A DNA stretch of 32,864 nucleotides from NCBI GenBank assembly GCA_944325905.1, contig CALVBY010000011.1:1-32864 (forward strand). The letters are read 5' to 3'. Below the pieces are notes generated by a model that was given only the letters and a program-made list of their open reading frames with translations, had not been told where the DNA came from and searched no databases. Within the stretch, counting starts at the first letter, position 1. Every line of letters starts with the position of its first letter. The stretch is from Candidatus Gastranaerophilales bacterium (GTDB lineage: Bacteria; Cyanobacteriota; Vampirovibrionia; Gastranaerophilales; Gastranaerophilaceae). A program made the position numbers and the translations under genes. Below are positions 1-32,864 of this stretch, piece by piece.

Positions 1-291
1 ATCAGTAGCTGATTGCATACGAGCGTTCAACATTGCACCTAATGAACCTGAAGTAGGATTGTCTCCTGCGTTTGAAGCATCAGCTTCCAAAGTTGAAAGA
101 TCAGTATCTTCCAAAGCTACATTCATAAGAACGGCTTGGTTCAAAGTTGATAAAGCTTTTTTGTAAGCAGTTTTAAATTGTGCACCGTTTGTGTTTGAAA
201 TTAATGTTGGAATAGTCATAGCCGCAACTACACCAATAATACCCAGAGTAATCAATACTTCTGCCAGTGTAAATCCTTGTTTTTGTAACAT
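1..291 (-). CDS. Type IV pilin-like prepilin (3' end outside window)
   Basis: Only the first 97 codons are inside the window; the gene runs off the left edge. The protein begins MLQKQGFTLAEVLITLGIIG: a six-residue basic leader, then the class III signal (cleavage expected after G6, mature F1, Glu at +5), then one hydrophobic helix of about 20 residues. That is the N-terminus of pseudopilins and type IV pilins processed by PilD. The ATG (289-291) has a good upstream AAAGGTGA Shine-Dalgarno. The visible mature region (Ala/Ser/Thr-rich, residues 35-97) looks like a pilin helix followed by a low-complexity head. It probably has its own promoter in the 144-base gap upstream, where I see only weak AT-rich -10 candidates. 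The family assignment is secure; major versus minor pilin cannot be decided. Confidence 0.88.
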   Translation of the reverse strand, partial: MLQKQGFTLAEVLITLGIIGVVAAMTIPTLISNTNGAQFKTAYKKALSTLNQAVLMNVALEDTDLSTLEADASNAGDNPTSGSLGAMLNARMQSATD

Positions 292-435
292 ATAATTCAC
301 CTTTCTTTTATTCATTACCAAGTCTGCAAAATATTTATAAAAATATTTATACCCGATAACTAATTCTTTATAACTATATGTTACAAAAAATTAATACTAA
401 AGGATTAGTCTATATTAAATATTAGTTGTTAATAA

Positions 436-750
436 TTAGTTGTTTAATTTTTTTTCTTCTTGTTTTAAAAAGTCGCATAGCTGCTCAAGTCGCTTGTCTT
501 CCATTGCATCTATAACCTCTTGAACATCTTTAATTTTATTTAAAGCAAAGCCGGTTTCAATAATTAGAACACAATCATTGCAGAGTCTATAACCGCTATA
601 TTCGATTGATCCGGCAAGAGATTTCAACTGGCCGCAGCAGTCGCATTCAAACATTTCGTTTTCTAATGACGGATCTTCTTCTAAGTCGTCAATTACCATT
701 TGAGCTACAACTTCTTGCATTTCTTTTACTATTTCTTCTTGAGATTTCAT
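436..750 (-). CDS. Small hypothetical protein with two Cys pairs
   Basis: A 104-residue protein I do not recognise. The middle has CDCC (residues 36-39) and CNDC (58-61), spaced like a small zinc ribbon or treble-clef knuckle. It is flanked by acidic and coiled helices: the N-terminal 30 residues are rich in Glu, and the last 35 are a charged helix ending KKLNN. There is no signal peptide or membrane segment, so a cytosolic metal-binding or adaptor protein is plausible (inference). The start overlaps the pdxJ stop by one base (TAATG), so the two are probably translationally coupled. It is the last gene of the minus operon that starts near 1647. Confidence 0.7.
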   Translation of the reverse strand: MKSQEEIVKEMQEVVAQMVIDDLEEDPSLENEMFECDCCGQLKSLAGSIEYSGYRLCNDCVLIIETGFALNKIKDVQEVIDAMEDKRLEQLCDFLKQEEKKLNN

Positions 751-1460
751 TATTTCACCAAATCTTTCATTTCTTTTACTGCTTGTGGTAATCCAACAAA
801 TATTGCTCTTGAAATTATGCTATGGCCTATATTTAATTCATATAATCCTGGAATTTCGTGCATTCTGTGGACGTTCTCATAATTCAGACCATGTCCTGCG
901 TTTACTCTTAAATCAAGTGATTGAGCAAGTTCAGCGGAATTTTTTAGTTTCAAAAATTCAGTTTCTTCATCGGGAGTGCCGTATTTTTCAGAATATTGTC
1001 CCGTATGCATTTCAATGAATTGTGCACCTGTTTTTGCAGATGCTTCAACTTGTTCTTTTGTCGGGTCGATAAATAAGCTTACCAAAATTCCTGCATCAAC
1101 AAGCGGTTTAACAAATTTAGTTATTTTATCAAGTTGTCCTGCAACATCAAGTCCGCCTTCGGTCGTGATTTCTTGTCTTTTTTCGGGAACAAGACATACA
1201 GAATGCGGTTTTATTTCAAGTGCAATTTTTTGCATTTCATCAGTTACTGCCATCTCAAGATTAAGGCTTGTTTTTAATGTTTTTATTAAAGTTCTTACAT
1301 CCTTGTCTTTTATGTGGCGTCTATCTTCTCTTAAATGTGTTGTGATTGAGGTTGCGCCGTTAAGTTCGCATATTTCGGCTGCTCTAATTGTATCGGGTTC
1401 AACGCCTCCTCTTGCGTTTCTGAGTGTTGCAACGTGGTCTATATTTACTCCTAGTAGCAT
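750..1460 (-). CDS. pdxJ: Pyridoxine 5'-phosphate synthase PdxJ
   Basis: PdxJ condenses 1-deoxy-D-xylulose 5-phosphate with 3-amino-2-oxopropyl phosphate (made by PdxA) to give pyridoxine 5'-phosphate, the ring-closing step of DXP-dependent vitamin B6 synthesis. The 236 residues match the usual family length. Recognisable stretches are GVNIDHVATLRNARGG near the N-terminus, THLREDRRH (residues 41-49, first active-site His region), Glu69 in the NLEMA strand, EMHTG (150-154) and NAGHGLNY (187-194, second active-site His). The ATG is preceded by AAGGAG at a good distance. It lies 13 bases downstream of the MazE-like gene and overlaps the next gene by one base, so it is the middle gene of a three-gene operon. 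No other B6 gene is in the window. Confidence 0.97.
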   Translation of the reverse strand: MLLGVNIDHVATLRNARGGVEPDTIRAAEICELNGATSITTHLREDRRHIKDKDVRTLIKTLKTSLNLEMAVTDEMQKIALEIKPHSVCLVPEKRQEITTEGGLDVAGQLDKITKFVKPLVDAGILVSLFIDPTKEQVEASAKTGAQFIEMHTGQYSEKYGTPDEETEFLKLKNSAELAQSLDLRVNAGHGLNYENVHRMHEIPGLYELNIGHSIISRAIFVGLPQAVKEMKDLVK

Positions 1461-1473
1461 TTTATCTCCTTGT

Positions 1474-1647
1474 TTAATGATTATTGTTTTCTTCTTCCTT
1501 TAACTTTTTAATTTTAATCCCGTCAGATTCAATTTCAAGTGATACCTTGTCTAAAACGGGATTTATCCCAAATCCTTCAAGTATTGATTTTGGGATTAAC
1601 AAACTCCAACTATTACCGTTTTTGCACAATTTCTTTATAATCATCAT
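1474..1647 (-). CDS. MazE/AbrB-type swapped-hairpin DNA-binding protein
   Basis: A 57-residue protein with the SpoVT/AbrB pattern: a basic strand, GNSWSLLIPKSILEGFGI, then a second hairpin KVSLEIESDGIKIKK. This fold binds DNA as a dimer and is typical of MazE-like antitoxins and AbrB regulators. A TTG exists four codons further upstream, but the AGGAG lies inside that extension and sits just before the tandem ATGATG at 1642-1647, so one of these ATGs is the real start. No toxin follows: the next gene, 13 bases downstream, is pdxJ. The upstream gap holds repeated TGTCCTAAC and a GACATATGTC palindrome, which suits autoregulation. Antitoxin versus stand-alone regulator cannot be settled from sequence. 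Confidence 0.78.
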   Translation of the reverse strand: MMIIKKLCKNGNSWSLLIPKSILEGFGINPVLDKVSLEIESDGIKIKKLKEEENNNH

Positions 1648-1664
1648 TACTCCTGTCAAATCTT

Positions 1665-1716
1665 TGTCCTAACATCATAGCACACATGACTTGACATATG
1701 TCCTAACTTATGTCAT
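1665..1716. repeat. Operator-like repeats in the divergent gap
   Basis: TGTCCTAAC occurs twice in direct orientation (1665-1673 and 1699-1707), 34 bases apart. Overlapping the second copy are a perfect 10-base palindrome, GACATATGTC (1693-1702), and a wider inverted pair, ATGAC (1686-1690) with GTCAT (1712-1716). The cluster covers both divergent promoters, so a protein bound here could control the MazE-like operon and the 41-codon gene together. Binding by the MazE-like protein itself is inference. Confidence 0.5.
1674..1679 (-). promoter_or_regulatory. Extended -10 promoter for the MazE-like/pdxJ operon
   Basis: On the minus strand TATGAT is preceded by TGC, giving an extended -10 (TGnTATGAT) about 27 bases before the ATG. 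No good -35 is present 16-18 bases upstream, as is usual for extended -10 promoters. The element sits between the two TGTCCTAAC copies. Confidence 0.45.
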
Positions 1717-1719
1717 TAT
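1691..1719 (+). promoter_or_regulatory. Sigma70-type promoter of the 41-codon gene
   Basis: TTGACA (1691-1696), a 17-base spacer and CATTAT (1714-1719). The -35 is a perfect consensus match. Transcription would start near 1726 and give a leader of about 20 bases before the ATG at 1747. Confidence 0.6.
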
Positions 1720-1746
1720 TTTGTTATTACATAACAGGGAGTTATC

Positions 1747-1872
1747 ATGAAAAAAAGACCGTACAGCTTGGATGACAGATTTGATGAAATAACCTATGGA
1801 ATCGATGTTTTGTGTGCTTATTTGCATATACTAAAGGGTTACACTGAAGAAAAAAGTGATACAAATACATAG
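1747..1872 (+). CDS. 41-residue microprotein, unknown function
   Basis: The product begins MKKRPYSLDDRFDEITYGID and ends SDTNT. It has an intact ATG, an AGGGAG Shine-Dalgarno a few bases upstream (1737-1742) and a consensus-like promoter 25-55 bases upstream, which together make it more than a chance ORF. Composition is mixed polar with a central amphipathic stretch containing one Cys (residue 23); there is no signal peptide or clear membrane helix. It is transcribed divergently from the MazE-like gene across a shared operator region, so it may be the partner of that gene, for example a tiny toxin or regulator, but this is only positional inference. A second mini-ORF of 15 codons (1885-1932, MENIVKEIDKLANCL) follows with no clear ribosome site. 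Confidence 0.5.
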   Translation: MKKRPYSLDDRFDEITYGIDVLCAYLHILKGYTEEKSDTNT

Positions 1873-1932
1873 GTCTCAATTTTTATGGAAAATATCGTTA
1901 AAGAAATTGATAAATTGGCAAATTGTCTGTGA

Positions 1933-3261
1933 TTAATATTTGCTGATTTTCAAAAGAGCTGTATATGAAGGCAGTATAGTTATATTATCTTCTTTGTTTG
2001 TTGAAGTACTTACAAGTTTTACGGCTTTTTTTACATCGGGTTCAACAATAATTTTTTCTTGTGGTATGCCCGCATATTTTAATCTTGTTGCCATATCGTA
2101 GGCTCTTTTGCCTGAGGTTACAACAAGTTTTTTAGCTTCCTTTAATTGTTCAAAATCGCTGTCCCAAAGCCAAGAAATGTCCCTTCCGTCGGCGTAGTCA
2201 TCGTTTATTGCGATTAGGATATTTGAATTCAAGTCTACTGTTTTCAAAACTTCACTCGCACCGGCAGGGTTTTTGATAAGTTGGATAAGGGTTTTGTGGC
2301 CGTTGATTATTCTTGTCTCGGTTCTTCCAAATACCGAGTGGTATGAATCAAGTGCTTTTTGAATTTCTGCTTGGTTTAGCCCGTTTTCAAAAGCTGTTGC
2401 GATTGCCGCCAATGCGTTATAGGCATTATACAGCCCTACAAGATTAACTTTGAATTCGAAATCAATGCCTTGATTGTTTACGCATATAATAGAGTGATCA
2501 TCATATATTTTTACATTTGCAGAATAATCACATTTTGGGCGTTTATAGTCACATTTGTTGCAATAATAGTGACCCTGTTGCGCGTAAAATCTTTTGCTGT
2601 ATTGTAAAGGTTCTCCGCAAATACAATTGAAGGCCTCAGCAGGTGCATTGGATTCATCTTTGTATCTGCAGTGATATTCGACATTTTCAAATCCGTAATA
2701 TGCTGTGTATTTTGTTTTATTGAAGGATGCGACAATCGGGTCATCAGCGTTCAAAATAAGTTTCAAGTCAGGATTTTTTTTGATAGCTTCTTCAATAATT
2801 TTTGCTGTGTAATCCAGTTCTCCGTATCTATCTAATTGATCACGGAAAAGGTTTGTGACAACCAAATAATCGCCTTTTACAAAATCATAAACTTTTGTCA
2901 GATATGCTTCATCTGTTTCAATTACGGCATAATCAAATCTTTTGAGTGGTGCCAGATTCAAGGCAAAAACGTTGACAATCCCTGTCAGCATATTTGCGCC
3001 TTTCAGGTTATGGATTACAGTTTGATTTGCAGTTTCTAAAATATGGGCGACAAGGCCGGAAGTTGTGGTTTTGCCGTTTGTGCCTGTTATATTAATAAAG
3101 TTTTTTCTTATGTATTTCTTGGAAAATTTTAAAAAGTCAGGGCAAACTTTTAACGCTATGTAGCCAGCATAAGACGTGGCTGGCCTTTGTAGTATTTTTA
3201 ATCCTAAGAATGAAAGTTTCGATAAAACTAAAGCTGTGTAAAATTTTGTTTTTTTAATCAT
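1933..3261 (-). CDS. murT: MurT, lipid II isoglutaminyl synthase ligase subunit
   Basis: With the glutaminase GatD, MurT amidates the alpha-carboxyl of D-iso-glutamate in the lipid II stem peptide. The 442 residues show an N-terminal hydrophobic stretch, the Mur ligase P-loop GTNGKTTT (60-67), ETDEAY (115-120), and TNLFRDQLDRYGE (136-148). A zinc knuckle typical of MurT follows, with C213, C215, C234 and C237, and then the C-terminal DUF1727 domain with DGRDISW (358-364), which carries the Asp implicated in the amidation site. The ATG has an AGGA upstream. The usual partner gatD is not adjacent: the gene downstream is a MazE-like operon and the upstream region is divergent. The family call is secure; the enzyme would need GatD from elsewhere in the genome. 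Confidence 0.93.
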   Translation of the reverse strand: MIKKTKFYTALVLSKLSFLGLKILQRPATSYAGYIALKVCPDFLKFSKKYIRKNFINITGTNGKTTTSGLVAHILETANQTVIHNLKGANMLTGIVNVFALNLAPLKRFDYAVIETDEAYLTKVYDFVKGDYLVVTNLFRDQLDRYGELDYTAKIIEEAIKKNPDLKLILNADDPIVASFNKTKYTAYYGFENVEYHCRYKDESNAPAEAFNCICGEPLQYSKRFYAQQGHYYCNKCDYKRPKCDYSANVKIYDDHSIICVNNQGIDFEFKVNLVGLYNAYNALAAIATAFENGLNQAEIQKALDSYHSVFGRTETRIINGHKTLIQLIKNPAGASEVLKTVDLNSNILIAINDDYADGRDISWLWDSDFEQLKEAKKLVVTSGKRAYDMATRLKYAGIPQEKIIVEPDVKKAVKLVSTSTNKEDNITILPSYTALLKISKY

Positions 3262-3299
3262 AAATAGTCCTATGAGTGTATTCCAATTTAAACGGAATT

Positions 3300-3327
3300 A
3301 TCTTATACTCTCAATATAATAATACAA
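3300..3327 (-). promoter_or_regulatory. Promoter for murT
   Basis: Minus strand TTGTAT (3327-3322), 16-base spacer, TAAGAT (3305-3300). The leader would be about 32 bases. It lies face to face with a TATAAT (3315-3320) on the plus strand that could serve the next gene, so the two starts overlap. Confidence 0.4.
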
Positions 3328-3338
3328 AAGTAGAAAAA

Positions 3339-3707
3339 ATGTACTTATTAATCGCGATAGTTTTAATAGCAGAGTTGATAATCGCAACAACAATTATTTG
3401 CCAGATTAACAAATTGGACAAACAAGTTGTTGTGCTTTCAGATATGATTGTTGAGCTTCGTCCTGACATCAAAAAAGCACTTGATGTTTTAAAAGAATCT
3501 GTAGCGAAGCTTGTTGTAGGTGTTCATGCACTATGCAAATACGCAGAAATTAAGAAACAACAGTACACAATTTCCATAATAAAAAATGTTTTACTTTATT
3601 CATTATTGTTTATTTTGAAAGGAAAAAGTCGGAAGTGTGTTTCTGCTGTTCAATTTGCAGCCGCCTTAAAGGACTGCTGGGACAAGGGTGCCGCTTGTAA
3701 TTCATAA
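3339..3707 (+). CDS. Small membrane-anchored protein, DUF948-like
   Basis: The frame is open from a GTG at 3276, but a plus-strand TATAAT at 3315-3320 makes the ATG at 3339 the likely start, giving 122 residues. The product starts with a strong membrane helix (MYLLIAIVLIAELIIATTII), then a helical region with a Val/Leu heptad pattern (about residues 25-60). A basic, partly hydrophobic C-terminal half contains several Cys (KSRKCVSAVQF, CWDKGAACNS). The layout (one N-terminal helix plus a coiled region) resembles the DUF948/YtxG group, and the clearer member at 4088 supports this. It heads a run of four small envelope-type genes. Function is unknown; a cell-envelope or stress role is suggested only by its YtxH neighbours. 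Confidence 0.65.
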   Translation: MYLLIAIVLIAELIIATTIICQINKLDKQVVVLSDMIVELRPDIKKALDVLKESVAKLVVGVHALCKYAEIKKQQYTISIIKNVLLYSLLFILKGKSRKCVSAVQFAAALKDCWDKGAACNS

Positions 3708-3723
3708 AAAAATATGTTATGAT
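3695..3723 (+). promoter_or_regulatory. Promoter for the first YtxH-like gene
   Basis: TTGTAA (3695-3700), 17-base spacer, TATGAT (3718-3723). It overlaps the last codons of the preceding gene and would start RNA near 3730, about 25 bases before the ATG at 3755. That argues the YtxH-like gene can be expressed separately. Confidence 0.55.
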
Positions 3724-3754
3724 AACGAAAAATAAGAAAGTCGAGGTACACGAG

Positions 3755-4066
3755 ATGAGCAAAAATAAATCATTTATGTTTGGAATGGGGCTTATTGCAG
3801 GCGTAATCGGTGGTGTAATTGCCGGTGTTTTGTATGCTCCAAAGCCTGGCGAAGAATCAAGACGTGAATTAAAAGAAGCTGCTTGCAAGCTTTATGAGGA
3901 AAATTCTCCGGCAATTTCCGAAGCTAAGAAGCAAGCTCTTGAATCTGTTGATTTGATGAGATATAAACTTGAAAGACAGTTACGCAAATTCAGCAATATG
4001 CTTAAGAATAGGAAACTTCGTAAAGCTAAAGAATTGGAAGATGGCGAAAGTGAATTTACGTACTAG
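3755..4066 (+). CDS. YtxH-like envelope protein (first copy)
   Basis: 103 residues: short polar start, glycine-rich membrane helix (FMFGMGLIAGVIGGVIAG), the YtxH signature LYAPKPGEESRREL just after it, then a long charged helix to the C-terminus. YtxH-family proteins are small membrane-anchored proteins linked to general stress in Firmicutes and common in many bacteria; their biochemical role is not established. The start is the ATG at 3755, with AGGT seven bases upstream. An ATG twelve codons earlier at 3719 lies inside the promoter and is unlikely. The last 40 residues are strongly basic and then acidic (KNRKLRKAKELEDGESE). It is a paralogue of the gene at 4519. Confidence 0.82.
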   Translation: MSKNKSFMFGMGLIAGVIGGVIAGVLYAPKPGEESRRELKEAACKLYEENSPAISEAKKQALESVDLMRYKLERQLRKFSNMLKNRKLRKAKELEDGESEFTY

Positions 4067-4087
4067 ATAAATAAGGAAATTTAAAAA

Positions 4088-4447
4088 ATGGATTTTTCAC
4101 AAATAGCATTAAATCAAGGTTTAACTTTTTTAGCTTGGGTTACAAGTATTGTTTTAATAGTTGTAGCGGGTTTTTTGGTAAAATTACTTATTGATTTGTC
4201 AAAATTGTCAAAAAATTTGAATGAGACATCATTGATGCTTAATACTGAACTTAAGCCAACATTGCAAGAGTTAAACGAAACGTTACACACAATAAATGAA
4301 CTTGTAAAAAGTACCGACAAAGGTGTTGATAATGTAAAGGTTATAATTGAAAGAGTTCTTGGCAAAACAAAAGTTATATCCGAATCAATTATAGGCGGAT
4401 TTTTAAAGGGTTTTGTTGCCATGTTGGGACTTTTCTCTAAAAAATAG
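4088..4447 (+). CDS. DUF948-like membrane-anchored coiled-coil protein
   Basis: 119 residues. One membrane helix near the N-terminus (about 13-35, FLAWVTSIVLIVVAGFLVKL) is followed by a long amphipathic helix (SKLSKNLNETSLMLNTELK and onwards) and a Gly/Phe-rich end (GGFLKGFVAMLGLF). This matches the DUF948/YtxG pattern, whose members often sit beside ytxH, as here. The ATG has AAGGAAAT upstream and the gene begins 21 bases after the first YtxH-like gene, so the two are probably co-transcribed. The role is unknown; the coiled region could hold it in a complex with the YtxH-like proteins (inference). Confidence 0.75.
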   Translation: MDFSQIALNQGLTFLAWVTSIVLIVVAGFLVKLLIDLSKLSKNLNETSLMLNTELKPTLQELNETLHTINELVKSTDKGVDNVKVIIERVLGKTKVISESIIGGFLKGFVAMLGLFSKK

Positions 4448-4518
4448 CCGTTTTTGGTGATTGAAAAATTATCAAATAAAGTAAAAATGGAAAAGAACAA
4501 GAAAAGGAGTGATAATAT

Positions 4519-4788
4519 ATGTCAGCAACAAGATTTTTAGCCGGTTTTATAGTAGGTGGAGCAATAGGCGCTATAACAGGTATTTTGCTTGCGCCAAAAT
4601 CAGGTGAAGAAACCCGTGCAATGTTAGCAGAATCTGCAAAAGAAACTATGAGAAAGGCTGATGCAACTGTTAAAGAAATCCAATCAAAGGCGGATGACGT
4701 TGTTTCAGACTTGCAGAAAAAAGGCGACGAAATTAAAGAAAAACTTCAAGGGTTGATTAACCAACAAAAACAAGAAGCAGAAGTTTAG
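4519..4788 (+). CDS. YtxH-like envelope protein (second copy)
   Basis: 89 residues: a membrane helix with small residues (FLAGFIVGGAIGAITGIL), the YtxH signature LLAPKSGEETRAML directly after it, and a charged helical tail (about 45 residues rich in Lys, Asp and Glu). A strong AAGGAG lies eight bases before the ATG. It shares the APK(P/S)GEE(S/T)R motif with the copy at 3755 but has a different, more regular coiled tail, so it is an old paralogue and not a recent duplicate. It is the last gene of the cluster and is followed by a strong hairpin. Confidence 0.85.
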   Translation: MSATRFLAGFIVGGAIGAITGILLAPKSGEETRAMLAESAKETMRKADATVKEIQSKADDVVSDLQKKGDEIKEKLQGLINQQKQEAEV

Positions 4789-4800
4789 ATATTTTTATGC

Positions 4801-4841
4801 AAACTAAGGAGAGCCCGCATTTTGCGGGCTCTCCTTAGTTT
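4801..4841. terminator. Long GC-rich terminator hairpin between convergent genes
   Basis: A perfect 17-base inverted repeat (4802-4818 with 4824-4840), extendable by one pair, with the five-base loop ATTTT. The GC core is GGAGAGCCCGC. The U-tract is poor on both strands, but the hairpin is by far the strongest nearby and lies between two convergent genes, so it probably ends transcription from both sides. Confidence 0.75.
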
Positions 4842-4853
4842 AATGTTTTGTAT

Positions 4854-5228
4854 TTATTTGTTTAGTGCATCATCGAGGGCTTTTTCCAAAGTGGCTATTT
4901 TGGCTTCCAAAACTTCCACTCTTGATGTGCTTGATGAATTTGTTATTGAGCTTTTTTCAAGTTCTCTTTTGTAGGCGTTTAATTTTTCTTTTTGGGCTAA
5001 ATAAAACTGTCCAACCCAGCAAATTCCGGTGAATAAACCGACTGCTAACACAACAAATGTGTACGTCGCAAGGTTCATTGTTTTAGTGTATTCCGGTATT
5101 CCAAGAGTCTCTGCTGTACCCTTAAATCCCCAAAGGTGTAAGTTTAAAACTTCTGCAGCATTTGCTATTGCAACATATATTACACCTAGTACTGCCAAAT
5201 AAGATATTATATTTAAAAATTTTTTCAT
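4854..5228 (-). CDS. Two-helix membrane protein, possibly LapA-like (DUF1049)
   Basis: 124 residues with two membrane helices (about 4-24 and 54-77), a short segment NLHLWGF after the first helix, and a C-terminal coiled coil (RVEVLEAKIATLEKALDDAL). The helix - short loop - helix - coiled coil order recalls the lipopolysaccharide-assembly protein A / DUF1049 family, though the loop between the helices is longer than usual, so this is a tentative match. The start overlaps the RluD-type gene stop by four bases (ATGA), placing it last in the minus operon that begins at 7483. Confidence 0.6.
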   Translation of the reverse strand: MKKFLNIISYLAVLGVIYVAIANAAEVLNLHLWGFKGTAETLGIPEYTKTMNLATYTFVVLAVGLFTGICWVGQFYLAQKEKLNAYKRELEKSSITNSSSTSRVEVLEAKIATLEKALDDALNK

Positions 5229-6148
5229 TTAGTTCTCCTATTTCTATAGTATGTTAAAACTTTATTAATTTTTTCATCTGGTTCTATTTCCAGTTCTATT
5301 ATATCATTTGTGAAAGGTTTGGTGAATTTTAAATAATATGACTGCAAGACTTGTTCTTGAGTCTTTACACGTCCTTCCCCCGCTCCATACAATGTGTCAT
5401 TGTATACAGGGTGGCGCATATGACTCATGTGTACTCTTATCTGATGGGTTCTGCCTGTGATAAGAGTTAATTCAACGTAGGTTGCTTCTTTAAATCTTTC
5501 AAGAACCTTTAAAAGTGTAATACTTTCCTTGCCGCCGTCTTTGACTGGCACAATTGCCATCTTATGAGGTTGTTTTGGGTGACGTCCGATAGACAGGTCA
5601 ATCCTATCTTCATCTCCGTTGTAATTACCTTTTAAAATTGCTCTGTATTTTTTTGTGATTGTATGGTCCTTTATTTGTTGCGCCAAAAATTCGTGGGCTT
5701 TATTATTTTTAGCTATCATTAAAAGCCCGGATGTGTTTCTGTCAAGTCTGTGAATTATCCCGCGTCTGAATTCACCGTTTATGTCTGATAAATTATCGCC
5801 GTATTTATACAAAAGTGCGTTTACAAGAGTGTTTTCCCGTTCAATTGATGTTGGGTGCGTGAGCATCCCTGAGGGTTTATTTACAACAAGCATATTTTCA
5901 TCTTCATAAATAATTTCCAGTGGTATATTTTGGGGCTCTATTTTTAATTCTTCGTTTTCAAGTTTTTCAAATTCTATTTTATCACCCTGTTTTAGAGTGT
6001 AAGAAGGTTTTTTGATGCAATTATTTACGAGAATTGAGCCGTTTTTGATGAAATTTTGGATTTTTGAGCGAGAAATATTATCAAACATACCGGAAAGGTA
6101 GTTATCAAGCCTTGTATTTTCATCATTTTCATCTACAAAAATTATCAT
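5225..6148 (-). CDS. RluA/RluD-family 23S rRNA pseudouridine synthase
   Basis: The product isomerises specific uridines of rRNA (RluD-type enzymes modify helix 69 of 23S rRNA) to pseudouridine. 307 residues: an N-terminal S4 RNA-binding domain (about 12-60, TRLDNYLSG ... NGSILVNNC), then the catalytic domain with HRLDRNTSGLL, whose Asp136 is the nucleophile, and TGRTHQIRVHM, the family's conserved RTHQIR element. Length and domain order are those of RluD. It overlaps both neighbours by four bases (lspA upstream, LapA-like downstream), so translation is coupled. lspA-rluD adjacency is common in bacteria. The exact target site cannot be assigned from sequence. Confidence 0.94.
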   Translation of the reverse strand: MIIFVDENDENTRLDNYLSGMFDNISRSKIQNFIKNGSILVNNCIKKPSYTLKQGDKIEFEKLENEELKIEPQNIPLEIIYEDENMLVVNKPSGMLTHPTSIERENTLVNALLYKYGDNLSDINGEFRRGIIHRLDRNTSGLLMIAKNNKAHEFLAQQIKDHTITKKYRAILKGNYNGDEDRIDLSIGRHPKQPHKMAIVPVKDGGKESITLLKVLERFKEATYVELTLITGRTHQIRVHMSHMRHPVYNDTLYGAGEGRVKTQEQVLQSYYLKFTKPFTNDIIELEIEPDEKINKVLTYYRNRRTK

Positions 6149-6609
6149 AATTTCTTTTTCAATAAAATCATTATCACAAGAACAATAACGCCAATATTTA
6201 TCAGAATATCCGCGATGTTAAATACTGGAAAATCAATAAAGTTTAGTTGGATATAATCTCTAACAAACCCGAGTGCAATTCTTTCATGAAGATTCCCGCC
6301 AATTCCTGCTCCAAGCATTGCTAAGAAAAATATGGCTTTCATTGATATTGAAGAAATATGGCGCATTATATAAGCGACTATCCCGCATATTGCAACAACT
6401 GATGCAATAATCAAAACTTCTCTTGAATCCTTTAAAATACTGAAGGCTGCACCCGTATTTTCTACGTAATTCAGAGAAATAATGCTGTTTGAATATGAAA
6501 ATCCGTGTAACAGTTGTGATACTATCATGTCTGAAAAGTAGAGGGTAACAAATACAAAGAAAGCAAAACAAATTGTGAAATAGAAATATTTACTTATCTT
6601 TTGGTGCAT
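6145..6609 (-). CDS. lspA: Signal peptidase II (lipoprotein signal peptidase)
   Basis: LspA cuts the signal peptide from diacylglyceryl-modified prolipoproteins in the inner membrane. The 154-residue product has four membrane helices and the family landmarks: Asp27 at the end of helix 1 (YFSDMIVSQLL), NYVENTGAAFSIL (48-60), GNLHERIALGFVRDYI with catalytic Asp118, and FPVFNIADILINIG with catalytic Asp134. The start is taken as ATG 6607-6609 because GAGG lies seven bases upstream; longer TTG/ATG starts (6627, 6621) lack such a site. The gene overlaps its upstream neighbour by 20 bases and the downstream RluD gene by four, in one operon. The HER instead of the usual (I/L)DR after GNL is a mild variation. 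Confidence 0.93.
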   Translation of the reverse strand: MHQKISKYFYFTICFAFFVFVTLYFSDMIVSQLLHGFSYSNSIISLNYVENTGAAFSILKDSREVLIIASVVAICGIVAYIMRHISSISMKAIFFLAMLGAGIGGNLHERIALGFVRDYIQLNFIDFPVFNIADILINIGVIVLVIMILLKKKL

Positions 6610-7483
6610 TTTCAACCTCATTTTCAAGATTAACTCGTGTCATAATAAAAGCAAGTCCTGCTATATAAACCCTTACTGTATTAGGAGTTATGTTTTCTGA
6701 TTTTGTTATACCTATGGATGCTATATTATACTCATTTTTACCGTTTTTATTTGCGTAAAACATTCGCTCTAATATATGATCATCAGGTAATTTTCTAAAA
6801 GCCTCAGGAGCTTGACTTTGTGGATATTTGATTTCATCACGACCGATTGATGCTATTGCAAAAGCATTTTCCGGCAAATCAATTTTTAATGATGCTGTAT
6901 AGTATTCTCCGGGTTTAACAGTTTCAGGTGAGGTGAGATCCATATCGATGAATCTTGTATCTCCGTATTTTAAATAGGATTTTTCATTTTTTACTCTTTC
7001 CCCTGAAACGAGCCATTTCCCATTATTTTTAGTGAAATAATATGTTCCGTTGGAATATGAGTGCAATTCCCCAAACAATTTTATTCCTTCTTCAATTTGT
7101 GTGGATGTTGCAAGAGCTGTTTCATAAACTTCCGCTTCTGCTTTGTTTCCGTTAACTGTTATATTTTTAATTTCAGTTGTATAAGATATGTCTGTATAGG
7201 AATTCCAAGTGTCTTTTATTAGAGCAAAATAAACATCTTTTGTAAAGCCATCAGAGCTTATGAAATCTTTTGAATACAATGCAAATAGCCCATTGTAATC
7301 ATGCTTTGTTGCTAATTTATTCTGTTTATTAAGAATCTTTCGAATATCTCGTTGAGCTGTTTTTTCTTGGTAATTCTTAATTATTTCAGATTTTTTGTTG
7401 GCAAAAAATCCTGCATCAGCAGTCATATTTAAATTGGTGCTGACAAACAATGCCAAAAACAATGTTAAAAACAATCTCTTCAT
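6590..7483 (-). CDS. Secreted protein with NTF2-like domain, function unknown
   Basis: About 297 residues starting MKRLFLTLFLALF, a classical signal peptide with likely cleavage after ADA near residue 24. Residues about 45-170 look like an NTF2/SnoaL-type domain: a helical start with a DYNGLFALYSKDF element, then strands (TTEIKNITVNGNKAEAEVYET, NGKWLV), as in proteins that add a 'calculation' of small-ligand pockets to secreted chains. The C-terminal 120 residues form a beta-rich region (YYTASLKIDLPENAFAIASI) I cannot place. The start is ambiguous between ATG 7490-7492 and 7481-7483. A TATAAT lies over the first and no Shine-Dalgarno is seen, favouring 7483 on a near-leaderless mRNA. It heads the lspA-rluD operon. 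Confidence 0.72.
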   Translation of the reverse strand: MKRLFLTLFLALFVSTNLNMTADAGFFANKKSEIIKNYQEKTAQRDIRKILNKQNKLATKHDYNGLFALYSKDFISSDGFTKDVYFALIKDTWNSYTDISYTTEIKNITVNGNKAEAEVYETALATSTQIEEGIKLFGELHSYSNGTYYFTKNNGKWLVSGERVKNEKSYLKYGDTRFIDMDLTSPETVKPGEYYTASLKIDLPENAFAIASIGRDEIKYPQSQAPEAFRKLPDDHILERMFYANKNGKNEYNIASIGITKSENITPNTVRVYIAGLAFIMTRVNLENEVENAPKDK

Positions 7484-7490
7484 GGTAATC

Positions 7491-7496
7491 ATTATA
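7491..7496 (-). promoter_or_regulatory. -10 element placing the RNA start at the ATG
   Basis: Minus strand TATAAT (7496-7491) ends eight bases before ATG 7483, so a start of RNA at the usual distance falls on or next to that ATG. The -35 region (TTACTA at 17 bases) is weak. Confidence 0.35.
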
Positions 7497-7505
7497 CGCT
7501 AAAAG

Positions 7506-7543
7506 TTTCAAAATAGTAATAATGTAAACAAATTATTTTGAAA
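7506..7543. repeat. Ten-base inverted repeat in the leuS divergent gap
   Basis: TTTCAAAATA (7506-7515) and TATTTTGAAA (7534-7543) are exact inverted copies separated by 18 bases. The right arm contains the leuS -35 (TTGAAA), so a protein bound to both arms would overlap that promoter. Confidence 0.4.
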
Positions 7544-7566
7544 AAGGACTTTATTCATGCTAGGAT
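7538..7566 (+). promoter_or_regulatory. Promoter of leuS
   Basis: TTGAAA (7538-7543), 17-base spacer, TAGGAT (7561-7566) with an extended -10 TGC just before it. RNA would start near 7573, about 19 bases before the leuS ATG, which rules out the in-frame TTG at 7538 as the start. There is no room for a T-box leader. Confidence 0.6.
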
Positions 7567-7591
7567 TTTTTTAAACAGGGAGAGAAAAAGA

Positions 7592-10069
7592 ATGAAACAA
7601 AGTTATTTTCCACAAGAAATAGAGAAAAAATGGCAAAAAAACTGGGAAGAATCAGGAGCTTTTAAAACACCTGATGATAGTGAAAAGCCTAAATACTATG
7701 CGCTTTCGATGTTCCCGTATCCTTCAGGTAAGTTGCATATGGGGCATGTAAGGAACTATACAATTACTGATGTAATTGCAAGATTTAAAAAAGCTCAAGG
7801 CTACAATGTTTTGCATCCGATGGGTTGGGATAGCTTTGGTCTTCCTGCTGAAAATGCGGCCATGAAACATGGCGCAGATCCTGAAACTTGGACTGATGAA
7901 AATATCGCATATATGACAAAGCAGCTTAAAATGCTTGGTTTATCTTATGATTGGGATAGAGAAGTTACAACCTGCAAGCCTGATTACTATAAATGGACAC
8001 AGTGGCTTTTCTTACAATTGTATAAAAAAGGCCTTGCCTATAAAAAGGAAGCTGCTGTTAACTGGTGCGAAAACTGCGCAACCGTACTTGCTAATGAGCA
8101 GGTAATAGATGGAAAATGCTGGCGTTGTGATGGCGAAGTTGAAAAGAAATATTTATCACAGTGGTTTTTGAAAATAACTGATTATGCAGACGTTTTACTT
8201 AAAGATTTAGACAAACTTGACGGCTGGGGTGATAATGTTAAAACTATGCAGGAAAATTGGATTGGGAAATCCCATGGCGCAATCATCAAGTTTAAGGTAA
8301 AAGAAATTGAAGGCTTGGAGGTTCCTGTTTATACAACTCGTCCTGACACAGTTTATGGTATTACTTATTTAGTTGTAGCACCTGAATATAAAGATATTGA
8401 AAAACTTACAACTCCGGAAAATAAGGCTAAAGTTGAAGAATATCGTGCAAATGCCCGTAAAATGTCTGAAATTGAAAGACTTTCAACTGACAGAGTAAAA
8501 ACAGGTGTTCCTCTTGGTACTCACTGTATTAATCCGTTTAATGGAGAGGAGTTCCCATTATGGACAGCCGATTACGCTTTGGTTGAATACGGTACCGGTG
8601 CAGTAATGGCTGTTCCGACTCACGATACAAGAGATTTTGATTTTGCAAAGAAATATAATTTGCCTATGAAGGTTGTTATTGAAAATCCTTCAAATCCTTC
8701 GGATTGTAAAAATGAAGCATATATAGAGCCGGGCATTCTTCTTAATTCCGGTGAATTTAATGGGATGAAAAACGAGGATGCTAAAAAGGCAATAACTGAA
8801 AAGGCTGTAAAAGAGGGTTACGGTGAATTTAAGACCCAATATAGACTTCGTGACTGGTTAATATCAAGACAACGTTATTGGGGTGCGCCAATCCCAGTTG
8901 TTTATTGTGATAAATGTGGTATTGTCCCGGTTGACGAGAAAGATTTGCCAGTGATGCTACCAAAAGATGTTGATTTCTCAGTTGTTGGCAAATCTCCGAT
9001 TACCACGTCAAAAACTTTTGCACAAACAACTTGTCCGCACTGTGGTGGACCTGCAAGACGTGAAACCGATACGATGGATACTTTTGTTTGTTCAAGTTGG
9101 TATTATTTAAGGTATTCGGATGCAAAAAATTCTGAAAAGCCTTTTGACAGAAACCTTGTAAATAAATGGCTTCCGGTTGATCAATATGTTGGTGGAATTG
9201 AGCATGCAATTTTGCACTTGTTATATTCAAGATTCTTTACTAAAGCTTTGAGAGATTTAGGGTTGTTGGATTTTGATGAGCCGTTTAAAAACCTTTTGAC
9301 ACAAGGTATGGTGTTGAAAGACGGTTCAAAAATGTCTAAATCAAAAGGAAATACCGTAGATCCCGATGAAATATTCGAAAATTACGGTGCGGACACTGCA
9401 AGATTGTTTATCTTATCTGATTCACCTCCGGCACGTGATTTTGACTGGTCAGATGCAGGTGTAGAGGGATGTTATAAATTCCTTAACAGGGTTTGGCGTC
9501 TTGTTGCATCTAATGCTGATGATATATCTTTGGATTATTCTTTGACTTATCCTTTGAAAAAAGATAATGACGATTTGGTTCGTATTATTCATATGGCAAT
9601 AAAAGGGATAACTAATGATATTTCCAATGATTTTCAGTTTAATACTGTAATATCAAAATATAGAGAATTGACTAATGCAATATACGATTGGCAAGGAAAG
9701 AAAACAAATTTGGATGATGAAGACAAAAACGTTTTAAGCTTTGCGATTGTTGCTTTGCTCAAATTGATGTCGCCTGTAGCAGTTCACTTGACTGAAGAAG
9801 CATGGCATGAATTGGGTGGAAAAAATTCTATCCATGAAGAGCCTTGGCTTGAGTGGGATGAGAATTTAGCAAAAGCAAGTTCAATTACTCTTGTAGTCCA
9901 AGTTAACGGAAAAGTTAAAGATAAAATTGAAGTTGATGAAGGGCTTTCTCAAGATGAAATGAAAGAAGTTGCCTTAAATAGTTCAAAAATAAAGGAACTA
10001 ACGACAGGACGTGATATTGTAAAAGTTATTGTAGTACCTAAAAAACTTGTTAACATAGTTATTAAATAA
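7592..10069 (+). CDS. leuS: Leucyl-tRNA synthetase
   Basis: LeuRS charges tRNA(Leu) with leucine. The 825-residue product is a complete bacterial-type class Ia enzyme: HMGH (49-52, the HIGH motif) inside PYPSGKLHMGHVRN, a zinc knuckle CENCATVLANE ... CWRCDGEVEKK, and the CP1 editing domain with TTRPDT and GTGAVMAVPTHDTRDFDF. A second Cys pair (CDKCG, CPHCGG) and the KMSKSKGN loop follow, then the anticodon-binding helical domain and a C-terminal domain ending IVKVIVVPKKLVNIVIK. The ATG at 7592 is chosen because GGGAG lies upstream and the promoter occupies the longer open frame. It is monocistronic, closed by a hairpin with a U-tract. Confidence 0.97.
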   Translation: MKQSYFPQEIEKKWQKNWEESGAFKTPDDSEKPKYYALSMFPYPSGKLHMGHVRNYTITDVIARFKKAQGYNVLHPMGWDSFGLPAENAAMKHGADPETWTDENIAYMTKQLKMLGLSYDWDREVTTCKPDYYKWTQWLFLQLYKKGLAYKKEAAVNWCENCATVLANEQVIDGKCWRCDGEVEKKYLSQWFLKITDYADVLLKDLDKLDGWGDNVKTMQENWIGKSHGAIIKFKVKEIEGLEVPVYTTRPDTVYGITYLVVAPEYKDIEKLTTPENKAKVEEYRANARKMSEIERLSTDRVKTGVPLGTHCINPFNGEEFPLWTADYALVEYGTGAVMAVPTHDTRDFDFAKKYNLPMKVVIENPSNPSDCKNEAYIEPGILLNSGEFNGMKNEDAKKAITEKAVKEGYGEFKTQYRLRDWLISRQRYWGAPIPVVYCDKCGIVPVDEKDLPVMLPKDVDFSVVGKSPITTSKTFAQTTCPHCGGPARRETDTMDTFVCSSWYYLRYSDAKNSEKPFDRNLVNKWLPVDQYVGGIEHAILHLLYSRFFTKALRDLGLLDFDEPFKNLLTQGMVLKDGSKMSKSKGNTVDPDEIFENYGADTARLFILSDSPPARDFDWSDAGVEGCYKFLNRVWRLVASNADDISLDYSLTYPLKKDNDDLVRIIHMAIKGITNDISNDFQFNTVISKYRELTNAIYDWQGKKTNLDDEDKNVLSFAIVALLKLMSPVAVHLTEEAWHELGGKNSIHEEPWLEWDENLAKASSITLVVQVNGKVKDKIEVDEGLSQDEMKEVALNSSKIKELTTGRDIVKVIVVPKKLVNIVIK

Positions 10070-10096
10070 AAGAGAGTTTTTAAAACTCTCTTTTTT
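10068..10096. terminator. Terminator between convergent leuS and GNAT gene
   Basis: AAAAGAGAGTTTT and AAAACTCTCTTTT (10068-10080 / 10082-10094) form an inverted repeat followed by more T. Near the centre the A/T pairs probably open into a loop. A-tracts and T-tracts on both sides make it bidirectional. It overlaps the stop codons of both genes. Confidence 0.75.
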
Positions 10097-10610
10097 ATTT
10101 CAAATACATAGGTGTAAGGGTTTCAGGGTTTGAGAACATTTGTGGGTTTTGATTGTCTTTTATACGAATAATTTCTTGGAGATGTTTTTTATTTGTTGTT
10201 GTAAAGCCCATTTTGTAGTAAAAAGTTTGGGGGCTTATTTTTGAATCATCAATGCAGGTTGCAACAAGATTAATTCTCCCGTTACAGCCTTTTTTATAAC
10301 TTTCTTTTTTGGCTATATTAATTAAAGTTCTTCCAATACCATGTTTTTTTACATTTGCGATTAATTCATCAATGTAAAAACAATTGAAACTTTTTTTTGT
10401 GCCCGGATAATAAAAAGCGTTCTTTTCAAGAGTTATCGGATAAGCTATCATTTCGCCGAGAAGACTGCCGTCTTTTGTCGAAAACAGGTTGTAGTGCGAA
10501 TTCTTACAAAAAGTCAATGTTTCGGGCAGTGTTTTTAATGATTTTGTCCTTAAAACACTGTCTACACCCAAAGCTTTGTTGAAAAAATTTATAGTCGATC
10601 TACTAACCAT
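10095..10610 (-). CDS. GNAT-family N-acetyltransferase
   Basis: 171 residues. The middle has FYIDELIANVKKHGIGRTLI, which fits GNAT motif A with an acetyl-CoA pyrophosphate loop (KKHGIGR for the Q/RxxGxG/A pattern). Near the end SPQTFYYKMGF matches motif B, where the Tyr is often the general acid. The first 80 residues form the variable substrate-binding half, with GSLLGEMIAYPI as a likely motif D-like strand. The substrate cannot be assigned. It stands alone, convergent with leuS and divergent from murC. No Shine-Dalgarno is evident before the ATG (10608-10610), so the start is only moderately certain. Confidence 0.82.
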   Translation of the reverse strand: MVSRSTINFFNKALGVDSVLRTKSLKTLPETLTFCKNSHYNLFSTKDGSLLGEMIAYPITLEKNAFYYPGTKKSFNCFYIDELIANVKKHGIGRTLINIAKKESYKKGCNGRINLVATCIDDSKISPQTFYYKMGFTTTNKKHLQEIIRIKDNQNPQMFSNPETLTPMYLK

Positions 10611-10704
10611 AAATTATTAAACTAAAAATGGAATATGAAATTGTCAGATTTTATAAAATATATTAATAAATCATAACATTCAAACTTTTGGCGCATTTTA
10701 GTAT

Positions 10705-10710
10705 TATAAT
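10705..10710 (+). promoter_or_regulatory. -10 element upstream of the murC operon
   Basis: TATAAT at 10705-10710, about 37 bases before the murC TTG. The region 17 bases upstream does not match a -35 well, so the promoter may be weak or activator dependent. Confidence 0.4.
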
Positions 10711-10746
10711 AGATAAAGTAAATAGCAAATTTATAGGGATAGAAAA

Positions 10747-12120
10747 TTGAGAGAGAAGTATTATTTTATAGCAATTGGCGGAATTGGTATGAGTGGGCTA
10801 GCCAAGTATCTTTTGGAAAATGGTTATGAGGTCTCAGGCTCCGATATAAATGATAGCAAATATATAGACAAGTTGCGTGATTTAGGCGCAAAGGTGTTTA
10901 TAGGCCATGATGAAAAAAATGTGCCGGAAGATTGTATTGTTGTTGCAAGTTCTGCAATTAAAGAAGATAATCCGGAAATGCAGAAGGCTAAAAAGTTAGG
11001 CCTTCCTATATATCACAGATCAGATGTGCTTGCAAAGCTTTCAAGTATGGGGAAATTTTTCTTGGGATATTCAGGTACCCATGGCAAGACTACGACAAGC
11101 GGTTTGTGTGCTTATGTTTTGGAAAAAGCCGGCCTAAAGCCATCTTATGTAGTTGGCGGAATGCTTCCTGATATTGGAACAAATGCACATTCTCAGGATG
11201 GAAAATTTTTCTGTGCTGAATTGGATGAAAGTGACGGTACAATAGTTAAATATTCGCCCGACGTTGTAGTTGTAAACAACTTGGAGGCTGATCATCTTGA
11301 TTTTTATAAAAATGGTTTGCAATCCATTGTTGAAACTTTTGACAAGTTTCTTTCCAATTTGAAACCTGATGCGATTGTATTAATTAATAATGATTGTAAT
11401 GGAACTAATATGTTGTCCGGAAAAAGCTTTGTAACTTATGGTTTAAATGATGCGGATTATACTGCTAAAAATATTGAATATGACGAAGATTATACTACAT
11501 TCGACATATATTATAAGGAACAATTACTTTCAGATATGAAAATATGTTTAAAAGGTCAGCATAATGTTTATAATGCCTTGGCTGTTTATGCTAGTTTGCA
11601 TCAGGCAGGGGTTGATATGGAGCTGGTGAAGCCTCATTTTGCTACTTTTACAGGCATGGGCAGACGATTCCAAAAGGTTTGTGAATTTAAAGGGGTTCCC
11701 GTGTATGATGATTATGCACATCACCCGACAGAAATAAAAGCAACTCTTTCGTCATCAAAATCTTTTAAGAATAAAAATGTTATAGCTGTTTTCCAACCGC
11801 ATAGATATACAAGATTTAGCAATTTGTGGGAAGAATTTTTAAATTCTTTTAATGACGTTAACCATGTTGTTGTGACTGATGTTTATGCAGCCTCTGAAAA
11901 ACCTATAGAGGGAATTAATTCTGAAAAATTTACTGAAGAATTATCTAAAAAATGTTCTGCTGAATATATCCAAGGAGATATCAGTTGTGTTGCAAAAAGC
12001 TTATATCCAAGGTTAAAATCCGGGGATGTTATAATAGGTCTTGGCGCAGGAACTATTACAAATTTAGGTAAAGAGCTATTAAAAATTGATGAAGGGGTAG
12101 TGAGTGTTGTTGGAAAATAA
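10747..12120 (+). CDS. murC: UDP-N-acetylmuramate--L-alanine ligase MurC
   Basis: MurC adds the first amino acid, L-Ala, to UDP-MurNAc in the cytoplasm. 457 residues with all three Mur domains: an N-terminal UDP-binding fold (FIAIGGIGMSGLAKYLLE), the ATP-binding central domain with SGTHGKTTT (109-117) and NNLEADHLD, and the C-terminal domain with YDDYAHHPTEIKAT and FQPHRYTR. The start codon is TTG: it has AGGGAT upstream, and the next Met is inside the Rossmann loop, so a later start would break the fold. The gene is first in the six-gene operon and overlaps murB by 17 bases. Confidence 0.96.
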   Translation: MREKYYFIAIGGIGMSGLAKYLLENGYEVSGSDINDSKYIDKLRDLGAKVFIGHDEKNVPEDCIVVASSAIKEDNPEMQKAKKLGLPIYHRSDVLAKLSSMGKFFLGYSGTHGKTTTSGLCAYVLEKAGLKPSYVVGGMLPDIGTNAHSQDGKFFCAELDESDGTIVKYSPDVVVVNNLEADHLDFYKNGLQSIVETFDKFLSNLKPDAIVLINNDCNGTNMLSGKSFVTYGLNDADYTAKNIEYDEDYTTFDIYYKEQLLSDMKICLKGQHNVYNALAVYASLHQAGVDMELVKPHFATFTGMGRRFQKVCEFKGVPVYDDYAHHPTEIKATLSSSKSFKNKNVIAVFQPHRYTRFSNLWEEFLNSFNDVNHVVVTDVYAASEKPIEGINSEKFTEELSKKCSAEYIQGDISCVAKSLYPRLKSGDVIIGLGAGTITNLGKELLKIDEGVVSVVGK

Positions 12121-13015
12121 TTTTGACATAAAAATGCTTACATCCTTTAAAATCGGTGGGAAAATAAAAAAAGTTTATTTTCCTTCCTCTGTCGATGAAT
12201 TTGTAGAAATTTTAAAGACAGAGCCGGAGGCTAAAGTTTTTGGTAATTTATCAAATACCCTTATTTCGTCAGATGGTTATGATGGTGTCATCGTTTTGAC
12301 GACTAAGATGTATAATGTAGATTTTTACGGTACAAGAGTTGTCGCCGATTGCGGAATAAAGGGACCCAAATTATCTCGGCTTGCTGCTGCAAATGGCTTG
12401 AGCGGATTTGAATTTATGATAGGATTCCCCGGGACTTTAGGCGGAAATATATGTATGAATGCATCAGCTAATAAACAATGTATTAGCGATAAACTTGTTT
12501 CGGTTCTTTGTTTTGATGGCAGTGAGGTTAAAAAATATACTAAAGAACAAATGAATTTTGCATATAGGCATTCTGTTTGTATGGAAAAGAAGTTGATTGT
12601 TTTGAGTGCTGAATTTGAGCTAGAAAATGCAGAAATTCCTGTTATTAAAGAAAAAATGGATATGAATTTGCATTTTAGAAAAGGTCACCAGCCATCTTTG
12701 GCTTTGCCTAATTGTGGTAGTGTGTTTAAAAATCCGGATGGAGATTCAGCAGGAAGATTACTGGATTCTATCGGCGCAAAAAACATGTCATCCGGAGGTG
12801 TTCATGTCTGGGAGAACCACGCAAACTTCATAATTAACGATAATAACGGAACTTCTTTGGATGTTTTAATGCTTATGGAGAAGATGTCAAATGCAGTTGA
12901 GCTTGAGTACGGTATAAAACTCAAGCCTGAGGTGAGATATTTAGGTGGAAATAACAAAATAGAGGAAGAATTATGCAAGAAATTACTAATAGAATCGATA
13001 AAAAATCAAAAATAG
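12104..13015 (+). CDS. murB: UDP-N-acetylenolpyruvoylglucosamine reductase MurB
   Basis: MurB is the FAD enzyme that reduces UDP-GlcNAc-enolpyruvate to UDP-MurNAc with NADPH. 303 residues with the short (type II) architecture: an N-terminal FAD-binding part (TSFKIGGK, GNLSNTLIS, GFPGTLGGNICMNA), then YRHS, GSVFKNP carrying the proton-donating Ser, and PEVRYLG with the conserved Glu near the end. The likely start is GTG 12104 with an AAGGGG upstream; two TTG codons follow directly and cannot be excluded. It overlaps murC by 17 bases and ddl by 43, so the three are tightly coupled. Confidence 0.95.
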   Translation: MLLENNFDIKMLTSFKIGGKIKKVYFPSSVDEFVEILKTEPEAKVFGNLSNTLISSDGYDGVIVLTTKMYNVDFYGTRVVADCGIKGPKLSRLAAANGLSGFEFMIGFPGTLGGNICMNASANKQCISDKLVSVLCFDGSEVKKYTKEQMNFAYRHSVCMEKKLIVLSAEFELENAEIPVIKEKMDMNLHFRKGHQPSLALPNCGSVFKNPDGDSAGRLLDSIGAKNMSSGGVHVWENHANFIINDNNGTSLDVLMLMEKMSNAVELEYGIKLKPEVRYLGGNNKIEEELCKKLLIESIKNQK

Positions 13016-13923
13016 CAGTATTATGCGGTGGTATGTCATCAGAAAATGAAGTCTCTATGCGCTCTGGCAAAGGTTGCTATGATGCTTTGAAAAGACTTGG
13101 TTTCGAAAATGCCGAAATGGTTGTTGTAGACAAAGATATTGCAATTAAATTAAAAGAAGGTTGCTATGACTATGCTTTTAATGCATTGCATGGCAAATAC
13201 GGCGAAGATGGTTGTATTCAAGGGATTTTGGAAATTCTAAGAATACCTTATACCGGTTGCGGAGTTATGTCCAGCTCTGTTTGTATGAATAAGGAATTTA
13301 CTAAAAGAATTCTTTCTACAAATCCTGATATAATAATGGCGCGTTCTGCTTTTGTAAGAAAAGGGGATGATTTGTTTGAGAAAACAAATGATTTGTCTTA
13401 TCCTTTGTTTGTAAAACCGGTCAGTGAAGGTTCAAGCTTTGGTATGACAAAGGTTGATAAGTCTGAGGATTTGAAAGAAGCATACGATGTTGCTGTTAAA
13501 TATAATGATGATGTATTGATTGAAGAATTTATTGACGGCTTTTTTGTTACCGTTGGAGTTTTGGAAGAGGATGGCAAACCTTTTGCTACTGAAATTCTTG
13601 AAATTAGGCCAAAAAATGAATGGTATGATTTTGAAGCTAAATATACGCAAGGTATGTCAGATTTTATTTGTCCTGCCAACTTGTCTCCTGAAGTTACAGA
13701 ATATGTTAAAGAATTGGCTGTCAAGGCTTTTGAAACTGCAGGTTGCAGGGGCGTTTCAAGAATCGACTTTATGATGAGAGATGATATACCTTATCTATTA
13801 GAAATTAATACAAGCCCTGGCATGACTACAATGAGTGATTTGCCTGCGCAAGCAGCTGCTATGGGTATTGATTATGATAATTTGGTGTTACTAATATTAA
13901 ACGGTGCAGGTTTGAATAAATAA
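12973..13923 (+). CDS. ddl: D-alanine--D-alanine ligase
   Basis: Ddl makes the D-Ala-D-Ala dipeptide that MurF adds to the stem peptide. 316 residues in ATP-grasp order: an N-terminal domain with VLCGGMSSENEVS, HGKYGEDGCIQGILE, the central ATP lid FVKPVSEGSSFGM, EEFIDG, and the C-terminal metal and substrate site RIDFMMRDD ... LLEINTSPGMTTMSDLP. The ATG has GAGGAAG upstream. The first 14 codons overlap the murB 3' end by 43 bases in another frame, an unusually long overlap for two such conserved genes; both reading frames are intact. The 3' end touches ftsQ by one base. Confidence 0.96.
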   Translation: MQEITNRIDKKSKIAVLCGGMSSENEVSMRSGKGCYDALKRLGFENAEMVVVDKDIAIKLKEGCYDYAFNALHGKYGEDGCIQGILEILRIPYTGCGVMSSSVCMNKEFTKRILSTNPDIIMARSAFVRKGDDLFEKTNDLSYPLFVKPVSEGSSFGMTKVDKSEDLKEAYDVAVKYNDDVLIEEFIDGFFVTVGVLEEDGKPFATEILEIRPKNEWYDFEAKYTQGMSDFICPANLSPEVTEYVKELAVKAFETAGCRGVSRIDFMMRDDIPYLLEINTSPGMTTMSDLPAQAAAMGIDYDNLVLLILNGAGLNK

Positions 13924-14774
13924 TGACTGATTACCAAGAATTTGAAAATCCTGAAGAACTTTTAAAGGCGAAACAAAGAGAAAGAAAACTTAGAAAAGGT
14001 AAGAAGAAACAGAGTTTTCTAAAATCAATGCTGCGTTTTTTGACTGGGCTATCTATAATCTTTGGAATGTATTATTTTTCAACTCTTCAGGGGTGGTATT
14101 TGCCTCAGGATGCTTTTAAAAATACTGCTTCCCCTTATGTGCAGATTGTAAATAATAAGATAGTTAAAACCTCAAAAATTCAAGGCATTCTAAAAAATGA
14201 GGAGGTGCCACGCTTGCCGTTGTATATGGCAAGTTTAAATGATTTGAAGTATAAATTAATGTCACTTGCACCTGTTGAAAGTGTTTATATAAGAAGGTAT
14301 GCTTTCCCTGCAAGGATTTTGATTATCATAAGAGAATCTACTCCGGTTATAACAATTTCCCCGGATGAAAAAGTTAAGCCTGTGGCTGCGTTTACAAAAG
14401 AAGGAAGGTTGATTATTGGGGCGGATTATCTTCCTTTGCCTGAAGAATATAAGACTATAAGAGTTTTATCTTATGGTAATAAAGGTGATGATTATAGAAA
14501 GTGGGATGTCAACAAAGTTCGTGAAATTGAAAAAATTGCGAAATATGTGGAAACTTTCTCACATGAAAAAATTGAATATATCGATATGAGAAATCCCAAT
14601 GATATTTATGTAAAAATAAAGACGGTTCCTGTCAGACTTGGTCAGCCTGATGCAAATATTTATGAAAGAATAAAACGTCTACCTTCAATTTTACCTCAGG
14701 TACAAAAAGTCAAAGGAAAAGTTAAATATATTGATTTAAGTTGGGAAAAAGTAAATTATCTAAAATTGGAATAA
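13923..14774 (+). CDS. ftsQ: FtsQ-like cell-division protein
   Basis: A 283-residue bitopic membrane protein: a basic cytoplasmic tail (about 1-35, RKLRKGKKKQ), one membrane helix (about 36-56, LRFLTGLSIIFGMYYF), a POTRA-like domain (about 70-150, with LKYKLMSLAPVESVYIRRYAFPARILI), and a C-terminal beta domain ending KVKYIDLSWEKVNYLKL. FtsQ/DivIB links early and late divisome parts and recruits FtsL/FtsB and FtsW/FtsI. Sequence similarity in this family is always low; the position directly after murB-ddl is the classic dcw-cluster place and supports the call. ftsA and ftsZ do not follow; nadE does. It starts by a TAATG overlap with the ddl stop. Confidence 0.85.
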   Translation: MTDYQEFENPEELLKAKQRERKLRKGKKKQSFLKSMLRFLTGLSIIFGMYYFSTLQGWYLPQDAFKNTASPYVQIVNNKIVKTSKIQGILKNEEVPRLPLYMASLNDLKYKLMSLAPVESVYIRRYAFPARILIIIRESTPVITISPDEKVKPVAAFTKEGRLIIGADYLPLPEEYKTIRVLSYGNKGDDYRKWDVNKVREIEKIAKYVETFSHEKIEYIDMRNPNDIYVKIKTVPVRLGQPDANIYERIKRLPSILPQVQKVKGKVKYIDLSWEKVNYLKLE

Positions 14775-14786
14775 TAAGGAGTAACC

Positions 14787-16199
14787 ATGAAAGTAGCAGT
14801 AGCTCAAACCAGATTTAAAACAGCTGATTTTGATTTTAATTTTAACCAAATAATAGAACAAGTCCAAAGTGTTGATTGTGATTTGATAATTTTTCCGCAA
14901 TATGAAGTTGAGGAGACTGGCGGAAAGGATTTAGTCTTTGATGAAAAAGTTCAAGAGGCACAAGGTGATTTGTATGAAAAAATTGCCGAAAAGAACTATG
15001 ATAAAGCAATATTAATCGGTGATGTATTAATCCAAAACGGTGAAATAAATTTATCAGACGATGGTTTTTATATAGTCTGTGGGCAAAATGTATATGTTGA
15101 CGATATTTATCGTGATGATGTGGTTTGTGATTTATATGTTCTTGCCAAAAATAAGTATTTTGTTATGGAATCTTACAAAGAATTAATTGAGAGTATAAAT
15201 TCCAGAAATGATTTTATATTTATCAATGCTGTAGGTATGTCTGACGAAAGTATTTATGCTGGCGGAAGTTTTGCAAAAAATAAAGAAAATGAAATCGTCA
15301 AAGTAATGCCAATTTGTAAAACTGCCTGTGAATTGATTGATTTTTCAAATCCTATAAACTTCACTGAACAATCACAGGAAGAACTAGTGTATGAAGTTAT
15401 AAAATTCGGACTAAAAGAATATTGTGAAAATGCCGGCTTTAAAAAAGTGGTTTTGGGACTTTCTGGTGGTATTGATAGTGCTCTGACCGCTGTTTTGGCT
15501 GCGGATGCAATTGGGGCAGAGAATGTCTTAGGTATTATGATGCCTAGTATGTATTCCTCAGAAGGTAGCATTTTAGATTCAGTTAAGTTGGCACAAAATA
15601 TAGGGATTAAGACTGAAAAGCATACTATAACTCCTTTGTTTGATAATTTTATGGATAAAGTGGGACATGAAAAGAAACAGGATTTGGCTGAAGAAAATTT
15701 GCAAGCCAGATTAAGAGCCGTTATTTTAATGTTTTTCTCAAATCGTGATAATCGTTTGTTATTGTCTACCGGTAACAAGTCCGAGTCTGCAATGGGCTTT
15801 GGTACACTTTATGGGGATCTTGCAGGTGGCTTGAATTTGATTTGTGATTTGACTAAAACAAATGTCTACAGATTGGCTAATTATATAAATAGAAATGGCG
15901 AAAGAATTCCTAAAGAAATTATTGAAAAAGCACCTTCTGCTGAGCTTCATCCGGGACAAAAAGACCAAGACAGGCTCCCTGAATATGCAATCTTGGATGA
16001 TATTATAGAAATGTATGTTGAAAAGAATGTTCCGATTGATGAAATTTCTAAAAAATATGGAACAGAACTTGTGCAAGATACAGTTAAGAAAATATATAGG
16101 GCTCAATTTAAGCGCAAACAGGGTTGTTTAGGTTTGAGATTGACTGAAAGATCTTTCTGTCGCGGTGTTGATTATCCTGTAATGCAAAGGTTTTATTAA
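14787..16199 (+). CDS. nadE: NAD synthetase with a decayed glutaminase-like N-terminal domain
   Basis: The C-terminal half (about 195-470) is a full NadE synthetase: PP-loop SGGIDS (226-231), LLSTGNKSESAMGFGTLYGD, and GLRLTERSFCR. It amidates nicotinic acid adenine dinucleotide to NAD. The first ~186 residues follow the nitrilase fold used by glutamine-dependent NadE (VAVAQTRFKTADFDFN at the start, FIFINAVGMSDESIYAGGSF near its end). The triad looks lost, though: the usual Glu in FPE is Gln38 (IIFPQYE), the Lys-bearing LPNYxVFDE segment is absent, and no ICEDxW-like Cys motif is visible (only C98 and C114 are near). At 470 residues it is shorter than the usual 540-680. It may now use free ammonia (inference). 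AAGGAG precedes the ATG. Confidence 0.92.
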   Translation: MKVAVAQTRFKTADFDFNFNQIIEQVQSVDCDLIIFPQYEVEETGGKDLVFDEKVQEAQGDLYEKIAEKNYDKAILIGDVLIQNGEINLSDDGFYIVCGQNVYVDDIYRDDVVCDLYVLAKNKYFVMESYKELIESINSRNDFIFINAVGMSDESIYAGGSFAKNKENEIVKVMPICKTACELIDFSNPINFTEQSQEELVYEVIKFGLKEYCENAGFKKVVLGLSGGIDSALTAVLAADAIGAENVLGIMMPSMYSSEGSILDSVKLAQNIGIKTEKHTITPLFDNFMDKVGHEKKQDLAEENLQARLRAVILMFFSNRDNRLLLSTGNKSESAMGFGTLYGDLAGGLNLICDLTKTNVYRLANYINRNGERIPKEIIEKAPSAELHPGQKDQDRLPEYAILDDIIEMYVEKNVPIDEISKKYGTELVQDTVKKIYRAQFKRKQGCLGLRLTERSFCRGVDYPVMQRFY

Positions 16200-16201
16200 T
16201 C

Positions 16202-17350
16202 ATGGAATATTCTGATGCGGTTAAACTCTTAACCAGTCAGGGCAAATTCTATATTGAGCTCGGATTGGACCGAATTTCAAAAATTTTGGGTTTATTAGGG
16301 AATCCTCAAGATAACCTTAAATGTATCCATGTTGCAGGTACTAACGGAAAAGGTTCTGTTTGTGCGATTATTGAGGCTGTTTTGAGAGTAGCCGGTATGA
16401 AAACCGGTTTGTATACAAGCCCTCATATATTTGAATATACCGAAAGAATTAAGATAAATAATTGTGATATAACTAAAAAGGATTTTGCCAATTACGTTGA
16501 ATTGGTGTGTAATTTGGCTGATAAAAATGAAATTCATTTGACTGAATTTGAGATTTTGACAGCGGTTATGTTTAAGTATTTTTATGATAATAACGTTGAT
16601 GTTGTTATTCTGGAGACAGGTCTTGGCGGGAGATTTGATGCTACAAATGTCATTAAGTCAAACTTATGTTCAATAATCACTCACATCGATTTTGATCATA
16701 CAGAAAGATTGGGGGATACTTTATCTAAAATTGCCTTTGAAAAAGCAGGAATTATAAAAGAGAATTGTCCTATTTTTACATCAGAAGGTTATGAAGTATT
16801 TAAAGATGTGGCAGATGAAAAAAATGCTATGTTTATTCTGGTAGTACCTTTTGAAGATATATCCAGGCTCTCGCTGAAGGGTTTATGTCAAAGAGAAAAT
16901 CTTTCGCTGGCTCTGGCTGCTGTTAGGTACTTATTCCCGAGTATAGATGAAAATATAATTCAAAATGCCATATCTAAGGTACAGCACCCATGCAGATTTC
17001 AATTTATTAAAGACAAAAATATGATAATTGATGCCGCACATAACCCAAATGGAATAAGAGCTTTAAAACAGAGTTTGGATTTTTGGTACCCGAATTTGAA
17101 AAGAAGATTTGTATTCGGGTGTCTCAAAAATAAAGATTACAAAACAATGATGGCTGAATTGTTCGAGAAAAATGATGAAATTTATTTTTATAAATTTGAT
17201 TATCCAAATTCTGCCAATATTGAAGAGTTGCAATCTGCGTGTGATTATCCTTCAAAAGAATTCACCGGAAAATTCGATTACAATGACGGTAAATTGACTA
17301 TTGTTTGCGGTTCTTTTTATATGATAAAAGAACTGCTTGCAAAGTTATAG
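16202..17350 (+). CDS. folC: Folylpolyglutamate/dihydrofolate synthase FolC
   Basis: FolC adds L-glutamate to dihydropteroate (making dihydrofolate) and extends the poly-glutamate tail of folates. 382 residues, slightly short for the family (usually about 420). Motifs: AGTNGKGSV (P-loop), YTSPHIFEYTERIKIN (substrate loop), LETGLGGRFDATN, ITHIDFDHTERLG (Mg and ATP site), and the C-terminal IIDAAHNPNGIRAL. The region around 190-230, where many FolC proteins have extra strands, is compact here. It starts two bases after the nadE stop, last in the operon. The 3' end carries a hairpin (17310-17333, GTTCTTTT with AAAAGAAC) that could help stop transcription before the convergent glycosyltransferase gene, three bases away. 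Confidence 0.93.
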   Translation: MEYSDAVKLLTSQGKFYIELGLDRISKILGLLGNPQDNLKCIHVAGTNGKGSVCAIIEAVLRVAGMKTGLYTSPHIFEYTERIKINNCDITKKDFANYVELVCNLADKNEIHLTEFEILTAVMFKYFYDNNVDVVILETGLGGRFDATNVIKSNLCSIITHIDFDHTERLGDTLSKIAFEKAGIIKENCPIFTSEGYEVFKDVADEKNAMFILVVPFEDISRLSLKGLCQRENLSLALAAVRYLFPSIDENIIQNAISKVQHPCRFQFIKDKNMIIDAAHNPNGIRALKQSLDFWYPNLKRRFVFGCLKNKDYKTMMAELFEKNDEIYFYKFDYPNSANIEELQSACDYPSKEFTGKFDYNDGKLTIVCGSFYMIKELLAKL

Positions 17351-17353
17351 TTT

Positions 17354-18910
17354 TTAATCTTCACTGCCTTTGGTTACCATTTCCTCTATCAAACTGTTTA
17401 ATCTTGCAGGAGAAAATTTTGAACAAGAATTCCAAATTAATGTTGGTTTTGGTTCTTTGATTGATGGGCTCGGGTAGTCACAGTTGCATACACCTTTTAG
17501 CATGTTTGTTGAACCGTCAACAGAGGAAGTGAAATGTGAACAGCAATTACAAATTTTTAAAATAAATCCGTAATCATCTAATTTGGATTTTAATTCTTGC
17601 AAAGCATCTATCATTCTCAGATGACCGCCTGTTGTGTATTTTTTATTTTTGAAAATAAATCTTACCTTTGACAATTCCTTGTCTGATATGAATTCAAGCT
17701 TGCAAGGCAGATCGCTTTTGCCTGTTGAAACAACTACGTCAATTGAGAGTTTATCTTTTTCATTTGAAACACGCCCCTCACCTATTTTCGCTAATAAATT
17801 GCGAATAGGTGGAAGATTTTTTATCATATGTCCCAGTGAATATATCGGATAAAGGCATAACAAAAGAATCTCTTTTATGTTTAGTTTTGAATTTATCAAA
17901 CTTATTCCAAATCCTGCTATAAGCAAGATAAATGTTAATAATACAACTTTGAAGTCTACAAAGAAATAGTACCTGTAAGAATGTTTCATAAGACCTAAGT
18001 ATGAAATTACAAGTACCCAAAAACTTGGTGCGATTAAAGAAAATACGTGTTCTGTAAATACAAAGTTCTTTGTAAATATTCCTCTTATGCAGTTTTTGAA
18101 TAGTTTTAATCTTTGAGATAATCTTGGGCGCTTGAAAATGTAACCTTCTGCGTTTACAAAGGTTTGTATATTAGGATTGTAAGTGCATTTGTAACCAATT
18201 TTTGAAAGCAGCAGGCTATATTTGAGTTCGCTATCAATACTTTTGAAATCAACTTCGCCAATTCTGTCAACGATTTCTTTTTTGATTATAAATACACCGG
18301 AATCTGCCTGTGATGCAAGTCCGAATAAGGATCTTGCTTGGCGGATAAAATTCATATGATATTTTTGATAAACTGCTTTGATACTATCAATTATATCTAA
18401 ATTATCAGTCATCATAAGGGTTTCGCCACTTAATACCGAATTTTTGACTAATGCTGAATTGACAGTTGATAAAAAGTCCGTTGAAATACTTCTATTCCCA
18501 TCAATAAAGATATAAGAATCTATCCATTGATCCTGTTTAAGTTGTTCTATCAAAAGTGATATAGATTGATCTTTTCCCAAAGTCCCGTTGTCTTTAAAGT
18601 TGATAACATTTACGAATCTATTTGTGTTAAATATCAATTCTGATCCATCATTGCAGTTATCCAAAATTGCAAAAACTTTAAAGCAATCAACTGGATAATC
18701 TTGCAGTTTTATTTGGTTAATAAGACTTTCAAGGGTGGCTTTATTATTGTGTGAATATATTACAACAGCCAGGTGATCTTTTTCCTCATATTGTGAGTAT
18801 CTTTTTTCAATCTTAAAAGGTTTGTCCTTTAAATTTTTGAGCGCCAGTGCCAGAAAATAAACTGAATAAATCGCTATATATAAGTATAATAAATCCAAAA
18901 TGTATTCCAT
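17354..18910 (-). CDS. GT2 glycosyltransferase with a Cys-rich C-terminal domain
   Basis: 518 residues. An N-terminal membrane helix (4-24) is followed by a GT-A domain: AVVIYSHNN (48-56), AILDNCNDGSE (81-91, nucleotide-sugar loop), FIDGNR (135-140, DxD position), ADSGVFIIKK, and IDSELKYSLL (225-234, ED-like acid). The QxxRW site reads SQRLKL (265-270), so the Arg and Trp are replaced. Two or three further helices span about 288-365. After that comes a domain not usual in GT2 proteins (about 385-518), with six Cys in three groups (C454, C456/C457, C475/C477, C496), probably cytosolic. A membrane polysaccharide or glycan synthase is likely; donor and product unknown. The ATG has AGGAAGGA upstream. 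Confidence 0.82.
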   Translation of the reverse strand: MEYILDLLYLYIAIYSVYFLALALKNLKDKPFKIEKRYSQYEEKDHLAVVIYSHNNKATLESLINQIKLQDYPVDCFKVFAILDNCNDGSELIFNTNRFVNVINFKDNGTLGKDQSISLLIEQLKQDQWIDSYIFIDGNRSISTDFLSTVNSALVKNSVLSGETLMMTDNLDIIDSIKAVYQKYHMNFIRQARSLFGLASQADSGVFIIKKEIVDRIGEVDFKSIDSELKYSLLLSKIGYKCTYNPNIQTFVNAEGYIFKRPRLSQRLKLFKNCIRGIFTKNFVFTEHVFSLIAPSFWVLVISYLGLMKHSYRYYFFVDFKVVLLTFILLIAGFGISLINSKLNIKEILLLCLYPIYSLGHMIKNLPPIRNLLAKIGEGRVSNEKDKLSIDVVVSTGKSDLPCKLEFISDKELSKVRFIFKNKKYTTGGHLRMIDALQELKSKLDDYGFILKICNCCSHFTSSVDGSTNMLKGVCNCDYPSPSIKEPKPTLIWNSCSKFSPARLNSLIEEMVTKGSED

Positions 18911-18962
18911 AAAAGTCTATTCCTTCCTCTCAACATTTTAGTTAAAACCATGAAAAATTTCC

Positions 18963-18991
18963 ATTACATGTAAATAAATGTAATAAAGCAA
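18963..18991 (-). promoter_or_regulatory. Promoter of the GT2 gene
   Basis: Minus strand TTGCTT (18991-18986), 17-base spacer, TGTAAT (18968-18963). The -10 is one arm of an inverted repeat, ATTACAT (18963-18969) with ATGTAAT (18978-18984), so a repressor site is possible. The leader would be about 46 bases. Confidence 0.45.
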
Positions 18992-19007
18992 TGATTTGCA
19001 AGTGTTT

Positions 19008-19021
19008 AATTCGTGCGAATT
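19008..19021. repeat. Palindrome AATTCGTGCGAATT
   Basis: A 14-base near-perfect palindrome (six-base arms around TG) in the 247-base gap between the GT2 gene and the protease gene. It does not match the Gram-positive LexA box and I cannot name a factor. Confidence 0.35.
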
Positions 19022-19052
19022 TATGTAAGTGTATTTTTGTAATGATAAATTA

Positions 19053-19081
19053 GTTCTTAAAATTTTAATAATTTTAAGAAC
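19053..19081. repeat. 12-base AT-rich inverted repeat upstream of the protease gene
   Basis: GTTCTTAAAATT (19053-19064) and AATTTTAAGAAC (19070-19081) are exact inverted copies with a five-base centre. No U-tract follows on either strand, so an operator or RNA hairpin is more likely than a terminator. It lies 77 bases before the protease ATG. Confidence 0.45.
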
Positions 19082-19157
19082 AAACCCAAAGTTAATTATT
19101 TGTGGGAATACTTTGTTATTAGAAATTATAGATAATGGCTTGGTAGAGGGATATAAA

Positions 19158-19823
19158 ATGAAAAAAATATTTTTTATTATATTGTTTTTTGTTGTAGGTT
19201 ACACACCGTCTTTCGCTTTGAATTATGAACCGGATGAGAAAATTAATATAACAGTTTATGAAAAAATCAATCCCGCAATAGTAGCTATTGATGCGCAATT
19301 GGATGATGGGGTATCAGCAGGAACAGGTTGTGTTGTTTCGTCGGATGGAGTTATTCTTACTGGTTCTCATGTAGTTGAAGATTGTAAAGACATTGATGTA
19401 ACTACTTATAATGGGCAAGTTTATAAAGCAAAAGTTATTGCTCAAATGGGAAAGAATAAAGATTTGGCACTGCTAAGAATTGAACCTAAATCTCCATTAA
19501 GTACAGTTAGATTCGGTGATTCCGAGGAAGTTAAAGTTGGACAAAAAGTCCTCGCAATAGGTAATCCTTTTGGATTTTCTGGAACACTAACACAAGGAAT
19601 TGTTTCAAGAATCGATTATGCCAAAAACAGAATACAAACTGATGCAGCTATTAATCCTGGGTGTTCAGGCGGTCCTCTTTTGAATTCGGCAGGTGAAGTT
19701 ATTGGTATTAACCAATCTATATATAATCCGGATAATAATATTTCCAATATTGGTATTGGTTTTGCAATCCCTGTTAATGATGCCAAAACTTTTATTCAAA
19801 ATACAAATCTTGTAAGTAAATAA
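19158..19823 (+). CDS. Exported HtrA/DegP-like serine protease without PDZ domain
   Basis: A 221-residue trypsin-fold protease. The start is taken at ATG 19158, which has AGAGGG upstream and begins a proper signal peptide (MKKIFFIILFFVVGYTPSFA, cleavage after about residue 20); the open frame extends further upstream from 19029 but that part is low quality. The triad is complete: His71 in LTGSHVVED, Asp102 in NKDLALL, Ser170 in GCSGGPL, where Cys replaces the usual Asn before Ser. The chain ends right after the protease domain (FAIPVNDAKTFI), so there is no PDZ domain and it is much shorter than DegP (about 450). It should act outside the cytoplasmic membrane on unfolded or specific envelope proteins. 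Neighbours give no direct clue. Confidence 0.9.
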   Translation: MKKIFFIILFFVVGYTPSFALNYEPDEKINITVYEKINPAIVAIDAQLDDGVSAGTGCVVSSDGVILTGSHVVEDCKDIDVTTYNGQVYKAKVIAQMGKNKDLALLRIEPKSPLSTVRFGDSEEVKVGQKVLAIGNPFGFSGTLTQGIVSRIDYAKNRIQTDAAINPGCSGGPLLNSAGEVIGINQSIYNPDNNISNIGIGFAIPVNDAKTFIQNTNLVSK

Positions 19824-19856
19824 TTTGCTTTGAAAATAGTTATTTATTCTAATTTA

Positions 19857-19865
19857 TGCTATATT
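19857..19865 (+). promoter_or_regulatory. Extended -10 promoter of the MlaE gene
   Basis: TGCTATATT: TG, one base, then TATATT (19860-19865), 31 bases before the ATG. The -35 position (TAGTTA at 17 bases) is weak, as expected for an extended -10 promoter. Confidence 0.45.
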
Positions 19866-19895
19866 AAATTGTGTGTTTAATTACGTTGAGGATAA

Positions 19896-20633
19896 ATGAT
19901 TAATTTTTTCGGGCTTTGTGTCATTAATTTAATAAAAAGCATAAAGTATTTATTACAAAAACAGGTTAAGTTTTCAAATATTATAACTCAAGCAGCTGCT
20001 ATAAGTTATGATTCATTAACCATATCGCTTTCAATTGCTTTTATTGCTGCTGCAGTAATTGCAATTCAGGTCTCAAAACAATTCCTAATGTCAGGTGCTG
20101 AGGCGTACATTGGTGGTACGATTGCTATTGTTATGATAAGAGAAATTGCGCCCGGATTTGTTGCCCTTGCAATAGGGGCGCGTGCCGGTACCGCAATATC
20201 TGCTGAAATTGCTAATATGCAAGTTACGTCTCAGGTTGATGCTATGAAGACGTTAAAAGTTGATCCGGTTGGGTACTATTTCACACCCCGAATTATTGCT
20301 GCAGTTATAACGGTTCCTATGGTGGTTTTGATTGCAGAAGTTATTGGGATATTGGGAGGAATGTTGGTTTCGTCAGCTACTATTTCTTTACATCCTGAAA
20401 GATATATGCATTCAGTGTGGGCTTGGCTTTCTACCAGAGACATATATATAAGCCTCTTAAAGGCATCAATTTTTGGCGGCCTTATTGCACTCGTTTGTGC
20501 TACGCAAGGGTATGAAACAAGAGGTGGTGCCAAAGAAGTTGGTATTTCAACTACTCAGGCTGCAATATTATCAACATTATATATGCTTATTGCTGATTTC
20601 CTTGTTAATTTGGTCTTTTATATTGCTAAGTAA
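19896..20633 (+). CDS. MlaE-type lipid transport permease
   Basis: 245 residues with about five membrane helices and the MlaE/YrbE pattern: an amphipathic N-terminal helix, FIAAAVIAIQVSKQFL, IREIAPGFVALAIGARAGTA (the conserved coupling-helix region that contacts the MlaF ATPase), EIANMQVTSQVDAMKTL, and the C-terminal GGAKEVGISTTQAAI. Permeases of this family move phospholipids between membranes as MlaFEDB, or act in the TGD/cyanobacterial equivalents, and imply an outer membrane. MlaF and MlaD genes are not beside it: the protease lies upstream and a convergent PilB-like gene is three bases away. The start ATG has GAGGAT upstream. The family call is secure; the substrate is not. Confidence 0.93.
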   Translation: MINFFGLCVINLIKSIKYLLQKQVKFSNIITQAAAISYDSLTISLSIAFIAAAVIAIQVSKQFLMSGAEAYIGGTIAIVMIREIAPGFVALAIGARAGTAISAEIANMQVTSQVDAMKTLKVDPVGYYFTPRIIAAVITVPMVVLIAEVIGILGGMLVSSATISLHPERYMHSVWAWLSTRDIYISLLKASIFGGLIALVCATQGYETRGGAKEVGISTTQAAILSTLYMLIADFLVNLVFYIAK

Positions 20634-20636
20634 AAA

Positions 20637-22019
20637 TTAAGCCAGATATTTTTGTACCGTGTCTTTATCGAAAACTTCAATGCTATCTCTAGCATGTATA
20701 AATATTATGCAGTTAATCAAAGATTTAAGTGTTTCAAAGTCTGAAAATGCCATTTTATTACGCATATCTTCCATGTTGTTTGCCAAAAATTCCATTATAA
20801 TGGTTTTCCCGTCAAACACAAGTCCTGCAAAATAATCAAAAGATTCTTTTGTTTTTATTCCTTCGAGATAAATTAAATCAGGTGATTGAAACTCTATGAA
20901 TCTTGAAGCCTTATCCATATTGAATCCGATATTTTCGTTTAATTCACATTGATTTACTCCCTTAAGGTTGTATTTTGCAATGCTCTCTAACGTCATGATA
21001 TTTTTTGAATTTTCTTTAGCGGCTTCTAAAAGCAGTGAATATATAACGTGTGTTTTTCCGCTCAATGGTGAACCGCATACAAGTATAATACCAGGTTCCT
21101 TCAATGACTTTTTAACAATTTTAAGTTCTTTATCTGATACAATAATTTTGTTTAACATTTTAGGAGGTTTGTATATCTTTAAGAAAATTCTTTCTCCCAT
21201 AATGGTTGGAAAAGTAGAAATACTAGCTACAACAACCATATCATCTACTTTGAAATTGAGTTTACCGAGTTGTGGAACTTCCGAAACCGAAGGATCAAGT
21301 TCAGCTAATGTTTTTAACTTAGCAACAAAAGATGCGGTAAGTACATTTGGTATTAGACCTTTATTTGTAAGTTCACCGTGTTTTTTGAAATTAACTCCCA
21401 GTCCATTATTCTCACCTTGAAAAGTTACTTCGTGAACTTCTTCTATAATAGCTTGTTTAAGGATTGCGCGTATAATTTTCTGAATATGGTTATCGCTTAA
21501 GTCTTCACTATGAAGCTCATCACGCCAATCGTATTCAACGTTTGTATCTGTGAATATCTCTCCAACAGTGCTGTCTTTAGTGTAATATTCTTCTATTTTT
21601 TTAATTATTCCAGGTTCTGATGAGATTACTGGCTCAATAGAACATTCGGCACTTTCTATAATTCTGTCAATAGCAAATAAATCCAAAGGATCAGCCATTG
21701 CTACTGTCAAAGTGTCCTCTATTTTAAAAAGAGGGATTATTCGGTATCTTTTTGCATCTGCATAACTAACATATTTGAGGCAATTAGTATCTAGTGAGTA
21801 ATCATCCAAATTTACGTATGGTATATGCAGTCTTGATTCTAAAAATTTTAATAAAGTTTCTTCGGTGATTACACCGGAATTTATAAGAGCCTGTCCGATA
21901 TTGATATTTTGAGCATCGGAAATTTCTTCGGCTTGCTCAATTGTTTCATATTGAACTAGTCCTGCTCTTACTAAATCATATTTGAGTTTTTCTAATGTTT
22001 TATTTGTAACTGTTTCCAT
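20637..22019 (-). CDS. Degenerate PilB/GspE-like ATPase
   Basis: 460 residues. Residues about 10-145 are an MshEN/GspE N-terminal domain (NIGQALINSGVITEETLLKF, IPYVNL, RIIPLF, LTVAMADPLDLFAID). The C-terminal part (about 180-460) is the hexameric ATPase fold with Walker A GSPLSGKT (316-323). Key parts are altered. The usual ILVGEIRDxET of Walker B reads IYLEGIKTKES (383-393), so the catalytic Glu is displaced. The Asp-box HIEP...RIDG region reads TFQGENNG...HGEL, and the zinc Cys cluster of PilB is absent. It probably binds but may not hydrolyse ATP, which suggests a regulatory paralogue of the pilus motor. The start overlaps the response regulator stop by one base (TAATG). Confidence 0.85.
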   Translation of the reverse strand: METVTNKTLEKLKYDLVRAGLVQYETIEQAEEISDAQNINIGQALINSGVITEETLLKFLESRLHIPYVNLDDYSLDTNCLKYVSYADAKRYRIIPLFKIEDTLTVAMADPLDLFAIDRIIESAECSIEPVISSEPGIIKKIEEYYTKDSTVGEIFTDTNVEYDWRDELHSEDLSDNHIQKIIRAILKQAIIEEVHEVTFQGENNGLGVNFKKHGELTNKGLIPNVLTASFVAKLKTLAELDPSVSEVPQLGKLNFKVDDMVVVASISTFPTIMGERIFLKIYKPPKMLNKIIVSDKELKIVKKSLKEPGIILVCGSPLSGKTHVIYSLLLEAAKENSKNIMTLESIAKYNLKGVNQCELNENIGFNMDKASRFIEFQSPDLIYLEGIKTKESFDYFAGLVFDGKTIIMEFLANNMEDMRNKMAFSDFETLKSLINCIIFIHARDSIEVFDKDTVQKYLA

Positions 22020-22384
22020 TACTCTTCCAGATATTGTTTAACTTTTTGAACTACTTCGCTTAAATCAAAAGGTTTTGTTATATATTCATTTGCGCCGGTT
22101 TCTTCTCCGATAAGTTTATCACCTTCTTGCGAGCGAGCTGTTATCATAAAAATAGGAATATTTTTATATTTATTATCATACTTTAATAATCTGCTTATTT
22201 TGTAGCCGTTAATTTTAGGCATCATAACATCAAGTATGATTAAGTCAGGTATTATTTCTTTAGCAAGTTTTAAACCATCCTCTCCGTTGTATGCACAGTA
22301 GCATATGTAGTCTGCAGACTCTAATACGAATTTTAAGCTTTCAACTATATCTTGTTCATCATCAACAATAAGAATTTTTTTCAT
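22019..22384 (-). CDS. Receiver-only response regulator (CheY-like)
   Basis: 121 residues, a single receiver domain with no output domain. The phosphorylation site is complete: Asp8/Asp9 (IVDDE), Asp52 (LILDVMMPK), Thr82 (MITAR) and Lys104 (ITKPF). It probably acts by protein contact, like CheY or Spo0F. A GGGGAG Shine-Dalgarno sits just before the ATG. It is co-transcribed with the PilB-like ATPase by a one-base overlap, so regulating a type IV pilus or a related ATPase is the simplest idea (inference). The hybrid kinase at 23314-25017 is a nearby candidate partner. Confidence 0.93.
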   Translation of the reverse strand: MKKILIVDDEQDIVESLKFVLESADYICYCAYNGEDGLKLAKEIIPDLIILDVMMPKINGYKISRLLKYDNKYKNIPIFMITARSQEGDKLIGEETGANEYITKPFDLSEVVQKVKQYLEE

Positions 22385-22404
22385 ACTTCTCCCCTGTTTA
22401 TATT

Positions 22405-22413
22405 ATTATATCA
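22405..22413 (-). promoter_or_regulatory. Extended -10 promoter of the response regulator operon
   Basis: Minus strand TGATATAAT (22413-22405): TG, one base, then a perfect TATAAT. RNA would start near 22398, about 14 bases before the ATG, leaving just room for the GGGGAG. Confidence 0.55.
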
Positions 22414-22532
22414 TGTTTCAATGAGGACAAGTTTTATGTAACATTTCGTAAAAAAGTTAAATAATGCAAAAAATTTTTTTTTTCGTTTTTTAGCTGTATT
22501 GTGATAAGAAACTGAAAGAAGGTAAAAATAAT

Positions 22533-23327
22533 ATGTTAAAAATTACTCCAAAATACAGAATAGCTGGTGATTGGAACTTAATGGGGGCAATATCAAGACC
22601 CTTAGATAAGCGATCAAGTAAAGAGATAATGGATACAGTCGAGTTTTTGGCTTCAAAAATTGGCAACGATGTAGAACAAATGCTTCCTGAAATAAAAAAA
22701 ATGAACCCAAAGCATTTAGGTTTGGTTTCTGATACGTTTGAAATTGCTAATATGGCTACTTTTGGACCGGTAAATGAAAGCTTATTAGGCACTCTTTCTA
22801 ATGGAGAAACGGTTTTGCACAGATTGATTAATAAATTTATTAAAGCGTCAAAAACTGATCATAAGGCTTTAGATTTTGCTCAAGATATCATAAATAATAC
22901 GGATGTTCGTGCATCAAAACATTTTTTGTTGGATTTGGTTTCCTCAGATGCCTTAGAAAATTTGGCTTCAAGTCCAAAATTCGATGCCGCAAGGTCTATG
23001 ATTCCGGAAATAGCAAAAGTAACCTTGAAACCTCCATATTTTATTAATGATTCTCTGGAAAACTTTAGTATTTTTATAAAGTCATTAACTTCGGAAAAAG
23101 CAAATGCTGATAAAGTAAAATTATTGAAGCCATTTTCGGAATTTTTAGAAAAGAAATTTAAGTCTGATTGTCAATTGGATGTTATAAAATTTGTCAATTC
23201 GGATGTACCTAACGAAAAAATATTAGATAATATGAAGTCTTTAGGACAAATGGCAGAAGTAATTGACAAAAATGGTTCAAATATAGATGTTGTAGATTTT
23301 GTTACTAAAAATACTAATTTACGCTAA
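22533..23327 (+). CDS. Helical hypothetical protein, unknown function
   Basis: 264 residues that I do not recognise. The sequence is almost entirely helical with regular hydrophobic spacing (for example KEIMDTVEFLASKIGND, LHRLINKFIKASK, KILDNMKSLGQMAEVI), compatible with an all-alpha repeat or HEAT/ARM-like scaffold. It has no signal peptide, membrane helix or Cys motif (two Cys at most). AGAAGG lies before the ATG. It is transcribed divergently from the response regulator and converges on the histidine kinase gene, overlapping its 3' end by 14 bases. Adaptor function in that signalling set is possible but only by position. Confidence 0.72.
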   Translation: MLKITPKYRIAGDWNLMGAISRPLDKRSSKEIMDTVEFLASKIGNDVEQMLPEIKKMNPKHLGLVSDTFEIANMATFGPVNESLLGTLSNGETVLHRLINKFIKASKTDHKALDFAQDIINNTDVRASKHFLLDLVSSDALENLASSPKFDAARSMIPEIAKVTLKPPYFINDSLENFSIFIKSLTSEKANADKVKLLKPFSEFLEKKFKSDCQLDVIKFVNSDVPNEKILDNMKSLGQMAEVIDKNGSNIDVVDFVTKNTNLR

Positions 23328-25017
23328 CTTCCATTTTAGAAGGTACTTTACTAACAGGTATTGCAAAGTAGAATCTTGAGCCTTTATTGAGTTCACTATC
23401 ACACCAGATAGTGCCGTTGTGCGCTTCAAGAAGTTGTTTTGCAATAGGAAGGCCCAGTCCGGAACCTCCAATTTTTCTTGATAAAGAGTTTTCAATTTGT
23501 GCAAATTTATCAAAAGCTCGAAGAAGATCTTTTTCAGCAATCCCTATACCTTCATCTTCGACGCATACAACTATGTATTCGCCATTCAGTTTTTTTATAT
23601 CATCTTTAAAACAATCAGGCGCTTTTAATTGTTCTGCTCTTGCAATATGTGATCTTATTATGATATTTTTACCTTCAGGCGTAAATTTTATCGCATTGGA
23701 TACCAAATTTGTTAAAACTTGTTCCAGTCTTTGAGAATCGGCATATATCTCCGGTAGATTTGCTGTTTCTTCGGCAATTAAATTTAATCCCTTTTCCCTT
23801 GCGACACCTGATAGTGCAAATTTTACATATTCGATGACAGAGTGGATGTTCATATTGGTGAAGTGATAATCCATTTTTCCTGCTTCAATTTTAGATAGGT
23901 CAAGCAGGTCGTTAATGATACCTGAAAGGCGTTGAACATTTCTTTGAGCCATTGCTAAAAATTTGTTTCCCGCCTCGTTAAGATCTCCGCATCTGCCGGA
24001 GGATAGTATGTCAAGCGAGTTTTTGATGGCAGTGAGCGGTGTTCTTAATTCATGTGAAACTATTGAGATGAATTCAGATTTCAAACGTTCAAGCTTCTCG
24101 AGTTTCAAGTTAGTTTCCATGATTTCTTGGTATAAGGTTGCACTTTTTAGAGGTAAGGATACTTGTTGTGCAATTGTCTGAAAACAAGTTGCATCATCGG
24201 ATGTAAAAGGTGTTTCTTTGAATATTTCTATACAGCCGAAGAAATTGTCTCCCAAGCTTATTGGAGCAAACATATTGTCATACTGAAAAAGGTTGAAAGT
24301 AAATCTATTCGCCGGATATTTTACGGTTTTGATAACTTTTAATTTTTCTATGTCAATTTCAAATGGAGGGGTTTTGTTTTCGAATAGTGATTTGTAATTC
24401 AATATGGTTCTAAGTTTGATTGCACTAACTAATTCCTCAGAAAGCTCATATAAAGAGTTCAAGATTAAGACAGGTTCTGTATCGGTGCAAAAAGCTAATG
24501 TGCAGGTTAAATCAAAACTTAATGATTTATCAAGACCTTCAATCATATAATCAACCAGTTTTTCTTTATCTAATGAGCCTGCAAATTGTGAACTTGTACT
24601 ATATAAAACATTCAATCTATACAAACTATCAGCTAAATTTTTATTTGTAGCGGATAACTGTTCTAAAGATTGTTTAGTCCTAAGGTTTACATTAATTGTT
24701 GATAATACAAGATCTTCTGACAAGTCTTCAGTTATAAAAGCATTAATATATTTTGTTAAGTCTTGTTCTAAGCCTTGACTGGGTGTTAATAATACAAAAG
24801 CAGTTGAATTATATATTGATTTAAGGTTTTTAATATTTTTTTTGATATTATTAAATTTGTAATCAAGAATAATTACATCCGGAGAATTCAGTTCAGCTGT
24901 TTCTAGTATAACATTTTCATCAGAAACAACCGTAAAGTTGTACGGTTTTCTGTTGAAGATATTCGTATACTGTTGAATTTTTTCCAATCTATCAGATATA
25001 AATAAAATATTCCCCAT
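23314..25017 (-). CDS. Hybrid sensor histidine kinase with N-terminal pseudo-receiver
   Basis: 567 residues. Domains in order: a receiver-like domain (1-115) with Asp52 (IILDYKF) but only one N-terminal acid (Asp9) and no Lys (FITEDL where FxxKP is usual), so probably not a normal phospho-acceptor. Then a short coiled linker, a GAF-like domain (about 145-295), a coiled coil, HisKA with the phospho-His322 (SIVSHELRTPLTAI), and HATPase_c with Asn441 (NLVSNAIKF), DEGIGI (488-493) and GGSGLGL (517-523). No membrane helix, so a cytosolic signal is sensed. The ATG has no Shine-Dalgarno and lies at the predicted RNA start. The 3' end overlaps the convergent hypothetical gene by 14 bases. Confidence 0.93.
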   Translation of the reverse strand: MGNILFISDRLEKIQQYTNIFNRKPYNFTVVSDENVILETAELNSPDVIILDYKFNNIKKNIKNLKSIYNSTAFVLLTPSQGLEQDLTKYINAFITEDLSEDLVLSTINVNLRTKQSLEQLSATNKNLADSLYRLNVLYSTSSQFAGSLDKEKLVDYMIEGLDKSLSFDLTCTLAFCTDTEPVLILNSLYELSEELVSAIKLRTILNYKSLFENKTPPFEIDIEKLKVIKTVKYPANRFTFNLFQYDNMFAPISLGDNFFGCIEIFKETPFTSDDATCFQTIAQQVSLPLKSATLYQEIMETNLKLEKLERLKSEFISIVSHELRTPLTAIKNSLDILSSGRCGDLNEAGNKFLAMAQRNVQRLSGIINDLLDLSKIEAGKMDYHFTNMNIHSVIEYVKFALSGVAREKGLNLIAEETANLPEIYADSQRLEQVLTNLVSNAIKFTPEGKNIIIRSHIARAEQLKAPDCFKDDIKKLNGEYIVVCVEDEGIGIAEKDLLRAFDKFAQIENSLSRKIGGSGLGLPIAKQLLEAHNGTIWCDSELNKGSRFYFAIPVSKVPSKMEVSVN

Positions 25018-25024
25018 AATTACT

Positions 25025-25052
25025 ATGTTATCAGGGTTTTATATTTTTGCAA
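25025..25052 (-). promoter_or_regulatory. Promoter of the histidine kinase gene, near-leaderless
   Basis: Minus strand TTGCAA (25052-25047), 16-base spacer, TAACAT (25030-25025) with TGA just before it (extended -10). The RNA start at the usual distance falls at about 25018, one base before the ATG at 25017, and no Shine-Dalgarno is present. Confidence 0.5.
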
Positions 25053-25079
25053 GTTAGTTAAATATGTTACAACTTGCAA
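25047..25079. repeat. Inverted repeat joining two divergent -35 boxes
   Basis: TTGCAAGTT (25047-25055) and AACTTGCAA (25071-25079) are exact inverted copies with a 15-base centre. Each arm contains the TTGCAA -35 of one of the two divergent promoters (kinase and prepilin). This symmetry suits a dimeric regulator or back-to-back polymerase sites. Confidence 0.55.
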
Positions 25080-25101
25080 TAATTTGTGGAATTGTTATAA
25101 T
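25074..25101 (+). promoter_or_regulatory. Promoter of the second prepilin gene
   Basis: TTGCAA (25074-25079), 16-base spacer, TATAAT (25096-25101). RNA would start near 25108, with AAGGAT in the short leader before the ATG at 25133. Confidence 0.6.
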
Positions 25102-25132
25102 AGAAATTGATGTATGAAAAAGGATGTAGAGC

Positions 25133-26254
25133 ATGATTTTCGATAAAAAAGATCGAAACCGGGGAGGGGCTTCTCTTCGAAGCAATAAAGACAGTGTTTT
25201 TGGGGCATTCACGTTGGCGGAAGTTTTAATTACCTTAGCTGTAATTGGTGTGGTTGCAGCATTAACAATCCCTTCGCTTTACCAAAACTATAAAAGCAGA
25301 GCATGGAACACTGCGGCTACAGTTTTTGAAAGAAAACTGTCTGAAGCTACAAAGGTTATGAATTCTGAGATGACACTGATTGGTCATAACACTACACAGG
25401 AGTTTGTTTCTGAGTTATCAAGACACATAAAAATATTAAAAGTATGTGATAGTGAGAATTTGATTAGTTGTTTTGAAGAAAAATTCTATTGGGGTGCTGA
25501 TAATACAGAGATAAATACGAAAGAATTAACTACCAGTTCCCATTTTGGGAAAAGTGAATACGAGACAGAGTTAATAGGTGTCATGTTTGCAAATGGAGTG
25601 AATGCAATAATGGCATATGACAAACATTGCAGGACTCAAGATCCATATTCCAACCAAATAAACACAACGGGATGTTTGGCAATGGTATATGATGTAGACG
25701 GTTATAACAAACCTAATACATTTTCGAAGGATTTGAGAGGGTTTAATGGTGTTAGTATAATAAGTGGTTGTGATTATTTCATAAATAATTTGTGTTTGTC
25801 AACAACATTTTCACCAGATCCGGTTTCGGAGTTTGGAGATGAAGAGACGTACCGTTCTTTGGAAGGTAGTATGTATCCTTCGCCACTTAATGGAAGTTAC
25901 TCGGAATGGACAAAGGATTATGTCAGTGCTGCAAAGTACCATTGTAGCAAAATGGGTATGTCATTAATCAGTGAGAGTGAGATGCAACAAATTGTAGAAT
26001 ATTTATATCCGAACGGAACATTGGATTATGATAGAGTGAACAAAACCCCAATAGTTCCAAGTGATTCTGTACATGATTCATACGTGACGAGTGAACAGCA
26101 TGTAGGTAGTAGTAGTTTATGTTTAAACAGCGGAAGTTGTTATTGGGCGGGACGTATTGCGCAATTTACGCAAAATAGTGGCGGCTTTAGTTCGTTATAC
26201 GCTATTATAGGGAATCTGGGTATAGGTTCGGTTAGTGCTTTTTGTGTAAAATAA
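25133..26254 (+). CDS. Prepilin-like protein with large Cys-containing head
   Basis: 373 residues. A long basic leader (24 residues, DKKDRNRGGASLRSNKDSVFG) precedes AFTLAEVLITLAVIGVVAAL, a type III signal peptide and pilin helix. There is one extra residue: cleavage after G24 would leave Ala first and put the Glu at position 6 and not 5, so cleavage after A25 is possible. The head (about 60-373) is beta-rich with several Cys (CDSENLISC, HCRTQ, GCDYFINNLC, CLNSGSC) and a repeated Ser/Gly style (GGFSSLYAIIG). It is far longer than a major pilin and looks like a tip or minor pilin with an adhesive head. AAGGAT precedes the ATG. Confidence 0.85.
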   Translation: MIFDKKDRNRGGASLRSNKDSVFGAFTLAEVLITLAVIGVVAALTIPSLYQNYKSRAWNTAATVFERKLSEATKVMNSEMTLIGHNTTQEFVSELSRHIKILKVCDSENLISCFEEKFYWGADNTEINTKELTTSSHFGKSEYETELIGVMFANGVNAIMAYDKHCRTQDPYSNQINTTGCLAMVYDVDGYNKPNTFSKDLRGFNGVSIISGCDYFINNLCLSTTFSPDPVSEFGDEETYRSLEGSMYPSPLNGSYSEWTKDYVSAAKYHCSKMGMSLISESEMQQIVEYLYPNGTLDYDRVNKTPIVPSDSVHDSYVTSEQHVGSSSLCLNSGSCYWAGRIAQFTQNSGGFSSLYAIIGNLGIGSVSAFCVK

Positions 26255-26258
26255 TTTA

Positions 26259-28460
26259 TTATTTTGTTTTTTTCTTTTGAAATTTTTGTTTGCCGTTATT
26301 AGGTCTTTTGGGCGCAGCTGTTTGAGCGGAGGTTTGAATACGTTTTACGCTGAATACATCAGGCAGCGCCTGTAGACAGTTTATAACCTTTTTAAGCGTT
26401 TCAATATTATCAAGTTCCAAGCCTATTTCTATTATACCTATATTGTTTCTGGATTTAACATTTGCGGTGATTATGTTTGTATTGTTATCTGATACTGCTG
26501 CAATAATATCTTTCAGCATACCTAACTTGTCACCGGTTTCAATTCGTATTGTTGTGGTATATGTTTTGTTTGTATTTGTACCGGCCCATTTAATGTCCAT
26601 CATTCTTTCAGGTTCGATGTATTCAAGAGTTTTACAATCTATTCTGTGGACAGTTACCCCTTTAGATCTTGTTACTACTCCGACAATTGGTTCTCCAGGT
26701 ATTGGAGAGCAGCATCTCGCAAATGAATACATCAATCCCTCAAGTCCTACAATATCTTTTTCGGATTTCTTTTTATTTGAGGTATGGAACTTGTCTTCAA
26801 TAGTTTTTTCTTTTGGTTTTTGAAGTTTATTAATAATTTTATTTAAAGTCGTTTCACCATAACCTAATGCAGCAAATAGGTCTTCGGCGGAGACATAGTT
26901 CATTTGTTTGGCTATTTTTTCAAATTCACCCTGCTTCATGTATTCATCAAAAGAAGCTTTTGTAAGTTCATGTTCAAGGTGTGATTTACCAAGTTCTATA
27001 TGCTCTTCTCGATTATTTTTCTTGAACCATTGTTTTATTTTTGACGATGCTTGCTTGGTGACTACAAAATTTAGCCAATCAAGTCTTGGAGCTGGTGTTT
27101 TAGATGTCAAAATTTCGACAATATCCCCGTTTACTATTTTTGTATCCAGTTGAGCAATTCGTCCATTGATTTTAGCCCCAATTGTCCTATGACCAACATC
27201 GCTGTGGATACGATATGCAAAATCTATAGGGGTAGCATCTTTTGGTAAGTCCAGGACATCGCCGCCAGGGGTAAAAGCAAATACTTGATCTGAAAATAAG
27301 TCAAGTTTGACAGAATTAACATAATCTTCTGCATTTTTCATTTCCTTGTCATATTCAACCATTTTTCGCATCCAAGAAAATTGCAGATCAGATGCATTAT
27401 TTGCTTTTTCAGAGCCTTTTTCTTTATATCTCCAGTGAGCAGCAACACCGTATTCTGCTATTTCATGCATTTCCCAAGTTCTTATTTGTACTTCAAGCGG
27501 TTTTGAACGAGGTCCAATGACGGATGTGTGCAAGGATTGATATAGGTTTCCTTTGGGCATTGCTATGTAATCTTTAAAGCGTCCCGGAATTGGCTTAAAT
27601 TGTGAGTGTATAAGGCCAAGAACTTCGTAACATTCTTTTTCGGTATCAACGATTACTCTTACCGCAGTTATGTCGTATAAGTCATGAAATGCAACATTTT
27701 GCCGTTTCATTTTACAGTATATGCTGTAATAGTGTTTTGCTCTGCCCGTAATTTGTGCATTTATACCTGCTGCTTTTACGTCTTTTGAAATTTTATCTAT
27801 AAGCAGTTGTACTGTTTGTTCACGTTCTGCCTTTTTTTGTGAAACAAGTTGGGCTATTTCAAAATATTTGTCGGTTTCCAAATATCTTAAAGATAAATCT
27901 TCGAGTTCTGCCTTTATTTTCCCCATACCTAATCGGTTAGCAAGTGGTGCAAATATGTCCAATGTTTCTTGAGCGATTCGTTTCTGTTTGTTTGCTGCCA
28001 TAAAATTAAGTGTTCGCATATTGTGAAGTCTGTCGGCAAGTTTTAAGAATATAATTCTTATGTCACTTGCCATTGCAATGAATAAGCGTCTGAAATTTTC
28101 AGCTTGACGTTCTTCCTTGGACTTGAACTTTAATTTACTCAATTTAGTGACACCTTGAACAAGAGTCAGGACATCTTCTCCAAACAGGTTCTTTATTTCT
28201 TCAGGTTTTGTCTCGGTATCTTCTAAAATATCGTGCAAAAAAGCAGCAATAAGAGTATGTGTATCAACCTTTAAATCTACAAGGATTTTGGCAACCTCTA
28301 CGGGGTGTATTATGTATGGCTCTTCAGAGATTCGGTATTGCCCTTCGTGAAGTTTTTTTGCATAGTGATATGCTTTTTCAATTAGTGCAATATCTTCAGT
28401 GCTTCTATTTTGTTCTATAAGTTTTTGTTTGATTCCTGCAAAAAGTTCTACGTCGGACAT
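26259..28460 (-). CDS. rel: Bifunctional (p)ppGpp synthetase/hydrolase (Rel)
   Basis: A 733-residue long RSH protein controlling the stringent response. Hydrolase domain: IIHPVEVA (His52) and FLHDILEDT (His76-Asp77, the HD motif), with both acids intact. Synthetase domain: TAVRVIVDTEKECYEVLGLI, and GRFKDYIAMPKGNLYQSLHT, which carries the conserved substrate residues. Then TGS (VFAFTPGGDVLDLPKDATP), a zinc-finger-like Cys cluster (SFARCCSPIPGEPIVG) and a C-terminal ACT domain. All suggest a bifunctional enzyme. The ATG at 28458-28460 is preferred: the frame extends six codons upstream but the promoter sits there. There is no Shine-Dalgarno, so the mRNA seems almost leaderless. Confidence 0.96.
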   Translation of the reverse strand: MSDVELFAGIKQKLIEQNRSTEDIALIEKAYHYAKKLHEGQYRISEEPYIIHPVEVAKILVDLKVDTHTLIAAFLHDILEDTETKPEEIKNLFGEDVLTLVQGVTKLSKLKFKSKEERQAENFRRLFIAMASDIRIIFLKLADRLHNMRTLNFMAANKQKRIAQETLDIFAPLANRLGMGKIKAELEDLSLRYLETDKYFEIAQLVSQKKAEREQTVQLLIDKISKDVKAAGINAQITGRAKHYYSIYCKMKRQNVAFHDLYDITAVRVIVDTEKECYEVLGLIHSQFKPIPGRFKDYIAMPKGNLYQSLHTSVIGPRSKPLEVQIRTWEMHEIAEYGVAAHWRYKEKGSEKANNASDLQFSWMRKMVEYDKEMKNAEDYVNSVKLDLFSDQVFAFTPGGDVLDLPKDATPIDFAYRIHSDVGHRTIGAKINGRIAQLDTKIVNGDIVEILTSKTPAPRLDWLNFVVTKQASSKIKQWFKKNNREEHIELGKSHLEHELTKASFDEYMKQGEFEKIAKQMNYVSAEDLFAALGYGETTLNKIINKLQKPKEKTIEDKFHTSNKKKSEKDIVGLEGLMYSFARCCSPIPGEPIVGVVTRSKGVTVHRIDCKTLEYIEPERMMDIKWAGTNTNKTYTTTIRIETGDKLGMLKDIIAAVSDNNTNIITANVKSRNNIGIIEIGLELDNIETLKKVINCLQALPDVFSVKRIQTSAQTAAPKRPNNGKQKFQKKKTK

Positions 28461-28469
28461 GGTATAATA

Positions 28470-28498
28470 ATGATACAAATTTTTTATATTTTTTTCAA
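28470..28498 (-). promoter_or_regulatory. Promoter of rel, near-leaderless
   Basis: Minus strand TTGAAA (28498-28493), 17-base spacer, TATCAT (28475-28470). The RNA would start two or three bases before the ATG at 28460. This also excludes the longer open frame to 28478. Confidence 0.55.
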
Positions 28499-28532
28499 GT
28501 AAAATTAAATAATTTCATACAGAAGGACTAAC

Positions 28533-28820
28533 ATGTTTAGACAAACAAAAGATGGATTATTACTAAATTTAAAAATAATACCAAATTCTTCCAAGAATGA
28601 TATTGTTGTTTTGGATGATATTGTGAAGGTTAAAATAACGGCACAACCGGTAGAAGGGAAGGCAAACAAAGCTTTGATTGAATTTTTGTCAAAAGAATTC
28701 AAGGTCCCAAAAACATCGATTGAAATTGTTAAAGGTGTTTCAGGAAAAGAAAAAACTCTTTTATTCAGAGTTTTTGATGATGAAAAGGTAAAGTTTTTTA
28801 AAGACAAATTTATAAAGTAG
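28533..28820 (+). CDS. DUF167 / YggU-family protein
   Basis: 95 residues of the UPF0235 (YggU) family: LLNLKIIPNSSKNDIV at the start, VKVKITAQPVEGKANKALIEFL in the middle and VKGVSGKEKTLLF at the end, the three blocks that define it. Members are small alpha/beta proteins of unknown biochemical role, widespread in bacteria and archaea. AAGGAC precedes the ATG. It is transcribed divergently from rel and is followed after 48 bases by the first lineage-type hypothetical protein. Confidence 0.92.
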   Translation: MFRQTKDGLLLNLKIIPNSSKNDIVVLDDIVKVKITAQPVEGKANKALIEFLSKEFKVPKTSIEIVKGVSGKEKTLLFRVFDDEKVKFFKDKFIK

Positions 28821-28868
28821 CAAAAAAATGCTTTAGAGCTGTTAAAAGCAATAAAAGGAGAAAATAAA

Positions 28869-29477
28869 ATGCGAATAAGTACAAATTATTCAACCGGAAA
28901 CAATTCTTACTCAAATTACAATCATCAAAAGAGTAATAAACCTTGTTTTCAAGCGAATTTAGTTCCTGCATTGAAAGAAACTCTAATCATGGAGGCTAAA
29001 AGAGCAGGTAAACTCGGCAAGTTAAATGAACAGTTTAAGAATATTGCTAACTGGGGTTGCCCTAAGTCTTTTATTAATACAAGTTATGATTTAAAGCGTG
29101 GAAAAACTTTATTAGCTTTAGAAAATTACCATTTGTCTAAAAACTACGGTGGTAGTTTAGTTGGGAAAAAGGACAGCAGTCTTTTAGATCAGTTCTTATC
29201 CCTTACAGAAAAAAAAGTTATGGATGCAGAAAAGAATATTGTTGATAGTGTTGCATTAAATAAAAAAGAGGCGACTTTTGCAATATTTAACAATCCGGAA
29301 TATGTTCAAAAACTAACAGGTGAAGCGAACCCGTCAATAAAAAAATTGAGTTCTGCAATTCATCAATTATCAGAAGATGAACTGATAGAATATCGTTTTG
29401 GTCTGAAAGATAAAAATTATAATATAGAAGATGATTTTTTAATAAACTCATTTGTAGGTGTTGAAAAAAATAATTAG
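28869..29477 (+). CDS. Hypothetical protein with N-terminal MRI...CFQAN motif
   Basis: 202 residues, not recognised. It begins with an Asn/Ser/Tyr-rich low-complexity stretch (MRISTNYSTGNNSYSNYN) ending at KPCFQANL (24-31), then a mostly helical body. The start resembles those of the proteins at 31080 (MRISFINLNN...VFFIGN) and 31949 (MKIASLNLPKINFTSQN): M(R/K)I, polar spacer, then one Phe followed by a short small/polar group. This may be a lineage-specific sorting or recognition tag (inference). A strong AAGGAG precedes the ATG. Its stop codon overlaps the promoter of the attenuator leader. Confidence 0.68.
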   Translation: MRISTNYSTGNNSYSNYNHQKSNKPCFQANLVPALKETLIMEAKRAGKLGKLNEQFKNIANWGCPKSFINTSYDLKRGKTLLALENYHLSKNYGGSLVGKKDSSLLDQFLSLTEKKVMDAEKNIVDSVALNKKEATFAIFNNPEYVQKLTGEANPSIKKLSSAIHQLSEDELIEYRFGLKDKNYNIEDDFLINSFVGVEKNN

Positions 29478-29489
29478 TTGTGGTAATAT
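29461..29489 (+). promoter_or_regulatory. Promoter of the leader-peptide/attenuator transcript
   Basis: TTGAAA (29461-29466), 17-base spacer, TAATAT (29484-29489). It overlaps the end of the preceding gene. RNA would start near 29496, just before the leader-peptide ribosome site (AAGGA, 29500-29504). Confidence 0.55.
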
Positions 29490-29513
29490 TTGTCCACGTA
29501 AGGAAAAAAGAAA

Positions 29514-29567
29514 ATGGTAAATATATTTGTAAAATTTCATCATCATTCACATAGCACCCTCGGGTAA
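29514..29567 (+). CDS. 17-residue histidine-rich leader peptide
   Basis: The product is MVNIFVKFHHHSHSTLG. Four of its 17 codons are His (CAT at 29538-29546, three in a row, and 29550-29552). AAGGA lies nine bases before the ATG. It has the style of amino-acid operon leaders such as E. coli hisL, with its run of His codons, or pheL and trpL: a short hydrophobic start, a run of the regulating amino acid, then a stop just before paired RNA segments. The stop codon (29565-29567) directly precedes the first attenuator segment that could be freed. The peptide itself need have no function; its translation would be the sensor for charged tRNA(His). The reading is inference from layout; the sequence is unambiguous. 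Confidence 0.62.
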   Translation: MVNIFVKFHHHSHSTLG

Positions 29568-29656
29568 GCTATGGAATTGATGTTTCGCTTTTACAAATAA
29601 GTTCAATTCTATAAAAAATAGCTTCCCGGGGATTTAAAGCGAGAAGTTGTTTTTTT
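29550..29656 (+). promoter_or_regulatory. His-type transcription attenuator with alternative hairpins
   Basis: Four segments can pair in exclusive ways. 1:2 CATAGC (29550-29555) with GCTATG (29568-29573). 2:3 TATGGAATTGA (29570-29580) with TCAATTCTATA (29603-29613), 11 pairs with one G-U; alternatively AGCTAT (29567-29572) with ATAGCT (29618-29623). 3:4 AGCTTC (29620-29625) with GAAGTT (29643-29648), one G-U, followed by TGTTTTTTT. TCGCTTT (29585-29591) can also pair with AAAGCGA (29636-29642) in the terminator loop. A ribosome stalled on the His codons (29538-29552) would cover segment 1 and leave 2 free to pair with 3, disrupting the terminator. One that reaches the stop would cover segment 2 and let 3:4 form. 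Confidence 0.6.
29620..29656 (+). terminator. Intrinsic terminator of the attenuator
   Basis: Stem AGCTTC/GAAGTT, 17-base loop, then TG and seven T (29650-29656). The stem is short, so the terminator is probably moderate and tunable, as expected for an attenuator and less so for a constitutive stop. Confidence 0.55.
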
Positions 29657-29682
29657 ATCGAATTGGAGGTTAAAATAAAAAT

Positions 29683-31047
29683 ATGTCACTAGTAAATATA
29701 ATTTCAGCAATTGGAAATAATAGCAGCATTTATCCTTTAATAGTTCGTGATTGCGGTATAGAAGTCCCGACGAAAATTGCTATGACTTATAACCAGAACA
29801 AAGAGAATAAGAAAATAGCATGGCTTGGAGCTCGAGAAAGATTTATTGATGAGTATTCTGTATCTGCAGTTTGGCTGGGTGGTATTCCTTTAATTGACAA
29901 GGTGGGCTCTAAACTTATCAAAAAAGTTAAAAATATTGGTCTTAATTCCGATGTGAATTTAAAACTTATAAGTGACGAGGAAAAATATAATAAAAAACTT
30001 AAATCTGGCAAAGTTGCAGAAGATTTATATCAAGGGTTTGAGTACAATATCAAAAAATTTGCTAATGTTCCGGAAGCAAAAGAAGCTGTTGAAGATTTAA
30101 TTAAAGTAAAAAATAACAAAAAGCTTTTTGAAGGATTAATGAATGCCAAATTCATTGCATCAATTGCTATACCAATTGCCTTGATGGGTTTTGTTATACC
30201 AAAATTAATATTTGCATCGACGGCTAAAAAGATGGAAAAATATAAACAAGAAAATCCAAACAAAGATTACGCAAATTTAACTTTTGGAGGAAAAGATTTT
30301 GATCAATTTATACGCGGCAAATCTAAGATGACGACTTTCCAAGGTGCTTTGACATCAGTTCTTACTAACTTTACAACTGTTCAAAAAATGGCTGTCACTG
30401 ATGGTGGCTATGCGGTTGGCAGAATTGTTACGGCAAGAAAGAAAAATGAAGCGATAGACTTGGCGTTCAAGATGTCGGGTATGATGTTCCTAAATTTTGT
30501 TGCTCCACACTGGATTGAAAAAGCTTTTAATAAGATTACTGACGTAAATTTAGATCCTAAAATGTTCGTTAATAAAAGATTCCTGGTAGGCATAAAGAAT
30601 AATAGCCTCCAGTTGCCTGCTTCAAATTCTGCAAAAGATATTATTGATTTTATTGACAATAATCCTAACGCATTATTTACAAAGCTTGCAGGTAAATATG
30701 ATAAAGTTAAATTGCTTAAAACGGGAATTAGAGATCCTCGTGCTTATGTTGATGTAAAAGAATTGGTTAAATTCAAATCCAATATTGAAAAATTCGCGCA
30801 GAATGCCAGATCTCAAGGCGTAATTCCTAAGACTTTTGCTAAAGCTGGCCAAAATATGGATATGATAAAATTTGCAAACAAATCTTTGAAGTTACGTTCA
30901 TTAACAATTTTAGCAAATATTGGTTTGAGTAGTTTCTTGCTTGCATATTGCTTGCCAAAAGCACAATTTATATTCAGAGAGTGGTTTACTGGTTCAAAGT
31001 TGGAACCAGGGCTTGTTGAAACTCCTAAAAATATTGAAAATAACTAG
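29683..31047 (+). CDS. Hypothetical multi-helix membrane protein
   Basis: 454 residues, not recognised as a known family. It starts MSLVNIISAIGNNSSIYPLI, then a soluble region with the striking block EYSVSAVWLGGIPLID (about 57-72). One strong membrane helix lies near 155-180 (FIASIAIPIALMGFVIPKLI), a weaker one near 265-285 (MSGMMFLNFVAP), and a C-terminal one near 410-430 (ILANIGLSSFLLAYCLP). Between them are basic, helical segments (KLAGKYDKVKLLKTG). No signal peptide or catalytic motif. A GGAGG lies 13 bases before the ATG, rather far. It is the first gene behind the histidine-type attenuator and precedes the two phosphatase-like genes by 32 bases, so it is probably co-transcribed with them. 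Confidence 0.72.
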   Translation: MSLVNIISAIGNNSSIYPLIVRDCGIEVPTKIAMTYNQNKENKKIAWLGARERFIDEYSVSAVWLGGIPLIDKVGSKLIKKVKNIGLNSDVNLKLISDEEKYNKKLKSGKVAEDLYQGFEYNIKKFANVPEAKEAVEDLIKVKNNKKLFEGLMNAKFIASIAIPIALMGFVIPKLIFASTAKKMEKYKQENPNKDYANLTFGGKDFDQFIRGKSKMTTFQGALTSVLTNFTTVQKMAVTDGGYAVGRIVTARKKNEAIDLAFKMSGMMFLNFVAPHWIEKAFNKITDVNLDPKMFVNKRFLVGIKNNSLQLPASNSAKDIIDFIDNNPNALFTKLAGKYDKVKLLKTGIRDPRAYVDVKELVKFKSNIEKFAQNARSQGVIPKTFAKAGQNMDMIKFANKSLKLRSLTILANIGLSSFLLAYCLPKAQFIFREWFTGSKLEPGLVETPKNIENN

Positions 31048-31079
31048 CAAAAAATAAAATTTACGGGATTTATACGGTT

Positions 31080-31895
31080 ATGCGTATTAGTTTTATAAAT
31101 TTAAATAATAGTAAAGAAGTATTTTTTATAGGCAATAAAGACCCTAAAAAGCCTTCTAAAAGCAGAAGAAAGGGTGTTTATAAAGCAGCTGATAATTCAA
31201 GTTTGCCAGATAGTTTTTCCAAATCAAGTAAAGTTGGAAAGTCCGGTAGCAAGTCTTCTATTAACTTTGAAACTATTGATACGTGGGAAACATATGTAAG
31301 AAAAAAACTTCCAGTGCCTATAAAAAGAGTTGGAAAAAACTGCTATAGAGGTGAGGCTCTTTTGTATACTCCTAAAAGAATGAACGAACTTAAAAAGAGA
31401 GGAGTTGAAAGAGTAATTGATTTGGCAGGATTGGAACATTATGATGAATTATGTGCACAAAAAGGCTTTGATTATGTTGCATTCCCCATATTTTCAGAGT
31501 GTGAGAAAAATCCGATATTTTTAACCAGAGAACAGTATGAAAAGGTTGTTAAAGAATCCTGGCCTAGAGTAGAAAAATATGATGATAATGAGTTTGACAG
31601 AAAAGGTCTGCAATTTATCAAAGATTTTAAAAAATTTGTTGACGTTATTAATGAAGGAAAATTTTATATCTGTTGTAATCGCGGAAGAGTCAGAACAAAT
31701 TTGGCATTGTTAATGAATCAGTATTTTAATCCTAAGTGGAATGGTGATAAGTCGTTACGCCCTGATGATGATGAAAAAGTTTTGCTTCAAGAGTTTTATT
31801 ATAAGCTTTCAGAAAAAGACAAAAATGATCTAGGATTTAGTAAAGAATTTGATAATAATACAAGAAAAAGTCTTGATATACCTGATGATTGGTAA
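31080..31895 (+). CDS. Tyrosine/dual-specificity phosphatase-like protein A
   Basis: 271 residues. An N-terminal polar, basic, low-complexity tail (1-75; PKKPSKSRRK, Ser-rich) precedes a PTP-like domain: NCYRGEALLYTPKRMNELKK (88-107) and RVIDLAGLEHYDEL (111-124), typical of the beta-strand/loop start of DSP and Y_phosphatase3 proteins, and the loop YICCNRGRVRT with Cys199 and Arg205 (CX5R). The usual His before the catalytic Cys is Cys198. The tail KEFDNNTRKSLDI is shared with the next gene. The catalytic pieces are present, so a phosphatase (protein or inositide) is plausible, but the general acid Asp is not identified. The start MRISF...VFFIGN carries the lineage N-terminal motif. No clear Shine-Dalgarno. 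Confidence 0.68.
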   Translation: MRISFINLNNSKEVFFIGNKDPKKPSKSRRKGVYKAADNSSLPDSFSKSSKVGKSGSKSSINFETIDTWETYVRKKLPVPIKRVGKNCYRGEALLYTPKRMNELKKRGVERVIDLAGLEHYDELCAQKGFDYVAFPIFSECEKNPIFLTREQYEKVVKESWPRVEKYDDNEFDRKGLQFIKDFKKFVDVINEGKFYICCNRGRVRTNLALLMNQYFNPKWNGDKSLRPDDDEKVLLQEFYYKLSEKDKNDLGFSKEFDNNTRKSLDIPDDW

Positions 31896-31948
31896 AAAAA
31901 AACAGTTATTTTTATATAACAAAGAGTATTAAATACGAGTTAAAAAAT

Positions 31949-32788
31949 ATGAAGATTGCATCCTTAAATTTGCCTAAAATTAATTTCACATCTCAGAATA
32001 GTTATTATAGCTCATGGTCAGAAGAAGACGAACTGGGTAATTTGGCCGATGATTGGGGTGGTTCAAAGATTCGTGACGCTATTAGAAATCACATGTATCC
32101 ACAATTTATTTTTGATGATAATTCATCAAAGAAGTTGCCATCAAATGTGATGTCTATTGAAGATGTATTTGTACCCAATTTACAAAATATTGGTTCAGGT
32201 TCATACAGAGGTGCATCTTTATCAAGGAATACACAATATTTGGATTTATTAGCTAGAAGTGGTGTAAAAACAATTATTGATCTGGTTGGTTTTAAAAAAT
32301 TGCAAGACGCTTGTGCTGAAAAAAATCTTAAGTACTATAAGTACGAGGTGCCTCATAATTATTGGTTAAATCCTATTTTTATAGATAATCAAGAATTGCT
32401 TGCAAAAAGAACAACGGAATTGGCTAGAGAAGGTTTATCCAAATCAGAATTTAATTCGCAGATCGATTATTATAAAAATAGAATTAATATTGAACGAGCA
32501 GAATATATGGAAAAATTTATTGGTCTTATTGATACAATGAAGGAAGGTTTTTTCTATATCGGTTGTGATTTGGGAGAGTGTAGAACTCCAAATTTATTGG
32601 CCTTGAATTCGTACTTTAATCCGGATTGGCAAGGTGAAAAAATCCCTCCTACTAATGATTTTGTTTTAAAATTAATAAAAAATATGTATAAAAATATGAC
32701 GGATGTCGATAAAGAACGATTAGGATTTACAAAAGAATTCGATGAAAAATTAAGAAGTGAACTCGATATAAAAAATGAGGGGAATTAA
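31949..32788 (+). CDS. Tyrosine/dual-specificity phosphatase-like protein B
   Basis: 279 residues, a clear paralogue of the preceding protein: SYRGASLSRNTQYLDLLARS (85-104), IIDLVGFKKLQDAC (109-122), the loop FYIGCDLGECRT with Cys206 and Arg212 (CX5R), then YFNPDWQGEK and KEFDEKLRSELDI, all matched in protein A (YFNPKWNGDK, KEFDNNTRKSLDI). Here Gly replaces the His before the catalytic Cys. An extra helical insert with Lys/Arg/Glu lies at about 150-190. The ATG at 31949 is chosen because GAG precedes it and the longer TTG start (31889) would overlap protein A. MKIASLNLPKINFTSQN at the N-terminus carries the lineage motif. Its stop lies inside the terminator. Confidence 0.68.
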   Translation: MKIASLNLPKINFTSQNSYYSSWSEEDELGNLADDWGGSKIRDAIRNHMYPQFIFDDNSSKKLPSNVMSIEDVFVPNLQNIGSGSYRGASLSRNTQYLDLLARSGVKTIIDLVGFKKLQDACAEKNLKYYKYEVPHNYWLNPIFIDNQELLAKRTTELAREGLSKSEFNSQIDYYKNRINIERAEYMEKFIGLIDTMKEGFFYIGCDLGECRTPNLLALNSYFNPDWQGEKIPPTNDFVLKLIKNMYKNMTDVDKERLGFTKEFDEKLRSELDIKNEGN

Positions 32789-32801
32789 TCCCCTCATTTT
32801 T
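32771..32801. terminator. Terminator overlapping the end of phosphatase-like gene B
   Basis: AAAAATGAGGGGA (32771-32783) and TCCCCTCATTTTT (32789-32801) form a 13-pair stem with loop ATTAA. The stop codon TAA (32786-32788) is in the loop. A/T runs on both sides make it work in either direction, serving the minus-strand gene that ends at 32823. Confidence 0.85.
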
Positions 32802-32822
32802 ATGTCAAGCTATTCTTTGTAA

Positions 32823-32864
32823 TTAAGCAAGAACCATACTATCTGTATTTTCTACGACTCTGTC
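32823..32864 (-). CDS. C-terminal end of a minus-strand gene (partial)
   Basis: The last 14 codons of an open frame that continues past the right edge: DRVVENTDSMVLA then TAA at 32825-32823. It is the only frame there with a stop that sits just before a bidirectional terminator, which supports a real convergent gene end. The fragment is too short to name the protein. Confidence 0.4.
   Translation of the reverse strand, partial: DRVVENTDSMVLA

Follow-up and report, generated by a model that had tools for sequence, protein, structure and literature searches.

A predicted histidine attenuator in front of a nearly histidine-free membrane protein of Gastranaerophilales

The window analysed here, a stretch of 32,864 nucleotides, is contig C11 of the 1.6-Mb metagenome-assembled genome G000, and it carries between positions 29461 and 29682 a compact leader region followed by a gene for a membrane protein that we call T454 (Table 1). 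The promoter, the AAGGA motif, the 17-codon open reading frame (ORF) with its histidine codons, the alternative hairpins and the terminator with seven T that the initial annotation had reported were all recovered. The four His codons, each of them CAT, lie at 29538-29546 and 29550-29552, and the T-run spans 29651-29657. The same annotation had proposed a classic attenuation geometry, with the His codons placed on segment 1 and the pairing 2:3 competing with 3:4, and both the inverted repeats and the ribosome-position folding described below agree with it. The terminator stem can be extended such that UUCAAUUC pairs with GAAUUGGA, adjoining the T454 ribosome-binding site. The interval 29490-29670 folds with an energy z-score of -5.0 relative to dinucleotide shuffles, none of 200 being as good. 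Across the 124 leaders in which a promoter site was found, the promoter score is 8.9 of 12 versus 7.1 in shuffles, and the commonest -35 element is TTGAAA.

Table 1 Features of the leader region and of the genes behind it, in window coordinates
Feature	Position	Strand	Basis and remarks
Promoter	29461..29489	+	-35 TTGAAA 29461-29466, 17-nt spacer, -10 TAATAT 29484-29489; read from sequence
Leader ORF Shine-Dalgarno (SD), AAGGA	29500..29504	+	Sequence; also 5' of most relatives' leaders
Leader ORF, 17 codons	29514..29567	+	MVNIFVKFHHHSHSTLG, then stop; ATG 29514, TAA 29565-29567
Hairpin 1:2 (anti-antiterminator)	29524..29599	+	Arms 29524-29555/29568-29599; inverted repeats, fold, consensus fold of 12 relatives
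Antiterminator 2:3	29558..29631	+	Stalled-ribosome model 29558-29580/29603-29631; inverted repeat 29563-29580/29603-29627; covariation
Terminator hairpin 3:4	29603..29668	+	Core 29613-29655 (arms 29613-29628/29640-29655); inverted repeats, fold model
T454 ribosome-binding site, GGAGG	29665..29669	+	Partly inside the extended terminator stem
T454	29683..31047	+	454-aa mostly helical membrane protein with one histidine; conserved target of the putative switch
Phosphatase-like ORF	31080..31895	+	Weak Pfam hits; genus-specific passenger of the transcript
Second phosphatase-like ORF	31949..32788	+	Paralog of the first; PF13350 E = 0.046, below cut-off

Upstream of the leader, within 26259-29477, a RelA/SpoT gene is divergent from a short gene pair (a YggU family DUF167 gene and a further ORF) that leads to the leader, and most of the window's genus has the same gene order. 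Downstream of T454, one or two phosphatase-like ORFs are found in most genomes of the window's genus and were seen only there; in other genera the next gene after T454 is mostly convergent. The genes behind the leader had been described as a membrane protein and two phosphatase-like proteins; of these the membrane protein belongs to the conserved unit, while the phosphatase-like pair is a feature of one genus. The name phosphatase-like is itself provisional, drawing on sub-threshold Pfam hits and on CX5R-type motifs (CNRGRVR and CDLGECR) that resemble those of tyrosine phosphatases.

Members of the T454 family are roughly 450 residues long. The AlphaFold model of T454 is all-helical with a mean pLDDT of 78.8, and the sequence has two strong hydrophobic segments, at 158-176 and 406-424, and no other clear ones. 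T454 has no Pfam, NCBIfam or PDB-sequence match, its model has no PDB or viral fold match with E<=0.001, and none of the Pfam, NCBIfam or fold comparisons connected it to a transporter family. Its composition is distinctive. Only 19 histidines occur among the 15,196 residues of 35 aligned orthologs, 23 of which have none at all; the His content of orthologs is 0.16% (45 sequences, slightly redundant) versus 1.56% in other proteins of the window and 1.02% in T454 paralogs, a roughly tenfold depletion.

Distant paralogs of T454 (about 26% identity) occur at G000:C58:3072-4415 (loci L065 and L250) and at L056, L061 and L244-L308. These genes have a conserved upstream ORF of their own, 25-30 codons in length, that starts with M and ends in LRRNSIIKANAPIVKLMNLIWGL before the stop codon; most of the family retains it with synonymous changes, it occurs also in family f6, and it is shortened to MIINLRRRYKNI in the window's own genome. 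Its sequence is compatible with an arginine-codon leader, with an arrest peptide or with a small protein; a comparison of the paralog family with arginine biosynthesis gave no clear link.

When a genome collection was scanned with the T454 protein, 15 loci came up, with best-segment identities of 43-93%, and all 15 have a His leader; the named relatives are 'Candidatus Gastranaerophilales' metagenome-assembled genomes. With 98 further stretches added to the earlier ones, the set comprised the upstream regions of 128 orthologs from the same bacterial order, with identities of 44-93%; a few of these are the same genome entered twice via two collections. Every one of the 128 contained a short ORF in which three or more of nine codons were for His, versus five of 128 on the reverse strand. 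At the same threshold on the forward strand Leu reached 90, Lys 75 and Ile 70 of these regions, and at four or more in nine codons His was found in 117 of 128 versus 33 of 128 for Leu. Judged from these upstream sequences, it is confirmed that the His cluster is not due to chance. Outside the cluster the leader peptide and even its genomic site vary among orthologs, and the 128 leaders amount to 122 different peptides; His is encoded 535 times by CAT and 35 times by CAC, and three different stop codons are in use. The number and spacing of His differ as well (HHHSH, HHLHHH, HIHHH, HHHNHHHCH), and in distant relatives the His codons shift position yet keep frame and count, with SD, start and stop retained in most.

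The leader also travels with T454 itself, since the neighbouring genes around the two differ at loci L029 and L030. A covariance model built from 12 leaders and searched against 192 genomes of the order matched 74, nearly always immediately 5' of a T454 ortholog, and in G000 its sole match is the window leader, with no second copy. No His leader precedes any of the eight distant T454 homologs (E 1e-25 to 1e-37), and none was found before hisB or hisD in 20 stretches from HisB-positive relatives. In 12 relatives, 95.7% of antiterminator pairs and 96.0% of terminator pairs are paired, three pairs of each stem are changed on both sides, and pairing drops to 33-60% when the stems are slid out of register. 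The alignment of relatives that the initial annotation had suggested as a check gave both things it looked for, conserved His codons and compensatory changes in the stems.

Ribosome-position modelling is consistent with a switch. In the window, a model ribosome stalled on His codons 9-11 allows the antiterminator to fold, one at the last His codon gives mixed folding, and one at the stop codon leaves the terminator to fold in the free RNA. The behaviour extends to the family: in 118 leaders with a clear hairpin, compared with controls in which the middle was shuffled, the mean probability that the terminator 5' arm is paired upstream was 0.68 in the stalled state, 0.11 at the stop and 0.34 in the controls, and the antiterminator exceeded 0.5 in 87%, 1% and 19%, respectively. 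Equilibrium folding at full length makes the switch visible in only 39 of 128 leaders versus 20 of 384 controls, so the family-wide claim relies on co-transcriptional folding order; we infer that this weak equilibrium signal is what would be expected if the order of synthesis decides folding. A run of five T precedes the ribosome-binding site in 93 of 128 leaders, abutted by the hairpin in 71, and is lacking in 35 of 128. Exposure of the ribosome-binding site, considered as a general control of translation, gave a weak and inconsistent signal.

Taken together, sequence and modelling make the window leader very probably a ribosome-mediated histidine attenuator. When charged tRNA-His is scarce, the ribosome would stall on the leader His codons, segment 2 would pair with segment 3, and the terminator would be prevented and the T454 ribosome-binding site freed. 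When histidine is sufficient, the ribosome would reach the stop codon and cover segment 2, such that the terminator forms and transcription is cut.

The distribution of T454 bears on what such a switch might serve. When 192 genomes of the order were searched in full, with an ortholog cut-off of E<=1e-44, a true ortholog was found in 120 and distant homologs only in eight, while HisB (PF00475) is present in 52 and HisD (PF00815) in 55 of the same genomes and the window genome lacks both. T454 occurs in two of the 52 HisB-positive genomes versus 118 of the 140 HisB-negative ones (Fisher 4e-26, not corrected for phylogeny), and HisD gives the same exclusion, with two HisD-positive genomes that also have T454. 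Tryptophan synthase alpha (TrpA, PF00290) is absent from all genomes with T454, but TrpA is missing more widely, and its absence does not tell genomes with T454 from those without: among TrpA-negative genomes, T454 is found in two of 24 with HisB versus 118 of 139 without it. Two genomes, G013 and G020, have both HisB and T454, and G020 is a genuine exception. In G013 the his genes form a compact operon on a 48-kb contig, and the stretch read (L224, G013:C10:26500-34000) has 42% G+C versus 33% in the window; as this is unlike the AT-rich genome, the operon was probably either gained recently or binned with the genome as foreign DNA. A further 22 of the 192 genomes, such as G003, G050 and G055, have neither HisB nor T454. 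The literature searched contained no paper on histidine auxotrophy in Gastranaerophilales. The claim that none of the genes behind the leader is related to histidine is probably wrong, as T454 occurs almost only where HisB and HisD are missing and is itself nearly free of histidine; from these genomic data the supposed non-histidine locus is probably tied to histidine.

Could the exclusion reflect shared ancestry only, one clade having lost its his genes and independently gained T454? Fifteen genera have T454 only and 21 have HisB only, so most of the contrast does lie between clades. The mixed genera nevertheless keep the exclusion (g34, 5 vs 5; g6, 7 vs 3, with one genome having both; g37, 1 vs 7), the within-genus tests combine to P ~0.009, and the His depletion of T454 is a line of evidence independent of both the leader and the co-occurrence. 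We regard common descent as an unlikely sole cause. The leader itself admits other readings that fare far worse. Clusters of His in general bind Zn, Ni and Cu, and the peptide might act as a metal sensor or arrest peptide rather than count His codons; against this, the sequence flanking the His codons is unconserved, the number and spacing of His vary, and the target is His-poor and linked to His auxotrophy, which renders the idea highly improbable. Even a shade less credible is a noncoding structured RNA, such as a riboswitch, whose conserved CAUCAUCAU reads as His codons by accident. The stems are indeed strongly conserved inside the genus, but the retention of frame and count by moving His codons, the use of CAC for CAT in 35 of 570 codons, the retained SD, start and stop of most leaders, and the lack of any Rfam match all speak against it.

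The alternative with most weight keeps the same His attenuator and makes T454 a starvation-response protein, acting not in uptake but in dormancy, host interaction or a change of the envelope. Only two segments of T454 are clearly hydrophobic, the protein matches no transporter family or fold, and its distant paralogs occur in most genomes of the family, HisB-positive ones included. Its near-exclusive presence in HisB-negative genomes, on the other hand, fits a direct tie to the supply of histidine better than it fits a general response, and we hold this alternative to be plausible while giving it distinctly less than an even chance. The broader reading appears likely: in histidine auxotrophs, a His-tRNA attenuator would switch on a protein for histidine acquisition or for starvation. 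Within it, the co-occurrence leads us to lean towards a role of T454 in acquiring histidine, or in surviving when it is short, in bacteria that lost histidine biosynthesis. More tentatively, with the odds slightly against it, T454 may found a new membrane-protein class through which histidine-auxotrophic gut bacteria obtain histidine, with T454 under its own attenuator and nearly His-free; the paralogs, with a conserved upstream peptide of their own, would then extend the class to another signal.

An attenuator of this kind would provide a widespread protein family without a fold match, from uncultured gut relatives of cyanobacteria, with a function that can be tested, and it would mean that a starvation switch was retained although the pathway it classically controls was lost. 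The RNA regulation, the distribution of the gene and the amino-acid content converge on one nutrient.

Among the closest likenesses is the attenuator of the enteric his operon (hisL; Rfam His_leader), which shares the short His-codon ORF over segment 1, the three alternative hairpins and the intrinsic terminator. While hisL has seven His codons in a row, the window leader has four that are interrupted, and its target is no his enzyme. The Rfam His_leader covariance model gave no match at the gathering threshold or at E<=5, and the leader had no match to the Rfam T-box model. The leader has every classical His attenuator sequence feature tested, yet is outside the Rfam His_leader family. In ermC-type translation-attenuation leaders, too, a stem extends to the ribosome-binding site of the next gene, but the window leader has a T-run terminator, in keeping with the T runs of most of its relatives. 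In some Gram-positive bacteria, his operons or hisZYX transporters are preceded by His-leader attenuators that hold three to five His codons (PMC9413887); these likewise cluster His codons in a leader peptide and can control transport genes. In contrast to them, the present leader belongs to another phylum, T454 is neither HisXYZ nor YuiF, and presence of the unit tracks the loss of biosynthesis. Biosynthetic enzymes are low in their cognate amino acid (Alves and Savageau 2005, discussed in PMC4209129), a similar pattern in which proteins needed in amino-acid starvation avoid that amino acid; there the proteins are biosynthetic enzymes, whereas here a membrane protein of putative auxotrophs avoids histidine completely in most orthologs. 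The mechanism class is already known, including before transporters; what is new is its occurrence in this lineage and phylum, before this target family and in connection with auxotrophy.
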